Shown one piece after another: positions 1 to 64,000 of a stretch of 64,000 bases of DNA; position 1 is the stretch's first letter; each line of letters starts with the position of its first letter. Location: positions 2,728,001 to 2,792,000 of the forward strand of contig NZ_CP044972.1 of assembly GCF_010104355.1 (NCBI RefSeq), given 5' to 3'. The notes below the pieces were generated by a model. It saw only the letters and a list, made by a program, of their open reading frames with translations, searched no databases and had not been told where the DNA came from. Source of the stretch: Hydrogenophaga sp. PBL-H3 (lineage in GTDB: Bacteria > Pseudomonadota > Gammaproteobacteria > Burkholderiales > Burkholderiaceae_C). The position numbers and the translations under genes are program-made.

Positions 1-1295
1 AGTTCGTCGAAGCTGACCGCTTTTTCGGTGATCTGGGCCTTGGACAACACAAACTCGGTCACGTTGTTTTCGATCACGATGGCTTCGACTTCGGCCATGC
101 GGCGGTTGTCGCCCTGGTACCAGCGAACCACGTCGGCCGGCTTCTCGTACGAGGCGGCCAGTTCTTCGATGTGGGACTTGATCTGCTCGGGCTTGGCGTG
201 CAGTTCATTGGCGCGCACCAGTTCGGCCACCACCAGACCCAGACGCACACGGCGCTCAGCCTGCGGGCGGAACAGCTCTTCGGGGATCGGGGCCTTCTCT
301 GCGTCCTTGACACCACGCTGCTTGAGATCAGCGCGCGCGCCTTCGACCAGGCGGTCGAGTTCGGACTGGACCACCGACTTGGGCAGGTCCAGTTCAGAGG
401 CAGCGATCAGCGCGTCCATCACGGACTGCTTGTTGCGCGACTGCAGGCGGAACTTGACTTCGCGCTCCAGGTTTTTCTTGATGTCGGCGCGCAGGCCATC
501 GACCGTGCCGTCGGCAATGCCGAGCGACTTGGCCAGGGCTTCGTCCACTTCGGGCAGGTGGGCGGCTTCGAGCTTGTTGACCGTGACCAGGAAGTCGGCG
601 GTCTTGCCGGCCACGTCCTTGCCGTGGTAGTCCTCGGGGAAGGCCAATGGGAAGGTCTTGCTCTCGCCTTGCTTCATACCGCGCACGGCGTCTTCGAATT
701 CCTTGAGCATCTGGCCGTCGCCGACGATGAACTGGAATGCTTCGGCCTTGCCGCCTTCGAACGGCTCGCCGTCGATCTTGCCGGCGAAGTCGATGGTGGC
801 GCGGTCGCCGTCCTGGGCCGCCTGGTCTTGCGCGCGTTGCGCGAAGGTGCGTCGCTGCTTGCGCAGGATGTCCAGGGTGCGGTCGATGGCGGCTGCGTCA
901 ACTTCTGCCGAGACCTTGTCCACCGTGGCGGTGGCCAGATCACCGATCTTGACTTCGGGGTAGACCTCAAACACCGCGTCGAACGTCAGTTCGCCTTCGG
1001 GCGCGCCTTCTTTTTCGGTGATCTTGGGCTGGCCGGCCACGCGCAGCTGCGCTTCGTTGGCGGCGGTGGCGAAAGCCTCACCGACCTTGTCGTTCATCAC
1101 TTCGTAGTGAACCGAATAACCGTAGCGCTGTGCGACCACGTTCATGGGCACCTTGCCCGGACGGAAACCGTCCATCTTCACATCGCGAGCCAGACGCTTG
1201 AGGCGGTTTGCCACCTCGTTCTGGATCACATTGGCCGGCAGCGACAGCGTGATCTTGCGCTCAAGCTTTTCCAGGGTTTCAACGGTCACGGTCAT
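1..1295 (-). CDS. tig: Trigger factor, ribosome-associated chaperone (3' end cut by window edge)
   Basis: Trigger factor binds the ribosome near the exit tunnel and shields nascent chains; it also has a peptidyl-prolyl isomerase domain. Read from the ATG at 1295 the frame stays open to base 1 (431 codons). The family is usually about 430-440 residues, so only the last few residues are missing. The N-terminal ribosome-docking signature GFRPGKVP lies at residues 43-50, inside the typical opening domain. tRNA-Leu lies just upstream on the same strand, an order common in this group; clpP/clpX would be expected beyond the edge but cannot be seen. Confidence 0.95.
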   Translation of the reverse strand, partial: MTVTVETLEKLERKITLSLPANVIQNEVANRLKRLARDVKMDGFRPGKVPMNVVAQRYGYSVHYEVMNDKVGEAFATAANEAQLRVAGQPKITEKEGAPEGELTFDAVFEVYPEVKIGDLATATVDKVSAEVDAAAIDRTLDILRKQRRTFAQRAQDQAAQDGDRATIDFAGKIDGEPFEGGKAEAFQFIVGDGQMLKEFEDAVRGMKQGESKTFPLAFPEDYHGKDVAGKTADFLVTVNKLEAAHLPEVDEALAKSLGIADGTVDGLRADIKKNLEREVKFRLQSRNKQSVMDALIAASELDLPKSVVQSELDRLVEGARADLKQRGVKDAEKAPIPEELFRPQAERRVRLGLVVAELVRANELHAKPEQIKSHIEELAASYEKPADVVRWYQGDNRRMAEVEAIVIENNVTEFVLSKAQITEKAVSFDE

Positions 1296-1377
1296 GGTTC
1301 TCTCCAAAGGGGTGATGCCCAAAAATGGCGGTTCGGCCAGCCTGCCTGGACGAACCGGGGGATGCATGTGTCTGTGG

Positions 1378-1464
1378 TGGTGCGCGGGGGGGGACTCGAA
1401 CCCCCACACCATTGCTGGCGTCAGGACCTAAACCTGGTGCGTCTACCAATTTCGCCACCCGCGC
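1378..1464 (-). tRNA. tRNA-Leu (anticodon UAG)
   Basis: On the minus strand an 87-base cloverleaf can be drawn. The acceptor stem is 5' GCGCGGG with 3' CCCGCGC, followed by A and an encoded CCA. The D arm contains TTGGTAGACGC, the anticodon loop is TTTAGGT (anticodon UAG, leucine), there is a long variable arm of the class II type, and the T arm contains GGTTCGAGTCC. The long variable arm and the anticodon agree on leucine. Confidence 0.95.
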
Positions 1465-1487
1465 GCCTGGTTGGGGTTTCCGGCCCG

Positions 1488-1505
1488 GCGCAGATGGCTC
1501 TGCGC
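1488..1505. repeat. Short inverted repeat (7-bp arms, 4-base loop)
   Basis: Arms GCGCAGA and TCTGCGC flank TGGC in the 104-base gap between tRNA-Leu and the racemase-family gene. It lies downstream of the racemase stop, so it could help end that transcript, but no U tract follows on the minus strand. I see nothing else in this gap. Confidence 0.35.
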
Positions 1506-1568
1506 TGCACCTTGTCCTCCTCACGGCAACCTTAGATTGTAGCCCCTGAGTGCGGCAGCCCCCGACGT

Positions 1569-2210
1569 TCAGGCCCCCAGTCGATGGCGCAGCATGCGCA
1601 CGGCGCTGCCTGGCGTGGTGAGCACCGGCATGTCCAGCGCACGGTGCACTGCCATCTGCGCGCGCGCCATGCTGAACTGCGCCAATGCGATCACCTCGCA
1701 ACCTTGCCCGGCCAACCACCGCGCGGCCTCGACCACCAGCGCGTCGTGCGCCGCGGTGTCGCCCCGGTTGAGCGCCTCCAGCGCGCCGTCGGCCAGGCGG
1801 GTCATCAGCTCGGTGCCGGCCGGGAACTCGGGCGGCATCGATTCGAGCGTGGGCCCGAACGAAGCGATCAAGCCCACGCGCCCACCGTGTTCCACGGCAT
1901 CGGCCACCATGGCTTCGTTGGGCTTGAGCACCGGCATGTGAGGGCGGCGCTGTGCGACCGCCTCGATGCAGGGACCAAAAGCCGAGCAGGTGAACAGGAT
2001 GGCCTGTGCTCCCGTGCGCTCGGCGTAGGCCGACAAGTCTTCGAAGCGCTGGTGCATCGTGGCGTCCAGCCCGGCGCCGTTGCGCGCCAGATCGGCCGAG
2101 AGGCTGTCGTCGAGCAGGTTCATGCGAAGCGCCTCGGGCCAACGGCGTTCCAGCTCTTCATTGATGGGCGCCACGGAGTGCGCCAGCGCGTGGATGAGGG
2201 CAATTCGCAT
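1569..2210 (-). CDS. Aspartate/glutamate racemase family protein
   Basis: A 213-residue protein of the Asp/Glu/hydantoin racemase superfamily, which normally moves a proton at an alpha carbon with two cysteines acting as acid and base. The first cysteine is present in TCSAFGPC (C75) after a hydrophobic strand. At the usual second site the sequence reads ALAQFSM (around residues 176-181), so the second catalytic cysteine appears replaced and true racemase activity is doubtful. GRVGLIASFGP (110-120) fits the start of the second lobe. The gene follows the RND permease on the same strand after 112 bases and may be transcribed with it. The substrate cannot be told from the sequence. Confidence 0.75.
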   Translation of the reverse strand: MRIALIHALAHSVAPINEELERRWPEALRMNLLDDSLSADLARNGAGLDATMHQRFEDLSAYAERTGAQAILFTCSAFGPCIEAVAQRRPHMPVLKPNEAMVADAVEHGGRVGLIASFGPTLESMPPEFPAGTELMTRLADGALEALNRGDTAAHDALVVEAARWLAGQGCEVIALAQFSMARAQMAVHRALDMPVLTTPGSAVRMLRHRLGA

Positions 2211-2322
2211 GTTGATCGCTTTGACGTGTTTTGGGTGGGCGCATTGTCGAGCAACCCGGGTTTTCTCCGCAGGCGCTGGCCATCGGCAGCCATGGCGCTC
2301 ACGAGCCCGCGAGGTGCATCGT

Positions 2323-5300
2323 TCAAAGGGCTTCGGGTTCCCTCTTCACCCGGAACCAGGCCGCGTACATCGCAGGCAACGCCAGCAGGGTCAGCACGGT
2401 GGCCACCACCAGGCCCCCCATGATCGCCACTGCCATCGGCCCCCAGAACACACTGCGCGACAGCGGAATCATCGCCAGCACCGCCGCAGCGGCGGTCAGC
2501 ACGATGGGCCGCATGCGCCTCACCGCCGATTCCACCACCGCATCCCAGGCCGGCACACCGCGCGCGCGGTCCTGCTCGATCTGGTCGATCAGGATCACCG
2601 AGTTGCGCTGGATCATGCCCATGAGCGCGATCACGCCCAGCAGCGCCACAAAACCGAACGGCCGGTTGAGCAACAACAATGCACCCGCCACGCCAGCCAG
2701 ACCCAGCGGGCCGGTGAGGAACACCAGCACCGAGCGGCTGAAGCTCTGCAACTGCAGCATGAGCAAGGTGAACACGATGAACAGCATGAGCGGGATACCG
2801 ACCGCGATCGACGACGAGCCCTTGCTGCTCTCGGCCACGGCGCCCGCCACCTCGATGCGGTAGTCGGCCAGGCCCCGCGCCGCCCAGCCGTCGCTGATCT
2901 TTTTCAGCACCGGCTGCAGCTCGGCCGTGACGGTGGCACCTTGCAAGCCCTCCACCACATCGCCCTGCACGGTGATGGCGTAGTCGCGGTTCTCGCGCCA
3001 GAGCACGCCGGGCTCCCAGCCAAACACCGGCCTGGCAATCTGCAGCAACGGAATGCTCTGCCCGCTGCTGGTGGGCAGGTTGGCGTTGGCCAGGTCGGAA
3101 ATGGCGTCGCGCTCGTCCAGCGGCTGGCGCAGCACGATGTCGATCAGTTTGTCGCCTTCGCGGTACTGACCCACCGTGCTCCCTGAGAGCAAGGTGCGGG
3201 CGGCCTGCGCGATCGACTGGCTGGACACACCCAGCGCACGCGCCTTGGCCTGGTCCACCTCCAGCCGCAAGCGCTTGACCGATTCGTTCCAGTTGTCGTT
3301 GACGCCGCGCATGTTGCTGTTGGCGCGCATCGCCACCTTGACCTCGTCGGCCAGGGTGCGCAGCTGCGTGGGGTCGGTGCCGACCACGCGGAACTGCACC
3401 GGATACGGCACGGGTGGGCCGTTGGGCAGCAGCTTCACACGCCCGCGCAGCTCGGGGAACTCGGTCGCCAGCAGGGCCGGCAGCGCCTTGCGCAGGCGCT
3501 CACGGGTCTTCAGGTCTTGCGGCAAAACGATGAGTTGCGACACGTTGGTCTGCGGGAAGATCTGGTCCAGTGGCAAATAAAAGCGCGGCACGCCCGAACC
3601 CACCCAGGCGCTCACGCTGGTCACACCCTCTTCGGCCGTCATGCGCGCTTCCAGCCGCTTCGTCACCTCGTCCATGGCCTTGATGCTGCTGCCCTCGGGC
3701 AGCCACACGTCCACCAGGATCTCGGGCCGGCTCGAATCCGGAAAGAACTGCTGCTGCACCTGGCCCATGCCGACAATGCCCAGCGCGAAGGTCAGCACGG
3801 TGGCACCGATGGTGATCCAGCGGTGCTGCACGCACCAGTCCACCACGGCACGGAAACGCACATAGAACGGGCCGTCGAATACTTCGTGAACCTCGCCCAC
3901 GTGCGGTTTGACCTTGAGCAGGCGCACACCCAGGTAAGGCACGAAGAACACCGCCACCACCCACGAGAGCAGCAGCGCAATGACGGTCACCGCGAAGATC
4001 GCGAAGGTGTATTCACCCGTGGTGGAGTTGGCCAGGCCAATCGGCAGGAAACCGGCGGCCGTGATCAGCGTGCCGGTGAGCATGGGCATGGCCGTGGCCT
4101 CCCAGGTGAAGGTGGCCGCGCGCACCATGCTGTAGCCCTCCTCGAGCTTTCGCACCATCATCTCCACCGCAATGATCGCGTCGTCCACCAGCAGGCCCAG
4201 CGCGATGATCAGCGAACCCAGCGAAATCTTGTGCAGGCCGATCTTGAAGTAGTTCATGGCCAGAAAGGTCATGGCCAGCACCAGCGGAATCGTGATGAAC
4301 ACCACCAGGCCGGGGCGCATGTCCAGGGTGTAGCCACGCAGGCCCCTGCTGCCGGCGCGCTTGTGCAGGCCGAGCGCCAGAAAACTCACCACCAGCACGA
4401 TCAACACCGCTTCGATCAGCACCGAGACAAACTCGTTGACGCTGCGCGTCACGGCACTCGGCTGGTCTTGCACCTGGGCCAGCACCATGCCGGCGGGCAG
4501 CGTGGCTTCGATGCCGGCCACCGTGGTCTTGAGCGCCTTGCCCAGCGCAACGATGTCGCCGCCCTTGGCCATTGAAATGCCCAGGCCGATGCTGTCCCGT
4601 CCGTTGTGGCGCACCAGCACCTGCGGCGGGTCCACATAGGCCAGGCGGATGTCGGCAATGTCGCCCAGGCGGATCTGGGTGCCGTTGGTCGCGCGGATCG
4701 GCATGGCGCTGAGTTGCTCCACCGAATTGAACGCACCGGCCACGCGCACCTGCACCACGTCCTGCGGCGACTGCACCGCACCGGCCGAAGCCACCGCGTT
4801 CTGCTGGCCCAGCGCGTCAAACACCTGCTGGAGGTTCAACCCCAGCACCGCGAGCCGTTTCTGCGAGATCTCGATGAACAGCTTCTCGTCCTGTGCGCCG
4901 AAGAGCTCGACCTTGCTCACATCGGGCACACGCAGCAGCTGCTGGCGCACGTTGTCGGCCACCTGCTTCTTGTCGGCGTATGAGAAGCCATCACCCTGCA
5001 GCGCGTAGATCACGCCGAAGACGTCGCCGAACTCGTCGTTGAAGAACGGCCCCACCACGCCCTGGGGCAAGGTGGCCTGCATGTCGCCGATTTTCTTGCG
5101 CGCCGTGTACCAGATCTGCGGCACCTCCTTGGGCGGCGAAGAGTCTTTCAGCTGAAAGATCACCAGCGTTTCGCCGGGCTTGGAATAGCTGCGAATCTTG
5201 TCCGCGTACGGCACCTCCTGCAGCGTCTTCTCGATGCGGTCGGCCACCTGCTCAGCCACCTGCTCGGCGGTGGCGCCGGGCCAGTAGGCCCGCACCACCA

Positions 5301-5487
5301 TGGCGCGAAAGGTGAAAGGCGGGTCTTCGTCCTGGCCGAGCTGGAAGTAGGCTGCCACGCCCAGCACCATCAGCACGATCATCAGGTAGCGGGTGAAGGC
5401 CTGGTGGTCCAGTGCCCACTGCGAGAGGTTGAAGCGGGAGACCCAGGTGGCGGCCTGGTCGGCGGAGGCGTAGTCGGACGAGCTCAT
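2323..5487 (-). CDS. RND efflux transporter permease (AcrB/HAE1-like)
   Basis: A 1054-residue inner-membrane proton/drug antiporter. The first transmembrane helix (TRYLMIVLMVLGVAAYF) is followed by the DEDPPF segment typical of the family. Two large periplasmic loops alternate with transmembrane bundles; GLLVDDAIIAVE in helix 4 carries the paired acidic residues of the proton relay. I chose the ATG at 5487, seven bases after the stop of the adaptor gene, because the longer reading begins with a basic stretch of no family character. With the adaptor it should form a three-part pump with an outer-membrane channel encoded elsewhere. The substrate is unknown. Confidence 0.93.
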   Translation of the reverse strand: MSSSDYASADQAATWVSRFNLSQWALDHQAFTRYLMIVLMVLGVAAYFQLGQDEDPPFTFRAMVVRAYWPGATAEQVAEQVADRIEKTLQEVPYADKIRSYSKPGETLVIFQLKDSSPPKEVPQIWYTARKKIGDMQATLPQGVVGPFFNDEFGDVFGVIYALQGDGFSYADKKQVADNVRQQLLRVPDVSKVELFGAQDEKLFIEISQKRLAVLGLNLQQVFDALGQQNAVASAGAVQSPQDVVQVRVAGAFNSVEQLSAMPIRATNGTQIRLGDIADIRLAYVDPPQVLVRHNGRDSIGLGISMAKGGDIVALGKALKTTVAGIEATLPAGMVLAQVQDQPSAVTRSVNEFVSVLIEAVLIVLVVSFLALGLHKRAGSRGLRGYTLDMRPGLVVFITIPLVLAMTFLAMNYFKIGLHKISLGSLIIALGLLVDDAIIAVEMMVRKLEEGYSMVRAATFTWEATAMPMLTGTLITAAGFLPIGLANSTTGEYTFAIFAVTVIALLLSWVVAVFFVPYLGVRLLKVKPHVGEVHEVFDGPFYVRFRAVVDWCVQHRWITIGATVLTFALGIVGMGQVQQQFFPDSSRPEILVDVWLPEGSSIKAMDEVTKRLEARMTAEEGVTSVSAWVGSGVPRFYLPLDQIFPQTNVSQLIVLPQDLKTRERLRKALPALLATEFPELRGRVKLLPNGPPVPYPVQFRVVGTDPTQLRTLADEVKVAMRANSNMRGVNDNWNESVKRLRLEVDQAKARALGVSSQSIAQAARTLLSGSTVGQYREGDKLIDIVLRQPLDERDAISDLANANLPTSSGQSIPLLQIARPVFGWEPGVLWRENRDYAITVQGDVVEGLQGATVTAELQPVLKKISDGWAARGLADYRIEVAGAVAESSKGSSSIAVGIPLMLFIVFTLLMLQLQSFSRSVLVFLTGPLGLAGVAGALLLLNRPFGFVALLGVIALMGMIQRNSVILIDQIEQDRARGVPAWDAVVESAVRRMRPIVLTAAAAVLAMIPLSRSVFWGPMAVAIMGGLVVATVLTLLALPAMYAAWFRVKREPEAL

Positions 5488-5494
5488 GCAGTCC

Positions 5495-6613
5495 TCACTT
5501 CGTCGCAGCGCCAACGAAACGCGTGACCTTCTGCCCCGGCGACAACACATGCACGCCAGCGGCCACCACCTCGTCGCCCGGCTTCAAGCCCGAGGCAATC
5601 ACCATCTCGTTGCCGTCGGCGCCGGCCACCACCACCGGGCGCGGCTGCACCGTGCTGCTGGCGGCGTCGAACACCCAGACCGCGCTGCCGCTGCGGTCAC
5701 CGGCTTCCGAGCGCATCAGCGCCGAGGTTGGCAGCTTGATCGCGGCGGTGGGCGCACCGGTCGGCGCCACCATCGTCACGTAGGCCGTGGCGCCCAACGG
5801 CGTGGCGGCACCTTCAGGCAAGGCCAGCTTCACCTGGTAGGTGCGGGTGACCGGATCGGCACTGGCCGCCACTTCACGCACCACGGCATCCAGCGGCGCG
5901 GATGCACCCGCTGGCGCACCGGGAGCGCCGGCCCACAGGCGAACCTGCGCAGCCTGCCCCACGCGCAGCAAGGCCAGCCGGTCTTCGGGCACCGCGAACA
6001 CCACGTCGCGAGCACCATCGCGCGCCACGCGCACCACCGGCGCGCCCGCCGCCACCACCTGACCCACTTCCGCATCCACCGCAAGCACCACGCCGGCACC
6101 GTCGGCCAGCAGGCGGGCATAGCCAGCCTGGTTGCCCTGCACGGCACCCTGGGCGCGCGCCTGGCGCAGCGTGGCATCGGCCGACTTCAGCGTGGCCTGG
6201 CGACGCTCGATCTCGGCCCCGCTCACGAAGCCCTGGGCCAGCAGCTCCTGAAATCGCTTGAGGTCTGCCGCGGCCAGGTCGCGCTGCGTTTGCGCCGAGG
6301 CCACCTGGGCCTGGGCCGCCTGGCTGGAGAGCGCGAAATCCTGCGCATCCAGCTGAGCCAGCAATTGCCCCGGCTTCACACGCTGCCCCACCTCGGCCGG
6401 GCGCTGCACCAGCTTGCCCCCCACCCGGAAGCCCAGGCGCGACTCGGTGCGCGCGCGCACCTCGCCGGCGTATTCCGTCCGCGCCCCCAGGGGGCTGGCG
6501 TCCACCGTCATCAGCTTGACCGAGCGAATCGGTTCGACCGACGCGGGTCGAGGAGAACAGGCCGCGAGTGCAAACGTGGTGGTCATGATCAAGACAAAGT
6601 TCGGCGTTTTCAT
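5495..6613 (-). CDS. RND efflux periplasmic adaptor lipoprotein (HlyD/AcrA family)
   Basis: A 372-residue membrane-fusion protein that links an RND permease to an outer-membrane channel. The ATG at 6613 gives a lipoprotein signal ending in the lipobox ALAAC (acylated cysteine at residue 19); a longer reading would add 13 residues before the signal, so it was not used. After the lipobox come the half-lipoyl segment (VGQRVKPGQLLAQLD), an alpha-helical hairpin rich in Ala and Gln, and the beta-barrel region. It is first in a two-gene operon with the permease and is preceded by a palindrome of TetR-operator type. Confidence 0.92.
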   Translation of the reverse strand: MKTPNFVLIMTTTFALAACSPRPASVEPIRSVKLMTVDASPLGARTEYAGEVRARTESRLGFRVGGKLVQRPAEVGQRVKPGQLLAQLDAQDFALSSQAAQAQVASAQTQRDLAAADLKRFQELLAQGFVSGAEIERRQATLKSADATLRQARAQGAVQGNQAGYARLLADGAGVVLAVDAEVGQVVAAGAPVVRVARDGARDVVFAVPEDRLALLRVGQAAQVRLWAGAPGAPAGASAPLDAVVREVAASADPVTRTYQVKLALPEGAATPLGATAYVTMVAPTGAPTAAIKLPTSALMRSEAGDRSGSAVWVFDAASSTVQPRPVVVAGADGNEMVIASGLKPGDEVVAAGVHVLSPGQKVTRFVGAATK

Positions 6614-6678
6614 GGCGGTCTGGACGAGGTGAGAATGGAAGACACGCGGCACAGTCGGGCACCGGCAGCGCCCGTATA

Positions 6679-6700
6679 TTACTGACTGACCGGTTAGTAA
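6679..6700. promoter_or_regulatory. Palindromic operator, TetR type
   Basis: The 22-base stretch runs from TTACT to AGTAA and contains ACCGGT-like inner matches, an imperfect palindrome like those bound by TetR/AcrR repressors of RND pumps. It lies 66 bases upstream of the adaptor ATG and 32 bases before hpnC on the other strand, so it could control either. No TetR gene is in the window. Confidence 0.55.
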
Positions 6701-6731
6701 TCAAAATTATCGATCAAAAGCCCCCAGGTTC

Positions 6732-7682
6732 ATGACGCAACCCGCCCACACCGATCAGCCGCCGCCCCATGGCGGCTCCACGCACGACCCTGCGCCGGCG
6801 CAGGCCACCGCACTCGGCGCACTGGGCGGCGGCGTCGAGCACTACGAAAATTTCCCGGTGGCGTCGTGGCTCTGCCCACCCAGGCTCAGGCCCACGATCG
6901 TGGCCATCTACCGCTTCGCCCGCACTGCCGACGACATCGCCGACGAAGGCTCTGCGCCCGCCGCAGCGCGGCTGGCCGATCTGACCGCGTACCGCACCGA
7001 GCTGGCAAGCTGCATCACCAGAGCCGCAGGTGGCACTGTGCCACCCTCGCCAGAGCGCTGGCCTGCCGTGTTCGGACCACTGAGTCTGGCCATCGCGCGC
7101 CACGCGCTGCCGGTTCAACTGCTGCACGACCTGCTGAGCGCTTTCGAGCAGGACGTGCGCTACACCGAACAACAACACCGCTACGCCAGCACCGAGGAAC
7201 TGCTCGGCTACTGCCGCCTCTCCGCCAACCCGGTGGGGCGCCTGCTGCTGCACCTGTATGGCGTGCACGACGCGCGATCGCTGCAGCAAAGCGACCAGAT
7301 CTGCAGCGCACTGCAACTCATCAACTTCTGGCAGGACATCAGCCGGGACTTGCCCAACGGGCGCTGCTACCTGCCCGCCGACACCTTGCGGCGCCAGGGC
7401 CTGGAGGTGAGCGATTTCGAATCGCCCCTGGGCGATCCCAGGCCCGCCCAGCAGGCGGTGGTGGCCGAACTCTGCGCCTACGCGCGCGGCCTCATGCAGC
7501 TTGGCGCACCGCTCGCGCGCCGCGTGCCGGGGCGCGCTGGCTGGGAACTGCGGCTGGTGGTCCAAGGTGGCTTGCGCATCCTGGATCGCATTGCCGAGCA
7601 GGACCACCGCAGCTGGCAGATCCGCGTGAAGCTGCAGCGCGCCGACCTGCCCCGGCTGCTGTGGCGGGCACTCTGGATGTGA
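6732..7682 (+). CDS. hpnC: Squalene synthase HpnC-like (squalene/phytoene synthase superfamily)
   Basis: A 316-residue head-to-head prenyl synthase. The opening HYENFPVAS (residues 37-45) is characteristic of HpnC, which works with HpnD and HpnE to make squalene for hopanoids. The first aspartate-rich motif is DDIADE (67-72) and the second is QDISRD (201-206); both bind Mg-diphosphate. Phytoene synthase CrtB is the main alternative because bch genes follow, but the opening motif and the length favour HpnC. hpnD and hpnE are not in the window. The intergenic region before it is shared with the divergent efflux operon. Confidence 0.8.
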   Translation: MTQPAHTDQPPPHGGSTHDPAPAQATALGALGGGVEHYENFPVASWLCPPRLRPTIVAIYRFARTADDIADEGSAPAAARLADLTAYRTELASCITRAAGGTVPPSPERWPAVFGPLSLAIARHALPVQLLHDLLSAFEQDVRYTEQQHRYASTEELLGYCRLSANPVGRLLLHLYGVHDARSLQQSDQICSALQLINFWQDISRDLPNGRCYLPADTLRRQGLEVSDFESPLGDPRPAQQAVVAELCAYARGLMQLGAPLARRVPGRAGWELRLVVQGGLRILDRIAEQDHRSWQIRVKLQRADLPRLLWRALWM

Positions 7683-7812
7683 CGACGCGCGCACCTTGAA
7701 TCGCGCAGGTGACACAGTGCGAGCGGGAGTCGCTGAAAAGCCACTGAATGCCGGTTGCTCCGTACAAGCTCTGGGGTGGCGCGCACAACCCCTGTGCCAT
7801 ACTGATTTCCCT

Positions 7813-8844
7813 ATGGCACAGGCATTCCCTTTCTCCGCGATCGTTGGTCAAGACGAGATGAAAACGGCGATCCTGATCGCCGCCATCGACCCCAGCATCG
7901 GAGGGGTTCTGGTCCTCGGTGACCGGGGCACCGGCAAGTCCACCGCGGTACGGGCGCTGGCCGCCCTGCTGCCGAGAATGCGGGCCGTCAACGGGTGCCG
8001 CTACAGCTGTGACCCGGCCGACCCCGCCAGCCGCTGCGCCGACTGCGCCTCGCTTCGCGCACCCGACCAGCCGCCCGCCAAGACCCACCTCGTTCCCGTG
8101 CCCGTGGTCGACCTGCCGCTGGGCGCCACCGAAGACCGCGTGGTCGGTGCGCTCGACCTGGAGCGGGCCCTGTCGCAAGGTGTGAAGGCTTTCGAGCCCG
8201 GGCTGCTGGCCCAGGCCAACCGCGGCTTCCTCTACATCGACGAGGTCAACCTGCTCGAAGACCACCTGGTCGATCTGCTGATCGACGTGGCGGCGTCGGG
8301 CGAAAACGTGGTGGAGCGCGAGGGCCTTTCCGTGCGCCACCCTGCGCGCTTCGTGCTGGTGGGCAGCGGCAACCCCGAAGAGGGCGAACTGCGGCCGCAG
8401 TTGCTCGACCGCTTTGGCCTCTCGGTGGAAGTGAAGACGCCCGAGCTGCTCACCGAGCGGATCGAGGTGGTGCGCCGGCGAGACGCCTTCGAGCAGGACC
8501 GCGAGGCTTTCATCGCGAGCTGGCAAAAAGAAGACGAACGCATCCGCCGCAAGCTGGTGGCCGCGCGCAAGCGGCTGCTGGAGGTGGTCATTTCCGACGC
8601 AGCGCGCGAGCGCGCTTCGTCCCTGTGCATGGCCCTGGGCACCGACGGCCTGCGTGGCGACCTCACGCTCATTCGTGCCGCGCGTGCCATGGCCGCGCTC
8701 AACGGCGACGCCAGCGTCACCGATGCCCATTTCAAACGCGTGGCCGGCCCCGCCTTGCGCCACCGCCTGCGCCGCAACCCGCTGGACAACGCGGGTTCCA
8801 CCGCGCGTGTCGATCGCGCCGTCGCCGAACTGATGGGCGCTTGA
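7813..8844 (+). CDS. bchI: Magnesium chelatase ATPase subunit I
   Basis: BchI is the AAA+ motor that, with BchD and BchH, inserts Mg2+ into protoporphyrin IX at the first committed step of bacteriochlorophyll synthesis. The 343-residue protein has Walker A GDRGTGKST (36-44), a Cys-containing insert (CRYSCDP...CADC, about 62-79), Walker B FLYIDEVNLL (139-148) and the sensor GSGNPEEG. The ATG at 7813 was preferred over an upstream in-frame start because MAQAFPFSAIVGQ is the normal family opening. The order bchI-bchD-bchO is the usual one. No PpsR-type palindrome is seen in the 130 bases upstream. Confidence 0.96.
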   Translation: MAQAFPFSAIVGQDEMKTAILIAAIDPSIGGVLVLGDRGTGKSTAVRALAALLPRMRAVNGCRYSCDPADPASRCADCASLRAPDQPPAKTHLVPVPVVDLPLGATEDRVVGALDLERALSQGVKAFEPGLLAQANRGFLYIDEVNLLEDHLVDLLIDVAASGENVVEREGLSVRHPARFVLVGSGNPEEGELRPQLLDRFGLSVEVKTPELLTERIEVVRRRDAFEQDREAFIASWQKEDERIRRKLVAARKRLLEVVISDAARERASSLCMALGTDGLRGDLTLIRAARAMAALNGDASVTDAHFKRVAGPALRHRLRRNPLDNAGSTARVDRAVAELMGA

Positions 8845-8868
8845 GCGCAGGGTTCGGGCGCAAGATCG

Positions 8869-10692
8869 ATGCTCGACACCCTGGCGCTCCCCAAGCTGAA
8901 CGCTGACGCGGCCCTGGTTGCGGCTTTGCTGGCGGTCGACCCGGCAGGCCTGGGCGGCGTTGCATTGCGCTCACCCGCCGGCCCCTTGCGCGACGCGTGG
9001 CTCACGCTGCTGCGCCAGTGCCTGCCCGAGCCAACCCCCATGCACCGTGTGCCCGCGCACGCCACCGACTCGGCCCTGCTCGGTGGGCTCGATCTCGCCG
9101 CCACGCTGCAGGCCGGCAGGCCGGTGGCACAGCAGGGATTGCTGGCGCGCTGCGACGGTGGTGTGTTGTTGCTGGCGATGGCCGAGCGCGTGAGTGCCGG
9201 TGTGGCCTCACAGCTCAGCGCAGTGCTGGACACCCAGGTGGTGGCCCTGGAACGCGACGGCCTCACGCAGCGCCTGCCGGCGCGCGTGGCGCTGGTGGCA
9301 TTCGACGAAGGCGCCAGCGACGAAGAGCAGATGCCCGCCACGCTGCTCGACCGCGTGGCGTTTCACCTGCCGCTGCAGGCCGCCGAGTCCGACGACGATG
9401 CTGCGGTGGACTGGACCTGCGCCGAGATCGAAGCCGCGCGCGCGCTGCTGGCCCGGGTAAGCGTGCCCGAGAGCGTGGTGCAGGCGCTGTGCGCGGCTTC
9501 GCTGGTGTGGGGTGTGAACTCCATGCGCGCACCCTTGCTTGCGGTGCGTGTGGCGCGCGCCGCGGCAGCGCTGTCTGGCATGGACGAGGCCGAAGAAGTG
9601 CACGCCTCGCTGGCGGCGCGGCTGGTGCTGGCGCCACGCGCCACGCGCGTGCCGGCAACACCCGCTGAGGAAACCGACGACACACCTCCGCCACCGGCCG
9701 AGGCGCAAGAGCCTGCACCCGACGAAGACGACGCGCAGGACACGCCACCGCCTGATGCGAAACAGGATGCGCTGGACCACACACCCGACGAAGAAGAAGC
9801 CCCAGGCGCACTGGACGACCGCCTGATCGAAGCGGTGCGCGCGGCCATTCCGCCAGGCCTGCTGGCCGCGCTGCAGATGGGCCAGGCGCGGCAGGCGCGG
9901 GCCGCCGCAGCGGGTCGATCGGGCCAGTTGATGAAGAACCAGAACCGCGGCCGCCCAGTGGGCACGCGCAGGGCCGAACCCCGCTCGGGCGCACGCCTGC
10001 ACATCCTGGAAACGCTGCGCGCGGCCGCGCCCTGGCAACGGCTTCGACAGCAAAAAGCCGACGGCCCGCGCCGCATCCAGGTGCGGCGCGAAGACTTCCA
10101 CGTGGTGCGCTTTCGCCAGCGGCGCCCCACCACCACGCTGTTCGTGGTCGACGCCTCCGGCTCGGCTGCGCTGCACCGGCTGGCCGAAGCCAAAGGCGCG
10201 GTCGAGTTGCTGCTGGCCGAGTGTTATGTGCGGCGCGACAAGGTGGCGGTGCTCGCCTTTCGTGGCACTGGCTGCGAACTGCTGCTGCCCCCCACGCGCT
10301 CACTGGCGCGCGCCAAGCGCAGCCTGGCCGCCCTGCCCGGTGGCGGCGGCACGCCACTGGCTGCCGGCATTGAAGCCGCGCGCGAACTTGCAGTGCAGAT
10401 CGGACGGCAGGGCGAGACCGCGGTGGTGGTGGTGCTCACCGACGGTCGCGCCAACATCGCTCGCGACGGCACGGCCGGCCGTATCCGGGCCACCGAAGAC
10501 GCGCTGGCCGCCGCCAGCGACTTCCGCCAGGCCGGCCTATCGGCCCTGCTCATCGACACCTCGCCGCAACCCGGCGAGGCCTCGCGCCTGATGGCCGAGC
10601 GCATGGGTGCCACCTGTGTGCCGCTGCCGCACGCGGGTGCGGTCGGCCTGTCCCAAGCGGTGCGCCTGGCCACCGCGCCAGGCGTCCGCTGA
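8869..10692 (+). CDS. bchD: Magnesium chelatase subunit D
   Basis: A 607-residue chelatase platform subunit. The N-terminal half is a degenerate AAA+ domain without a clear Walker A. A Pro/Asp/Glu-rich linker follows (about residues 264-318). The C-terminal half is a von Willebrand A domain whose metal site DASGS begins at D428. The protein organises the BchI ring and contacts BchH. It follows bchI after 24 bases and precedes bchO by 11, so the three are probably one transcript. Confidence 0.96.
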   Translation: MLDTLALPKLNADAALVAALLAVDPAGLGGVALRSPAGPLRDAWLTLLRQCLPEPTPMHRVPAHATDSALLGGLDLAATLQAGRPVAQQGLLARCDGGVLLLAMAERVSAGVASQLSAVLDTQVVALERDGLTQRLPARVALVAFDEGASDEEQMPATLLDRVAFHLPLQAAESDDDAAVDWTCAEIEAARALLARVSVPESVVQALCAASLVWGVNSMRAPLLAVRVARAAAALSGMDEAEEVHASLAARLVLAPRATRVPATPAEETDDTPPPPAEAQEPAPDEDDAQDTPPPDAKQDALDHTPDEEEAPGALDDRLIEAVRAAIPPGLLAALQMGQARQARAAAAGRSGQLMKNQNRGRPVGTRRAEPRSGARLHILETLRAAAPWQRLRQQKADGPRRIQVRREDFHVVRFRQRRPTTTLFVVDASGSAALHRLAEAKGAVELLLAECYVRRDKVAVLAFRGTGCELLLPPTRSLARAKRSLAALPGGGGTPLAAGIEAARELAVQIGRQGETAVVVVLTDGRANIARDGTAGRIRATEDALAAASDFRQAGLSALLIDTSPQPGEASRLMAERMGATCVPLPHAGAVGLSQAVRLATAPGVR

Positions 10693-10703
10693 AGACCGCA
10701 GCC

Positions 10704-11609
10704 ATGGGCCAGGGCCTCGACTGGAAACGCGACGGCCCCCAATGGCCACACCACGATCTGAGCCGTTTTGTGTGGGCCGCCGGCCTGCAATGGCATGTGC
10801 AGCGTTTTGCCGGCCCGGCCCATGCGCCCTGCCTGGTGCTGCTGCACGGCACCGGCGCTTCAACGCATTCGTGGCGCGACCTCGCCCCTCTGCTGGCCGC
10901 GCGCTTCGAGGTGGTGACCATGGACCTGCCCGGCCACGCCTTCACCGGCATGCCCCCCGCCGGTGTGGGCTCGCCGCAGCTCTCGCTGCCCGGCATGGCG
11001 CGCGCGGTGCATGGGCTGATGCAGACGCTGGCCATCAGCCCGGCCATGCTGGTGGGCCATTCCGCCGGTGCGGCGGTGGCGGTGCGCATGTGCCTGGACG
11101 GCCTGGCCACGCCGCGCTCGGTGCTCGGTCTCAATGCCGCGCTGATGCCGCTGGGTGGTCTGGCGGGTCGCCTGTTTTCACCCGTGGCCAAGCTCATGGC
11201 CTCCGCCCCGTTTGTGCCTCGCCTGTTCGCGTGGCACGCCAACGAACCGGCCGTGTTGCAGCGCCTGCTCCTGAGCACCGGCTCCACGCTGGACGCCACC
11301 GGCACGGCCCTCTACCGCCAGCTCGTCAGCAGTCCCGAACACGCCGCGGGTGCGCTGGGCATGATGGCCAACTGGGACCTCGATTCGCTCTGGCGCGACC
11401 TGCCCCGCCTGGCCGTGCCGCTGGACCTCGTGGTGGGTGAGCGCGACCGCACCGTGCCGCCCGAGCAGGCCACGCGCGCGATGGGCCGGCTCTCGCCCGC
11501 GCTGAACGCGCAATACCTTCAGCTCGATGGCCTGGGACATCTGGCGCACGAGGAGCAGCCCGACACCGTGGCGCGGCTGATTGCCGAACGGTTCGATTCG
11601 CGCGCCTGA
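10704..11609 (+). CDS. bchO: BchO, alpha/beta-hydrolase accessory to Mg chelatase
   Basis: A 301-residue alpha/beta-hydrolase. The oxyanion region is HGTGAS (48-53) and the nucleophile elbow GHSAG places Ser at 120; a late LDGLGHLAH motif supplies the histidine. BchO is conserved beside bchID in purple bacteria, but its exact reaction is not settled. It converges on ccmI with only 11 bases between the stops, marking the junction with the ccm operon. Confidence 0.92.
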   Translation: MGQGLDWKRDGPQWPHHDLSRFVWAAGLQWHVQRFAGPAHAPCLVLLHGTGASTHSWRDLAPLLAARFEVVTMDLPGHAFTGMPPAGVGSPQLSLPGMARAVHGLMQTLAISPAMLVGHSAGAAVAVRMCLDGLATPRSVLGLNAALMPLGGLAGRLFSPVAKLMASAPFVPRLFAWHANEPAVLQRLLLSTGSTLDATGTALYRQLVSSPEHAAGALGMMANWDLDSLWRDLPRLAVPLDLVVGERDRTVPPEQATRAMGRLSPALNAQYLQLDGLGHLAHEEQPDTVARLIAERFDSRA

Positions 11610-11620
11610 ACGAGGCCGGA

Positions 11621-12877
11621 TCAAGGCACCACGCGGTCGATGCGGATCTGCAGTTGGGCGCTGTTGCTCGGCACCGGGCCGCTGCTGCCTTGCAGGTCGC
11701 CGCTTTGGGGCATGGCCTGCCCGCTACGGCTGATGCTCGCTTCCACCACCACCTGTTCGTGCATCGACAGCCGAAGCTCCGGCGCCATGGCCTGGCTGTC
11801 ATCGAGGGCAAACGGCACGGGTCCGGCGGTGGCCGCCACGCGCACAACTGCCAGCGGCATGCGCGGACCTTGCACCGGTCGCGCGAACACGAACAAGGTG
11901 TCACCCGCCGCCAGCTTCGCTTGCAGCTCGGGTGCGATGGTGATCTGCCCCCGCACGCCGGGGTGGCTGGTGGCGGCCGGTGTCGGGTCGGCAGGTGCTG
12001 CTGCCTGGCGCACCGCGCCCGCCGGTTGCGAGGCGATGCCCGCGCGCGCCGCCTCCAGGCTGCTCTCCAGTCCTTGAGCAAACGGGCTGCCCGGTGCAGC
12101 GCGTTCGCGGGCGCGCTGCCAGAAGGACTCGGCCAGCACAAAGTCCTGGCGGCCGTAAGCGGCACTGCCGGCGAGCGCGAGCGCCTTGGGATGCGCGGGG
12201 TCGATCACCAGCGCCCGCATCACCAGCCGCATGGGTTCGCCCTCGGCGTTCTGGCCTTGCAGCAGCGAGAGCAGATCGGCCCGGTCGGCCAGCAGGTTGG
12301 GGTTGTCGGGCGTGAGCGCCAGGGCTCGCTGGTAAGCCCGGTCGGCATCGGCGTAACGCTGGCGGCTGGCGTGGGCGCGGGCCAACATCTCCCAGGCCGG
12401 CGCGTCCACGGCCTGGCCCGGGGGTTTGCTCTCCAGCTGCTGGGTCATCTGGCGCACCATGGCATCGAGGTCGTCGTTGGACACCTCGCCTTGTGCCTTG
12501 GCCAGCTCGGCTTCAAAGCGCACGGCATCGGGCTCGCCCAGGTGCGCGTACAGGCCAGCGGCCAGCACAGGCACGGCCACCAACAAGACGAGCGCGGTGG
12601 CGCGGCGCGGCGATGCCGGCCCGCTGCGCTCCGCCGAGGCCGACTCCTGCAGCACCCGCCGCGCCAGCTCGGTCTGCGCCTGCGTGTGCTCGGCGGGCGA
12701 GAGCAGGCCCGCGGCCAGCTCGGCGTCGAGCTGGGTGCGCTGCTCGCGCAGCAGCGCCAGGTTGGCCGGTGATGCCGGCTGGAGGTCCCGCGCGCCGTCC
12801 GGGCGCCACAGCGTCGACACCAGCGGCCACAGAGCCAGCGCCGTCAATGCCAGCGCAAGAACAATGAACACGGTCAT
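11621..12877 (-). CDS. ccmI: Cytochrome c maturation protein CcmI
   Basis: A 418-residue apocytochrome chaperone. The N terminus carries a membrane helix (FIVLALALTALALWPLV) and a second after about residue 92 (ALVLLVAVPVLAAGLY), followed by a TPR-like region (ALTPDNPNLLADRADL...). CcmI feeds unfolded c-type cytochromes to CcmF/CcmH for haem ligation in the periplasm. Its ATG overlaps the ccmH stop (ATGA), so it is translationally coupled as the last gene of the operon. Confidence 0.92.
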   Translation of the reverse strand: MTVFIVLALALTALALWPLVSTLWRPDGARDLQPASPANLALLREQRTQLDAELAAGLLSPAEHTQAQTELARRVLQESASAERSGPASPRRATALVLLVAVPVLAAGLYAHLGEPDAVRFEAELAKAQGEVSNDDLDAMVRQMTQQLESKPPGQAVDAPAWEMLARAHASRQRYADADRAYQRALALTPDNPNLLADRADLLSLLQGQNAEGEPMRLVMRALVIDPAHPKALALAGSAAYGRQDFVLAESFWQRARERAAPGSPFAQGLESSLEAARAGIASQPAGAVRQAAAPADPTPAATSHPGVRGQITIAPELQAKLAAGDTLFVFARPVQGPRMPLAVVRVAATAGPVPFALDDSQAMAPELRLSMHEQVVVEASISRSGQAMPQSGDLQGSSGPVPSNSAQLQIRIDRVVP

Positions 12878-13362
12878 GACGAACCTCCGGCTTCATCGAG
12901 CAGGCGCTGGGCGCGCTGCCCTTCTGCCAGGGTCAGAGGCATGGCATCGGCCTGGGGATCGCGTCGGCGGATGTGCATCAACAGCACCCCTGCAGCCACC
13001 AGCAACAACACGAACGGACCGACCCACAGCAGCACGGTGCTGAACTTGAGCGGCGGGCGGTAGAGCACGAAATCACCGTAGCGCTGCGCCATGAAGTCGA
13101 GAATCTGCGGCTGCGTGCGGCCCTGCGTGAGCTGCTCGCGGATCTGCTGGCGCAGGTCTTTGGCCAGGTCGGCCTGGGAGGCCGCGATGGTCTCGTTCTG
13201 GCACACCAGGCAGCGCAACTCTTCGGCGATCTTGAGCACGCGCGCTTCCAACGCCGGGTCGGCGGCCAGGGGCGTGGCCCTGGATGCTGGAGGCACCTGA
13301 GCAGTCAACCCGCCTGGCCCCAGTGCCCAGCACAACATCACGGTGATCAACACAACACGCAT
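12874..13362 (-). CDS. ccmH: Cytochrome c maturation thiol protein CcmH
   Basis: A 162-residue membrane-anchored thiol-redox protein that reduces the CXXCH cysteines of apocytochromes. A signal peptide is followed by the motif RCLVCQN (cysteines 51 and 54) and a C-terminal anchor (LLWVGPFVLLLVAAGVLLM). I chose the ATG at 13362; a GTG at 13374 in the same frame is possible and would overlap ccmG. This is the short CcmH (CcmL-like) form, with the TPR part encoded separately as ccmI. Confidence 0.92.
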   Translation of the reverse strand: MRVVLITVMLCWALGPGGLTAQVPPASRATPLAADPALEARVLKIAEELRCLVCQNETIAASQADLAKDLRQQIREQLTQGRTQPQILDFMAQRYGDFVLYRPPLKFSTVLLWVGPFVLLLVAAGVLLMHIRRRDPQADAMPLTLAEGQRAQRLLDEAGGSS

Positions 13363-13366
13363 GGGT

Positions 13367-13891
13367 TCAGGCACCGAGCTGGTTCATCAGCGGCAGCAAC
13401 TTCTCGCGCACCACCTCGGGCGTGACCGCCCCGGTGAACTTCAGGCGAATCACACCCTGCTTGTCGATCACGTAAGTCTCGGGCACGCCGTACACGCCAA
13501 AGTCCATTCCCACGCGGCCATCGGCATCGAACAAGGTGGTCTTGTAAGGGTTGCCGTGTTTGCCCAGCCAGCCCAGCGCCAGGTGGCGCTGGTCCTTGTA
13601 GTTCAGGCCGATCAGGGGCACGGCGCTGGTTTTGGCCAGGTCCATGAGCACCGGGTGTTCCTGCTGGCAGGCCACGCACCACGAGGCCCACACATTGAGC
13701 AGCCACACCTGGCCGCGCAGGTCTTCGGGCGCCACCGATGTGCCAGGAGCGGCCAGGGTGGGCAGCTTGAAGGCCGGCACCGGTTTGTCGATCAGCGGCG
13801 ACGGCACGTCGCGCGGATTGAGCCGCAGCCCCACACCCAGAAAACCCAGCATCACCAGAAAGATGGCCAGTGGCCACAGGTAGCGCTTCAT
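13367..13891 (-). CDS. ccmG: Thiol:disulfide interchange protein CcmG (DsbE)
   Basis: A 174-residue periplasmic thioredoxin-fold protein tethered by an N-terminal helix (LWPLAIFLVMLGFLGVGL). The redox motif WCVAC gives cysteines 72 and 75, and GVPE carries the cis-proline loop. It passes reducing power from DsbD/CcdA to CcmH. The ATG at 13891 overlaps the ccmF stop; a much longer in-frame reading upstream is antisense-free but runs inside ccmF in another frame and is not real. Confidence 0.94.
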   Translation of the reverse strand: MKRYLWPLAIFLVMLGFLGVGLRLNPRDVPSPLIDKPVPAFKLPTLAAPGTSVAPEDLRGQVWLLNVWASWCVACQQEHPVLMDLAKTSAVPLIGLNYKDQRHLALGWLGKHGNPYKTTLFDADGRVGMDFGVYGVPETYVIDKQGVIRLKFTGAVTPEVVREKLLPLMNQLGA

Positions 13892-15879
13892 AGGCGCAGG
13901 CTCCTGGTCGCCATCACCGGCAGGGCGTTGCCCGGCGCGGCGGTGACGATCTTGCGAACGCGGTAGCGCCGGTCCAACACCGCCATCAGCCCACCGAGCG
14001 CCATCAGCAGGCAGCCGCCCCAGATCCAGTTGACCAGCGGCTTGTGGTGCAGGCGAACGCTCCACGCCGTCTCGCTCACCGGCTCGCCGAGCGCCACGTA
14101 CACGTCGCGCATCACGCCACGGTCGATCGCCACTTCGGTCATGGCCATGCGGCTGACCATGTAGATGCGGCGCTCGGGGTGCAGCACGGCGATCGGCCGC
14201 CCTTCCTGGCTCACGCTGAGCGTGGCGCGGGCCGAGGTGTAGTTGGGGCCCTGCACCCTCTCCATGCTGTCCAGCCGGATGCTGTGCCCACCCACATCGG
14301 CTGTCTGGCCCACCTCCATGCGCACGTCGTTCTCGGTCTGGAAGCTGCTGACCGCCGTGACCCCTGCGATGAACACCGCCACGCCGAAGTGGGCCAGCAG
14401 CATGCCGAAGTAGCTGCCCGGCTGGGCGCGAAACGCGGCCCAAGCCGACGCGGGGTGCGCGCGCAGGCGCTGCACCAGGTTGAGCACCGCCGTGCTGGCG
14501 ACCCACACCGCCAGCAGCAGGCCCAGGCCGGTCAGCGGAGTCCAGCGTTGCAGCACCAGCGGCGCGATCACCGCACTGGCCACGCTCACACCGGCGGCCC
14601 AGCGCAGCTGGTGCGCCAGATCACCCACCTTGGCCTGCCGCCAGCGCGCCAGCGGCCCCACGCCCATGAGGAACAGGGCAGGCGCTATCAGCGGCACGAA
14701 CACCGCGTTGAAATACGGCGGGCCGACCGAGAGCTTGCCCATGCCGAGCGCGTCGATCACCAGCGGGTAGAGCGTGCCCAGCAACACGGCGGCCGCGGCC
14801 ACCACCAGCAGCACGTTGTTGGCCAGCAGCAGGCTCTCACGCGAGAGCATCTCGAACGGTCCACCGCCCCCCACCTTGGGGCCGCGCCAGGCAAACAGCG
14901 TGAGCGAGCCGCCCACCACCAGCGTGAAGAACACCAGGATGAAAACACCCCGCGCCGGGTCAGTGGCAAACGCGTGCACCGAACTCAGCACGCCCGAACG
15001 AACAATGAAAGTGCCCAGCAGCGAAAGCGAAAACGCGAGGATGGCCAGCAGCGCGGTCCACAGCTTGAAGCCGCCGCGTTTCTCGGTGACCGAGAGCGAA
15101 TGGATCAGCGCCGTGCCCACCAGCCACGGCATGAAGGACGCGTTTTCCACCGGGTCCCAGAACCACCAGCCGCCCCAGCCGAGTTCGTAATAAGCCCAGA
15201 AGCTGCCCAGTGCGATGCCCACCGTGAGGAAGCACCAGGCCATGGTGGTCCAGGGGCGCGACCAGTGCGCCCAGGCCGCGTCCACACGCCCGGCCAGCAG
15301 GGCCGACACGGCAAATGCGAAGGCCACCACAAACCCCACGTAGCCCATGTAGAGCATGGGCGGGTGGATCGCCATGCCCAGGTCTTGCAGCAGGGGGTTG
15401 AGGTCCTTGCCGTCCAGCGGCACGGGGTACAGCCGCTCGAACGGGTTGGAGGTGAGCAGCGTGAAGAGCAGGAAGCCCACGCTGATGAGGCCCATGACGC
15501 CGAGCACCCGCGCGAGCATGGGTTCGTCCAGTTGCTGCGAGAACTGCGCCACTGCTAGCGTCCAGCCCGCCAGGATCAGCGTCCACAGCAGGATGGAGCC
15601 TTCGTGGTTGCCCCACACCGCGGTGATGCGGTAGATGAGTGGCGAGGCCGAGTGCGAGTTTTCAGCCGCCAGCAACACCGAAAAATCGCTGGTGACGAAC
15701 GCATGGGTGAGACAGGCAAACGCCACCAGCAGCAGCCCGAACTGCGCGCGCGCCGCCGGGCGCGCCAGCGCCATCCAGCTGGCGCGGCCCTGGTGCGCGC
15801 CCACCAGCGGAAACACGCTTTGCACCAGCGCCATCACCAGCGCGAGCACGGTGGCGAAATGGCCGATCTCTGCAATCAT
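13888..15879 (-). CDS. ccmF: Haem lyase CcmF
   Basis: A 663-residue polytopic membrane protein that attaches haem to apocytochromes. The haem-handling WWD-type motif is visible as [13 protein letters not shown] around residues 231-243, and conserved histidines are in [11 protein letters not shown] and TALIHS. The many transmembrane helices and a large periplasmic loop near the C terminus match family length (about 650). ATGA-type overlaps connect it with ccmE and ccmG. Confidence 0.96.
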
Positions 15880-16340
15880 GGTTGGGCTCCTGCAGGCAAC
15901 ACCAGCGAGCCCTGCCCCGCGCGGGCTTTGGCCACCGCATCGGCCGCTTCGGGGGCCATGTAGTTCTCGTCGTGCTTGGCCAGCACCTGGTCGGCGCGAA
16001 ACACACCGTCCGCCCCCAGCTTGCCCTGCGCCACCACGCCTTTGCCTTCCTGGAACAGGTCGGGCAGCAGGCCGGTGTAGGTGACGGGAATGCTCCTGGC
16101 CGTGTCGGTCACCATGAAGCGGATGGTCAGCCCCTTCGGCTCACGCACCACGCTGCCCTGCTCCACCAGGCCACCCACGCGAAAGCTGCGCTCCTTCGGC
16201 GCTTCGTTGGCCATCACCTGCGTGGGGCTGAAGAAAAACACCAGGTTGCTGTTGAAGGCGTTGAGCACCAGCGCGGTGGCCGCACCCAGCGTGACCAGCC
16301 CCACGGCAAGTGCCGCCAGTCGGCGGTTGCGCGGCTTCAT
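15876..16340 (-). CDS. ccmE: Haem chaperone CcmE
   Basis: A 154-residue membrane-anchored beta-barrel protein that binds haem covalently before passing it to CcmF. The anchor helix lies at about residues 9-27, and the haem-binding motif HDENY places the reactive histidine at 123 and the tyrosine at 127. Start and stop overlap ccmD and ccmF respectively. Confidence 0.96.
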
Positions 16341-16510
16341 GCCACGGGCTCCTCGGTGGCACGCTCATCGCCCACCTCCTGCGCCAGCATTCGGCGGCGA
16401 AAGCGGATCACCATCAGCTCGGCCACCACCACCGCTGCGCACATGCCCAACGACCCCCACACGTACAGGCCGTAGCCGCCCATCGCCAGGAGCTCACCCA
16501 GTGTGTTCAT
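16337..16510 (-). CDS. ccmD: Haem exporter protein CcmD (small membrane protein)
   Basis: A 57-residue protein with one transmembrane helix ([19 protein letters not shown]) followed by a basic stretch (RFRRR), the normal shape of CcmD, which helps release holo-CcmE from CcmABC. It starts [13 protein letters not shown]. Its ATG overlaps the end of ccmC and its TGA overlaps the ccmE ATG, so position and coupling support it strongly despite the small size. Confidence 0.93.
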
Positions 16511-17250
16511 GCAAGGCCTTCCAGTGCCTGCCGCGCCCAGGGGGCGTGGCGCTCACGTTCCAGCATGATCAAGCGCACCCGGGCCAGGGCCACCGCGATG
16601 CAATACATCCAGCAGGCCAGCGCCATCACCAGCATGCCCAGCAACATCGGCGTGGCCATGCTCGGTGCCTTGGTGATGCTCACCGAAGCCCCCTGGTGCA
16701 GCGTGTTCCACCACTGCACCGAGAAATAGATGATGGGCAGGTTGACCACGCCCACGATGGCCAGCAGGCCGGCGGCGCGGTCGGCTCGGCGCGTGTCGTC
16801 AATGGCGCTGTGCAGCGCCATGAAGCCGATGTAGAGGAAGAGCAGCACCAGCTCGGAGGTGAGCCGCGCGTCCCACACCCACCAGGCGCCCCAGGTGGGC
16901 TTGCCCCAGAGCGCGCCGGTCCACAGCGCGAGAAAGGTCATGAGAGCGCCGGTGGGCGCCAGGGCCGTGGCCATCATGGACGACAGGCGCGAGTTGAACA
17001 CCAGGCCAATGCCGGCCCATAGGGCCATGGCGAGGTACACCACCATCGACATCCAGGCCGTGGGCACGTGCACGAAGATGATGCGGTAGGCCTCGCCCTG
17101 CTGCGCATCGGTGGGCGCCACCCACAGGCCGAGGTACAAGCCGGCGGCGGTGAGCACCACGGCCAGCGCGCCGAACCACGGCACCAGCTGGCCGGCCAGC
17201 GGGTAGAAGCGCTGCGGCGCTGCGTAGTGGAACCAGTTGATCGAACTCAT
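16507..17250 (-). CDS. ccmC: Haem handling protein CcmC
   Basis: A 247-residue six-helix membrane protein that loads haem on CcmE. The WWD-type motif is WGAWWVWDARLTSEL, and flanking histidines are in FVHVPTAW and MALHSAI. Length matches the family. It follows ccmB with 4 bases between the genes and overlaps ccmD. Confidence 0.96.
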   Translation of the reverse strand: MSSINWFHYAAPQRFYPLAGQLVPWFGALAVVLTAAGLYLGLWVAPTDAQQGEAYRIIFVHVPTAWMSMVVYLAMALWAGIGLVFNSRLSSMMATALAPTGALMTFLALWTGALWGKPTWGAWWVWDARLTSELVLLFLYIGFMALHSAIDDTRRADRAAGLLAIVGVVNLPIIYFSVQWWNTLHQGASVSITKAPSMATPMLLGMLVMALACWMYCIAVALARVRLIMLERERHAPWARQALEGLA

Positions 17251-17254
17251 CGGC

Positions 17255-17974
17255 TCACTCCATCGAGATGCGCAAGGCAGCGCTGGTCACCAGCGGCGCG
17301 GCAAACAGGCTCAGCAGCAGCAAGGCGCCGAGCAAGGAAAAATGGCCGCCCACACCCAGCCCGGCGTTGTGCGCTTCCACCGCGCCCGCGCCAAAGATCA
17401 GCACCGGGATCACCAGCGGCAGCGTCAGCAGCGACATCAGCACCCCGCCACCGCGCAGGCCCAGCGTGAGCGCCGCACCGATCGAGCCCACCAGGCTGAG
17501 CACGGGCGAGCCCACCAGCAAGGTGAGCAAGAGCACACCGGTGCTCGATGCCGAGAGGTCGAACTGCAGCGCCAGCAGGGGCGACACCAGCACCAGCAGC
17601 AGCACCGAGCCGCACCAGTGCGCGCAGGTCTTGCCCAGCACCAACAGGGGCAGCGGGTGCGTGGAGAGCAGCAGTTGTTCGAGCGTGCCGTCCTGCAAAT
17701 CGTCGGCAAACAGACGCGCCAGCGGCAACGTGCAGGCCAGTAGCGCGGCCACCCACACCACACCGGGCGCCATGGTGCGCAGCAGCGCGGGCTCGGGCCC
17801 CACGCCGAGCGGAAACAGGCTCACCACCATCACGAAAAACACCACCGCGGCCAGCGAATCGGTGCGCCGGCGCAGGGCAATGCGCAGGTCGCGCTGGAAG
17901 ACGCAGACGAAACCCTCCAGCCAGCCCTGCGGCGCGGCGGGTGTGGCGACATGGGTGGCCACGTGGGTGTTCAC
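17255..17974 (-). CDS. ccmB: Haem exporter permease CcmB
   Basis: A 239-residue membrane subunit of the CcmAB ABC complex, which uses ATP to release holo-CcmE. About six transmembrane helices are visible after an N-terminal region containing FQRDLRIALRRR. The only sensible start is a GTG whose last bases overlap the ccmA TGA (GTGA arrangement), giving an opening V/MNTHVATHV. No ATG lies between that and the first helix. Confidence 0.92.
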   Translation of the reverse strand: MNTHVATHVATPAAPQGWLEGFVCVFQRDLRIALRRRTDSLAAVVFFVMVVSLFPLGVGPEPALLRTMAPGVVWVAALLACTLPLARLFADDLQDGTLEQLLLSTHPLPLLVLGKTCAHWCGSVLLLVLVSPLLALQFDLSASSTGVLLLTLLVGSPVLSLVGSIGAALTLGLRGGGVLMSLLTLPLVIPVLIFGAGAVEAHNAGLGVGGHFSLLGALLLLSLFAAPLVTSAALRISME

Positions 17975-18594
17975 AGGCTGAGCACCTGGTGCGGCGTGTC
18001 GTCCAGCGCCACGCCCTGGTGGCTGGTGAGCACCACCGAGCCGCCACGCAGCAGTTGCCCGCGGATCAGGCCTTCGAGCCAGGCGGTGGCGTTGGTGTCC
18101 AGCGCATTGAAGGGCTCGTCGAGCACCCACAGCGGTGCCGAGCGCGCCAGCACCAGCCGGGCCAGGCCGCAGCGGCGGCGCTGGCCTTGGGAGAGCCTGC
18201 GCGCGGGCGTGCGCTCGAAGCCGCGCAGGCCCGCATCCGTCAACGCCTGCAGCGCGGCAGCACGGCTGGCGGGCTGGCCGCCCAGGGTGCAGGCAGTCAG
18301 CAGGTTGTCCAGCGGCGACAGATCGTCCTTGAGCGCGGCGGCGTGGCCCAGGTACACCAGCTCGCGGCCCCAGCGCTCGCGCTGCGAAGCCAGTGGCTGG
18401 CCGCGCCACAACACCTGGCCTTCGGTGGGGCTGAGCAGGCCACACATCAGGCGCAGCAGGCTGGTCTTGCCCGCGCCGTTGGCCCCGGACACCCGCAGCA
18501 ACTGGCCCCCGGGCAACTGCAGGTTCAGGCCGCTGAAGAGGGTACGCCCCCCGCGCACACAGCTCACCTGGCTCAGGGCCAGCGCATCGCTCAT
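17971..18594 (-). CDS. ccmA: Haem exporter ATP-binding protein CcmA
   Basis: A 207-residue ABC ATPase. Walker A is GANGAGKTS (37-45), the ABC signature is RLSQGQRRR and Walker B is WVLDEP. The ATG at 18594 gives the usual CcmA opening; 25 extra in-frame residues upstream have no family character. It is the first gene of the nine-gene ccm operon. A PpsR-type palindrome lies 57 bases upstream of this start. Confidence 0.94.
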   Translation of the reverse strand: MSDALALSQVSCVRGGRTLFSGLNLQLPGGQLLRVSGANGAGKTSLLRLMCGLLSPTEGQVLWRGQPLASQRERWGRELVYLGHAAALKDDLSPLDNLLTACTLGGQPASRAAALQALTDAGLRGFERTPARRLSQGQRRRCGLARLVLARSAPLWVLDEPFNALDTNATAWLEGLIRGQLLRGGSVVLTSHQGVALDDTPHQVLSL

Positions 18595-18650
18595 GGGCGG
18601 ACTTTCGTGCGGAATGTCGGGTGCTTCACCGTTGTGTCTCGAAAATCGAA

Positions 18651-18668
18651 TGTCAACTTGTCGTGACA
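18651..18668. promoter_or_regulatory. PpsR/CrtJ-type palindrome (TGT-N12-ACA), single
   Basis: TGTCAACTTGTCGTGACA matches the TGT-N12-ACA consensus of the redox/light-responsive repressor PpsR (CrtJ). On the minus strand its half-site contains TTGACA, a perfect -35 box in the direction of ccmA, though no good -10 follows. It is 148 bases from the next palindrome, near crtE. Confidence 0.7.
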
Positions 18669-18816
18669 CTTATAGCACCAGACGTTTTGTCGAACAAACC
18701 GGAAAAACCCATGTCGGGCATGGGCTTCGAGCGGTTTCAGATGCCTGGGCAGCCCCTCCGGGCGGCGCGACTTTTTGTGTGCGCTGCACAAGAGAAGACC
18801 CTTTGACATTCTCATG

Positions 18817-18834
18817 TGTCATGTTAGATTGACA
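18817..18834. promoter_or_regulatory. PpsR/CrtJ-type palindrome, upstream member of crtE pair
   Basis: TGTCATGTTAGATTGACA fits TGT-N12-ACA; its right half contains a perfect -35 box (TTGACA, 18829-18834). It is separated from the next palindrome by exactly 8 bases, the spacing known for cooperative CrtJ/PpsR binding. Confidence 0.82.
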
Positions 18835-18842
18835 TTTATGAA

Positions 18843-18860
18843 TGTCACATATTGATGACA
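18843..18860. promoter_or_regulatory. PpsR/CrtJ-type palindrome, downstream member of crtE pair
   Basis: TGTCACATATTGATGACA fits TGT-N12-ACA. It covers the expected -10 region of a promoter whose -35 is in the preceding palindrome, so binding would block transcription of crtE-crtF. Confidence 0.82.
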
Positions 18861-18885
18861 TTCCGACCATGGTCAAGGGGCTCTC

Positions 18886-19797
18886 ATGGACATGATGTAT
18901 CGCATACAAGCCGCGCTGGATCACGAGCTGAGCCAGGCCAGCAGCCCCAGTGCCCCGCCCCGTCTGATGGCCGCCATGCGCCACGCCGTGTTCCCCGGCG
19001 GCGCCCGCATCCGCCCACAGCTCTGCCTGGCCGTGGCCAGCGCCTGCGGCGAAGACGCCCCCGCCCTCACCAACGCCGCCGCTATGGCTATCGAGCTGCT
19101 GCACTGCGCCTCGCTGGTGCACGACGACATGCCCTGCTTCGACGACGCCGACACACGCCGCGGCCAGCCCACCGTGCACAAGGTGTATGGCGAGCCGCTG
19201 GCCCTGCTCACGGGTGATGCGCTGATCGTCATGGCCTACCAGGTGCTGGCCCGCACGGGTGCCCTGCACCCCAGTCGCCTGGCCGGGCTGATCGAGACCG
19301 TGTGCATCGGCACCGGCGCGCCCGACGGCATCGTGGCCGGCCAGGCCTGGGAGTGTGAAAACCGGGTCGACCTGGGCCAGTACCAGCGGGCCAAGACCGG
19401 CGCCCTGTTCGTGGCCTCCACCTGTGCCGGCGCGCAGGCCGCCGGCGCCGACCCCGAAGGCTGGCGCGCCCTGGGCGAGTGCCTGGGCGAGGCCTACCAG
19501 GTGGCCGACGACATCCGCGACGTGCTGATGCAGGCCGACGAACTGGGCAAGCCCGCCGGGCAGGACGCACAGCACGGCCGCCCCAGCGCCGCGGCCGACC
19601 TCGGCCTGGTCGGTGCCATCGACCATTTCCACGGCCTCATGCAGGCCGCCATCGACTCGGTGCCCGCCTGCCAGAGCCGCCGCGCCATGCGCCAGCTGGT
19701 GCTGCACGAATCGCGCCGCTTGATCCCGCAAAGCACCTGCGACCGCATCGAGCGCGAGCGCACGCCCGACCACCCCGCCGTGCGCCTGGCCGCCTGA
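18886..19797 (+). CDS. crtE: Geranylgeranyl diphosphate synthase
   Basis: A 303-residue polyprenyl synthetase that builds C20 GGPP for carotenoids and the bacteriochlorophyll tail. The first Asp-rich motif is DDMPCFDDAD (80-89), followed by RRGQPT; the second is DDIRD (208-212). It begins directly after a tandem PpsR-type operator and is followed by crtF after 12 bases. IspA (farnesyl diphosphate synthase) is the alternative within the family, but the crtE-crtF context favours CrtE. Confidence 0.9.
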   Translation: MDMMYRIQAALDHELSQASSPSAPPRLMAAMRHAVFPGGARIRPQLCLAVASACGEDAPALTNAAAMAIELLHCASLVHDDMPCFDDADTRRGQPTVHKVYGEPLALLTGDALIVMAYQVLARTGALHPSRLAGLIETVCIGTGAPDGIVAGQAWECENRVDLGQYQRAKTGALFVASTCAGAQAAGADPEGWRALGECLGEAYQVADDIRDVLMQADELGKPAGQDAQHGRPSAAADLGLVGAIDHFHGLMQAAIDSVPACQSRRAMRQLVLHESRRLIPQSTCDRIERERTPDHPAVRLAA

Positions 19798-19809
19798 CGC
19801 CACAGCACC

Positions 19810-21027
19810 ATGGACGCCCTGGACGCCCTCAAGCCGCTGTCGGACGGACCACCACCGTCCGTGCGCGATCGCCTGGCCAGCCGCATCGACCAGTGGATGA
19901 CCAGCCCCGCGCTCAACCGCTGGGCCAGCGGCAGCGTGTTCACCCGCTGGCTGGTGCGCCGCCGCTCGGCGCAGCTGTTCGATCTCATGGCCGGCTTCGT
20001 GCACTCGCAGGTGCTGCTGGCCTGCGTTCGCCTCAAGCTGTTCGAGCACGTGCTGCAAGCCCCGCGCACCGCCGACGAACTGGCCACGCTGTGCAGAGTG
20101 CCCACCGCCCAGCTCGCCCGCCTGCTCGACTCGGCCGTGGCCCTGCACCTGCTGGAGCCGCGCGGCGCGGGCCGCTACGGCCTGGGCACCCTGGGCGCGC
20201 CGGTGGTGGCGCACGCCGGCATCCGCGACATGATCGAACACAACGCCGTGCTCTTTGATGACATGCGCGACCCGCTGGCCCTGCTGCGCGACCCGAACGC
20301 AGCGCGCATGCACGCTTACTGGCCCTACACCGAAGATCCGACGGGCCGGCCGCAAGCGCCAGCACCCAGCGAACAGTTCGCCCGCTACTCGGCGCTCATG
20401 GCCACCTCGCAACGCTTCGTGATCGAGGAGCTGCTGGGCTCGTACCCGTTTGCCGAACACCGCGTGGTGCTCGACGTGGGTGGTGGCATGGGCGGCTGGG
20501 TGAGTGCGCTGGCACAGCGCCACCCCCACCTGCAACTGCACCTGTTCGACCTGCCCCCGGTGGCAGCACTCGCCGCCGAGAACGTGCAACGCCAGGGTTT
20601 GGGCGACCGCATCAGCACCCATGGCGGCAGCTTCACCCAAGACGCCCTGCCGCGCGGCGCCGACCTGGTGACGCTGGTTCGCGTGGCCCACGACCATCCG
20701 GATGGCGATGTGCGGGTCGTGCTGCGCGCCATCTTCGATGCGCTGCCCCTGGGTGGTGCGCTGCTGCTGGCCGAACCCATGGCCCAGGCCGGTGGTGCGC
20801 CCGAGCCCAGCGATCCGTATTTCCACTTTTATCTGATGGCCATGGGGTCCGGCCGTCTGCGCACGCCGGCCGAGCTGACGGCCCTCATGGCCGAGGCCGG
20901 CTTCACCCACATCGAGCGTGTGCCCAACCCGATGCCCCTGCACGCCCAGCTGCTGGTCGGCCGCAAGGCACACGACGACCGTAGGGGTTTACCCGGCAAG
21001 ACCGGGAATAGTGTCAATTTATCTTGA
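19810..21027 (+). CDS. crtF: Hydroxyneurosporene/demethylspheroidene O-methyltransferase
   Basis: A 405-residue SAM-dependent methyltransferase that makes the 1-methoxy group of spheroidene. An N-terminal winged-helix dimerisation region (QLFDLMAGFVHSQVLLACVR) is followed by the SAM motif VVLDVGGGMGGW near residue 220 and DLPPV. Its TGA stop lies inside the -35 hexamer and first PpsR palindrome of the bchC promoter, so gene end and promoter share bases. Confidence 0.93.
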   Translation: MDALDALKPLSDGPPPSVRDRLASRIDQWMTSPALNRWASGSVFTRWLVRRRSAQLFDLMAGFVHSQVLLACVRLKLFEHVLQAPRTADELATLCRVPTAQLARLLDSAVALHLLEPRGAGRYGLGTLGAPVVAHAGIRDMIEHNAVLFDDMRDPLALLRDPNAARMHAYWPYTEDPTGRPQAPAPSEQFARYSALMATSQRFVIEELLGSYPFAEHRVVLDVGGGMGGWVSALAQRHPHLQLHLFDLPPVAALAAENVQRQGLGDRISTHGGSFTQDALPRGADLVTLVRVAHDHPDGDVRVVLRAIFDALPLGGALLLAEPMAQAGGAPEPSDPYFHFYLMAMGSGRLRTPAELTALMAEAGFTHIERVPNPMPLHAQLLVGRKAHDDRRGLPGKTGNSVNLS

Positions 21028-21029
21028 CA
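21012..21029. promoter_or_regulatory. PpsR/CrtJ-type palindrome, upstream member of bchC pair
   Basis: TGTCAATTTATCTTGACA fits TGT-N12-ACA and overlaps the crtF stop codon. The right half supplies a perfect -35 box (TTGACA, 21024-21029). The gap to the next palindrome is 8 bases. Confidence 0.88.
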
Positions 21030-21052
21030 CTTTGCTGTGTCACTTCTTTAAT
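21024..21052 (+). promoter_or_regulatory. bchC promoter, sigma70 type
   Basis: TTGACA (21024-21029), a 17-base spacer and TTTAAT (21047-21052; five of six to consensus). A start about seven bases downstream would be at 21059-21060, the A of the bchC ATG. No Shine-Dalgarno sequence is seen, so the transcript from this promoter would be leaderless. Confidence 0.72.
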
Positions 21053-21055
21053 ACA
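21038..21055. promoter_or_regulatory. PpsR/CrtJ-type palindrome, downstream member of bchC pair
   Basis: TGTCACTTCTTTAATACA fits TGT-N12-ACA and covers the -10 hexamer; it ends five bases before the bchC start codon. The paired 8-base spacing is the same as in the crtE promoter. Confidence 0.85.
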
Positions 21056-21059
21056 AATC

Positions 21060-22022
21060 ATGCAAGCCCAAGCCATCGTTTTCCAGAGTCCGTGCAACCT
21101 CTCGGTCAGGACGCTGGAACTTCGTGGCCTGACCGACGGCGACCTGGAGGTCGAAATCGAGTACAGCGGCATCAGCACCGGCACCGAACGGCTGCTGTGG
21201 GACGGCAGCATGCCCCCCTTCCCCGGCATGGGCTACCCGCTGGTGCCCGGCTATGAAACCGTGGGCCGCGTGGTGCGCACCCAGGGCGAATGTGGCCACG
21301 GACAGGCGCGCATCCAGACCGGTGACCAGGTCTTCGTGCCGGGCTCCTACAGCTTCGAGGGCGTGCACAACCTCTTTGGTGGCGCCGGCTCGCGCCTGGT
21401 GGTCTCACACGACCGCGTGGTCAAGCTGCACAACGACATGGGTTCGCAGATGGTGCTGCTGGCCCTGGCGGCCACCGCCTACCACTCGGTCACCTTCGGC
21501 GGCAGCCGCGCGCCAGCCACACCGCCCGATCTGATCATCGGCCACGGCGTCATGGGCCGCCTCCTGGCCCGCTTGACGGTGGCTGCCGGCGCACCCGCCC
21601 CCGTGGTGTGGGAAACGCAGGCCGCGCGCCGCGTCGGCGCCGAAGGCTACAGCGTCATCAGCCCCGAGGAAGACACCCGCAAGGACTACCGCGCGATCTA
21701 CGACGTCAGCGGGGATGCCGACATCCTGAACAAAGTGATTCCCCGACTGGCCAAGGGCGGCGAGGTGGTGCTGGCCGGCTTCTACAAAAAAGACATCTCG
21801 TTTGCCTTCGCCCCGGCCTTCATGCGCGAAGCGCAGATCCGCGCCGCCGCCGAATGGAAACGCGCCGACCTCGTGGCCGTGACGCAGCTCGTGCAGACCG
21901 GGCGCCTGAACCTGGACGGCCTGATCACCCACACCGAAACCCCGGCCCGCGCAAGCGACGCCTACGCGGCCGCCTTCGGCGATCCGCAGTGTTTGAAGAT
22001 GGTCCTGGACTGGAGAAACTGA
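21060..22022 (+). CDS. bchC: Bacteriochlorophyllide a dehydrogenase BchC
   Basis: A 320-residue zinc-less alcohol-dehydrogenase-type enzyme that oxidises the 3-hydroxyethyl group to the 3-acetyl group of bacteriochlorophyllide a. The opening MQAQAIVFQSPCNLSV and the segment YSGISTGTERLLWDG are typical, and GYPLVPGYETVG marks the substrate domain. The ATG at 21060 has no ribosome-binding site and nearly touches the PpsR site. It is first in the bchCXYZ-puf superoperon and its stop overlaps the bchX start (TGATG). Confidence 0.93.
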   Translation: MQAQAIVFQSPCNLSVRTLELRGLTDGDLEVEIEYSGISTGTERLLWDGSMPPFPGMGYPLVPGYETVGRVVRTQGECGHGQARIQTGDQVFVPGSYSFEGVHNLFGGAGSRLVVSHDRVVKLHNDMGSQMVLLALAATAYHSVTFGGSRAPATPPDLIIGHGVMGRLLARLTVAAGAPAPVVWETQAARRVGAEGYSVISPEEDTRKDYRAIYDVSGDADILNKVIPRLAKGGEVVLAGFYKKDISFAFAPAFMREAQIRAAAEWKRADLVAVTQLVQTGRLNLDGLITHTETPARASDAYAAAFGDPQCLKMVLDWRN

Positions 22023-23032
22023 TGAACGCAATCCCCGTCAACCAAGTGCAGTCCGCGAAGTTCATGGACCAGCTTCGCGCCGAAGCCGCCATGGAACCCG
22101 CACCGGTGCACACCGGTGAGGTGAAGAAGGAAACCCAGATCATCGCGATCTACGGCAAGGGCGGCATCGGCAAGAGTTTCACCCTGGCCAACCTCAGCTA
22201 CATGATGGCCCAGCAGGGCAAGAAGGTGCTGCTGATCGGGTGTGACCCCAAGAGCGACACCACCAGCCTGCTCTTTGGTGGCCGGGCTTGCCCCACCATC
22301 ATCGAAACCTCGTCGAAGAAGAAGCTTGCCGGTGAAGCGGTGGCCATCGGCGATGTCTGCTTCAAACGCGACGGCGTCTACGCCATGGAACTCGGCGGCC
22401 CCGAGGTGGGTCGCGGCTGCGGCGGCCGCGGCATCATCCACGGCTTCGAGCTGCTGGAAAAACTCGGCTTCCACGAGTGGGGTTTCGACTACGTGCTGCT
22501 CGACTTCCTGGGCGACGTGGTGTGTGGTGGGTTCGGATTGCCGATCGCCCGCGACATGTGCCAGAAGGTCATCGTGGTGGCGTCGAACGACCTGCAGTCG
22601 CTCTACGTCGCCAACAACGTCTGCAGCGCGGTGGAGTACTTCCGCAAGCTCGGCGGCAACGTCGGCGTGGCCGGCATGGTGATCAACCGCGACGACGGCA
22701 CCGGCGAGGCGATGAACTTCGCTGAAGCGGTCGGCATCCCGGTGCTCTCGGTGATCCCGGCCGACGACGACATCCGCCGCAAGAGCGCCAGCTACGAAAT
22801 CATCGGCCGCCCCGAATCGGTGTGGGGCCCCATGTTTGCCCAGCTCGCCGAAAACGTGGGCAACTCCACCCCCATGCGCCCCAAGCCCATGACGCAGGAT
22901 GAACTGCTGGGCCTGTTCTCCGCCTCGGCCGTGGGCCGCGACGTAGTGCTGGAGCCCGCCACCCAGTTCGACATGTGCGGCAAGACCGACACCAGCAAGC
23001 CCACCCTGGAAGTTGTGTACGACGAGGTCTGA
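22022..23032 (+). CDS. bchX: Chlorophyllide a reductase iron protein BchX
   Basis: A 336-residue NifH-like ATPase that passes electrons to BchYZ for reduction of the chlorin B ring. P-loop GKGGIGKS is at 45-52, and the cysteines that hold the [4Fe-4S] cluster between subunits are C133 (GRGCGGRG) and C168 (DVVCGGFG). It overlaps bchC by one base. A much longer in-frame reading upstream lies inside bchC and is not real. Confidence 0.96.
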   Translation: MNAIPVNQVQSAKFMDQLRAEAAMEPAPVHTGEVKKETQIIAIYGKGGIGKSFTLANLSYMMAQQGKKVLLIGCDPKSDTTSLLFGGRACPTIIETSSKKKLAGEAVAIGDVCFKRDGVYAMELGGPEVGRGCGGRGIIHGFELLEKLGFHEWGFDYVLLDFLGDVVCGGFGLPIARDMCQKVIVVASNDLQSLYVANNVCSAVEYFRKLGGNVGVAGMVINRDDGTGEAMNFAEAVGIPVLSVIPADDDIRRKSASYEIIGRPESVWGPMFAQLAENVGNSTPMRPKPMTQDELLGLFSASAVGRDVVLEPATQFDMCGKTDTSKPTLEVVYDEV

Positions 23033-23036
23033 AGTC

Positions 23037-24581
23037 ATGACCGGCACCACCATCCCCATCATCCCCGCGAAGGCCACCACCGCCATCGAAGGCGATGGCA
23101 TGGGTTGCCACGCCGGCGGCGAGACGCTGCTGGCCGCGGCCAAGTCGGCCGGCAAGAGCGAGATCCTGGCGCAGTACGCCGCCGACTACCCCAAGCGCGA
23201 GAACGCCGGCCCGCACGACCAGCCGCAAAGCATGTGCCCGGCCTTCGGTTCGCTGCGCGTGGGCCTGCGCATGCGCCGCACCGCCACCATCCTCAGCGGC
23301 TCGGCCTGCTGCGTGTACGGCCTGACCTTCACCAGCCACTTTTATGGTGCGCGCCGCAGCGTGGGCTACGTGCCCTTCAACAGCGAATCGCTGGTGACCG
23401 GCAAGCTGTTCGAGGACATCAGCGAAGCGGTGCACGCCCAGGCGGACCCTGAGAAGCTGGACGCCATCGTCATCATCAACCTGTGTGTGCCCACCGCCAG
23501 TGGTGTGCCGCTGCAGATCCTGCCCAAGGCCATCAACGGCGTGCGCATCATCGGCATCGACGTGCCCGGCTTCGGCGTGCCCACGCACGCGGAAGCCAAG
23601 GACGTGCTGACCGGCGCCATGCTCAAGTACGCCCGCAGCGAAATCATGGCCGGCCCGGTGCCTGCCCCTCGCCAGGCACGCAGCGACAAGCCCACCATCA
23701 CGCTGCTGGGCGAAATGTTCCCCGCCGACCCGATGCTGATCGCGCAAATGATCGCGCCCATGGGTCTGGCGGTCGGCACCGTGGCCCCCACCCGCGAATG
23801 GCGCGAGCTGTACAGCGCGCTCGACAGCGTGGCCGTGGCCGCCATCCACCCGTTCTACACGGCGAGCATCCGCGAGTTCGAAGCCGCTGGCCGCACGGTG
23901 GTGGGCTCGGCCCCGGTGGGTGTGGACGGCACGCACGACTGGCTGGGCGCCATCGGCCAGGCCACCGGTGTGGCGCAGGCGCAGATCGACGCGGCGCGCA
24001 ACGCCACGCTGGGTGCGATCCGCGGCGTGTTGTCTCAACAGAAGATCAACGGCCGCATCACGCTCAGCGGCTACGAAGGCTCCGAGCTGCTGGTGGGCCG
24101 CCTGCTGGTGGAATGCGGTGCCGATCTGCGCTACGTGGGCTCGGCCTGCCCGGCCACACCGTGGAATGCGCATGACGCCGAATGGCTCAAGTCCAAGGGC
24201 GTGCAGGTGCAGTTCCGCGCATCGCTCGAAAACGACCTGGATGCCATGCGCGAGTACCAGCCGCAACTGGCCATCGGCACCACGCCCGTGGTGCAAGCGG
24301 CCAAGGAAGCCAGCATCCCGTCGCTGTACTACACCAACCTGATTTCTGCCCGCCCGCTGATGGGCGTGGCCGGTGCCGGCTCGCTGATCCAGGTGATCAA
24401 CGCCGCCATTGGCAACCAGCACCGCTTCGACCAGATGAAGGACTTCTTCGGCAGCGTGGGCAACGGCGACAGGGCCGGTGTGTGGGAAGACGTGCCGAAA
24501 GATTTTCCGGACTTCCGCAAGGAACAGCGCCGCCAGCTGGACAAGCAGGCGAAGAAGCGCAAAGCCGAGGAGATGGGCTGA
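23037..24581 (+). CDS. bchY: Chlorophyllide a reductase subunit Y
   Basis: A 514-residue NifD-like catalytic subunit. Cluster cysteines appear in GCHAGGE near residue 23, [11 protein letters not shown] near residue 65 and GSACCVYGL around residue 90; [12 protein letters not shown] follows. It forms the alpha2beta2 core with BchZ. The ATG at 23037 was preferred over an in-frame start within bchX. Its TGA overlaps the bchZ ATG by one base. Confidence 0.95.
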
Positions 24582-26062
24582 TGCTGGTACTCGACCACGA
24601 TCGCGCTGGCGGCTACTGGGGCGCCGTCTATGTGTTCACCGCCATCAAGGGCCTGCAGGTGGTCATTGACGGCCCGGTGGGCTGCGAAAACCTCCCCGTC
24701 ACATCGGTGCTGCACTACACCGACGCGCTGCCTCCTCATGAACTCCCCATCGTGGTGACGGGTCTGGCCGAAGAGCAGCTCGGCCGCGAAGGCACCGAAG
24801 GCTCGATGAAGCGCGCGCACGCGGTGCTCGACCCCGAACTGCCGGCGGTGGTGGTCACCGGCTCGATTGCCGAGATGATCGGTGGCGGCGTGACGCCCGA
24901 GGGCACCAACCTCATGCGCTTCCTGCCGCGCACCATCGACGAAGACCAGTGGCAGTGCGCCAACCGCGCGATGTTCTGGCTCTGGAGCGAGTTCGGCATG
25001 AAGAAGGTGCCGGCCCGCAAGCCCTTTGCCGAGCGCCCCGCCGGCGAGAAGCCACGGGTCAACATCATCGGCCCGAGCTACGGCACCTTCAACAGCCCCA
25101 GCGATCTGGCCGAGATCCGCCGCCTGGTGCAAGGCATTGGCGCCGACATCAACATGGTGTTCCCGCTGGGCAGCCACCTCTCTGAGGTGTCGCGCCTGGT
25201 CGAGGCCGACGTGAACATCTGCATGTACCGCGAGTTCGGCCGCATGCTCTGCGAAGCGCTGGACCGCCCGTATCTGCAAGCCCCCATCGGCCTGCACAGC
25301 ACCACCAAATTCCTGCGCACGCTCGGCGAGCTGCTGGACCTGGACCCGGAGCCCTTCATCGAGCGCGAGAAGCACACCACCATCAAACCGGTGTGGGACC
25401 TGTGGCGCAGCGTCACCCAAGACTTCTTCGCCACCGCGAGCTTCGCGGTGGTGGCCGGTGAAACGTATGCACGTGGCCTCCAGCACTTCCTGGAAACCGA
25501 AATGGGCATGCCCTGCCGCTTCGCGGTCTCGCGCAAGGCGGGTGAAAAAACCGACAACGCTGCGGTGCGTGAACTGGTGAGAACGAAGATGCCGCTGATC
25601 CTGTTTGGCAGCTACAACGAGCGCATGTACCTCGCCGAGGCCGGCAGCCAGGGACCGATGAAGGCGACCTACATCCCCGCATCGTTCCCCGGCGCCATCA
25701 TCCGCCGCCACACCGGCACACCCTTCATGGGCTATAGCGGCGCCACCTACCTGATTCAAGAGGTGTGCAACGCGCTGTTTGACGCGCTGTTCCACATCCT
25801 GCCGCTGGGCACCGACATGGACAAGGTCGACCCCACGCTGGCGCGCGGCGACGTTGCCGGCCTCTCGACCCCCTGGGACGACAAGGCCCAGGCCCGGCTG
25901 CATGCACTCGTTTCCAACCAGCCGGTGCTGGTGCAGATTTCGGCCGCCAAGCGGCTGCGCGACGAGGCCGAGCGCCAGGCGCGCGAGAGCGGAGAAACCG
26001 CAGTCAATGAAACGCATGTGAACACCGCCGGCCACTCGATGGGCCTGGGAGCGATCGCATGA
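24581..26062 (+). CDS. bchZ: Chlorophyllide a reductase subunit Z
   Basis: A 493-residue NifK-like partner of BchY. It opens [19 protein letters not shown], with [18 protein letters not shown] contributing a cluster cysteine and a C-terminal segment typical of BchZ ([18 protein letters not shown]). The start is coupled to bchY (TGATG) and the stop overlaps the ATG of a 40-residue frame before pufB. Confidence 0.95.
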
Positions 26063-26181
26063 CCACCAGAACACTCTTCGGCTCGGGCGCTCTCGCCCGG
26101 TCCACCTCACGTTGCGGCATGTCGCTGCAGCTGCCCACGGTGCGCGGGCTGGGCGCATTGATGGCCTCACGGCCAACTTGA
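26059..26181 (+). CDS. Possible 40-residue leader ORF between bchZ and pufB
   Basis: An ATG overlapping the bchZ stop (ATGA) opens a frame of 40 residues, [20 protein letters not shown] and onward, ending 13 bases before pufB. I do not recognise it. It has no transmembrane helix and is rich in Ser, Arg and Thr. It sits where pufQ lies in Rhodobacter but does not resemble it. A small stem-loop (CGGGCG-CTCT-CGCCCG) falls within it, so the segment could act as an mRNA control or processing element instead of coding. Confidence 0.3.
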
Positions 26182-26194
26182 AAAGGAGCATCCC

Positions 26195-26338
26195 ATGTCG
26201 ACACGGACATCTGTTTCCGGCTTGACGGACGATGAAGCTCAGGAGTTCCACCAGTACTACATCCAAGGCTTCATTGGGTTCACGGCCATCGCCGTTGTCG
26301 CCCACTTGCTGGTGTGGTTCTGGCGGCCCTGGCTCTGA
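26195..26338 (+). CDS. pufB: Light-harvesting 1 beta polypeptide
   Basis: A 47-residue LH1 beta chain: polar N terminus ([13 protein letters not shown]), one membrane helix with the bacteriochlorophyll-binding histidine H37 (AIAVVAH), and the aromatic tail VWFWRPWL. A clear AAGGAG ribosome-binding site lies before the ATG. First structural gene of the puf set. Confidence 0.96.
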
Positions 26339-26374
26339 CCCAGAAGGCCTTTTTGTCGTGAAAGGAAAACTGCC

Positions 26375-26599
26375 ATGAGCGATCTGTCTTATGAAGCCCA
26401 TAAGCCTTCCCTGAGCGGAGACAAGCTTTCGTTTGTCCTGATCTTTGCGCCGTGCTTCCTGCTGTTGCTGTCGCTTGCCGTGCTGGGCCAACTGGTCGGC
26501 ATGCACTGGCAGTTCTGGCTGCCTGGCGCGGAGCACAAGACCAGCATCTTCTCGGGCGTGCATGCCGCGGTCTACACCTTCATGTCTCACATCATTTAA
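26375..26599 (+). CDS. Unrecognised 74-residue single-helix protein between pufB and pufA
   Basis: I cannot assign a family with confidence. The protein starts MSDLSYEAHKPSLSGDK, has one strong membrane helix (about residues 18-43), then MHWQFWLPGAE (43-53) and a mildly hydrophobic tail ending MSHII. It has its own ribosome-binding site (AAAGGA) and lies 36 bases after pufB and 12 before pufA, where purple bacteria normally have nothing. The WQFWLP stretch recalls the WFWRPW tail of LH1 beta, and the overall shape also recalls PufQ or a PufX-like single-helix subunit; each likeness is weak. A role in LH1 assembly or as an extra ring subunit is an inference from position. Confidence 0.85.
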   Translation: MSDLSYEAHKPSLSGDKLSFVLIFAPCFLLLLSLAVLGQLVGMHWQFWLPGAEHKTSIFSGVHAAVYTFMSHII

Positions 26600-26611
26600 G
26601 GAGTTCACATC

Positions 26612-26806
26612 ATGTGGAGAATTTGGCGCCTTTTCGATCCTGTCCGCACCATGGTGGCGCAGGGCGTTTTTCTGTTCGCCGTGGCCGTGATGATTCACCT
26701 CATCCTGCTCAGCACGAACAAGTTCAACTGGCTGGACGGCCCCAAGGCAGGTCCGGCAAAGACGGCACAGACCATGCCGGCGGCCACGCCCGCAGTGAAG
26801 TCCTGA
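26612..26806 (+). CDS. pufA: Light-harvesting 1 alpha polypeptide
   Basis: A 64-residue LH1 alpha chain. It opens [10 protein letters not shown], the membrane helix carries the bacteriochlorophyll ligand H29 (AVMIHLILL), and the family motif FNWLDG follows. The tail is Pro/Ala/Lys-rich. AAGGAG precedes the ATG. Its stop codon lies inside a palindrome that begins the pufA-pufL intercistronic hairpin region. Confidence 0.97.
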
Positions 26807-26813
26807 CTTCACT
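26794..26813 (+). repeat. Palindrome at the pufA stop codon
   Basis: AGTGAAGTC and GACTTCACT flank CT, giving 9-bp arms; the pufA TGA lies at its centre. As RNA it would form a tight hairpin at the 3' end of the pufBA message. Confidence 0.6.
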
Positions 26814-26826
26814 CGAGGTGTGCAGG

Positions 26827-26855
26827 TGCTGAAACTGGCATGGGCCAGTGCAGCA
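26827..26855 (+). promoter_or_regulatory. pufA-pufL intercistronic stem-loop
   Basis: TGCTG-aa-ACTGGC, a four-base loop, GCCAGT-g-CAGCA: an 11-pair stem with a small internal bulge. In Rhodobacter a hairpin at this place protects pufBA mRNA from 3' decay, so LH1 chains outnumber reaction-centre chains; the same role is inferred here. No U tract follows, arguing against a terminator. Confidence 0.65.
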
Positions 26856-26921
26856 TCTGCTCCCCTCCCTCATTTGCATTGACGTCCAAGTCCACACCAC
26901 CTGAGACAGGAGGGCCGCACC

Positions 26922-27746
26922 ATGGCCATGCTCAACTTTGAAAAGAAATACCGGGTTCGAGGCGGAACACTGGTTGGCGGCGACCTGTTCGATTTCTGGG
27001 TGGGTCCGTTCTACGTCGGCTTCTTTGGTGTCACAACGCTGTTCTTCGCGTTTCTCGGCACCGCCATGATTCTCTGGGGCGCTTCACAAGGCCCGACCTG
27101 GAATCTCTGGCAGATCAGCATCGCCCCCCCCGACCTGTCCTACGGCCTGCGCTTCGCGCCGCTGATGGAAGGCGGCCTGTGGCAGCTCATCACCGTGTGC
27201 GCCCTCGGCTCGTTTGTCTCGTGGGCGCTGCGTGAGGTGGAGATCTGCCGCAAGCTGGGCATGGGTTACCACGTGCCCTTCGCCTTCAGCGTGGCCATCC
27301 TGGCCTACTTCACCCTGGTGGTGATCCGCCCGGTGCTGCTGGGCGCCTGGGGGCACGGCTTCCCCTACGGCATCTTCAGCCACCTCGACTGGGTGTCCAA
27401 CGTGGGCTACCAGTACCTGCACTTCCACTACAACCCGGCCCACATGCTGGCGGTGAGCTTCTTCTTCGCCACCACCTTCGCGCTGTCGCTGCATGGCTCG
27501 CTGATCCTCTCGGCCACCAACCCGGCGGCGGGTGAAAAGGTCAAGTCGCCCGAGCACGAGGACACCTTCTTCCGCGACACCATCGGCTACTCCATCGGCA
27601 CGCTGGGCATCCACCGCCTGGGCTTGTTCCTGGCACTGGCCGCCGTGCTGTTCAGCGCCCTGTGCATCGTGATCAGCGGGCCGTTCTGGAGCCGTGGCTG
27701 GCCCGAGTGGTGGGGCTGGTGGCTGAACCTGCCGATCTGGTCCTGA
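26922..27746 (+). CDS. pufL: Photosynthetic reaction centre L subunit
   Basis: A 274-residue five-helix membrane protein that, with PufM, holds the special pair, pheophytin and quinones. It opens [17 protein letters not shown]. Bacteriochlorophyll and iron ligands are in the histidine-rich stretches [17 protein letters not shown] and SLHGSLILS, and [10 protein letters not shown] lies in the last helix. A strong AGGAGG site precedes the ATG. Length equals that of the family. Confidence 0.97.
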
Positions 27747-27775
27747 GCGTCTCTGAACAAGAACAGGAGCACACC

Positions 27776-28750
27776 ATGCAATACCAAAACCTCTTCACCA
27801 CGGTGCAGGCCGTGGGACCGGTGCACCACGGCGTCGAGCTCGGCCACGGGCAGGACCCCCGCATCGGCGACAAGCCCTTCATCTTCCATTTGCTCGGCCG
27901 CCTGGGCAACGCGCAGATCGGTCCCATCTACCTCGGTGCCCTGGGGGTGGCCGCGCTGTTCTTCGGCGTGCTGGCCATCAACATCATGGGCATGAACATG
28001 CTGGCCTCGGTCAACTACGACCCGATCCAGTTCGTGCGCCAGCTGTTCTGGCTCTCGCTGGAGCCGCCAGCGGCCGGCGCAGGCCTGGGCCTGGCACCGC
28101 TGAACGAGGGCGGGTGGTGGCAGATCGCGGGCCTGTTCCTGACCGTCTCGGTGTTGCTGTGGTGGGCCCGCACCTACCGCCGTGCGCGCGCCCTGGGCAT
28201 GGGCACCCATGTGGCCTGGGCCTTCGCCGCGGCCATCTGGCTGTTTCTCGTGCTCGGCCTGATCCGCCCGGTGCTCATGGGTTCGTGGAGCGAGGCCGTG
28301 CCCTTCGGCATCTTCCCCCACCTCGACTGGACCGCCGCGTTCTCGCTGCGCTACGGCAACCTGTTCTACAACCCGTTCCACGCGCTCTCGATCGCCTTCC
28401 TGTACGGCTCCACGCTGCTGTTTGCCATGCACGGCGCCACCATCCTGGCGGTGAGCCGCTTCGGGGGTGAACGCGAGATCGAGCAGATCGTCGACCGGGG
28501 CACGGCCAGCGAGCGCGCAGCCCTGTTCTGGAGGTGGACCATGGGCTTCAACGCCACGATGGAGTCCATCCACCGCTGGGCCTGGTGGTTCGCCGTGCTG
28601 TGCCCGCTGGTGGGCGGCATCGGCATCCTGCTGACCGGCACGGTGGTGGACAACTGGTACCTCTGGGCGATCAAGCACGGCGTGGCACCGCCCTACCCCG
28701 ATGTGTTCCCCGCCGTGATGGACCCGGCACTCGCACCAGGAGCCAAGTGA
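27776..28750 (+). CDS. pufM: Photosynthetic reaction centre M subunit
   Basis: A 324-residue five-helix partner of PufL. It opens [15 protein letters not shown]; histidine ligands lie in [15 protein letters not shown] and [10 protein letters not shown], and [10 protein letters not shown] is in the final helix. The ATG at 27776 follows an AGGAG site. Its TGA overlaps the pufC ATG. The C-terminal extension ([17 protein letters not shown]) is of the kind seen in species that carry PufC. Confidence 0.97.
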
Positions 28751-29826
28751 TGAACACCTCCTTCTTCCAAAAACGGCTCTGGCTGGGCGTGCTGGCCCTG
28801 GGATCGCTCGTGCTGCTCAGCGGCTGCGAGCGCCCACCCAAGGAGACCGTGCAACACGGCTACCGCGGCACCGGCATGGTCCAGGTCTACAACCCGCGCA
28901 TCCAGGCCGATGTGTTCGACGCCAACCAGGTGCCCGCCGCGCAACCAGCGGCCAGCCCCGACGGTCCCAAGGCCGGTGCGATCTACCAGAACGTGAAGGT
29001 GCTGGGCGATCTCAGCGTGGGTGAGTTCACCCGCCTCATGGTCAACATGACGGCCTGGGTGGCGCCCGAGCAGGGTTGCAACTACTGCCACAACGGCGCC
29101 AATTTCGCCGACGACAGCCTCTACACCAAGGTGGTGGCCCGGCGCATGGTGCAGATGACGCAGCACATCAACACCGACTGGAAAACCCACGTGGCCGAGA
29201 CCGGCGTGACCTGCTACACCTGCCACCGCGGCAACCCGGTGCCCAAGGAGATCTGGTTCACCGCCGACAGCCAGCCCCACGGCTCCAACTTCATGGGCAA
29301 CAAGACCGGGCAGAACACGCCCGCAGCCAGCGTGAAGCTGGCTTCGCTGCCCTACGACCCGTTCACGTCCTACCTGCTGAAAGACGAGCCGATCCGCGTG
29401 AATGGCGCCAAGGCACTGCCCACCCAGGGAGTCCAGGGCGAGAGCATCCAGCGCACCGAGAAGACCTATGCGCTCATGACGCACATGTCGGCCTCGCTGG
29501 GGGTGAACTGCACCTACTGCCACAACACGCAGAACTTCGCCAAGTGGGACGGCGCACCGCCCCAGCGTGTGACGGCCTACCACGGCATCCGCATGGCGCG
29601 TGACCTGAACCTGGCCTACATGGAGCCACTGACCGATGTGTTCCCGAGCAACCGCAAGGGCGAGCTCGGCGATGTGCCCAAGCTGAACTGCGCCACCTGC
29701 CACCAGGGGGCATTCAAACCCCTGCTGGGTGCGCCGATGCTCAAGGACCACCCCGAGCTCGCGGCCTACCGGCCGTATGCGGCGGCACCGGCAGCAGCTC
29801 CGGCGGCCGAAGCGCCGAAACAGTGA
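28750..29826 (+). CDS. pufC: Reaction-centre tetraheme cytochrome c subunit
   Basis: A 358-residue periplasmic electron donor to the special pair. A lipoprotein signal ends in LLSGC (cysteine about residue 26). Four haem sites are present: CNYCH, CYTCH, CTYCH and CATCH, with methionine ligands in RLMVNMTAW- and YALMTHMSA-type helices. The tail is Ala/Pro-rich. Its need for covalent haem attachment links it to the ccm operon in this same window. Confidence 0.97.
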
Positions 29827-29869
29827 CCGGCGCGCCGGCAGCGTCCACGCACACCAGCCGGGGTCAGCG

Positions 29870-30829
29870 ATGCAGATTGTCCTGACCCAGCCGCGTGGAT
29901 TCTGTGCCGGCGTGCGGCGCGCCATCGACATCGTCGAGCGTGCGCTCAGCCTGCACGGCACCCCGGTGTACGTGTTCCACGAGATCGTCCACAACCAATG
30001 GGTGGTGGACGATCTTCGCTCAAAGGGCGCCGTGTTCGTCAACGACCTGGCCGAGGTGCCCAGCGGTGCGGTGCTGGTGTTCTCGGCCCACGGTGTGTCC
30101 AGCGCGGTGGTGGATCAGGCCGCGCGCCAGGGCCTGCACACGATTGACGCCACCTGCCCGCTGGTGAGCAAGGTACACCAGCAGGCTCAGCGCTTCGTGC
30201 GCCAGGGCCACACGCTGCTGATGATCGGACACGCCGGGCACGAAGAGGTGGTGGGCACCATGGGCCAGGTGAACACCGCCGTGCACCTGGTGAGCGAGGT
30301 GGCCGATGTGCACAAGCTCGACATTCCCCCACACACCCCGCTGGCCTATGTGACCCAGACCACCCTGAGCCTGGACGACACGCGCGAGATCATCGCGGCG
30401 CTCAAGGCGCGCTTTCCCCGCATCGTCGGCCCCGACCTGGAAGGCATCTGCTACGCCACCCAGAACCGCCAGATTGCCGTGCGCCGCCTCGCCGCCCAGG
30501 TCGACATGGTGCTGGTGGTGGGCGCGCGCAACAGCTCCAACTCCAACCGGCTGCGCGAAGTGGCCGAGCGCAGCGGCGTGCCCGCGCACCTGGTGCAGGA
30601 CGAAAACGACCTGAGGGCCGAATGGCTGCAGAGCGCGCCGCGCGTGGGCTTGACAGCCGGCGCGTCCACGCCCGAGCTGCTGGTGCAACGGGTGGTGAGC
30701 GCGCTGCAGGCCCAGGCCAGCGCCGCGCCGCTGCAGATCGTGCATCTGGCCGGAGCGCGCGAAGACGTCACCTTCCGCTTGCCGCCCGAACTCGGCGCCC
30801 CCCGCCTTCCGATGGCCCGCCATGGCTGA
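29870..30829 (+). CDS. ispH: 4-hydroxy-3-methylbut-2-enyl diphosphate reductase
   Basis: A 319-residue [4Fe-4S] enzyme at the last step of the MEP isoprenoid pathway, yielding IPP and DMAPP. Cluster cysteines are C12 (GFCAG), one in DATCPLV and one in EGICYAT; the substrate motifs HEIVHN and AHGVS are intact. It lies 43 bases after pufC and overlaps crtA by 8 bases. It thus appears to be co-transcribed with photosynthesis genes, supplying precursors for carotenoid and phytol; a second, housekeeping copy elsewhere is possible. Confidence 0.95.
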
Positions 30830-31604
30830 GACCGCACCCGATGTGGTCACGCTCTCGGGGGTGGTGGTGGTGGTGCTCGTGAACTACCTGCGCGAACACC
30901 AGGCCTGGGGCTGGATGCGCATGGTGCAGGGCTCCGCGTCCCTCAAGGGCGTGCCGGGCGTGTGCTTCGCCAAGGTCATGGGCAGTGGCCACGGCGGTGG
31001 TTTCAGCATCCGCCCGAGCGCGAGCCACCAGGGTTTGATCGTGATGTTCGACCACGCCGACCAGGCCGAGGCGTTTCTGGCTGGCCCGATCGTGCAGTCC
31101 TACCGCCAGCGCGCTGCGCAGTTCTGGAGTGGCGTGATGGAGGTGCTCTCCTCGCGCGGCCAGTGGGACGGCGAAGCCTGGGGCCCGACACCGGCCACCC
31201 ACCTCAAGCCCGATCACGCGGTGCACGACGACGCGGGTGCGGCGCGGCCGCTGGCCGTGATCACGCGCGCCAGCATCCGCCCGGCCAAGGCCATGGCCTT
31301 CTGGCGCAACGCACCGGCCACCCAGGCGGCCATGCAGTCGGCCGCTGGCTGCACGCTGGCCATGGGCCTGGGCGAGGCACCGCTGGTGCGCCAGTGCACC
31401 TTCAGCCTCTGGAAAGACACGCCCTCCATGCTCGACTACGCGCACCAGGGCGCACACCAGGCCGCCATTGAAGCGGCCTACCGGCACAACTATTTTTCCG
31501 AATCGATGTTCGTGCGCATGCGCCTGCTGGAACACCACGGCCACTGGATCGCGCCCAACGCCATGAACACATCCGAGCCGGTCGACGGGCAAGCCCATGG
31601 CTGA
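30822..31604 (+). CDS. crtA: Spheroidene monooxygenase
   Basis: A 260-residue oxygenase that adds the 2-keto group to spheroidene to give spheroidenone when oxygen is present. Family segments include [37 protein letters not shown] and a late [15 protein letters not shown] and [10 protein letters not shown]. It overlaps ispH upstream and crtD downstream by 8 bases each, both junctions reading ATGGCTGA. Confidence 0.93.
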
Positions 31605-33132
31605 GCACAAGGTGGTCGTCATCGGCGCCGGCATGGGTGGTCTGGTGGCGGCGTTGCAACTGGCGCAGTGGGGGCTGGACGTGACCGTGGTCGAGGCCGC
31701 GGCCACCCCCGGCGGCAAGGTGCGCCAGCTGGTGGTGGACGGTGCCGCCATCGACAGTGGTCCCACCGTGTTCACCATGCGCTGGGTGTTCGACCAGATC
31801 CTTGAGTCGGTGGGCACGACGCTTGAAGCGGAGCTGCGCATCCGGGCGTTGCCGGTGCTGGCGCGGCACGCCTGGGACGATGGTTCGTCGCTGGACCTGT
31901 TTGCCGACCCGACCCGCTCGTTCGACGCGGTGGCGCAGTTCGCTGGCCTGGCGGAGGCGAAGCGTTTTCAGGGTTTCTGCGCGCAAGCAAAAGCCGCTTA
32001 CCGGGCGCTCGAAGGCCCCTACATCCGCAGCGCCTCGCCCAGCCTGCTGGGCATGTCGATGGGCCTGGGCCTGCGCGGCCTGGCCACGCTCGCAGCACTC
32101 GGCCCCACACGCAGCCTGTGGCACAGCCTGGGCCGGCATTTCACCGACCCGCGCCTGCGCCAGCTCTTCGCCCGCTACGCCACCTACACGGGATCGTCTC
32201 CCTGGGAAGCCCCGGCCACGCTGATGCTGATCGCGCAGGTGGAGCTCGACGGGGTGTGGGCCATTGACGGCGGGATGCACGCGCTGGCGCGCTGCCTGGA
32301 GCGCCTGGCGCGCGAGCGTGGCGCTGCGTTCCGTTACCAGAGCCCCTGCGAACGCATCGACGTCAAGAACGGCCGCGTGAGGGGTGTGCTGCTGGCCAGT
32401 GGCGAAACCCTGCGCGCCGACAGCGTGGTTTTCAACGGCGACGTGGCCGCGCTGCGCACCGGCCTGCTCGGTCACGCCGCGCGCCATGCCGTGAAACCCA
32501 AGGCGCCGCCGCGCTCGCTGTCGGCCATCACGTGGTCCATTCACGCGCGCACCAGCGGTCTTGCGCTGGACCGCCACAACGTGTTCTTCCGCAACGACTA
32601 CGCCAGCGAGTTCAACGACATCTTCCAACACGGTGAACTGCCGAAACAACCCACGGTGTACGTGTGCGCCCAGGACCGCGGCACCGACCTGCCCGCGCCC
32701 GCTGGCCGCGAGCGACTGCTGTGCCTGGTCAATGCGCCGGCCGCCGGGGATCTTCAAACCACCACACCCGAGGCGATCGAACAATGCGAGAACTCCAGCT
32801 TTGCCCTGCTGCGCCGCTGTGGACTTCGGATCGAGAGCGCCGAGCCCCCGTCGATGCGCACCACCCCGGCGGAATTTCACCGCCTCTTCCCGGCCACGGG
32901 GGGCGCCCTCTACGGGCAGGCGACCCACGGCTGGACCTCGGCCTTCGCGCGCTCCAGCGCCAGCACACCGGTCACGGGTCTTTTCCTGGCGGGGGGGAGC
33001 GTCCACCCGGGCCCGGGGGTCCCGATGGCGGCTCTTTCGGGCCAGCTGGCGGCCGCGGCCGTGATGGCCAGCCCCGCTTTGACCAGCTGGTCCCCTCGGG
33101 TGGCTACCTCTGGTGGTACGTCGATGCGCTGA
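31597..33132 (+). CDS. crtD: Carotenoid 3,4-desaturase CrtD
   Basis: A 511-residue FAD-dependent desaturase of the CrtI family acting on 1-hydroxy/methoxy-neurosporene. The dinucleotide-binding motif is VVIGAGMGGLVAAL near the N terminus, and the C-terminal flavin motif is GLFLAGGSVHPGPGVPMA. The Met/Gly-rich ending (TSGGTSMR) looks authentic. Its last 46 or more bases are shared with crtC in another frame. CrtI (phytoene desaturase) is the alternative, but neighbours and ending favour CrtD. Confidence 0.9.
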   Translation: MAEHKVVVIGAGMGGLVAALQLAQWGLDVTVVEAAATPGGKVRQLVVDGAAIDSGPTVFTMRWVFDQILESVGTTLEAELRIRALPVLARHAWDDGSSLDLFADPTRSFDAVAQFAGLAEAKRFQGFCAQAKAAYRALEGPYIRSASPSLLGMSMGLGLRGLATLAALGPTRSLWHSLGRHFTDPRLRQLFARYATYTGSSPWEAPATLMLIAQVELDGVWAIDGGMHALARCLERLARERGAAFRYQSPCERIDVKNGRVRGVLLASGETLRADSVVFNGDVAALRTGLLGHAARHAVKPKAPPRSLSAITWSIHARTSGLALDRHNVFFRNDYASEFNDIFQHGELPKQPTVYVCAQDRGTDLPAPAGRERLLCLVNAPAAGDLQTTTPEAIEQCENSSFALLRRCGLRIESAEPPSMRTTPAEFHRLFPATGGALYGQATHGWTSAFARSSASTPVTGLFLAGGSVHPGPGVPMAALSGQLAAAAVMASPALTSWSPRVATSGGTSMR

Positions 33133-33992
33133 GCGACGACGGCCGGTTCGGTCTGTCCATCATCGCGTTCGTGGGCAGCGTGTTCTCGCCCTACTACGCC
33201 TGGGCGCGCAAACGCGGCCCCACCCAGCCCGACAACTTCTGCGCGCTCAACGTGGCGCTCTACAGCGCCGGCGCGCGCCGCTGGTCCATGACCGAACGCG
33301 GCGCCGCGCACAACCAGCGCGACTCCAACCATTTCAAGATCGGTCCCAGCCAGCTCGAATGGCATGGCAATGCCCTGACCATGCACATCGATGAGGTGGG
33401 TGTGCCCATCCCCAGGCGCATCCGCGGCACGGTGACGCTGCGCACGGACCAGCTGTTCAACTTCAGCACCACGCTGGACGCCTCGGGTCGCCACCGCTGG
33501 GGGCCGATCGCGCCGCACGCCCGCGTGCAGGTGAAACTGCAGCACCCCGAACAGCGCTGGAGCGGCCACGCTTACCTGGACAGCAACGAAGGGGACGAGC
33601 CGGTGGAAAACGCGTTCACCGAATGGGACTGGTCGCGCAGTGCCATGCGCGACGGCAGCACCGCCGTGCTCTACGACGTGGAGCCGGGCAAAGCAAACGG
33701 CCGACTGCTCGCGCTGCGTTTCGGGCGCCACGGCAGCGTGCAGCCGTTTGAAGCACCACCGCAGCAGGCACTGCCCCGCACCGCATGGCGCATCGAGCGC
33801 CGCATGCGCAGCGACTCCAGCGTGCTCGTGACCCAGCAGCTGGAAGACACGCCGTTCTACCAGCGCGCCATGCTCAAGAGCACCCTGCTCGGCGAGAGCG
33901 TGATGAGCTTTCACGAGACGCTGCACGTGCCCCGTCTGGTCTCGCCGCTGGTGCAGGCCATGCTGCCCTGGCGCATGCCGCGACGGGGCTGA
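33087..33992 (+). CDS. crtC: Acyclic carotenoid 1,2-hydratase CrtC (start uncertain)
   Basis: CrtC adds water to the 1,2 double bond of neurosporene or lycopene. The conserved part begins at GGYLWWYVDALSDDGR and runs through FVGSVFSPYYAWARK, TMHIDEVGVP and WSGHGYLDSN-like WSGHAYLDSNEGDEPVE to the end. No ATG, GTG or TTG occurs in frame within some 90 codons upstream of this conserved part; the listed start is a CTG at 33087. The nearest ordinary start, GTG at 33171, would remove the conserved first 28 residues. The frame remains open far back into crtD, so a -1 frameshift from crtD is also possible. Confidence 0.8.
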   Translation: MVPSGGYLWWYVDALSDDGRFGLSIIAFVGSVFSPYYAWARKRGPTQPDNFCALNVALYSAGARRWSMTERGAAHNQRDSNHFKIGPSQLEWHGNALTMHIDEVGVPIPRRIRGTVTLRTDQLFNFSTTLDASGRHRWGPIAPHARVQVKLQHPEQRWSGHAYLDSNEGDEPVENAFTEWDWSRSAMRDGSTAVLYDVEPGKANGRLLALRFGRHGSVQPFEAPPQQALPRTAWRIERRMRSDSSVLVTQQLEDTPFYQRAMLKSTLLGESVMSFHETLHVPRLVSPLVQAMLPWRMPRRG

Positions 33993-33997
33993 AGACG

Positions 33998-34876
33998 CTA
34001 CCCCAGCAAAGCCGCCAACCCGCCCTCGGCCTCGAAGCGCTGGTTGCGGTAGGTCAGCCGGGTGGGGCCAGACCACACGCGCTGCGCGATGCTGTGCGCC
34101 GGATCGCCTGGGTAGCAGATCACGCGCACGCCGTCCTGGTCGAACGGCTCGGGCTCGATCAGCGCAGGTGGGCGGCTGCGCGCCGTTGCCATCACCTCGG
34201 CAGCGCTGCGCAGGTGGCTGAGGTGGCTCAGGCTCATGATCTGCGGCGGCGCCAGATCGATCTCGCCCGCCCAGCAGCGCTCCAGCCCCAGGCGCGGCGC
34301 CAGCCACACGGCTTCGGTGGCCTCGAAGGTGCAATGCTCGGCCTCTTGCCCCAGCGGCGCGGCAGCCACGAAGAAGCGCGTGTCAAAGCGCTTGTTGGTC
34401 ACCGAGGGCACGCGCGGCGTGACCCAGCGCGACCAGGGCAGCACGCTGGCCGTGGACACCGGGCAACCGAGTTGATGCAGGGCGTCAGCAAAGCCGGTGC
34501 CCGCGGCGGTGAGCTCGCGCACACGCTGCACGAGGTCTGTGCGATGCACCTGGCCCAGCAGCAGGCCGCATTCTTCAAACGTTTCGCGCAGGGCCGCCAC
34601 ATGCAGGCCCAGGGCGGTGTCGGCGTCCAGCCCGGGCTCGTTCAAACCCAGAGCGCAATCGTGTGGCGAGCGGTCGAGTGAGGTTGGGTCCACCTGGCGG
34701 TCGGCGGCATCGAGCTTGCCACCGGGAAACACATGCACACCGCCGAGCACACCCGAGTTGCCGTGCCGGCGCACCAGCAGCACCTCCAGCCCGGTGGGTC
34801 CGTCGCGCACCACCATGACGGTGGCCGAGGGCACGGGCGGTGTGTGAACGGTGTCTGAATTGATCGTGAGGGCCAT
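33998..34876 (-). CDS. NUDIX hydrolase (NUDT19-like)
   Basis: A 292-residue NUDIX protein. The Nudix box is split as in NUDT19-type enzymes: GGKLDAADR is followed by an insert of about 35 residues, then RETFEECGLLLG with the metal-binding glutamates. Such enzymes cleave nucleoside diphosphate derivatives, often CoA; the substrate here is unknown. The ATG at 34876 (MALTINSDTVHT) was chosen over a longer frame with no family character. It converges on crtC with 5 bases between the stops. Confidence 0.82.
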   Translation of the reverse strand: MALTINSDTVHTPPVPSATVMVVRDGPTGLEVLLVRRHGNSGVLGGVHVFPGGKLDAADRQVDPTSLDRSPHDCALGLNEPGLDADTALGLHVAALRETFEECGLLLGQVHRTDLVQRVRELTAAGTGFADALHQLGCPVSTASVLPWSRWVTPRVPSVTNKRFDTRFFVAAAPLGQEAEHCTFEATEAVWLAPRLGLERCWAGEIDLAPPQIMSLSHLSHLRSAAEVMATARSRPPALIEPEPFDQDGVRVICYPGDPAHSIAQRVWSGPTRLTYRNQRFEAEGGLAALLG

Positions 34877-35093
34877 GCACGGATTGTCGGCGAGGGTCCG
34901 CCCAACGGCTGTCGCGGCGGGTGCCGCCATGAAGGCCCGGATCGCACCGCGTGCCTCCGCGGGTTAACCCACCTTAAGAAAGTGTTCTTTTGCGGGCGAT
35001 GTTGAATCCAATCGCGAACTTGCCTCGTATCCAGTGTGTCCCGCTCGAAAAGCCAGGCCCTCTGGCTCCTTCCAACCCCTTCAAGGATCTCTC

Positions 35094-35510
35094 ATGAAAA
35101 ACACCCGCACTTCCGTCATCGCCCTCGCCCTGTTTGCAATCAGCGCCGGTTCGACATTCGCCGCCGACATGGCCCCCAAGACCCGCGACCAGGTGCGCGC
35201 CGAACTGGTGCAAGCCCAGCGCGACGGCACCCTGATCGCTGACGGTCAGACCGGCGCCACCTTCCGCGATGTGTTCCCGGGCAGCTACATGCAGCCTGCG
35301 GTGACCAGCACCACCACGCGCGAACAGGTGCGCGCCGACCTGATCCAAGCCCGGCGCGACGGCACCCTGATCGCCGACGGCCAGACCGGCGCCACCTTCC
35401 GTGACCTGTCTCCCCAGCGCTACCCCACGAACAACATGCAGGCCATGGGTGTCAACAACGGAACGACCGTGGGCATGGGCCAGAGCAGCAGCGCGATGAA
35501 GTCGAACTGA
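35094..35510 (+). CDS. Exported DUF4148 protein with two tandem repeats
   Basis: A 138-residue secreted protein. A signal peptide (MKNTRTSVIALALFAISAG, cut after TFAA) is followed by two near-identical copies of about 34 residues: TRDQVRAELVQAQRDG... and TREQVRADLIQARRDG..., each with TLIADGQTGATFRD. DUF4148 proteins are common in Burkholderiales, with no known function. A strong terminator follows. The 217 bases before it hold the palindromes GGTTAACC and AAGAA-N4-TTCTT. Confidence 0.85.
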   Translation: MKNTRTSVIALALFAISAGSTFAADMAPKTRDQVRAELVQAQRDGTLIADGQTGATFRDVFPGSYMQPAVTSTTTREQVRADLIQARRDGTLIADGQTGATFRDLSPQRYPTNNMQAMGVNNGTTVGMGQSSSAMKSN

Positions 35511-35527
35511 TCGACCGGGTTGCCTGT

Positions 35528-35560
35528 CCCCCGGGGCTGCTGGTCGGCCCCGGGGGTTTT
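35528..35560 (+). terminator. Rho-independent terminator after the DUF4148 gene
   Basis: CCCCCGGGGC and GCCCCGGGGG form a 10-bp GC stem with a nine-base loop, followed by TTTTGCTTT. It sits 18 bases past the DUF4148 stop and just before the bciA stop, so it may also serve the opposite strand. Confidence 0.88.
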
Positions 35561-35583
35561 GCTTTGTGTGATCGGCGCGGTGC

Positions 35584-36603
35584 TCAGAACACCGCGTGAT
35601 CGCCCCGCTCGGGCGCAGCGGCACCGCTCAGCACGTCAGCGTAAAAATCGAACAGCGTCTGGCTGCCGGTGGACGGCGTGGCGGCCGCGTCGTACCGGCC
35701 CGTGGCGGGATCGAGCACCAGCATGGATTCGGTGGCGTAGTAGCGCCCGATGCGCGCGAGCTCGGCCTTCTCGGCCAGTGTGGGCACCACGCGCCCGGCC
35801 ACACCGAGCACGGCGATGATCACGTCGAGCAGGCGCACCGGCACGCGCTTGAAACGGGGCGGACGACCAAGCAGGGCAAACAGGTGCTCACCCTGCTGGC
35901 GCGGCGTGATGGCCTCGCCCGGTCCGCCGATGGGCAGCACCCGGTTGTGGCGGCTCACATCGCTCAGGCAGTCGGCCAGAAAGGCGCCCAGGTCGTCGTC
36001 GCTGATGGGCTTGCATGCGGTGGCCTGCCCGTCGCCGAACACCAGGAACGGCTTGCCCTGGCGCACCCGCTCGATCTGCCCCGACAAGGATTTGAAGAAC
36101 GCGGTGGGCCGAACGATGGAATAGGTCAGACCCGATTCGACGAGCACCTTTTCGAACGCCAGCTTGGCCTGCTGAAAGGCCAGCAGGGGTTTCTGCACGC
36201 AGATGGCCGAGAGCAGCACCACCTGCGAGACACCGGCCTGGCGCGCGGCATCAAGCGCGTGCACGTTCGCCTGGTGGTCAATCGCCCACGCGTCCCTGGG
36301 CACACCGGTGCGCGAGGCCAGGCAAGACACCAGCGCATCAAAACGCTCACCCCGAAAACCATCACGCGCCAGCGACACGGGGTCTTGCACATCACCCAGG
36401 CGCACGGTCGCACCCGGCAGCAGGCGGGCGGTGTCGTTGCCCTGAAGCACGCCACCCACCCCCGCGCGCGGCCGCACGAAACACACCACCTCGTGCCCCC
36501 GCGCCACCAGGGCGAGCACGGTGGCCTGGCCGATGGTGCCGGTGGCGCCGAGCATGAAGATGCGCCGCGGTGATTCAGGCGTGTCGAAAGAATGGCTTGG
36601 CAT
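35584..36603 (-). CDS. bciA: Divinyl chlorophyllide a 8-vinyl-reductase
   Basis: A 339-residue NADPH-dependent reductase of the atypical SDR/NmrA fold, which reduces the C8 vinyl group during bacteriochlorophyll synthesis. The nucleotide motif is MLGATGTIGQATV, and the segment SIVRPTAFFKSLSGQIERV with KPFLVFGDGQATACKPISDDDLGAF is the hallmark of plant DVR and bacterial BciA. I chose the ATG at 36603, eight bases after an AGGA site; two in-frame starts upstream are less likely. It is the last photosynthesis gene in the window, separated from crtC by two unrelated genes. Confidence 0.9.
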   Translation of the reverse strand: MPSHSFDTPESPRRIFMLGATGTIGQATVLALVARGHEVVCFVRPRAGVGGVLQGNDTARLLPGATVRLGDVQDPVSLARDGFRGERFDALVSCLASRTGVPRDAWAIDHQANVHALDAARQAGVSQVVLLSAICVQKPLLAFQQAKLAFEKVLVESGLTYSIVRPTAFFKSLSGQIERVRQGKPFLVFGDGQATACKPISDDDLGAFLADCLSDVSRHNRVLPIGGPGEAITPRQQGEHLFALLGRPPRFKRVPVRLLDVIIAVLGVAGRVVPTLAEKAELARIGRYYATESMLVLDPATGRYDAAATPSTGSQTLFDFYADVLSGAAAPERGDHAVF

Positions 36604-36664
36604 GGATCTGTTCCTGGTGAGCGCGAATCCGAGTCTGACGACCGACATATCCAGTGCATCAGGA

Positions 36665-36679
36665 GACTCTTTAAGAGTC
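36665..36679. promoter_or_regulatory. Palindrome upstream of the Fic gene
   Basis: GACTCTT-T-AAGAGTC, a perfect 7-bp inverted repeat in the 141-base gap between bciA and fic. Right beside it TTCAAAGTCGCA (36683-36694) recurs at 36750-36761 within the first codons of fic. These could be operator sites for an unknown regulator of either gene. Confidence 0.45.
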
Positions 36680-36744
36680 GCATTCAAAGTCGCAATATAT
36701 CTCGCAGTATTTGAACAATTTCATTTGAAAGCATAGACTTGGAC

Positions 36745-37986
36745 ATGGTTTCAAAGTCGCAGAACTTCGCTCTTTTCGATCACCATTTCCAGATGGAGCC
36801 CTTGCTGCCTGGCGAACACCGTCTGGGCCCGCTGCTGGAGCAGGCGCACGATCTGATCCGGCGCGCCGACCAGTTGTCGGGCTTGTGCCAGCCCGGGGCA
36901 CTGGGCGGATTGCGGCGCCTGCTGAGGGCCATGAACTCGTACTACTCCAACAAGATCGAGGGTCAGCACACGCTACCACTGGAAATCGAACAAGCCCTGC
37001 GCAACGACTATGCCCGAGATGCAGACAAAGCACGCCGTCAACGACTCGCTCTGGCCCACATGGATACCGAACAACAGCTCGAAGTGCTGTGGCCTCAGTG
37101 GGACACGGCACGGGTGTGGTCCCCACAAACCGTGCAGGACATCCACCAGGACCTGTTTGCTCGACTGCCCCGGGCCGACCTCGCCATTCCACCCTCGGAG
37201 TTGCCCGATGGCGCAGCTCCCGCCTGGCTTCGGCCAGGAGAGCTTCGGCAGCAGCAGGTGAGCGTGGGTCGCCATGCGGCACCAGCGGCCGAACACTTGC
37301 CGGCCTTCCTGGCCCGCTGGTCTCAGGTGTACGCACACGTGAGACGCGGAGAAATGCAGGTGGTGGCCATGGCCGCCGCGCACCAGCGGCTGGCGTGGAT
37401 CCATCCGTTTCGCGATGGAAACGGCCGCGTGGCCCGGCTGCACAGCCAGCTCGTGCTGGGCCACCTGGGTCTGACCAACGGCCTGTGGTCACCCCTGCGG
37501 GGGTTTGCGCGCAGCCACGACGCCTACTATGCACGGCTGGCTGCGGCCGACGAACCCCGTGCGGGCGACCTGGATGGGCGTGGCAACCTCACCGAGCGCG
37601 GACTGGAGCAATGGATCAGCTACGTATTGGCCTTGTGCCAGGACCAGGTGGATTTCATGGCGGGCGCACTGGCGCTGGACAGCATGAAAGACCGCATGGC
37701 CGCCTGCCTGAACTATGAAGAACACGTGGTGAAGGCGGGCGTGCGCGCGCAGGCGCTGCGGGCCCTGCACTACCTGTTTGCCACCCAGGGCGAACTCGAT
37801 CGCAATGATTTCAAGGCCATGCTCGGTCTGGGCGAACGCCTGGCCACCGCCCAGGTGAGCGCCTTGCTCAAGCGAGGCTTGTTGGAGTCCGACTCCCCCC
37901 ACGGACGGCTTCGTCTGGGCGTGCCCCAACATGCCTTGCGGTTCTACTTTCCCAAGCTGTGGCCGGAAGCGGAGGCGCAGGACTGA
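36745..37986 (+). CDS. Fic family protein (putative protein AMPylase, with built-in inhibitory motif)
   Basis: A 413-residue Fic-fold protein; most of these transfer AMP to target hydroxyls. The catalytic motif HPFRDGNGR begins at H220 with the full set of conserved residues. An N-terminal inhibitory motif S-x-x-x-E-G (S68 to G73) is in the same chain, so the enzyme is probably self-restrained (class II). The C-terminal part resembles a winged helix (LLKRGLLESDSPHGRLRLG). I used the ATG at 36745; a TTG two codons upstream is possible. The targets are unknown. Confidence 0.88.
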   Translation: MVSKSQNFALFDHHFQMEPLLPGEHRLGPLLEQAHDLIRRADQLSGLCQPGALGGLRRLLRAMNSYYSNKIEGQHTLPLEIEQALRNDYARDADKARRQRLALAHMDTEQQLEVLWPQWDTARVWSPQTVQDIHQDLFARLPRADLAIPPSELPDGAAPAWLRPGELRQQQVSVGRHAAPAAEHLPAFLARWSQVYAHVRRGEMQVVAMAAAHQRLAWIHPFRDGNGRVARLHSQLVLGHLGLTNGLWSPLRGFARSHDAYYARLAAADEPRAGDLDGRGNLTERGLEQWISYVLALCQDQVDFMAGALALDSMKDRMAACLNYEEHVVKAGVRAQALRALHYLFATQGELDRNDFKAMLGLGERLATAQVSALLKRGLLESDSPHGRLRLGVPQHALRFYFPKLWPEAEAQD

Positions 37987-38077
37987 CGCCGGGCAAGCCT
38001 CCCAGAGGTGTCTGCCCCCCGCTCAAGAAGCCCGGGCAGGTGTCGATACGCAGGTATCAACCCCACACCCTGGACCT

Positions 38078-38614
38078 ATGGACGCCCTCAACACCCCCAC
38101 CCCCGCCGCCCTTTCACCCAGCGCGGTCGCCCGTGGCAAAGCCCCGGCCCTGGCCAATGCCGGTGAGTTCCTGAGCTTTCGCCTGGGCGCCGAGGAGTAC
38201 GGCATCGACATCTTGCGTGTGCAGGAAATCCGTTCGTACGAAGAGCCCACGCGCATCGCCAACGCGCCCGAGTCCATCAAGGGCGTGGTCAACCTGCGTG
38301 GTGTGATCGTGCCGGTGGTGGACATGCGCATCAAGCTGGGATGCGCCAAGGTGGAATACAACGCCCTGACCGTGGTGATCGTGCTCAGCGTGCACAACCG
38401 CGTGGTGGGCCTGGTGGTGGATTCGGTGAGTGACGTGATCCGGCTCGGCCAGGAACACATCAAGGCCGCGCCGCAGATCAACACCACCCTGGACGCCGGT
38501 TTCATCACCGGCATCGCCAGCGTCGGCGAGCGCATGCTCATCCTGGCCGACATCGAAGCCTTGCTTGGCAGCTCCGACATGGGCCTGGTTGCTCCCGCAG
38601 AAACCCTTCAGTGA
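38078..38614 (+). CDS. cheW: Chemotaxis coupling protein CheW
   Basis: A 178-residue adaptor that joins chemoreceptors to CheA. The CheW fold is evident in EFLSFRLGAEEYGIDILRVQEI, GVVNLRGVIVPVVDMRI and VVGLVVDSVSDVI. It is 6 bases upstream of a chemoreceptor gene, so the pair is almost surely co-expressed. cheA is not in the window. The ATG at 38078 leaves a 29-residue Ala/Pro-rich lead. Confidence 0.93.
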   Translation: MDALNTPTPAALSPSAVARGKAPALANAGEFLSFRLGAEEYGIDILRVQEIRSYEEPTRIANAPESIKGVVNLRGVIVPVVDMRIKLGCAKVEYNALTVVIVLSVHNRVVGLVVDSVSDVIRLGQEHIKAAPQINTTLDAGFITGIASVGERMLILADIEALLGSSDMGLVAPAETLQ

Positions 38615-38620
38615 ACCTTC

Positions 38621-40384
38621 ATGAATTTCTTTCGCAACCTGTCCGTGGGAGCCCGGCTGTGGGCGGGCGTCATCGCCATCATCGTGGCCCTGTTTGTCGT
38701 GGTGGCCACCGCCGGGGCGCGCTCGGCCTCGCTCAATGAAGCGTCCGAGCGGGTGCTCTCCGCACTGGCCCACAAGACCACCATCGCCACCGAATGGGCC
38801 GGTCTCACCGAAACCAACGTCACGCGCGTGCAGGCCTCCATTGCCAGCTCCGACCCGGCCATTGCCGAGATGTACAAGGACCTGATCCCTGCGGGCGTGG
38901 CCTCCATTTCCGCGCTGCAGAAGGAACTGCAGGCCATGGAGATGAACGAGCAAGAGCAAGCCCAGATGGCCAGGATCGCCGAGCTGCGCAAGAACGTGCT
39001 GGCTTCGCTGGGCAAAGCCAACGAAATGAAGAAGGCCGGTGATGCCGCCGGTGCCGCACAGGAGATCTCGACCCGGTTCAACCAGGCGGTGCCGCCCTAC
39101 TTGGCCGCCCTGCGCGAGTTCGCCCGCATGCAGTCCGACATCCGGGCGCAGGCGCAGGCTGGTTTCACCGAGCAACGCGCACACAGCCTGACCATTGCCG
39201 CCCTGCAGGTCGGCGCCTTGATCGCCGGCATCGTCGCGGGCGCGTTCTTCCTGATCCGCAACATCCGCAACCCGCTGCGCGAAGCCATGCGTTTTGCCGA
39301 ACAGATCGCCGCGGGAGACCTCACCGCCCAGATCCGCAACGACCGCAAGGACGAGTTTGGCGCCATGACCACGGCCCTGGTCGGCATGCGCGACCGCCTG
39401 GTCAACGTGGTGGCCGACGTCAAGCGGGGCACCGACAACATCACCGTGGCCGCCCGGGAAATCGCCACCGGCAACAACGACCTGTCGGCGCGCACCGAGC
39501 AGACCGCCTCCAACCTGCAGCAGACCGCCGCCAGCATGGAGCAGATGTCGGGCGCGATCCGCCAGTCGGCAGACTCGGCGCGCGTGGCCAACCAGCTCGC
39601 CGATGTGGCCGGCCAGAGCGCACAAAAGGGCGGCGCTGTGGTCAGCCAGGTGGTCTCCACCATGGAAGAGATCAACCAGTCCTCGCGCAAGATCAACGAC
39701 ATCATCGGCGTGATCGACGGTATCGCCTTCCAGACCAACATCCTCGCGCTCAACGCGGCGGTGGAAGCGGCCCGCGCCGGTGAGCAAGGTCGCGGCTTCG
39801 CGGTGGTGGCCGCCGAGGTGCGCAACCTCGCGCAGCGCAGTGCGCAGGCCGCCAAGGAAATCAAGGTGCTGATCGGCACCAGCGTGGACAAGGTCACCGC
39901 CGGCACCGAACTGGTGAACCAGGCGGGCAAAACCATGGGCGAGATCGTCGAGAACGTGGTGCGCGTGCGCGACATGATCGGCGAGATCGCCAGCGCATCG
40001 GGCGAGCAGGCCGACGGCGTCAACCAGATCAACTCGGCCGTGGCCAACCTGGACCAGCTGACCCAGCAGAACGCCGCGCTGGTCGAAGAAAGCGCTGCTG
40101 CGGCATCGAGCATGAACGACCAGGCCGACCGCCTGGCCGAGGTGGTGCGCGTGTTCCGGGTGGATGCACACGCTGCTGCGCAAAGCTCGATCACGCAGAT
40201 CCGTTCGACCGACCTGCACAAACCCGGCAGCGCTGCTGTGCGCAGCATCCCCGCGAAGAAGCCCGTGGTTGCCAAGCCGGTGTCGGTGGCGCCGAAGAAG
40301 CCTGCGCTGGCCAAGCCAGCTCCACAGCCAGTGGCCAAGGTGGCCGAGAAGGCGGGCGCTTCGGACGAGTGGGAATCCTTTTAA
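38621..40384 (+). CDS. Methyl-accepting chemotaxis protein
   Basis: A 587-residue chemoreceptor. Transmembrane helices at about 10-30 and 188-210 flank a periplasmic four-helix bundle of about 160 residues; a HAMP linker follows. The highly conserved hairpin tip GIAFQTNILALNAAVEAARAG marks the signalling domain. The protein ends in EWESF, a CheR/CheB docking pentapeptide, behind a Pro/Ala/Lys linker. The ligand is unknown. It is linked with cheW. Confidence 0.95.
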   Translation: MNFFRNLSVGARLWAGVIAIIVALFVVVATAGARSASLNEASERVLSALAHKTTIATEWAGLTETNVTRVQASIASSDPAIAEMYKDLIPAGVASISALQKELQAMEMNEQEQAQMARIAELRKNVLASLGKANEMKKAGDAAGAAQEISTRFNQAVPPYLAALREFARMQSDIRAQAQAGFTEQRAHSLTIAALQVGALIAGIVAGAFFLIRNIRNPLREAMRFAEQIAAGDLTAQIRNDRKDEFGAMTTALVGMRDRLVNVVADVKRGTDNITVAAREIATGNNDLSARTEQTASNLQQTAASMEQMSGAIRQSADSARVANQLADVAGQSAQKGGAVVSQVVSTMEEINQSSRKINDIIGVIDGIAFQTNILALNAAVEAARAGEQGRGFAVVAAEVRNLAQRSAQAAKEIKVLIGTSVDKVTAGTELVNQAGKTMGEIVENVVRVRDMIGEIASASGEQADGVNQINSAVANLDQLTQQNAALVEESAAAASSMNDQADRLAEVVRVFRVDAHAAAQSSITQIRSTDLHKPGSAAVRSIPAKKPVVAKPVSVAPKKPALAKPAPQPVAKVAEKAGASDEWESF

Positions 40385-40426
40385 GGACCTTGCCCCGCTG
40401 ACAGGTCATCGTCGCAAAATAGCGCG

Positions 40427-40909
40427 ATGACCCCATCCCCTGCAGTCAGCTATTGGCTGATGAAATCCGAGCCCCAGGAGTGCTCGATCGACGACGTACT
40501 CGCCGCGCCCGACGCCACCGTGCCCTGGACCGGCGTGCGCAACTACCAGGCACGCAACTTCATGCGCGACGGCATGCGCATCGGGGACGGCGTGCTGTTC
40601 TACCACTCGAGTTGTCCGCAGCCCGGCATCGCCGGCATCGCAGAGGTCGCGTCCACCACCCGGCCCGACCCCACGCAGTTCGACCCCAAGTCACCCTACT
40701 TCGACGCCAAGTCCAAGCCTGAAGCCCCGCGCTGGCTGCTGCTCGATGTGAAGGCGCTGCGCAAGACGCGGCTGCTCGGCTTGCCCGAGTTGCGTGCGAA
40801 CCCTGCCTTGGCGGAGATGACGCTGCTGCAACGTGGCAGCCGCTTGTCGATCACGCCGGTGAGTGCCGAGCACTGGCAGCTGATCACCGAAAAGCTGCTG
40901 AAGAACTGA
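40427..40909 (+). CDS. EVE domain-containing protein
   Basis: A 160-residue single-domain EVE protein (PUA-like fold, related to thymocyte nuclear protein 1), thought to bind modified bases in DNA or RNA. Typical segments are YWLMKSEP at the start, WTGVRNYQARNFMRD and GDGVLFYHS. A link with the adjacent AbiE locus is only positional. Confidence 0.88.
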   Translation: MTPSPAVSYWLMKSEPQECSIDDVLAAPDATVPWTGVRNYQARNFMRDGMRIGDGVLFYHSSCPQPGIAGIAEVASTTRPDPTQFDPKSPYFDAKSKPEAPRWLLLDVKALRKTRLLGLPELRANPALAEMTLLQRGSRLSITPVSAEHWQLITEKLLKN

Positions 40910-40919
40910 GCGCAGTCGA

Positions 40920-40967
40920 TGTTCCATTTATTCGTCGAATGTTTGCAATCGACGAATAAATGGAACA
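40920..40967. promoter_or_regulatory. AbiE operator: perfect 19-bp inverted repeat
   Basis: Arms TGTTCCATTTATTCGTCGA and its exact complement are separated by ten bases (ATGTTTGCAA), 12 bases before the abiEi start. AbiEi antitoxins bind inverted repeats upstream of their own operon and repress it, so this is the likely operator. It is AT-rich compared with its surroundings. Confidence 0.85.
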
Positions 40968-40979
40968 TACTGCACCGGC

Positions 40980-41591
40980 ATGCCACCCCAACACGACACC
41001 CACACCCAGCGCATCCTGGATCTGCTCGCGCACAAGGGTTTGCTGCGCCCCAGCGATCTGGATGCGACCGGTGCGTCTCGCGCCGTGCTAGCGCGCATGA
41101 CGGCTGCCGGACTGTTGGAAAAAGTTGATCGAGGGCTCTACCGCCTGCCCGACCAGGACCTCTCAGAAAACGAGAGTCTGATCACTGTTGCCACCAAGGT
41201 GCCACAGGCTGTTTTTTGCCTGCTCACTGCGTTGCAGTTTCATGGCCTCACCACCCAGCTTCCGCACCAGATCTGGATCGCCATGCCGCGTGGCAGCCAT
41301 GTGCCAAAAATCGACTACCCGCCCATCAAGATGGTTCAGGTCACCGGTGACGCCTACACAGCAGGCATCGAGATCTTCCAGTGCGATGGAGTCCCACTGC
41401 GGATCTATGGTGCGGCCAAGACGGTGGTTGACTGCTTCAAACACCGCAACAAAATCGGTATCGACGTGGCACTGGAAGCGCTGCGCGACGCACGTGCGCA
41501 AAAGAAGGCATCGGCAGACGACCTCTGGCGCTACGCGAAGATCTGCCGCGTGGCCAACGTGATGCGCCCTTACCTGGAGGCCATTGAATGA
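40980..41591 (+). CDS. abiEi: AbiEi-family antitoxin, type IV toxin-antitoxin system
   Basis: A 203-residue antitoxin with an N-terminal winged helix (THTQRILDLLAHKGLLRPSDL) and the C-terminal AbiEi region (PQAVFCLLTALQFHGLTTQLP, WIAMPRGSHVP, YGAAKTVVDCFKHRNKIG). It counters the AbiEii nucleotidyltransferase and represses its own operon. Its stop overlaps the toxin start (ATGA). Confidence 0.9.
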   Translation: MPPQHDTHTQRILDLLAHKGLLRPSDLDATGASRAVLARMTAAGLLEKVDRGLYRLPDQDLSENESLITVATKVPQAVFCLLTALQFHGLTTQLPHQIWIAMPRGSHVPKIDYPPIKMVQVTGDAYTAGIEIFQCDGVPLRIYGAAKTVVDCFKHRNKIGIDVALEALRDARAQKKASADDLWRYAKICRVANVMRPYLEAIE

Positions 41592-42457
41592 GCAAGGACC
41601 GCGCGGCATCGGTGCGGGCGCGCCTGCTCAACATCGCCAAGGCACAAGGCGTGGACTTCAACCAGGTGTTGGTCCGATTTGCGCTGGAACGCATGCTATA
41701 GCGACTGAGCCAATCAGCGCACGCCGATGGCTTCCTGCTCAAAGGAGCGCTGCTGTTCACGCTCTGGTACGACATGCCCCACCGCACCACGCGTGATGCC
41801 GACCTGCTGGGCTTCGGCCCCAGCGATCTGGGTTCCGTGGTTCAGACATTCCGCGACATCGTGAGCGTTGAAGTGGACGATGGCATCCTCTTCGATCCAT
41901 CGTCGATCACGGCCGAAGAAATTCGCAAAGAGGCGGGTTATGCCGGGGCCCGGATCTTGATCACGGCCGACGTGGCCAAAGCACGTTGCAAGACGCAGAT
42001 CGACATCGGCTTCGGCGACGCCGTCACCCCCGAGCCTGTGGCTGCGGTCTATCCTGTACTGCTGATTGACCTGCCCGCACCGCGTCTGCGCACCTACCCG
42101 GTCTACACCGTGATTGCTGAAAAGCTGCACGCCATCTCCTTGCTCGGCATGACCAACAGCCGCTTGAAAGACTACCTGGACCTGTCGGTCTTGCTGGAAC
42201 GCGAAACCCTGAACACCAAAACCCTGGCCCGCGCCATCGCAGCCACGTTTGCCCGACGAGGCATGGCGGTCCCCGCGTCATTGCCCGTGGGCCTCACGGA
42301 CGAATTTGCAACCGATCCGTCGCGCCAAGCGCTTTGGCAGGCTTTCCTCAGGAAAAATCAGCTGGGTCCTAAACCGCTACTCGACACCGTGGCAGCGTTG
42401 CGCACGGTCTTGGAGCGGAGCCTGGTAGAGGCCGGCACCCTACCCACCCCTCAATGA
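41588..42457 (+). pseudogene. abiEii: AbiEii-family toxin gene interrupted by an in-frame amber codon
   Basis: The frame from the ATG at 41588 reads MSKDRAASVRARLLN... up to RFALERML, then meets TAG at 41699-41701 (codon 38). The same frame resumes at once with RLSQSAHADGFLLKGALLF and continues to the natural stop. A single change (TAC to TAG, Tyr to stop) explains it. The nucleotidyltransferase motif (LLKGALLF...RDADLLGFG) follows the stop. A restart at the ATG at 41774 would lose the Gly-rich half of that motif, so the toxin is probably inactive unless amber is suppressed. It converges on dnaE2 with a 7-base overlap. Confidence 0.88.
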
Positions 42458-45400
42458 AAATCCCGACTCACTGTCGACAGCCCGTGCAGCAGCGGCGTGA
42501 GGTCTTCCAGGTGGCCGGCGATGAGGTTTTTGGCTTCGCCTTCGCGCTGCCACACGCCATGCACCGCCAGCAGGCGTGACTGGGTGAGCACCGTGCGCTG
42601 GCGTTCGCGCAGGTGTTTCCACACGATCACCTGCACCACGCCGGTCTCGTCTTCCAGGCTCACGAACACCACGCCCGAGGCGGTTTCGGGTTGCTGGCGC
42701 AGGGTGACGATGCCGCAGTGGCGCACCAGTCTGCCGTTGGGTGCCTGGTTCAGTTCTTCGGCGCTCATGAGCCGGCGTTGGGCGAGCTGTGGCCGCAGCA
42801 GCGCCAGCGGGTGGCGGCGCAGGGTGAGACCCAGGCTGTCGTAGTCCCACACGATGGCTTCGCCTTCGGGGGCTTCGGGCAAGGCCAGCGGGGCTTCGTC
42901 GATGGGGGCGTCCTTCATCAGCTCGGGTGCGGTCCTGAGGGCGGCGGCGTCCCACACCTGCTGGCGGCGGTGGCCGCTCAGGCTTTTCAGCGCGTCGGCG
43001 GCGGCGAGCAGCTTCATCTGCGGTTGATCGAGGTTCGCTCGGCGGGCGAGGTCTTGGGTGGTGGTGAAGGGTTGGCTGGCGCGGGCGATGACGATGCGCT
43101 CGGCGGTTTCACGCTTCAAGCCCGAGATCAGGCGCAGGCCCAGGCGCACGGTGGGCATGGTTGGCGGGCGGGCCCTCACCCCTGCCCTCTCCCAGGGGGA
43201 GAGGGGGTCAAGCCCTTCCAGCGTGCAGTCCCAGTCGCTGTGCACCACGTCCGCCGGCCGCACCTCGACTCCATGGCGCTTCGCGTCCTGCACCAGCTGG
43301 CTGGGGGTGTAGAAGCCCAGCGGCTGGCTGTTGAGCATGGCCACCAGGAATTCGGCGGGGTGGTGGTGTTTGATCCAGCAGCTCACATAGACCAGCAGGG
43401 CAAAGCTCGCGGCATGGCTCTCGGGGAAGCCGTAGCTGGAGAAGCCCTTGATCTGCTCGTACACGCTTTGGGCGAACTCGGTCTCGTAGCCACGCGCGGT
43501 CATGCCGTCGACCAGGCGGCGCTCGTATTGCTGCAGGTTGCCGCCGCGTTTCCACGCGGCCATGGCGCGGCGCAGGGCGTCGGCCTCGCCGGGTGTGAAG
43601 CCGGCTGCCAACACCGCGATCTGCATGCACTGCTCCTGAAAGATGGGGATGCCCAGCGTGCGGCCCAGGGCTTCTTTCAGGTCGGCTCCGTCGCGCGGGC
43701 CGGGGTAGCTCACCGGCAGCTTGCCCTGCCGGCGGTCCAGATACGGGTGCACCGCGCCGCCCTGGATGGGGCCGGGGCGCACCAGCGCGACCTCGATCAC
43801 CAGGTCGTAATAACACCGGGGTTTGAGGCGCGGCAACATGCTCATCTGCGCGCGGCTCTCGATCTGGAACACACCCACGGTGTCGGCGGCGCAGATCATG
43901 TCGTAGGTGGGCCCGTCGCCTTCGGGAATGTCTTGCAGGGTGAAGCTGCGGTCCTGTTTCGCGCCGATGAGCGCCATGGCCTTGCGCAAGGCGGTGAGCA
44001 TGCCGAGCGCGAGCACGTCCACCTTGAGCAGACCGAGCGCATCCAGGTCGTCCTTGTCCCACTCGATCACGGTGCGGTCTTTCATGCTGGCGTTCTCGAT
44101 CGGCACCAGGCGCGAAAGCGGCAACTGAGTGAGCACAAAACCGCCGGTGTGCTGCGAGAGGTGGCGCGGAAAACCCATGAGCTGCGTGGTGAGCTGCAGC
44201 AGCTGGCGCACCGCGAGGTCGTCGGGGTTGAGCCCAGCCTCCAGAAGTCGCTCGGGCTCGATGGCGCGCCCGTCCCACCAGCGCGTGCTCTTGGCCAGCA
44301 CATCGAGCGCGCCCTCGGCAAACCCCAGGGCCTTGCCCACGTCGCGCAGGGCGCTGCGCGGGCGGTAGCTGATGACGGTGGCGGTGAGTGCGGCGCGTTC
44401 GCGGCCGTATTTTTTGTACAGGTACTGGATGACCTCCTCGCGCCGCTCGTGTTCAAAGTCCACGTCGATGTCGGGCGGCTCGTTGCGTTCGCGCGAGATG
44501 AAACGCTCGAACAACAAGCCCGTGCGCTCCGGGTCCACCGCGGTGATGCCCAGGCAGTAACAGACCACGCTGTTGGCCGCCGAGCCCCGGCCCTGGCACA
44601 AGATGTTCTGCGAGCGCGCGAAGCTCACGATGTCGTTGACGGTCAAAAAGTAGTGCTCGTACTTCATGTCGGCGATCAGTTCAAGCTCGTGCTCGATCTG
44701 CTTCACGAACCGCTCGGGCGTGCCCTGCGGCCAGCGCCAGGCGGCCCCCTCCAGCGTCAGCTGCCGCAGCCAGGACGACGGCGTCTGCCCCTCGGGCACC
44801 ACCTCGCTGGGGTACTGGTAGCGCAGCTCGTCGAGCGAGAAGGCGCAGCGCGCCGCCACCACCAGTGTCTCGGCCAGCAACTCGGGTGGATAGCACTGGC
44901 CCAGGGTGAGGCGCGAACGCAGGTGCTGCTCGGCATTGGGCTGCAGCGCCAGCCCGCAGGCGCTCAGCGGCTGGCCGATGCGCGTGGCGGTGAGCACGTC
45001 CTGCAGCGGCTTGCGCGAGCGCACGTGCATGTGCACATCACCCACGGCCACCAGCGGCACGGCGGTGAGCGCGCTGCTCTGGCGCAGCTTGTGCAGCAGC
45101 ATCTCGTCGTCGAGCCGGCGCAGTTGCGTCACACCCAGCCAGCAGCGGCCCATGAAATGCTGCAGCAGCCAGCGCGCTACTGTGTCCATCGGGTCCTGGT
45201 CGCTGTCGCGATCGGGCACGGCGATCACCACGCAGTCGGCCAGCGCCTCGGCGCGGATGGCGCCCAGCGTGAGGCGGTAGGTGCCCTTGGGTGATGTGCG
45301 GCGCAGATGCGTGATGAACTCGCACAGGTTGCCGTAACCGTTGAGGTTGCAGGCCAGCACGATGAGGGTGAACGGGTTCAGGGGAGCACTGCATTGCACC

Positions 45401-45612
45401 CGGAACTGGCTGCCCACCAGCAGGGGCAGGCCGTTTTTTTTGGCGGCCACGTGGGCCCGCACCACGCCGGCCAGGGAACATTCGTCCACCAGCGCGAGCG
45501 CGCGGTAGCCCAGCGCCTTGGCGCGCTCCACCAGTTCTTCGGCGTGGCTGGCACCGCGCAGGAAGGTGAAGTTGGAGATGCAGCGCAGCTCGGCGTAGTC
45601 GGGCAGCTTCAT
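42451..45612 (-). CDS. dnaE2: Error-prone DNA polymerase DnaE2 (ImuC)
   Basis: A 1053-residue C-family polymerase that carries out SOS-induced lesion bypass with ImuA and ImuB. It starts with a PHP domain (YAELRCISNFTFLRGAS), has the catalytic PDIDVDFEHERR around residue 380, and a C-terminal OB fold (GIVTLRQQPETASGVVFVSLEDETG). I used the ATG at 45612 (MKLPDYAELRC); the longer frame reads into an inverted repeat. Near residues 796-815 the protein contains LSPWERAGVRA, the translation of a REP-like element read in frame (listed separately). Confidence 0.94.
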   Translation of the reverse strand: MKLPDYAELRCISNFTFLRGASHAEELVERAKALGYRALALVDECSLAGVVRAHVAAKKNGLPLLVGSQFRVQCSAPLNPFTLIVLACNLNGYGNLCEFITHLRRTSPKGTYRLTLGAIRAEALADCVVIAVPDRDSDQDPMDTVARWLLQHFMGRCWLGVTQLRRLDDEMLLHKLRQSSALTAVPLVAVGDVHMHVRSRKPLQDVLTATRIGQPLSACGLALQPNAEQHLRSRLTLGQCYPPELLAETLVVAARCAFSLDELRYQYPSEVVPEGQTPSSWLRQLTLEGAAWRWPQGTPERFVKQIEHELELIADMKYEHYFLTVNDIVSFARSQNILCQGRGSAANSVVCYCLGITAVDPERTGLLFERFISRERNEPPDIDVDFEHERREEVIQYLYKKYGRERAALTATVISYRPRSALRDVGKALGFAEGALDVLAKSTRWWDGRAIEPERLLEAGLNPDDLAVRQLLQLTTQLMGFPRHLSQHTGGFVLTQLPLSRLVPIENASMKDRTVIEWDKDDLDALGLLKVDVLALGMLTALRKAMALIGAKQDRSFTLQDIPEGDGPTYDMICAADTVGVFQIESRAQMSMLPRLKPRCYYDLVIEVALVRPGPIQGGAVHPYLDRRQGKLPVSYPGPRDGADLKEALGRTLGIPIFQEQCMQIAVLAAGFTPGEADALRRAMAAWKRGGNLQQYERRLVDGMTARGYETEFAQSVYEQIKGFSSYGFPESHAASFALLVYVSCWIKHHHPAEFLVAMLNSQPLGFYTPSQLVQDAKRHGVEVRPADVVHSDWDCTLEGLDPLSPWERAGVRARPPTMPTVRLGLRLISGLKRETAERIVIARASQPFTTTQDLARRANLDQPQMKLLAAADALKSLSGHRRQQVWDAAALRTAPELMKDAPIDEAPLALPEAPEGEAIVWDYDSLGLTLRRHPLALLRPQLAQRRLMSAEELNQAPNGRLVRHCGIVTLRQQPETASGVVFVSLEDETGVVQVIVWKHLRERQRTVLTQSRLLAVHGVWQREGEAKNLIAGHLEDLTPLLHGLSTVSRDFH
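43173..43206. repeat. REP-like palindromic element inside dnaE2
   Basis: The stretch CCCTCACCCCTGCCCTCTCC with its following AGGGGGAGAGGG is a typical REP-type imperfect palindrome. It is read in frame in dnaE2, adding a segment with DPLSPWERAGVRARPP, a well-known translation of such repeats, between TLEG and PTVRLGLR. Confidence 0.8.
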
Positions 45613-45621
45613 GGCGGGGGA

Positions 45622-45722
45622 GCCCCCATCCCAGCCTTCCCCCAAGGGGGGAAGGAGCAAGACATCTCACCGGAGCACGTGCCTGGCTCCTTCCCCCTCT
45701 GGGGGAAGGCTGGGATGGGGGC
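45622..45722. repeat. Long inverted repeat between imuB and dnaE2
   Basis: Perfect 22-bp arms, beginning GCCCCCATCCCAGCC on the left, enclose a second inverted repeat (GGGGGAAGGAGC/GCTCCTTCCCCC) and a short centre. It fills the gap between the imuB stop at 45728 and the dnaE2 start at 45612. As RNA it would form a long hairpin just ahead of the dnaE2 start codon. It looks like a pair of REP-type elements facing each other. Confidence 0.88.
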
Positions 45723-45727
45723 CGGCC

Positions 45728-47029
45728 TCATGCAAAGTGCCCGTGCAGGTACCACGCGGGCGCCTCATCCAGCCGCGTCTGGAAGATCCACAACACCCCC
45801 GCTTTCACTGACAGCGCCACCCAGTAATCCCGCACCACATTGCGTGTGGCACCCGCACCGTCCACCCGGTCCCACCAACCGCCCTCCACCCGCTGCGGGC
45901 CGGCGAGCAGTTGCAGTTCGCCCTGGTAGATCGGCCGGTTGCCGCGCACCAGCAGCTTCAGCGGCTCGGGCAGCACGAAGGTGGGCTGTGGCAGGCCGGT
46001 GTCGGGCGCCAGCTTGCGCGGCAGCGGCTCGGGCGCGCTCTGCCAGCGGCACATCCATTCCTGGCGGTGGTCGGGCTGTACCACCGGGCGCAGCACGCGC
46101 CCCGGCCCCAGGCGCGCGGCCAGCCGCTCCAGCACCAGGTGCAGCGTCTCGCCCTGGCGCACGGTGTCGGGCAGCAGCGAAGCGCTCACGTCGTGCAACG
46201 GTTGCACCTCGCCAGCCAGCAGATGCAGGTCGCCCACGGGCGCGAGCAGCTGCACATGGGCCAGGTGCTCGGCGAGCAGGCGGCAGAGGTGTTCGGTGTC
46301 GCGCGTGGGCTCGGCCGTGCGCACCGTGATCTCGCCGCCCTCGCCCGCGTCGCGCGCTCGCATGGCGTCGTGCGCCCAGCGCAGCGTGAAGGCCGTGACA
46401 CCCGCGCGCCGCGCCGCCAGCCAGCCGCTCATGACCAGCAGCAAACGCCGCGCGCCCCACAGCAGGGCCGGCGCCTGCTCCACGCGCGCCATGAGCTCCA
46501 GCCGCTCCTCGAACCGTTCGGGCAGCGCCACCCACACATGCGCCTCGGGCTCGGCGCCGTAGGCCTGGTCGAGCGCCTGCAGCAACTGCTTGTCAAAGCG
46601 CCGGCCCACCCCACCGCGCGGCAGCGCGCGCACGTCGCCCAGCGTGCGGCAGCCGATGTGCGCCAGCGTGCGCTGGTGCGGGAGCACCGCGCTCAGCACC
46701 TGCATGGGCAAGGCATCGAGCAGCACCGGCAGCGGTTGCCTGAAGCCGTTCTCCAGACCGGCGCGCGCCAGCGCCAGCGCGGCCAGGCTGTTGGCTGCCC
46801 AGGCCACCTGCGTCACGCCGAGCTGCGCGCTCTCGGCCACCACGCGGTCGCGCAGCGCGCGCCGGCCACCAAACAGGCGCACGCTCGCCGCCACCTCCAT
46901 GAGCACCGCGCCGTCGGCCAGCGCCACGCGGGGCGTGAACTGCAACGCCCAGGTGGCCACGGCACGGCGCGCCGCCTCAGTGGACGGCGCGGTGGGGGCG
47001 GTCGGGAGCAGGAGTGCTGACCACAACAT
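45728..47029 (-). CDS. imuB: ImuB, Y-family polymerase-like protein of the SOS mutasome
   Basis: A 433-residue inactive Y-family homologue that bridges the beta clamp and DnaE2. Segments such as VALADGAVLMEVAASVRLFGG and RTLGDVRALPRGGVGRRF match ImuB; a C-terminal tail reads GVLWIFQTRLDEAPAWYLHG. The ATG at 47029 gives the normal opening MLWSALLLPT; longer in-frame readings run into imuA in another frame. Its start lies 53 bases inside imuA. Confidence 0.9.
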   Translation of the reverse strand: MLWSALLLPTAPTAPSTEAARRAVATWALQFTPRVALADGAVLMEVAASVRLFGGRRALRDRVVAESAQLGVTQVAWAANSLAALALARAGLENGFRQPLPVLLDALPMQVLSAVLPHQRTLAHIGCRTLGDVRALPRGGVGRRFDKQLLQALDQAYGAEPEAHVWVALPERFEERLELMARVEQAPALLWGARRLLLVMSGWLAARRAGVTAFTLRWAHDAMRARDAGEGGEITVRTAEPTRDTEHLCRLLAEHLAHVQLLAPVGDLHLLAGEVQPLHDVSASLLPDTVRQGETLHLVLERLAARLGPGRVLRPVVQPDHRQEWMCRWQSAPEPLPRKLAPDTGLPQPTFVLPEPLKLLVRGNRPIYQGELQLLAGPQRVEGGWWDRVDGAGATRNVVRDYWVALSVKAGVLWIFQTRLDEAPAWYLHGHFA

Positions 47030-47816
47030 GGTCGGCCTCTCGGGACACATCGGAGGGCAACAGGCGGCTGGGGAAACGCAGCCGCGGCGTGAGGATGGCG
47101 CGCAGGCCCCCGGGCACCGAGCCCAGGCGCAGCGTGTTCTGCAGCGGCGGGCCCTTGCGTTTGACGATGTCCAGGTGCAGTTCCCAGTCCAGCCCCACAC
47201 GGGCCATCAGACGCAGCGGCGCGGCCGACGATTCGCGCACCGCCGCACTCGGTCGGCACAAAAACACCGGGCCTTCGCAACTGGCGGCCAGCACCTGCAG
47301 GCGGCGCACCTGCTCGGCCCGCGCCTGCGGGAGCCACACCACCAGCGCACCGCAGGCATTGGCCTTGATCAGTTGTTCGGCCGACCACAGGCGCTCCGCA
47401 GCCGTGTCGGCCCGCACCCACACCAGGTGGCGCTCGTCGATGCCCTCGAAGCGCAGACCCGGCAGGTGCGGTGCCTTGGGCGGCCCCACCACCACCACCG
47501 CGCGGCCAGCGGCACACACCTGGCGCAGCGCCGGCCCGAGCAGGCGCCACTCCAACATGCCGCTCTGCGACGCGAGGATCTCAATGACGCCGTGACATGG
47601 CCAGCCGCCGCCGGGCAACTGCGCGTCCAGCGCCTCGAAGCCGCTGGACAGCACGGCCGAGACCGGGCCGCCGAGCTGGTCGCCGCGCCAGATGGCCGCG
47701 GCCACGGCCATGGGCAACTCACCGGGCAGGCGGGCCGGGCGCGGCTGCTTGGGCGGGGGTGAAAACATCAGCGTGGAAGACGGATCGTCCTCCTGCCAGT
47801 CGAGGGCGGGATGCAT
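46977..47816 (-). CDS. imuA: ImuA, RecA-like SOS mutagenesis protein
   Basis: A 279-residue RecA/SulA-related protein, the first gene of imuA-imuB-dnaE2. Family features include LPGGGWPCHGVIEILASQSGMLEWRL and the strand AVVVVGPPKAPHLPGL. Its role is to help ImuB and DnaE2 work on damaged DNA. A perfect LexA box lies 40 bases upstream of its ATG. Its 3' end overlaps imuB by 53 bases in another frame. Confidence 0.9.
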   Translation of the reverse strand: MHPALDWQEDDPSSTLMFSPPPKQPRPARLPGELPMAVAAAIWRGDQLGGPVSAVLSSGFEALDAQLPGGGWPCHGVIEILASQSGMLEWRLLGPALRQVCAAGRAVVVVGPPKAPHLPGLRFEGIDERHLVWVRADTAAERLWSAEQLIKANACGALVVWLPQARAEQVRRLQVLAASCEGPVFLCRPSAAVRESSAAPLRLMARVGLDWELHLDIVKRKGPPLQNTLRLGSVPGGLRAILTPRLRFPSRLLPSDVSREADHVVVSTPAPDRPHRAVH

Positions 47817-47855
47817 GGCGGGGTGTCCGGGTGGGGTTGGGGAGGCCGATCAATA

Positions 47856-47871
47856 CTGTATATGTGTACAG
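47856..47871. promoter_or_regulatory. LexA box (SOS operator)
   Basis: CTGTATATGTGTACAG fits CTG-N10-CAG with the alternating TA centre of strong LexA sites. It lies between imuA and the divergent TIR gene (40 and 120 bases from their starts), so it surely serves imuA and could also affect the TIR gene. Confidence 0.92.
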
Positions 47872-47990
47872 TATCTTAAAGGTCGAACCCTGTCCAGTGT
47901 GTGGGACAGAACCCTCCAGCGAACGCCCGAATGGGAGTAGCCAACCCAGTGCTTTCGAACTAATGTGGGCGTTTTTGAGCGGGGGATTTC

Positions 47991-48872
47991 ATGGCAGACA
48001 TCTTTCTGAGCTACTCGCGCGAAGACGAGGCCCGGGTCCGCCCCTTGGTGGCCGCGTTCGAGGCACAGGGATGGGGCCTCTTCTGGGACAGGCGGATCCC
48101 CACCGGACAGACTTGGCGCAGCCACATCGGCGCTGGACTGCAAAACGCGCGCTGTGTTGTGGTGGCCTGGTCGCGGCATTCGATCGAGTCACAATGGGTC
48201 GCCGAAGAGGCCGACGAGGGCAAAACCCGCCAGGTGCTCGTGCCTGTGTTGCTGGACCGCGTGCAACCACCCCGAGGGTTCCGCGAAATCCAGGCCGCCG
48301 ACCTTTCCGAGTGGCAACCCGGCGAGCACTCCGAGCGCTTCACCGAACTGTTGAACGACCTGCACCGGCTGCTGGATGCACCCACAACGACCAAGCCCGC
48401 AGCGCTGCCGCCCCAGAATCCGCCCCCTTCCGCAGACCCACCATCCCAACCAGCCAGGCCACCCCAGTTGCAACGCATGGGGTGGGTCGCGCTGTTGACT
48501 CTGGCTGCCCTGGGCATCGGCGTGTTGGCCCTGCGCCCGAACGACAACCGCCCGGAGGTCCCGCAAACATCGCAACCCCCTGTGCCCGCTTCATCGACCG
48601 CAGCCACGCCACCGTCCGTGCCCACGGGCGCCTGGCTTGTGGTGGTGGGCTCCTTTGCACGAGCCGAACGCGCAGCCGCCGACCAACACCTCGCTGCGAT
48701 GCAGCGCGCGGGCATGCTCCCTGTGCTGGTCGACTCCAGCCAATACGCCTTGCTCACGCCGAGCCTGTGGGTGGTGACCCTGGGACCGTTCGATTCAAGG
48801 GACGACGCCAACACGGCGCTGGCAAAAGCCCGGTCGGTGGTGCCCGACGCATACGTCAAGAAGGCCCGTTAG
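47991..48872 (+). CDS. TIR-transmembrane-SPOR protein
   Basis: A 293-residue protein with three parts. Residues 1-130 form a TIR domain: FLSYSREDEARV (5-16), GLFWDRRIPTG (29-39), CVVVAWSRHSIESQW (55-69) and the likely NAD-cleaving glutamate E72 three residues after W69. A Pro-rich stretch (about 131-160) leads to a membrane helix (164-181). After a Pro/Ser/Thr linker comes a SPOR-like domain (about 214-292; LVVVGSFARAERAAAD... VVTLGPFDSRDDANTAL), a fold that binds denuded peptidoglycan. The topology puts TIR in the cytoplasm and SPOR in the periplasm. The function is unknown; a sensor of the cell wall tied to NAD depletion is an inference. Confidence 0.88.
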   Translation: MADIFLSYSREDEARVRPLVAAFEAQGWGLFWDRRIPTGQTWRSHIGAGLQNARCVVVAWSRHSIESQWVAEEADEGKTRQVLVPVLLDRVQPPRGFREIQAADLSEWQPGEHSERFTELLNDLHRLLDAPTTTKPAALPPQNPPPSADPPSQPARPPQLQRMGWVALLTLAALGIGVLALRPNDNRPEVPQTSQPPVPASSTAATPPSVPTGAWLVVVGSFARAERAAADQHLAAMQRAGMLPVLVDSSQYALLTPSLWVVTLGPFDSRDDANTALAKARSVVPDAYVKKAR

Positions 48873-48897
48873 GACCTCCAACCACCGCTGCGCAGAC

Positions 48898-49884
48898 TCA
48901 CTCGATCACGACCTTCGCGTCCTTGACCAGCTTGCCGAACTTCTCGGTTTCGCTGGCGATCTGCTGCGCCATCTGCGCGCTGGTGTCGCCGATCGGCTCG
49001 GCACCGATCTCCGCCATGCGGCTGCGGAACTCGGGCGACTGGATCACCTTGACCATCTCGGTGTTGAGGCGGGCCACGATGTCCTTGGGCGTGGCCACCG
49101 GGGCCAGCACGCCAAACCAGGTGCCGATGTTGAAACCCTTGAGGCCGGCCTCCTCCAGCGTGGGCACGTCGGGCAGGGCTGCCGAGCGCTTGGCCGTGGT
49201 CACCGCGAGCGCGCGCAGCTTGCCCGCCTTGATGTGCGGCAGCACCGGCGTGATGGTGTCGAAACTCATCATGATCTGACCGCCCAACAGGTCGGTGGAC
49301 AAAGGGCCGCTGCCTTTGTACGGAATGTGGATCACGTCGGTGCCGGTCTGGTTCTGGAACTGCGTGCCGATCAGGTGCTGCGCCGTGCCGTTGCCGTTGG
49401 AGCCGTAGGCCATCTTGCCCGGGCTGGCCTTGAGCAGGGCCACCAGTTCGTTCACGTTCTTCGCGGGCGTGCTGGCGTTGATCACCAGCACGTTGGGCAC
49501 GAGGGCCACGGTGGTGATGGGGGCCAGGTCTTTGGAGAAGTCGTAGGGCAGCTTCTTGTAGACGCTGGACGCAATGGTGTGGTGCACCGCGCCCATCAGC
49601 AGCGTGTGGCCGTCGGGCTTGGCCTTGGCCACGAAGTCGGCGCCGATGGTGGCACCCGCACCGGGTTTGCTCTCCACGATCACCGGCTGACCCAGGCTTT
49701 GCGAGAGCTTGTCGGCCAGGGCACGGGCCAGCACGTCGGTGGTGCCGCCGGCTGCGAAAGGCACGATCAGGGTGATCGGCCGGGTGGGCCAGGTCTGGGC
49801 CATGGCGCTGCTGCCGGCAAGGGCCAGGCCCAGGGCGACGGTTTGCACCACACGGCGGCGGGTGAAGGAAGGAATGGCTTTCAT
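48898..49884 (-). CDS. Tripartite tricarboxylate transporter substrate-binding protein (Bug family)
   Basis: A 328-residue periplasmic binding protein. A twin-arginine-like signal (FTRRRVVQTVALGLALAGSSAMAQ) is followed by the Bug opening WPTRPITLIVPFAAGGTTDV and KPGAGATIG. Bug proteins bind small carboxylates, amides or other organic acids; the TctAB permease is not adjacent, as is common in this group. I chose the ATG at 49884 after a GGAG site instead of a TTG upstream. It follows the tartrate dehydrogenase-like gene and may bind its substrate. Confidence 0.9.
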   Translation of the reverse strand: MKAIPSFTRRRVVQTVALGLALAGSSAMAQTWPTRPITLIVPFAAGGTTDVLARALADKLSQSLGQPVIVESKPGAGATIGADFVAKAKPDGHTLLMGAVHHTIASSVYKKLPYDFSKDLAPITTVALVPNVLVINASTPAKNVNELVALLKASPGKMAYGSNGNGTAQHLIGTQFQNQTGTDVIHIPYKGSGPLSTDLLGGQIMMSFDTITPVLPHIKAGKLRALAVTTAKRSAALPDVPTLEEAGLKGFNIGTWFGVLAPVATPKDIVARLNTEMVKVIQSPEFRSRMAEIGAEPIGDTSAQMAQQIASETEKFGKLVKDAKVVIE

Positions 49885-49922
49885 GCGTGTCTCCAAAAAC
49901 GGCGCGCCTGGCGCTCTGATGA

Positions 49923-49942
49923 ACCGGACTCTGCGGTCCGGT
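49923..49942. repeat. Stem-loop between the dehydrogenase and Bug genes
   Basis: ACCGGAC and GTCCGGT flank six bases. It lies within the 107-base gap of a likely two-gene operon; with no U tract it may modulate mRNA stability rather than terminate. Confidence 0.4.
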
Positions 49943-49991
49943 GGGGGGGTTTCCGGAGCACGGAACCCGTGCGTCCGGCATGAACGTCAGG

Positions 49992-51080
49992 TCAGGCGGC
50001 CAGGCGTTGTTCACGCACGCCGAGCAGATCGCACACGGCCTGGGTGACTTGTGCGGTGGTGGCCTTGCCGCCGAGGTCGCCGGTGTGCAGCGCGGGGTTG
50101 GCCGTGACCTGTTCGATGGCGCTCATGAGGCGCTTGGCCGCATCCATCTCACCCAGGTGTTCCAGCAGCATCACGCAACTCCAGAAGGTACCGATCGGGT
50201 TGGCCAGGCCCTTGCCCATGATGTCGAAGGCCGAGCCGTGGATGGGCTCGAACATGCTGGGGTAGCGGCGCTCGGGGTCGATGTTGCCGGTGGGCGCAAT
50301 GCCCAGGCTGCCGGCCAGCGCGGCGGCCAGATCGCTCAGGATGTCGGCGTGCAGGTTGGTGGCCACGATGGTGTCCAGCGTGGCCGGGCGGTTCACCATG
50401 CGGGCGGTGGCGGCGTCCACGATTTCCTTGTCCCACTTCACATCCGGGAACTCGCGGGAAATCTCCAGCGCGATCTCGTCCCACATCACCATGGCGTGGC
50501 GCTGGGCGTTGCTCTTGGTGATCACGGTGAGCTGCTTGCGGGGCCGCGATTGCGCCAGCTTGAAGGCAAAGCGCATGACACGCTCCACCCCCACGCGGGT
50601 CATCATGGTCACGTCGGTGGCGGCTTCGATGGGGTGGCCCTGGTGCACGCGGCCGCCCACGCCCGAGTATTCGCCCTCGGAATTCTCGCGCACGATCACC
50701 CAGTTCAGGTCCTCGGGCTTGCAGCGCTTGAGCGGTGCGTCGATGCCGGGCAGGATGCGCGTGGGGCGCACGTTGGCGTACTGGTCGAAGCCCTGGCAGA
50801 TCTTCAGGCGCAGGCCCCACAGCGTGATGTGGTCGGGAATGTCCGGGTCGCCCGCCGAGCCGAACAGGATCGCGTCCTTGTGGCGCAGCGCGTCCAGGCC
50901 ATTGGCCGGCATCATCACGCCGTGTTCGCGGTAGTGGTCACCGCCCCAGTCGAAATCTTCGAACTGGAAGCGAAAGGCATGGCTGGTGGCGGCCAGCGCC
51001 TCCAGCACCTGCTGGCCGGCGGGCACCACTTCCTTGCCGATACCGTCTCCAGGAATCGTTGCAATGGCGTAGGTCTTCAT
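49992..51080 (-). CDS. Tartrate dehydrogenase / beta-decarboxylating dehydrogenase
   Basis: A 362-residue NAD-dependent decarboxylating dehydrogenase of the isopropylmalate/isocitrate family. The opening TIPGDGIGKEVVPAG, the substrate motif VRENSEGEYSGVGGR and the metal/NAD part TNLHADILSDLAAALAGSLG are intact. ENSEGEYSG with FDWGGDHYREHG points to the tartrate/D-malate group, but the exact hydroxy acid is not certain. A LysR gene is divergent and shares a T-N11-A box with it. Confidence 0.88.
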   Translation of the reverse strand: MKTYAIATIPGDGIGKEVVPAGQQVLEALAATSHAFRFQFEDFDWGGDHYREHGVMMPANGLDALRHKDAILFGSAGDPDIPDHITLWGLRLKICQGFDQYANVRPTRILPGIDAPLKRCKPEDLNWVIVRENSEGEYSGVGGRVHQGHPIEAATDVTMMTRVGVERVMRFAFKLAQSRPRKQLTVITKSNAQRHAMVMWDEIALEISREFPDVKWDKEIVDAATARMVNRPATLDTIVATNLHADILSDLAAALAGSLGIAPTGNIDPERRYPSMFEPIHGSAFDIMGKGLANPIGTFWSCVMLLEHLGEMDAAKRLMSAIEQVTANPALHTGDLGGKATTAQVTQAVCDLLGVREQRLAA

Positions 51081-51162
51081 GGGTTGTCTCCGTGGATGTG
51101 GGGGTTCGGTGGCGTGACTGTAGGTGTTGCAGGGCGTGTTGATTCATGGCTATAGTGAATCC

Positions 51163-51185
51163 ATTGTTTACCTGAATTCAACAAT
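51163..51185. promoter_or_regulatory. LysR-type operator (ATTGTT-N11-AACAAT)
   Basis: A 23-base inverted repeat with the T-N11-A core of LysR regulators, 20 bases before the LysR start and 82 before the dehydrogenase start. It lies where a divergent autoregulated promoter is expected. Confidence 0.72.
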
Positions 51186-51205
51186 CAACCGTCCTTGAAG
51201 CACCC

Positions 51206-52129
51206 ATGAGCAATGCCATCCAGCCCGCCGACCTGGGCTTTTTCTCCGTGCTGGCCGGTGCCGGCAGCCTGAGTGCGGCGGCCCGCGAACTGGGCATCAC
51301 CACGCCAGCGGTGAGCAAGCATCTGGCGCAGATGGAAGCCCGCGTGGGCGTGTCGCTGGTCAACCGCACCACCCGGCGCATGAGCATGACGCCCGAAGGT
51401 GAGCTGTACCTGGAGCACGCGCGCCGCATCCTTGGTGAGATTGACGGCATGCAGGAGCTGCTGGGCGTGTCCAAGGGCACACCCAAAGGCCTGCTGCGGG
51501 TGAACGCCACGCTGGGCTTCGGGCGCAGCCACGTGGCGCCGCTGATCTCGCGCTTCGTGCGCAAGCACCCGCAGGTGGAGGTGCAGCTGCAGCTCTCGGT
51601 CAACCCGCCCGCGCTGACCGACGACTCCTTCGACGTCTGCATCCGCTTCGGCGCGCCGCCCGACGCACGCGTGATCGCCCGCCACATCGCGCCCAACCGG
51701 CGGCTGCTCTGCGCCTCACCCGCCTACCTGGCCAGACACGGCACCCCCAAGGTGCCCAACGACCTGATCAAGCACAACTGCATCGGCATCCGCCAGGGCG
51801 AAGAGGCCTACGGCCTGTGGCGCCTGAGCACGGGACGCGGCAAGAACGTCACCACCGAAGCCATCAAGACCCGCGGCAACCTGACCACCAACGACGGCGA
51901 GATCGCCGTCAACTGGGCGCTCGACGGACACGGCATCCTGATGCGCGCCGAGTGGGACATCGAGCGCTTTCTTGCCAACGGTCGGCTGGTGCAGGTGCTG
52001 CCGCAGCACGCCACACCCGACGCCGACATCTACGCTGTGTATCCCCAGCGCCACCAGCTGGCGGTGCGCGTGCGGGCGTTTGTCGATCTCGTGGCGCTGT
52101 CGTTCAAGAAGCAGGCCGGCGCAGCGTGA
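51206..52129 (+). CDS. LysR-family transcriptional regulator
   Basis: A 307-residue regulator with an N-terminal winged helix (FFSVLAGAGSLSAAARELGITTPAVSKHLAQMEARVG) and a periplasmic-binding-like effector domain. Transcribed away from the tartrate dehydrogenase-like gene and most likely its activator, with a hydroxy acid as coinducer. Confidence 0.92.
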   Translation: MSNAIQPADLGFFSVLAGAGSLSAAARELGITTPAVSKHLAQMEARVGVSLVNRTTRRMSMTPEGELYLEHARRILGEIDGMQELLGVSKGTPKGLLRVNATLGFGRSHVAPLISRFVRKHPQVEVQLQLSVNPPALTDDSFDVCIRFGAPPDARVIARHIAPNRRLLCASPAYLARHGTPKVPNDLIKHNCIGIRQGEEAYGLWRLSTGRGKNVTTEAIKTRGNLTTNDGEIAVNWALDGHGILMRAEWDIERFLANGRLVQVLPQHATPDADIYAVYPQRHQLAVRVRAFVDLVALSFKKQAGAA

Positions 52130-52145
52130 GCGCCGGTGACGCGGA

Positions 52146-53111
52146 TCACTCCGGCTTGAAACCCGACTCCTTGAGCAGTTCGGCGCTGCGCGTCACGTCG
52201 GCCGCGATGTACTTGCGGAACTGATCAGATCCTTCGATCACCGGCAAGATGCCCAGGGTGGTGAATGCACCCGACCTGGCCAGCCCGGCCACCGCCTTGT
52301 TGATGGCCTTGTTCAGAAACTGCACACGGTCTTGCGGCGTGCCCTTGGGCGCCCACACGCCGTACCAGGAGTTGTAGACCATGCCCGGGTAGCCGCTCTC
52401 GACAGCGGTCGGCACATCGGGCGCCACGCCGCTGCGCTGGGCCGAGGTGGTGGCAATCGGTTTGACCTTGCCGCTCCTGGCCATGCCTTGCAGGGAAATG
52501 ATGGAGTCCATGAGCAGTTGCACATGGCCCCCGGCCACGTCCGCCAGCGCGGGGGCGGTGCCACGGTACGGCGTCATGGTCAGCTTGACGTTGCCTTGCT
52601 TGGCCAGCAGCAGCGTGGCCAGGTGGCTGGGCGCGCCCAGCGCCGGCAGCGCGGCGGTCCATTTGTCGGGGTTCTGGCGGGCTGCGTCCAGCACTTCCCT
52701 CAAGGTTTTCTGCGGTGCATTGGGCGGTATCACCAGCAGCAACGGCGCCTCGCCCACGCGTGCGATGGGTTCAAAGTCGGTCTGTGGGTCGTAGGGCGGG
52801 TTGGCCAGCACCTGCTGGGCCAGCACGTGCGTGGCGGCAGAGAACAGCAGGGTCATGCCGTCGGCGGGTGAGGTCTGCACCGCCTTGCCGCCGATGGTGC
52901 CGCTGGCGCCGCCCTTGTTCTCCACGATCACCGACACGCCCAGGTCGGTCTGCAACTGCCTGCCCAGCAGCCGGGCCGCCTGGTCCACGCCGCCACCGGC
53001 GGCAAACGGCACGACCAGCTTGACGATGCCCTCGGGAAATTTGCCTTGCGCCAGCGCGGGCGAGAGGCTGCACGCGCCGAGCACGGCGCAGGCGATCAGT
53101 TTTTTCATCAT
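52146..53111 (-). CDS. Bug-family periplasmic substrate-binding protein
   Basis: A 321-residue binding protein. Signal peptide MMKKLIACAVLGACSLSPAL, then VKLVVPFAAGGGVDQAARLL and NKGGASGTIGGKAV. It is the last gene of the hydantoinase-type operon, so it probably binds the compound, perhaps a cyclic amide or oxoproline-like substrate, that HyuAB opens. The ligand is an inference. It converges on the preceding LysR gene with 16 bases between. Confidence 0.9.
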   Translation of the reverse strand: MMKKLIACAVLGACSLSPALAQGKFPEGIVKLVVPFAAGGGVDQAARLLGRQLQTDLGVSVIVENKGGASGTIGGKAVQTSPADGMTLLFSAATHVLAQQVLANPPYDPQTDFEPIARVGEAPLLLVIPPNAPQKTLREVLDAARQNPDKWTAALPALGAPSHLATLLLAKQGNVKLTMTPYRGTAPALADVAGGHVQLLMDSIISLQGMARSGKVKPIATTSAQRSGVAPDVPTAVESGYPGMVYNSWYGVWAPKGTPQDRVQFLNKAINKAVAGLARSGAFTTLGILPVIEGSDQFRKYIAADVTRSAELLKESGFKPE

Positions 53112-53132
53112 GGTGTTGTCTCCTAATGTCGT

Positions 53133-54218
53133 TCAAACGGGTTGGGATGGGCGCGGGCTGCGAGCGCGGCGTCTTTCAAAAATGCTCAGGGTCGCCTCGA
53201 TGTCCTCGACATCAAGGCCGCGAGTGATGAACACGATGCGGGTGCGTCGGTCGTCGCTGGGCCAGCGCGTCAGGGTCTCGGGCGGGTGGAACAGGTGCTG
53301 CACACCGTGGATCACCATCGGGTGCTCCGGGTCGTCGGCCAGGTGCACGATGCCCTTGACGCGCAACAGGTCGTCCCCGCGCATGGCCGCGATCATGTCG
53401 AGCCAGGCCATGAAGCCTTCGCGCGAGAGCGGCTGCTCGCGCACGATCACGTGCGAGCGGATGTGGTCGTCGTGCCGGTTCGGGTCGTGTTGTCCCGGCG
53501 CGCTCACGGGGAAAAAATAGGAGCGCTCGTTGTCTTGCGACACAGGCAACCACACCGCAGCGCTCGGCCGGTCAAGCAGACCCTGCAATGCGCTCAATGC
53601 ATCGGTTGGCTCTGTCGTGACCACCGCCAGCGGGTTGATGCCGCGCAGCCGCTCCAGCAAGGGCGCCACCTGTTCGGGCTGCACCAGATCGGACTTCGTG
53701 AGCAACAAGCGGTCGGCCACCGCGGCCTGTTTCACGGCTTCGGAGTGCTGGTCCAGCGTGGCCATGGCGTTGAAGGAGTCCACGGTACAGGCCACGCCCG
53801 CCAGGCGCCAGCGCTGCGCCAGACGCGGGTCGCCCATGAGCGTGTGCAGGATGGGCGCCGGGTCGGCCAGGCCGGTGGTCTCCACCACCACATGGCGCAG
53901 CGCGCCGCGCTGAGCTTCGGGGCTTTGCGCCAGGCGCTCGAAGGCCTCGACCAGATCACCCCGCACGGTGCAGCAGATGCAGCCGTTGGCCAGCAGCACC
54001 ATGTTTTCCTGCGTGTGATCGACGAGGTCGTGGTCCAGCCCCACCGAGCCGAACTCGTTGATGACCACCGCCGTGCCGTGCATGTCGGGCTGGCGCAGCA
54101 GGCGGTTGAGCAGCGTGGTCTTTCCGCTGCCCAGAAAGCCGGTGAGCACCGTGATGGGAATGCGCGCTGGTGCATCGGCGTTGTCGCCGGCGTCTGTGCG
54201 GGGAAGGATGAAGGCCAT
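53133..54218 (-). CDS. CobW/COG0523 family GTP-binding metallochaperone
   Basis: A 361-residue G3E GTPase. Walker A is GFLGSGKTT (27-35); the metal-binding motif NGCICC gives C80, C82 and C83; the guanine motif TKSD and a C-terminal CobW domain (VKGIVHLADDPEHPMVIHGVQHLFHP, GLDVEDIE) follow. Family members deliver Zn, Co, Fe or similar metals to client enzymes. Its place behind hyuB suggests that the hydantoinase is the client. No Zur site is seen nearby. Confidence 0.92.
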   Translation of the reverse strand: MAFILPRTDAGDNADAPARIPITVLTGFLGSGKTTLLNRLLRQPDMHGTAVVINEFGSVGLDHDLVDHTQENMVLLANGCICCTVRGDLVEAFERLAQSPEAQRGALRHVVVETTGLADPAPILHTLMGDPRLAQRWRLAGVACTVDSFNAMATLDQHSEAVKQAAVADRLLLTKSDLVQPEQVAPLLERLRGINPLAVVTTEPTDALSALQGLLDRPSAAVWLPVSQDNERSYFFPVSAPGQHDPNRHDDHIRSHVIVREQPLSREGFMAWLDMIAAMRGDDLLRVKGIVHLADDPEHPMVIHGVQHLFHPPETLTRWPSDDRRTRIVFITRGLDVEDIEATLSIFERRRARSPRPSQPV

Positions 54219-54226
54219 GGGCAGAC

Positions 54227-54595
54227 TCAGGTGCTGGAGGGGCCGTGCAATTTGGCGAACGAGTCGAGCGTGCGCGCCAGACGCGTGAGCAACCAGTCGG
54301 CCACCGCCTCGTCGGCCTCGCCCTCTTCCAGGCGGTTCAGCAGGGTCGCCACCGGCTTGGTCTGCTGGTCGATCGGGCCGGGTTGCAGCAGGAAGGTCAC
54401 CACCACGGTTTCGCCCAGTCGCTCGCCTTCGGCCCACAAATAGTCGGCGATGTCGAGTTCGAAGTCTTCCAGCGAGACGCTCACGCCGCCCGTCATGCAG
54501 CCGCAGCCCGCGCCCAGCGTCACGTGCTGGGCCGAGAGCCGGCTCCACAGGTGGGCGAGGCGTTCGGCGCGCGGGTCGGCCACGGCGGTGCTCAC
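54227..54595 (-). CDS. Small conserved-looking protein with Cys-Gly-Cys motif between hyuB and the CobW gene
   Basis: A 122-residue protein I do not recognise. A GTG start overlaps the hyuB stop (GTGA), and the stop is 8 bases before the CobW start, so it belongs to the operon. GAGCGCMTGG (about 29-38) has two close cysteines that could bind metal; the rest is acidic and helical (SLEDFELDIADYLWAEGERLG, LLNRLEEGEADEAVADWLL). It could pass metal to, or help mature, the hydantoinase. This is position-based inference. Confidence 0.8.
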   Translation of the reverse strand: MSTAVADPRAERLAHLWSRLSAQHVTLGAGCGCMTGGVSVSLEDFELDIADYLWAEGERLGETVVVTFLLQPGPIDQQTKPVATLLNRLEEGEADEAVADWLLTRLARTLDSFAKLHGPSST

Positions 54596-56376
54596 TGGCC
54601 GTCCCAGGCCACGTCTTCCACAGCGACCTGTGCCTTGCCACTGCGCAGCGCTTGTGTCGCAGGGTGGTCCACCTGACCGTGGCCATCGAGCGCCACCTTG
54701 TAGACCTCACGCGCCACCTGAGCGCTCACATAGCCCTCGCGCACGTCCTCGGCCACCAGATCGAGCTCGCGTTCCAGCGGGCTGCCGAAGCCACCGCCAC
54801 CGCCCGAGAGCATCTTGTAGGCGTCACCGCGCTCCAGCCGCACGTTGAAGATCTTGGCGTTCAAATGGTCGGTCTTCCACTCGCCCTTGTGTCGCACGGC
54901 CAGGCCGTTGCCCATGGCATCGCCACCGCCGTCCAGGCCCCAGGGCTTGCAGTGCACGCGGTCGATGCGGGTGGTGACGGTGAAGGGGCTGAGCGCCTGC
55001 ACCACCATCTCGGCCCCGAGGCCACCGCGGTAGCGGCCGGCACCGGCGCTGTCGCGGCGGATCTCGTACTTCTCCACCAGCACCGGGTACTTGGCCTCGA
55101 GCTGTTCGGTCGGGCTGTTGTGGGTGTCGCCGTCGTTGATGCAGACCGTGACCGACACACCGTCCTCGGTGCTCTTGGCACCCCAGCCACCGCCCAGCGG
55201 GCCGATGCCCACGATGAACAGGCGACCGTCTTCCGGGCTGATGCCGTGGATGTTGGGGAACACCAGATCGGCGTGGTGACCCGCAATCGAACGGTTCGGA
55301 ATCGCCGGCGCGAGCGCCTTGAAGATGGTGTCGATCACCGTCATCGGGAAGGTCATCCACACGCGCATGGGGTAGGGGCGCTCGGCGCTGATCACCGTGC
55401 CCATGGGCATGATGACCTTGAGCGATCGGAAGCTGCCGTCGTTGACCGGGTAGTCGGTGGGCGTGGTGAGGCACTTGTAGGCCACCTGCGCGCAGGCAAT
55501 GCCGGTGGTGAAGCCCGAGTTGTAGAAGCCGCGCACCTGCTTGCTCACGTCCGACAGGTCCACCGTCATCTCGTCGCCTTTGACCGTGACCTTCACGCGG
55601 ATCGGAATGCGCTTGCCGATGTCCAGGCCGTCGTCGTCCATGAACGACTCGGCTTCGTACACACCATCGGGAATCGACAACGTGTTCTTGCGCGCCACGG
55701 CCTCGCTGGAGTCCATGATCTGGCGGATCGACGCGTTCACCGCATCGGCGCCGTAGCGCTGCAGCAGCTCCACGTAGCGGCGTTCGCCGGTGGTGATGGC
55801 GGTGATCTGCGCGCGCAGGTCGCCCAGGGCGCGTTCGGCCAGCCGCACGTTCATCGCGATGATGTCGATCAGGTCCTGGTTCACCACGCCTTCGCGCTGG
55901 TACTTCAGGATCGGGATCTGGATGCCTTCGCTGAAGATGTCGGTCGTCACGTTGCCCAGCGTGCCGCCCACGTCCAGCCAGTGCGCCATGCAGCAGGTGA
56001 AGCCCTCCAACCGACCTTCGTGGAAGATCGGCATCGTGAATGTGAAGTGGTTCAGGTGGCTGCCGGTGGTGTAGGCGTCGTTGGTGACGAGGATGTCGCC
56101 CGGCAGGATGTTCTCGTACCCGAAATGGCGGATCTTCGCCTTGACGGTTTCGGACATGCCGCGGATGAACATCGGCAGACCCAGGCCGATGGAGACTGTG
56201 TCGCCCTCTTTGGTGAACAGGCCCACCGTGAAGTCCAGCGCCTCGTAAATGATGAGGTTGTAGGCGGTGCGCGTGAGGTTGGTCTTCATCTCCTCCGTCA
56301 CGGCGTAGAGGCCGTTGCGGATGATCTCGACGGTGACCGCATCGACGGCCGGGTTCTGGATGTCTTGTGTTTTCAT
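54592..56376 (-). CDS. hyuB: Hydantoinase B/oxoprolinase subunit
   Basis: A 594-residue subunit of the ATP-dependent hydantoinase/oxoprolinase/acetone carboxylase superfamily. It opens AVTVEIIRNGLYAVTEEM; GDILVTNDAYTTGSHLNH and AHWLDVGG contain conserved Asp and His residues that likely bind metal; GGGGGFGSPLERE is near the C terminus. It works with HyuA, whose stop its ATG overlaps. Whether the substrate is a hydantoin, oxoproline or another cyclic amide is not decided by sequence. Confidence 0.92.
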   Translation of the reverse strand: MKTQDIQNPAVDAVTVEIIRNGLYAVTEEMKTNLTRTAYNLIIYEALDFTVGLFTKEGDTVSIGLGLPMFIRGMSETVKAKIRHFGYENILPGDILVTNDAYTTGSHLNHFTFTMPIFHEGRLEGFTCCMAHWLDVGGTLGNVTTDIFSEGIQIPILKYQREGVVNQDLIDIIAMNVRLAERALGDLRAQITAITTGERRYVELLQRYGADAVNASIRQIMDSSEAVARKNTLSIPDGVYEAESFMDDDGLDIGKRIPIRVKVTVKGDEMTVDLSDVSKQVRGFYNSGFTTGIACAQVAYKCLTTPTDYPVNDGSFRSLKVIMPMGTVISAERPYPMRVWMTFPMTVIDTIFKALAPAIPNRSIAGHHADLVFPNIHGISPEDGRLFIVGIGPLGGGWGAKSTEDGVSVTVCINDGDTHNSPTEQLEAKYPVLVEKYEIRRDSAGAGRYRGGLGAEMVVQALSPFTVTTRIDRVHCKPWGLDGGGDAMGNGLAVRHKGEWKTDHLNAKIFNVRLERGDAYKMLSGGGGGFGSPLERELDLVAEDVREGYVSAQVAREVYKVALDGHGQVDHPATQALRSGKAQVAVEDVAWDGQ

Positions 56377-58451
56377 GACCGGTCGTCTCCGATGTTGATT
56401 TGCAGGTTGCCCAGTTCGTCCACGCGCAGCGAATCGCCGGGCTGCACCACCGTGGTGGAGGCGTGTTCTTCGATCAGCGCCGGGCCGTCGATGGCGTTGC
56501 CCGCCAGCAGCAATTCGCGGGTGTAGACGGGGGTGTCGGCCCAGCCGCTGGAGCGGAAATACACCGGCTTGGTGGCCCGCACCGCGCCCGCGTCGGGCGT
56601 GGCGGTTCCGGTGGCCACGCTGTGCTTGGGCGGCTTCTTCATGGTGCCCAGCACCGTCACGCGCAGGCTCACGAGGTCGGCCGGCTCCTTGGGTGCCGAA
56701 GTGCCGTAGCGCACCTTGTGCAGCTCATCGAACTGGCGCTTGATGGCGGAGCGGTCCTTGTCCACGAAAAAGGCGCCAGGCAGGTCCACCGTCACCGCAT
56801 GCTCCTGGCCCACGTAGCGCATGTCGGCGGCGCGTTCGATCACCACGTCTTCGGCTTTGGTGCCCGATTGCGTCAGCGCCGCGCGGCCTTCGTCTTCCAT
56901 CGACTGGTAGAGCGCCTCAATCTCGTCGAACGAGACCTCGTCGAGTTTGCGGAACACCGAGCGCACGTAGTCGTAGCGGCGGTCGGAAAACAACATGCCG
57001 TAGGCGGAGAAGTACCCGGGCGCATACGGAATCAGCACCTTGCGGATGCCGAGCTCGCGGGCGATGGCCGAGGCGTGCAGCGGGCCGGCGCCGCCGTACA
57101 CCACCATGGTGAAGCTGCCAGCGTCCAGGCCGCGCTCGGTGGTCACGGCCTTCACCGCGTGCGACATCTGCGTCACCGCGATGCGCAGGATGCCGTCGGC
57201 CGCGGCGGTGGGGTCCAGGCCCAGCGGGCCGGCAATGCGCTCCTGCATCTGGCGCTGGCAGCCGGCCAGGTCGAGCTTGAGTTCGCCACCCAGAAAGTGG
57301 TCGGCATCCAGGCGGCCGAGCAGCAGGTTGGCATCGGTCACGGTCGGCTCGGTGCCGCCTCGGCCATAGGCCACCGGGCCGGGGATGGAGCCCGCGCTCT
57401 GCGGGCCCACCCGCAAGGCGTTGCCGGTTTCCACGCGGGCGATCGAGCCACCGCCCGTGCCCACCTCGTGGATGTCCATCATCGGAATCTGGATCGGCAG
57501 GGCACGCTCGTAACCACCGATCAGCGCCGAGCCGGTGGTGAGCGGCCGGCCTTCGCTGATCACGCCGGCCTTGGCCGTGGTGCCGCCCATGTCGAAGGCG
57601 ATGGCGTCACCCATGCCGAGCTGCGCGCAGATGGCCTGGGCTCCGATCACGCCCGCCGCCGGGCCAGACTCCAGCATGCGCACGCAGTCGCGCCGCGCAT
57701 GGGCGCTGGGGAACAGGCCGCCGGTGGACTGCACCACGTAAAAGTCGCCCTTGAAGCCCTGGGTGCTCAGGTGCTGCTCCAGCTCACCTAGGTAGGCCGA
57801 GACGCGCGGGCCCACGTAGGCGTTGGCCACTGCGGTGGAGACGCGTTCGAACTCGCGGTACTCCTGGCTCAGCTCGTGCGAGGCGCAGACGAAGGCGCCC
57901 GGCAGTTCTTCCTGCAGGATCTGCTTGACGCGCTGCTCGTGCGCGGGGTTGCGGTACGAATGCAGCAGCAGCACGGCCACCGCCTCGATGCCCTGGCCGC
58001 GCAGGTCCTTCGCCAGCTCGCGCACGGCCGCCTCGTCCAGCGCTTTGTGGGTGCTGCCGTCGGCGCGCAGACGCTCGGCCACCTCGAAGCGCAGCGAGCG
58101 CTTCACCAGTGGCTGGTGCTTGTTGAAAAAGAGGTTGTAGGCATCGGGGCGGTTGACACGGCCGATCTCGTAGATGTCGCGGAAGCCTTCGGTGATCAGC
58201 AGCGCGGTGTTGGCGCCGTTGCGCTCCAGCAAGGTGTTGATGGCGATGGTGGAGCCGTGCAGGAACAGGTTGCCGTCTTTCAGGTCGATGCTGGCGCTGT
58301 CCAGCGTGGCCTGGATGCCGTTGACCAGCTGGCCGTGGGTGGACAGGGCTTTGCCGAACAGCAGCTTGCCGGTGGCTTCGTCAAAAGCCGCCATGTCGGT
58401 GAAGGTGCCGCCGATGTCGACGGCGACCCGCAATTGGGGGGTGTTGCTCAT
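56373..58451 (-). CDS. hyuA: Hydantoinase A/oxoprolinase subunit
   Basis: A 692-residue ATP-binding subunit with an actin-like fold. The phosphate motif VAVDIGGTFTDMAAFD is at the N terminus, HGSTIAINTLLERNGA and LESGPAAGVIGAQAI follow, and AFDMGGTTAKAG is the second phosphate loop. It phosphorylates the substrate or intermediate that HyuB handles. It follows the FAH-family gene after 26 bases. Confidence 0.93.
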   Translation of the reverse strand: MSNTPQLRVAVDIGGTFTDMAAFDEATGKLLFGKALSTHGQLVNGIQATLDSASIDLKDGNLFLHGSTIAINTLLERNGANTALLITEGFRDIYEIGRVNRPDAYNLFFNKHQPLVKRSLRFEVAERLRADGSTHKALDEAAVRELAKDLRGQGIEAVAVLLLHSYRNPAHEQRVKQILQEELPGAFVCASHELSQEYREFERVSTAVANAYVGPRVSAYLGELEQHLSTQGFKGDFYVVQSTGGLFPSAHARRDCVRMLESGPAAGVIGAQAICAQLGMGDAIAFDMGGTTAKAGVISEGRPLTTGSALIGGYERALPIQIPMMDIHEVGTGGGSIARVETGNALRVGPQSAGSIPGPVAYGRGGTEPTVTDANLLLGRLDADHFLGGELKLDLAGCQRQMQERIAGPLGLDPTAAADGILRIAVTQMSHAVKAVTTERGLDAGSFTMVVYGGAGPLHASAIARELGIRKVLIPYAPGYFSAYGMLFSDRRYDYVRSVFRKLDEVSFDEIEALYQSMEDEGRAALTQSGTKAEDVVIERAADMRYVGQEHAVTVDLPGAFFVDKDRSAIKRQFDELHKVRYGTSAPKEPADLVSLRVTVLGTMKKPPKHSVATGTATPDAGAVRATKPVYFRSSGWADTPVYTRELLLAGNAIDGPALIEEHASTTVVQPGDSLRVDELGNLQINIGDDRS

Positions 58452-58477
58452 GGGGTGTTCTCTCGGAGGGAGTGCGT

Positions 58478-59341
58478 TCAGGAGGCGGAGTGGTCGGTGC
58501 CGATGCGGTTGCGCAGCACGCCCAGGCCGGTGATCTCGACCTCGGCCACATCGCCTTCCTTCATGTAGAGCGGCGGCTCGCGGCGGTCGCCCACGCCACC
58601 CGGGGTGCCGGTGGCGATCACATCGCCGGGCGAGAGCGGTGTGAAGCGCGACACATAGGCCACGATGGTCGGAATGTCGAAGATCAGGTCGCCCACGCTG
58701 GCGTGTTGCACCACCTGGCCGTTGACGCGTGTCTCCAGCGTGAGCGCGGTCACATCGGGCACCTCGTCGCGGCTCACCAGCACCGGGCCGAAAGGCGCGG
58801 TGCCGGGGAAGTTCTTGCCGGGTGTGAACTGGTGCGTGTGTTTCTGCCAGTCGCGCACGCTCACGTCGTTGAAGCAGGCGTAACCGGCGATGTGCTCGAA
58901 GGCCTTCTCTTTGGCGATGTGCCGGCCACCCTTGCCGATGACAAAAGCGAGTTCACCTTCCCAGTCAAAGCGCTCCGAGAACGCGGGGCGCAGCACCACG
59001 TCCTCGTGCGCGGCCAGGCTGTCGTTGAAGCGCAGGAACAGCGAGGGGTACTCGCTGTCGGCGCGTTTGGTCTCGGCCACGTGGCTCTTGTAGTTCAAGC
59101 CCACGCAGATCAGCTTGCCGGGGTTGGGGATCACGGGCAGCAGCCGAACCTGCGCGGGCGTGAGCGCCTCTCCGCTGGCCAGGGCAGCCTCGGCCAGCGC
59201 TTGCAGGGCATCGGCGGCGATCACGGCCTTGAGGTCGGCGAACCGGGCCTGGAAGTCGGCCGGCGCGCGGCGGTACTGGCCCGCTCCGTCCACCACGCCG
59301 TAGCTGGCCTGGCCATTGATTTCAAAGCTTGCGTAACGCAT
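58478..59341 (-). CDS. Fumarylacetoacetate hydrolase family protein
   Basis: A 287-residue FAH-fold enzyme, a metal-dependent C-C hydrolase, isomerase or decarboxylase. KLICVGLNYKSHVAET, FLRFNDSLAAHEDVVLRP and DWEGELAFVIGKGGR with the acidic metal ligands, and VIATGTPGGVG near the end, are typical. First gene of the six-gene operon; it may process the ring-opened acid. Divergent from a LysR gene. Confidence 0.9.
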   Translation of the reverse strand: MRYASFEINGQASYGVVDGAGQYRRAPADFQARFADLKAVIAADALQALAEAALASGEALTPAQVRLLPVIPNPGKLICVGLNYKSHVAETKRADSEYPSLFLRFNDSLAAHEDVVLRPAFSERFDWEGELAFVIGKGGRHIAKEKAFEHIAGYACFNDVSVRDWQKHTHQFTPGKNFPGTAPFGPVLVSRDEVPDVTALTLETRVNGQVVQHASVGDLIFDIPTIVAYVSRFTPLSPGDVIATGTPGGVGDRREPPLYMKEGDVAEVEITGLGVLRNRIGTDHSAS

Positions 59342-59401
59342 GAGGTGCCTCTCCGGTAGATCTCGTTGTGATGGGGGTGGAGTCTAGGGAGGCACCCGAC
59401 A

Positions 59402-59431
59402 TCTGAATAGAATGCAAACTGAGATTTCAGA
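59402..59431. promoter_or_regulatory. Possible LysR operator (TCTGAA-N18-TTCAGA)
   Basis: Inverted halves TCTGAA and TTCAGA lie in the 128-base gap between the FAH-family gene and its divergent LysR gene. The spacing is longer than the normal T-N11-A core, so this is tentative. Confidence 0.35.
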
Positions 59432-59469
59432 CATGCCATTTTTGGCATATCAAAGCCGACGGAGAACCC

Positions 59470-60387
59470 ATGAACCCGAACGACTTCCGGCTCTTTCTCG
59501 AAGTGGCCGAACTCGGCAGCTTCACCAAGGTCGCCGCGCAGCGCCAGACGGTGCAGTCCCACATCAGCCGACAGATCAGCGAACTGGAATCTGCCTGTGG
59601 CGGCGCGCTGTTCCGGCGCACCGGGCGGGGCGTGGTGCTCACCGATCTGGGCCAGCACATCGAAACCCGCGTGCGCAACTGGCTGCGCGACACGGACCAG
59701 TTGCTGGCCGACATCCGCACCGATGCCGGCGAGCCGATGGGCGAGGTCAAGCTCGGCATCCTGCCCTCGGCAGCGCACCCGCTGATGACCCGGCTCTACC
59801 TGCGCCTGCAGGCCGAGTTCCCGAAGATCAAGCTCAACATCCGCGAGGGACAAGGCGGCGAGCTCGATGCGCTGCTGGACACGGGCAGCGTTGACATGGC
59901 CGTGCTGTTTCGCTACCAGAAGCCGGCCAGCCCCGACGAAAAGCTGCTGGCCACCGTGGGCACCTACCTGGTGTCGCGGGTGGGCGACCCCCTCACCCGA
60001 GGTGAGGCGGTTGACTTCAGCAAGCTCGAAGGCCTGCGCCTGGTGCTGCCGCGCAGACCCGCGCACTGGCGCTCCGTGCTGGACGAAACCGCTCGGGGCA
60101 AAGGCTTCACGTTGCAGGCCGAGGTGGAGGCCGACTCCTTGCGTGTGCAAAAAGAGCTTGTGGCCCACACCGCTCACCTGTACTCACTGCTCGGCCCCTT
60201 TTCGATCGCCGACGAACTGCGATCGGGACGCCTGCAAGCGGCGCGCATCGTCAACCCGGACTGCCGACGCCACGTGACGCTGTCCCTGCCCAAGCAGGGG
60301 CAGTTGACGGCCGCCAGCAAGATCGTTGCCCGGTTGATCACGGACCTGGTGGAGAGCTGGGGAAATCGGTTGAGCGAACCTGAATGA
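59470..60387 (+). CDS. LysR-family transcriptional regulator
   Basis: A 305-residue regulator. The helix-turn-helix is FRLFLEVAELGSFTKVAAQRQTVQSHISRQISELESACG and the effector domain follows (MGEVKLGILPSAAHPL). Its position suggests control of the divergent hydantoinase operon. Its stop overlaps the first ATG of the next frame. Confidence 0.92.
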   Translation: MNPNDFRLFLEVAELGSFTKVAAQRQTVQSHISRQISELESACGGALFRRTGRGVVLTDLGQHIETRVRNWLRDTDQLLADIRTDAGEPMGEVKLGILPSAAHPLMTRLYLRLQAEFPKIKLNIREGQGGELDALLDTGSVDMAVLFRYQKPASPDEKLLATVGTYLVSRVGDPLTRGEAVDFSKLEGLRLVLPRRPAHWRSVLDETARGKGFTLQAEVEADSLRVQKELVAHTAHLYSLLGPFSIADELRSGRLQAARIVNPDCRRHVTLSLPKQGQLTAASKIVARLITDLVESWGNRLSEPE

Positions 60388-62408
60388 TGTCTCGCGAACC
60401 TCAAGTCGACCCACCGCCGGACCCGACAAACGGGTGCGACGGTTTGGATAGGACAATCGACCGGATGCACCTCACGACAGTCTCCCCAGCGCTCGGGCTA
60501 CTCCCTGAGCGCAGGCGCATGACGTTTGCGCTGCTGTTCTCGCTGGTGTTCCACGCAGTGCTGCTGGGTCTGACCTTCGGTGGCCAGGGCATCGGCCTGC
60601 CGGGCTTCGGCTTCCCTTGGCAAGACCGGCGGATCGAGGTGCCCAACCTTCGCATCCTGCTGAATGCAGCACGGGGCACGGCAGCTGAGCCGTCGACCGA
60701 GCCGGTGGCGGAGCCGCTGCCGCCGGTGCAGGCTGTGGCGCAGAAAGCGCCCATGCCCGAAGCCGCATCGCCACCGGCTCCACCAGTTCCTCCAGCTCCA
60801 GCTCCAGCTCCAGCGTCCAGCGAAAGCGCGACCGCGCCCAGCGCCCCTCAGCCGACCGACCAACCCGCTGCGGTGGCGCTGGTTGAGCGCGCCGCACCAG
60901 AGGAACAGCAGCAGGAAGTCGCCAGGCGGGAGCTTGAGCGTCTCGAAGCTGCGCAACGGGAAGTGGCCAGAGAGGCGGCGGCGAAACAGGAAGCGGAAGC
61001 GGCCTTGCAAGAGGCCGCGCGGCTTGAAGCCGCGAAGCTGGAGCTTGAGCGGCTGGAAGCGGCTCGGCAAGAGCTTGCGCTGCAGGCTGCAGCGCAGGAG
61101 TCTGCCCGGCAGGAGCAGGCGCGGCAGGCACTGGCTCAGGTGGAAGCCACCCGACTGGAAGCCGAACGCCAGGCATCGGCACAACAAGAAGCGGCGCAAG
61201 TTGAAAGCGCACGGCTGGAGATCGAGCGCCAGGGCGCGGCTCGCCGCAAGGCGGCAGAGCTTGAAGCGACGCGGCAGGAGACCGCCCGCCAGGCAGCCGC
61301 GCAGGCCGAAGCCGCACAGCGGGTGGAGGCCGAACGGCAACGGGCCGAGCGCCAGGCGGCGGCGCAGCAAGAGGCCAGCCAACAGGAGGTCGCCCGCGCA
61401 GAAGCGGCCCGGCGACTTGAGGCAGAACGCATCGAGACCGAGCGGCAGGCCGCCGCGCAGCTGGAAGCCGCACAACAGGAAGCCGCCCGCCTGCAGGCGC
61501 AGCGCGCCGAGGCAACGCGGCTGGAGGCCCAGCGTCAAGCAGCGGCCCGGCAAGAAGCCACCCGACAGGAAGCCGCTCGCCGGCAGGCGGAACAGGCCGA
61601 AGCCGCGCAGCGGCTGGAGGCCGAGCGCCAGGAGGCTGCGCGGGTGAATGCCGAACGCCAGGCCGCTGCGCAGCAAGCAGCAACGCAGCGGGAAGCCGAC
61701 CGCCAACAGGCCGCACAGGCCGAAGCCACGCGGCAGGAAGCCGCCCGCCAGACAGCGGCCCAACAAGCGACCGCCCAGCAGGAAGCAGCGTCTCGCCAGC
61801 AAGCAGCGCAGGCCGAGGCCACGCGGCAAGAAGGCGAACGCCAGGCCGCCGCGCAACAGGCGGCCGCCCAGCAGGAGGCGGCCTCCCGCCAGCAGGCCGC
61901 GCCATCCGAGGCCGCACGCCTGCAGGCCGAGCGGCAGGAGGCGCAAGCCAGACGGGAAGAGCGGCTGCGCGCCATCGGACGGCAACTGAACGAAGAAGCC
62001 GACCGGCGCGACGCGGCCGCGGCTGCGGCGCGCCAGTTGCCCTATTCGCTGAGCACCGCGCGCCGGGCCCGGCTTTTCGGGCGCTCAGACCCCAACGCCG
62101 AGCTCATCCGGTATGCAGAGGCCTGGGCGCGCAAGATCCAGATGAACATGACCATCGACCTGGTCCGCGAAGCGGCGAAACAGCCCCACACCCAGCCCGT
62201 GGTGACGGTGGCCATTCGCAGCGATGGCACGGTGGAGTCGGTGACCCTGGTTCGCTCCAGCGGCGTCGCGGCGATCGACGAGGCCATACCGCGCATCGTG
62301 CACAGCCAGGCGAACTATCCGGCGTTTTCACCCGCCCTGGCCAGCGAGTACGACGTGGTCGAAATTCGCCGCACCTGGCATTTTGATGTGGCCGTGCGCC
62401 TGTACTGA
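60384..62408 (+). CDS. TonB/TolA-like envelope-spanning protein with long helical region
   Basis: Up to 674 residues. A membrane helix (MTFALLFSLVFHAVLLGLTF, about 46-65) is followed by a Pro-rich stretch (about 110-160) and some 370 residues made almost only of Ala, Gln, Glu, Arg and Leu in coiled-coil or single-helix pattern (QAAAQQEAA-type units). The last about 100 residues are a TonB-C-like domain (VTVAIRSDGTVESVTLVRSSG, AIDEAIPRIV). It resembles TolA in layout and TonB in the tail. The start may be the ATG at 60465 or 60519, since nothing before the helix is conserved in character. exbB/exbD are not here. Confidence 0.82.
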   Translation: MMSREPQVDPPPDPTNGCDGLDRTIDRMHLTTVSPALGLLPERRRMTFALLFSLVFHAVLLGLTFGGQGIGLPGFGFPWQDRRIEVPNLRILLNAARGTAAEPSTEPVAEPLPPVQAVAQKAPMPEAASPPAPPVPPAPAPAPASSESATAPSAPQPTDQPAAVALVERAAPEEQQQEVARRELERLEAAQREVAREAAAKQEAEAALQEAARLEAAKLELERLEAARQELALQAAAQESARQEQARQALAQVEATRLEAERQASAQQEAAQVESARLEIERQGAARRKAAELEATRQETARQAAAQAEAAQRVEAERQRAERQAAAQQEASQQEVARAEAARRLEAERIETERQAAAQLEAAQQEAARLQAQRAEATRLEAQRQAAARQEATRQEAARRQAEQAEAAQRLEAERQEAARVNAERQAAAQQAATQREADRQQAAQAEATRQEAARQTAAQQATAQQEAASRQQAAQAEATRQEGERQAAAQQAAAQQEAASRQQAAPSEAARLQAERQEAQARREERLRAIGRQLNEEADRRDAAAAAARQLPYSLSTARRARLFGRSDPNAELIRYAEAWARKIQMNMTIDLVREAAKQPHTQPVVTVAIRSDGTVESVTLVRSSGVAAIDEAIPRIVHSQANYPAFSPALASEYDVVEIRRTWHFDVAVRLY

Positions 62409-62412
62409 CCCC

Positions 62413-62510
62413 TCGTCCACAGACCCTGCGGTCATCGCCCGATTTTTAAGCACCCTGCGCCCAGCCAGCCGGGCTGCGGGCTGCGGCGGTTGTCCACCCC
62501 GTTATCCACA
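62413..62510. other. Cluster of DnaA-box-like sequences
   Basis: One perfect DnaA box (TTATCCACA, 62502-62510) and two near matches (TCGTCCACA at about 62414, TTGTCCACC at about 62490) fall within 100 bases of intergenic DNA between two convergent genes. Three matches could be chance, and no AT-rich unwinding element is seen. Confidence 0.3.
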
Positions 62511-62536
62511 GCGTAGGGCACAGTCTCTGTGCGCAA

Positions 62537-63658
62537 CTACGACAGCGACAGCATGTGCCCCACCCGAGCGTCTCCCCGCCCGCCCAGCACCAGCGCGTGG
62601 GCGGCTTGCACGGCGGCCGCTCCGCTGTGGTGCTGCACCACCACCCAGGGCGCGGCGGGCTGACTCACCTGGGCCATGAAAGCGTGCCAGGCGCGGGCCA
62701 TGCGCTCGTTGAACCCGGCAGCACCCCAGTCACCGTGGCGCTTCTTGGCTTGCGCCGGCGCGAAGAACAGCACCGGGCGCGGACCTGCGAGGTTGCGTCC
62801 ACCAGCAAGCTGGTCCACATGGGTGCCGCCGATGGAGCAGCTGTAGGCCAGCGCGCTGAATCGGCTGTGGATGGCCTGGCGCAGCGCGCCGTTGCCGGCG
62901 AAGTCCACGTACACGCAAGGTGTGTCCTGTGGCAACTGGTCGAGCTGGTCGTAGGTGAGCACGCGGCTGTACACGCCCAGGCTTTCGCAAAACGCCACAT
63001 TGCCCGCCGAGGTGAGGCCCACCACCTCCACTTCGGGCCGTTGTGCGAGCTGGGCGGCCGTGGCATACGCGGTCTTGCTGCTGGCCGACGACAGCAGCAT
63101 CACGCCGCGCTTGCCGCCCTGGTTCGCACCAAAAAAATCGTTGTCGGCCAGAAAATCGTCGATCAGCCACGCGGTGAGGAAGAGCGGGCGCAGCAAGGCC
63201 TGCAGCGGCTCGGTGGCTGGGTCGTGCAGCGGGTCCACCGCGCAGCGCAGGTAGTGGTTGTAGACCGGGTGCAGCGCGGCACGGTGCGGTGCGCCGTCAA
63301 AAAAGCCCTCGGGCGACACGCGCGCGGGCTTGAGCACGGTGTGTGAGGCCATGGGCCAGTAGCCGTACAGGCGCTCGCCCACGGCAACGCCGGCGCACTG
63401 CGTCTGCTCCACCACGCCGAAGCCCCACACCGGCACCACGCCCCACGCGGCCTGGTCTGCGGCCTGGGGCGAGACAGGAAAGAACTGCCAGTAGTTCATC
63501 GTGTCGCCGAAGGCGGCATAGGTGATGTTGTTGGAGGTGTAGGCAAAGTGCTCGATACGCACGCGGATTTCGCCTTCCGCCAAGGGTGCGTCGTGCAACT
63601 GCACGGTGCGGGTGGTGGCGAACTGGTCCTTTCGGACCTGGAACTGCAATGTGGTCAT
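62537..63658 (-). CDS. DUF2855 family protein (MDR/zinc-less reductase-like)
   Basis: A 373-residue protein of DUF2855, remotely like medium-chain dehydrogenases. It opens MTTLQFQVRKDQ, with IEHFAYTSNNITYAAFGD and WQFFP near the N terminus and GVMLLSSASSKTAYATA as a probable nucleotide-binding region. The function is unknown. I used the ATG at 63658, as the longer frame begins in an intergenic stretch. It converges on the TonB-like gene. Confidence 0.85.
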   Translation of the reverse strand: MTTLQFQVRKDQFATTRTVQLHDAPLAEGEIRVRIEHFAYTSNNITYAAFGDTMNYWQFFPVSPQAADQAAWGVVPVWGFGVVEQTQCAGVAVGERLYGYWPMASHTVLKPARVSPEGFFDGAPHRAALHPVYNHYLRCAVDPLHDPATEPLQALLRPLFLTAWLIDDFLADNDFFGANQGGKRGVMLLSSASSKTAYATAAQLAQRPEVEVVGLTSAGNVAFCESLGVYSRVLTYDQLDQLPQDTPCVYVDFAGNGALRQAIHSRFSALAYSCSIGGTHVDQLAGGRNLAGPRPVLFFAPAQAKKRHGDWGAAGFNERMARAWHAFMAQVSQPAAPWVVVQHHSGAAAVQAAHALVLGGRGDARVGHMLSLS

Positions 63659-63868
63659 GGTGGGCCTGCGGGGTGGTGACGGGCATTGCCATGTTGCACC
63701 CGTCTGAGCGCTTGGGTTGTCACGCGCGTTGCGGGCCCGACCAAGGTTGCGGTGGGTGCCCTCCGCAGGTACCGGCTCAATCCATGTGAACCCGGGACAC
63801 GGTTTCAATGGAACGCGGGCAAGAGGATGATGCGGTGCAACAGCAATTTTCAGGGAGCCCGCCCCTCC

Positions 63869-64000
63869 ATGTGCAACCTCTACAACATGACCGACAAAGG
63901 TGCGGCCGAGCGATACCTCGGCAGTGTCGGCGCGAGCGTCGATGTCGAAGACTTCGTGCAGGCCACGGTGGGGCCGTTCCAGCACGGCTTGATGGTGCGC
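63869..64000 (+). CDS. SRAP (YedK/HMCES) family protein, start only
   Basis: The frame MCNLYNMTDKGAAERYLG and onward is open to the window edge (44 codons). The invariant Cys2 of SRAP proteins, which forms a thiazolidine crosslink with abasic sites in single-stranded DNA, is in place. The full length is normally about 220 residues. The 210 bases before it, shared with the divergent DUF2855 gene, show no clear regulatory motif. Confidence 0.85.
   Translation, partial: MCNLYNMTDKGAAERYLGSVGASVDVEDFVQATVGPFQHGLMVR

Follow-up and report, generated by a model that had tools for sequence, protein, structure and literature searches.

A ligandless LH1 beta paralog encoded between pufB and pufA in Burkholderiales

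Between the genes for the LH1 beta (pufB) and alpha (pufA) chains, the puf operon of Hydrogenophaga sp. PBL-H3 encodes a 74-residue protein, ORF74, which is a paralog of LH1 beta (PufB). Neither the bacteriochlorophyll ligand nor the N-terminal motif of LH1 beta survives in it, and the membrane helix, the interfacial Trp, and the C-terminal tail have been kept. We place this assignment close to certainty. What is new here is the nature of the protein, a ligandless LH1 beta paralog; the gene itself has been published before, with no function assigned. The best reading of its role, judged from sequence and about evenly poised, is that of a non-antenna, beta-derived helper in RC-LH1 pigment handling or assembly. 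The window referred to below is the whole stretch of DNA analyzed, 64,000 nucleotides of contig NZ_CP044972.1.

Results

The gene order in the window is bchX, bchY, bchZ, pufB, ORF74, pufA, pufL, pufM, and pufC, with pufB and all that follow it on the forward strand. pufB (26195-26338; NF040862, E 6.9e-25; Pfam LHC, E 3.8e-13) encodes a short LH1 beta chain of 47 aa with the ligand His37, and pufA (26612-26806; NF040861, E 1.4e-19) encodes an LH1 alpha chain of 64 aa. The ORF74 gene (26375-26599; 74 codons, with an ATG start and a TAA stop; protein MSDLSYEAHKPSLSGDKLSFVLIFAPCFLLLLSLAVLGQLVGMHWQFWLPGAEHKTSIFSGVHAAVYTFMSHII) is separated from them by 36 and 12 bases, respectively, exactly as the earlier note had it, and is preceded by its own ribosome-binding site, AAAGGA, at 26361-26366; the pufA site, AAGGAG (26598-26603), overlaps the stop codon of ORF74. 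Downstream lie the genes for the reaction center L subunit (pufL, 26922-27746; TIGR01157, E 1.2e-131), the M subunit (pufM, 27776-28750; TIGR01115, E 1.4e-163 on the frame 27662-28750), and the reaction center cytochrome (pufC, 28750-29826; NF040706, E 1e-146 on the frame 28534-29826), the starts of the latter two being placed from the translation. A search of the window's genome recovers a single copy of ORF74, and pufB and pufA are the only genes in it that the LHC model recognizes, with no LH2 found; thus, ORF74 serves no LH2. Elsewhere in the window, the pufB 5' leader (26112-26225) contains a frame, first seen in another locus (L045) and starting here with TTG, that encodes a peptide of the type MSWHxAAAAxxAR. 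Such a peptide occurs in 29 of 105 unique pufB leaders, in 7 of them in frame with pufB without an intervening stop, and may represent a leader peptide, an RNA element, or Rubrivivax ORF1. At 53133-58451, hydantoinase A and B genes adjoin a CobW-type gene, with LysR regulators on both sides.

The frame at 26375-26599 is a real gene. Among 67 Hydrogenophaga genomes searched, 23 have pufL, and their puf loci show a short PufB (47-48 aa), ORF74, and PufA in 20 cases, a single long PufB (76 aa) without ORF74 in 2, and a contig edge in the remaining one. Across 399 Burkholderiales genomes, pufL was found in 45, including the window's own and one partial locus that was left out; the other 43 loci have a short PufB with ORF74 (34), a long PufB alone (5), or a short PufB without ORF74 (3, all from family f23), and one is not assessable. 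Hence, of the 64 Burkholderiales operons that could be assessed, 54 have ORF74 in the interval from pufB to pufA: that of the window, 19 from further Hydrogenophaga genomes with pufL, and 34 from other genera. Adjacent genes for LH1 beta and alpha, taken as normal in the earlier note, are therefore not the rule in Burkholderiales. Named carriers among the best 80 of 234 loci include Rubrivivax gelatinosus, R. benzoatilyticus, Piscinibacter aquaticus, Aquincola tertiaricarbonis, and Hydrogenophaga flava, together with Methylibium and Limnohabitans bins. All 7 Burkholderiales operons with a long PufB are without ORF74, so that the operons of this order exist in three states: short PufB with ORF74 (54), long PufB alone (7), and short PufB with an upstream PufQ-like gene (3). 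A rule that a short PufB implies ORF74 holds within Burkholderiales except in f23 and breaks outside the order, where ORF74 is absent from 5 other pufL genomes sampled from the class, 3 of which have a short PufB. An ORF74 profile search of Alphaproteobacteria matched 16 of 289 genomes. In the filtered listing of 15 of these loci no ORF74 appears between pufB and pufA; a ligand-bearing PufB directly precedes PufA in 13, and PufA alone is listed in 2 (L265 and L267).

The gene is under purifying selection. Its length is 73-79 aa and exactly 74 in 84 of 103 unique sequences, figures that are partly a matter of construction, since the start was taken as the Met giving the length nearest 74, and that come from a set enriched for similar sequences, with many loci drawn from a similarity scan. 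A Shine-Dalgarno core is found ahead of the gene in 53 of 53 loci, compared with 16% of 17-mers picked at random from those loci, and the gene is spaced 17-44 bases from pufB and 10-22 from pufA. The median dN/dS in Hydrogenophaga is 0.163 for ORF74, 0.113 for PufB, and 0.133 for PufA, with none of 156 ORF74 pairs at or above 1; across the order the ORF74 median is 0.352 and none of 433 pairs reaches 1, with synonymous sites near saturation. Within the protein, the tail is under the strongest constraint and the N-terminus under the weakest. The earlier suggestion of a separate gene with its own ribosome-binding site is thereby upheld. It might still be argued that ORF74 is a functionless copy of pufB in decay, as its loss of the ligand and of the N-terminal motif would befit, but purifying selection, a near-invariant tail, and its retention with a ribosome-binding site of its own already contradict this, and we consider it very improbable.

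The window's protein taken alone falls in no family of Pfam, NCBIfam (including the pufB model), or PHROGs, and at E values up to 0.1 only 2 of 53 ORF74 members match Pfam LHC (PF00556). Its descent emerges from profile comparison with hhalign, in which the ORF74 profile matches long PufB at 99.5% (E 2.4e-21, 76 columns), short PufB at 94.6%, and PufA at 0.6%, which excludes PufA as a relative; reversed controls stay below 2%, and none of 40 column-permuted controls exceeds 13.8%. Against the PDB, phmmer with the window's ORF74 finds an antenna chain (8z81_B, E 2.7e-6) and an LH1 beta chain (9m8m, E 0.0056), and the 53-member profile has 40 matches at E up to 0.1, each of which bears the name of a light-harvesting or antenna chain. 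A fold search of the PDB with the AlphaFold2 model (mean pLDDT 64) gave no match, which for a model this short carries no information. In a tree of 102 rows, built on an alignment of 74 columns with many forks unresolved, ORF74 forms one side of a branch (100/99) and joins PufB at an open fork that also holds the long PufB of family f30. Frames of roughly 330-470 aa that weakly match ORF74 in many Hydrogenophaga genomes, one of them a membrane protein with a HEFSH motif, were set aside as chance helix similarity. The original verdict that ORF74 is not an LH1 alpha or beta chain thus stands with regard to alpha and may stand with regard to function, but by descent the protein is an LH1 beta paralog.

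These relationships would be explained, with good probability, by a single duplication, within Burkholderiales, of a PufB of the long form, from which a short pigment-binding PufB and ORF74 arose, both the direction of change and the single event being read from the present distribution. In genus g30, a long PufB alone is seen in L021, L152, and L167 and a short PufB with ORF74 in L143, L144, and L147; in the tree, the ORF74 group has L143 at its base, making this genus a place to seek the duplication itself. A separate observation concerns one Hydrogenophaga genome, which has a divergent puf operon with the PufA MWRYWRIVDPRK and the PufB NPSGLTDEECQEFH; this operon recurs in families f10 and f30 (loci concerned: L022, L052 of genome G057, L175, L181, and L183), which suggests exchange of puf operons.

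At the position of the bacteriochlorophyll ligand, the window's ORF74 has Gln39, consistent with the claim that no His is found there. Among the 103 unique sequences, the residue is Q in 83, T in 7, S in 4, K in 3, L in 2, and H, D, R, or G in one each. The ligand His is kept in all 89 short PufB chains (His37) and all 8 long ones, which were collected with a pattern requiring the N-terminal FH, so that the latter His is invariant by construction and the ligand His is not. The N-terminal SGLT.EEA.EFH motif of LH1 beta is missing from ORF74 in both alignment and profile. In LH1 beta, the Trp nine residues beyond the ligand is the donor of a hydrogen bond to the acetyl group. Trp48 at that position has a weighted frequency of 0.87 in ORF74, next to 0.98 for Trp45 and 0.96 for Ala35; the likeness of MHWQFWLP to the aromatic tail of LH1 beta, which had been remarked upon from the window alone, is borne out. 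The conserved tail spans residues 50-73 (PGAE...GV.AAVYTFMS), with P50, G51, V62, and V66 invariant and A52, E53, A65, Y67, M70, and S71 nearly so in weighted counts. AlphaFold2, at modest confidence, predicts the expected membrane helix at 13-47 and also a second one at 58-73, so that the description of a protein with one strong helix holds for the membrane segment only.

Among the guesses of the earlier note was a displaced PufQ. None of the 53 ORF74 members matches Pfam PufQ (PF05398) at E up to 0.1, and none of 72 pufL genomes has a PufQ above the Pfam cutoff. However, the three f23 loci have another small one-helix gene between bchZ and pufB, and similar genes are seen in 9 of the 12 gammaproteobacterial loci listed, in L189, and in two alphaproteobacterial loci. 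The loci with such a small one-helix PufQ-like gene are L186 (at 497-742), L189, L190, L254, L256-L261, L266, L278, L148, L149, and L155; of six genes tested, none passes the Pfam PufQ cutoff, although two match the model below it (E 0.043 and 0.066), and PufQ-like genes may be commoner than annotated. The upstream gene of L186 keeps the His of the antenna ligand position and matches its own PufB (E 1e-10) and Rubrivivax ORF2 (3e-10) in pairwise comparison. A profile of 15 upstream genes matches ORF74 at 98.8%, long PufB at 98.9%, PufQ (30 sequences) at 94.4%, and PufA at 14.2%, and column-permuted controls do not exceed 1.7% with ORF74 or 1.6% with PufQ. The direct comparison of ORF74 with PufQ gives 78.8% over 44 columns only, and single PufQ sequences, when scored with the ORF74 profile, barely outdo shuffled decoys (best 13.9 versus 12.1 bits). 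Over the 64 Burkholderiales loci, the upstream-gene profile, which was partly trained on the f23 genes that it recovers, finds the gene in the three f23 loci only, the next best match having E 0.098. The upstream gene appears in none of the 54 loci with ORF74, 4 of which have fewer than 450 bases upstream, and in none of the 7 with a long PufB. This three-state exclusivity fails in Gammaproteobacteria, where several loci combine a long PufB with an upstream gene; L187 and L188, with a short PufB outside Burkholderiales, have no upstream gene among those listed. In the order of G582, where further upstream genes were sought, pufL is present in 1 of 53 genomes, G582 itself. In the tree, upstream genes form a group of their own (98/97) and ORF74 is nearer PufB than they are, and a single clade of ORF74 and the upstream genes is not rejected (p-AU 0.37).

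Discussion

The loss of the residue that holds bacteriochlorophyll implies that ORF74 probably helps build the photosystem and does not catch light. The mechanism as a whole, which we hold with slightly less than even confidence, would begin with ORF74 being made together with PufB and PufA. By homology, it would lie in the membrane like a beta chain, with the N-terminus inside and the tail outside, and might pair transiently with PufA, PufB, or nascent pigment. It would thereby serve RC-LH1 assembly and pigment handling as a PufQ-like helper and not as an antenna chain, a role close to the new LH1 assembly factor that was one of the guesses in the earlier note. The Gln at the ligand position and the kept Trp could allow a weak, reversible contact with bacteriochlorophyll, such binding being predicted to be weak or nil, and the conserved tail is the likely docking element. 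In Rhodobacter sphaeroides, PufQ is reported to be required for normal bacteriochlorophyll synthesis and to contact ferrochelatase (PMC5725709), and a PufQ-like role for ORF74 is therefore reasonable. On the other hand, a beta-like tail of ORF74 would be periplasmic, whereas that of PufQ is predicted to be cytoplasmic in the same report (PMC5725709), and an abundance like that of LH1 would fit a structural subunit at least as well. The link to PufQ is in turn opposed by the position of ORF74 nearer PufB in the tree, the short span of the direct profile match, and the 14.2% match of the upstream profile to PufA.

The closest rival, and the main one, sees in ORF74 a structural, non-pigmented third LH1 polypeptide, located in or around the ring, either beside the beta chains or replacing alpha-beta pairs to keep a gap for quinones; we regard this as a serious possibility, if one well short of even. 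LH1 gamma of Blastochloris is the model for the former arrangement. PufX and protein W are models for the latter (PMC10214105), and 11 gamma-like helices are reported between the beta chains of Rhodopila globiformis (PMC9640540). The beta ancestry of ORF74 is in keeping with such a subunit, as is the similar tail carried, where ORF74 is missing, by the ring-forming long PufB. The major 1-kb puf transcript of Roseateles depolymerans reportedly carries pufA, pufB, and ORF74 together (PMC10037100), so that the expectation of a message as abundant as that of LH1 is probably right. The ribosome-binding sites are likewise comparable (median strengths of -8.0 for pufB, -6.4 for ORF74, and -7.3 for pufA), with that of ORF74 weaker than that of pufB in 67 of 107 loci and stronger in 25, but these values are not decisive as a gauge of stoichiometry. 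Conversely, ORF74 no longer has the PufB motif at its N-terminus, where it is also least constrained, and PDB chains are no closer to it than are ordinary antenna chains, indicating that no solved structure shows it. For the RC-LH1 of Rubrivivax gelatinosus, no structure was found in the PDB, the best match to its PufB being 9m8m at E 2.8e-17, far from self-identity. The specific proposal of a PufX-like subunit finds no support, as ORF74 has no Pfam match at all and lies between pufB and pufA. The usual place of pufX is after pufM.

That ORF74 might be a displaced PufQ had also been raised at the outset. In this view, an ortholog of the upstream gene would have relocated to the space separating pufB from pufA and would steer tetrapyrrole flow at ferrochelatase. 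The upstream genes do suggest a distant link, through their profile matches to both ORF74 and PufQ, and the equal length, the one helix, the conserved tail, and the failure of the upstream gene and ORF74 to occur together in Burkholderiales accord with displacement. However, the gene is not upstream of pufB, the tree separates it from the upstream genes, and the Pfam PufQ test is negative throughout, making displacement improbable. More tentatively than the helper role itself, we propose that PufQ, the upstream PufQ-like genes of Alpha- and Gammaproteobacteria, and ORF74 may constitute one helper superfamily derived from long LH1 beta, in which an antenna chain would have become its own assembly or pigment-flow factor, either as a PufB tail or as a separate, mostly ligandless gene. 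Surveys report pufQ to be missing from NOR5/OM60 and Sphingomonadales (PMC3176799) and from Chromatiaceae and Ectothiorhodospiraceae, yet present in Halorhodospira (PMC8877833); the text of the Congregibacter paper contains none of the puf terms looked for. If the PufQ link is true, it would explain both the origin of PufQ and how purple bacteria said to lack it manage.

ORF2/ORF74 has been in print without a function since the sequencing of the Rubrivivax operon, and its identity as a ligandless LH1 beta paralog leads to definite expectations about topology, partners, and pocket. The question can be tested, as carriers can be grown and Roseateles has reportedly been mutated already (PMC10037100).

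Compared with PufQ (PF05398) and the PufQ-like genes between bchZ and pufB, ORF74 is alike in being about 74 aa long with one helix, in having a variable N-terminus and a conserved C-terminus, and in belonging to the puf operon, but it is placed elsewhere in the operon and has no Pfam PufQ match, and the upstream genes form a separate clade. With LH1 gamma, gamma-like polypeptides, PufX, and protein W, it shares, by analogy only, the character of a small single-helix LH1 partner; it differs in having no Pfam match, and no such chain is among its PDB matches. The gamma-like helix of Rhodopila is reported to have the opposite orientation (PMC9640540). Long-form PufB (L021, L031, L152, and others; in the PDB, 9m8m, an LH1 beta chain, and 8z81 and 7xxf, antenna or light-harvesting chains) resembles ORF74 in the homologous helix and tail, in the Trp at ligand+9, and in WLPG followed by the tail, whereas ORF74 is without the ligand His and the N-terminal motif and has the tail signature AVYTFMS. 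Among published genes, ORF2 of Rubrivivax gelatinosus, upstream of pufA, is reported without a function in a paper that cites Nagashima 1994 and compares it with PufA-type chains (PMC12817894), and in Roseateles, pufA, pufB, and ORF74 come first among the genes listed as reduced when a sigma factor is mutated (PMC10037100). In the open-access literature, as far as its available text extends and with subscription papers mostly outside its coverage, no statement was found that ORF2/ORF74 is a PufB paralog. The homologs between pufB and pufA in R. gelatinosus DSM 1709 and IM 151 are 50% identical to the window's protein, and Roseateles ORF74 is equated with it by position (locus-tag order), length, and name, and not by sequence. 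In occupying the same place upstream of pufA, the window's gene is the Hydrogenophaga member of this group, with no essential difference from ORF2 of Rubrivivax or ORF74 of Roseateles.
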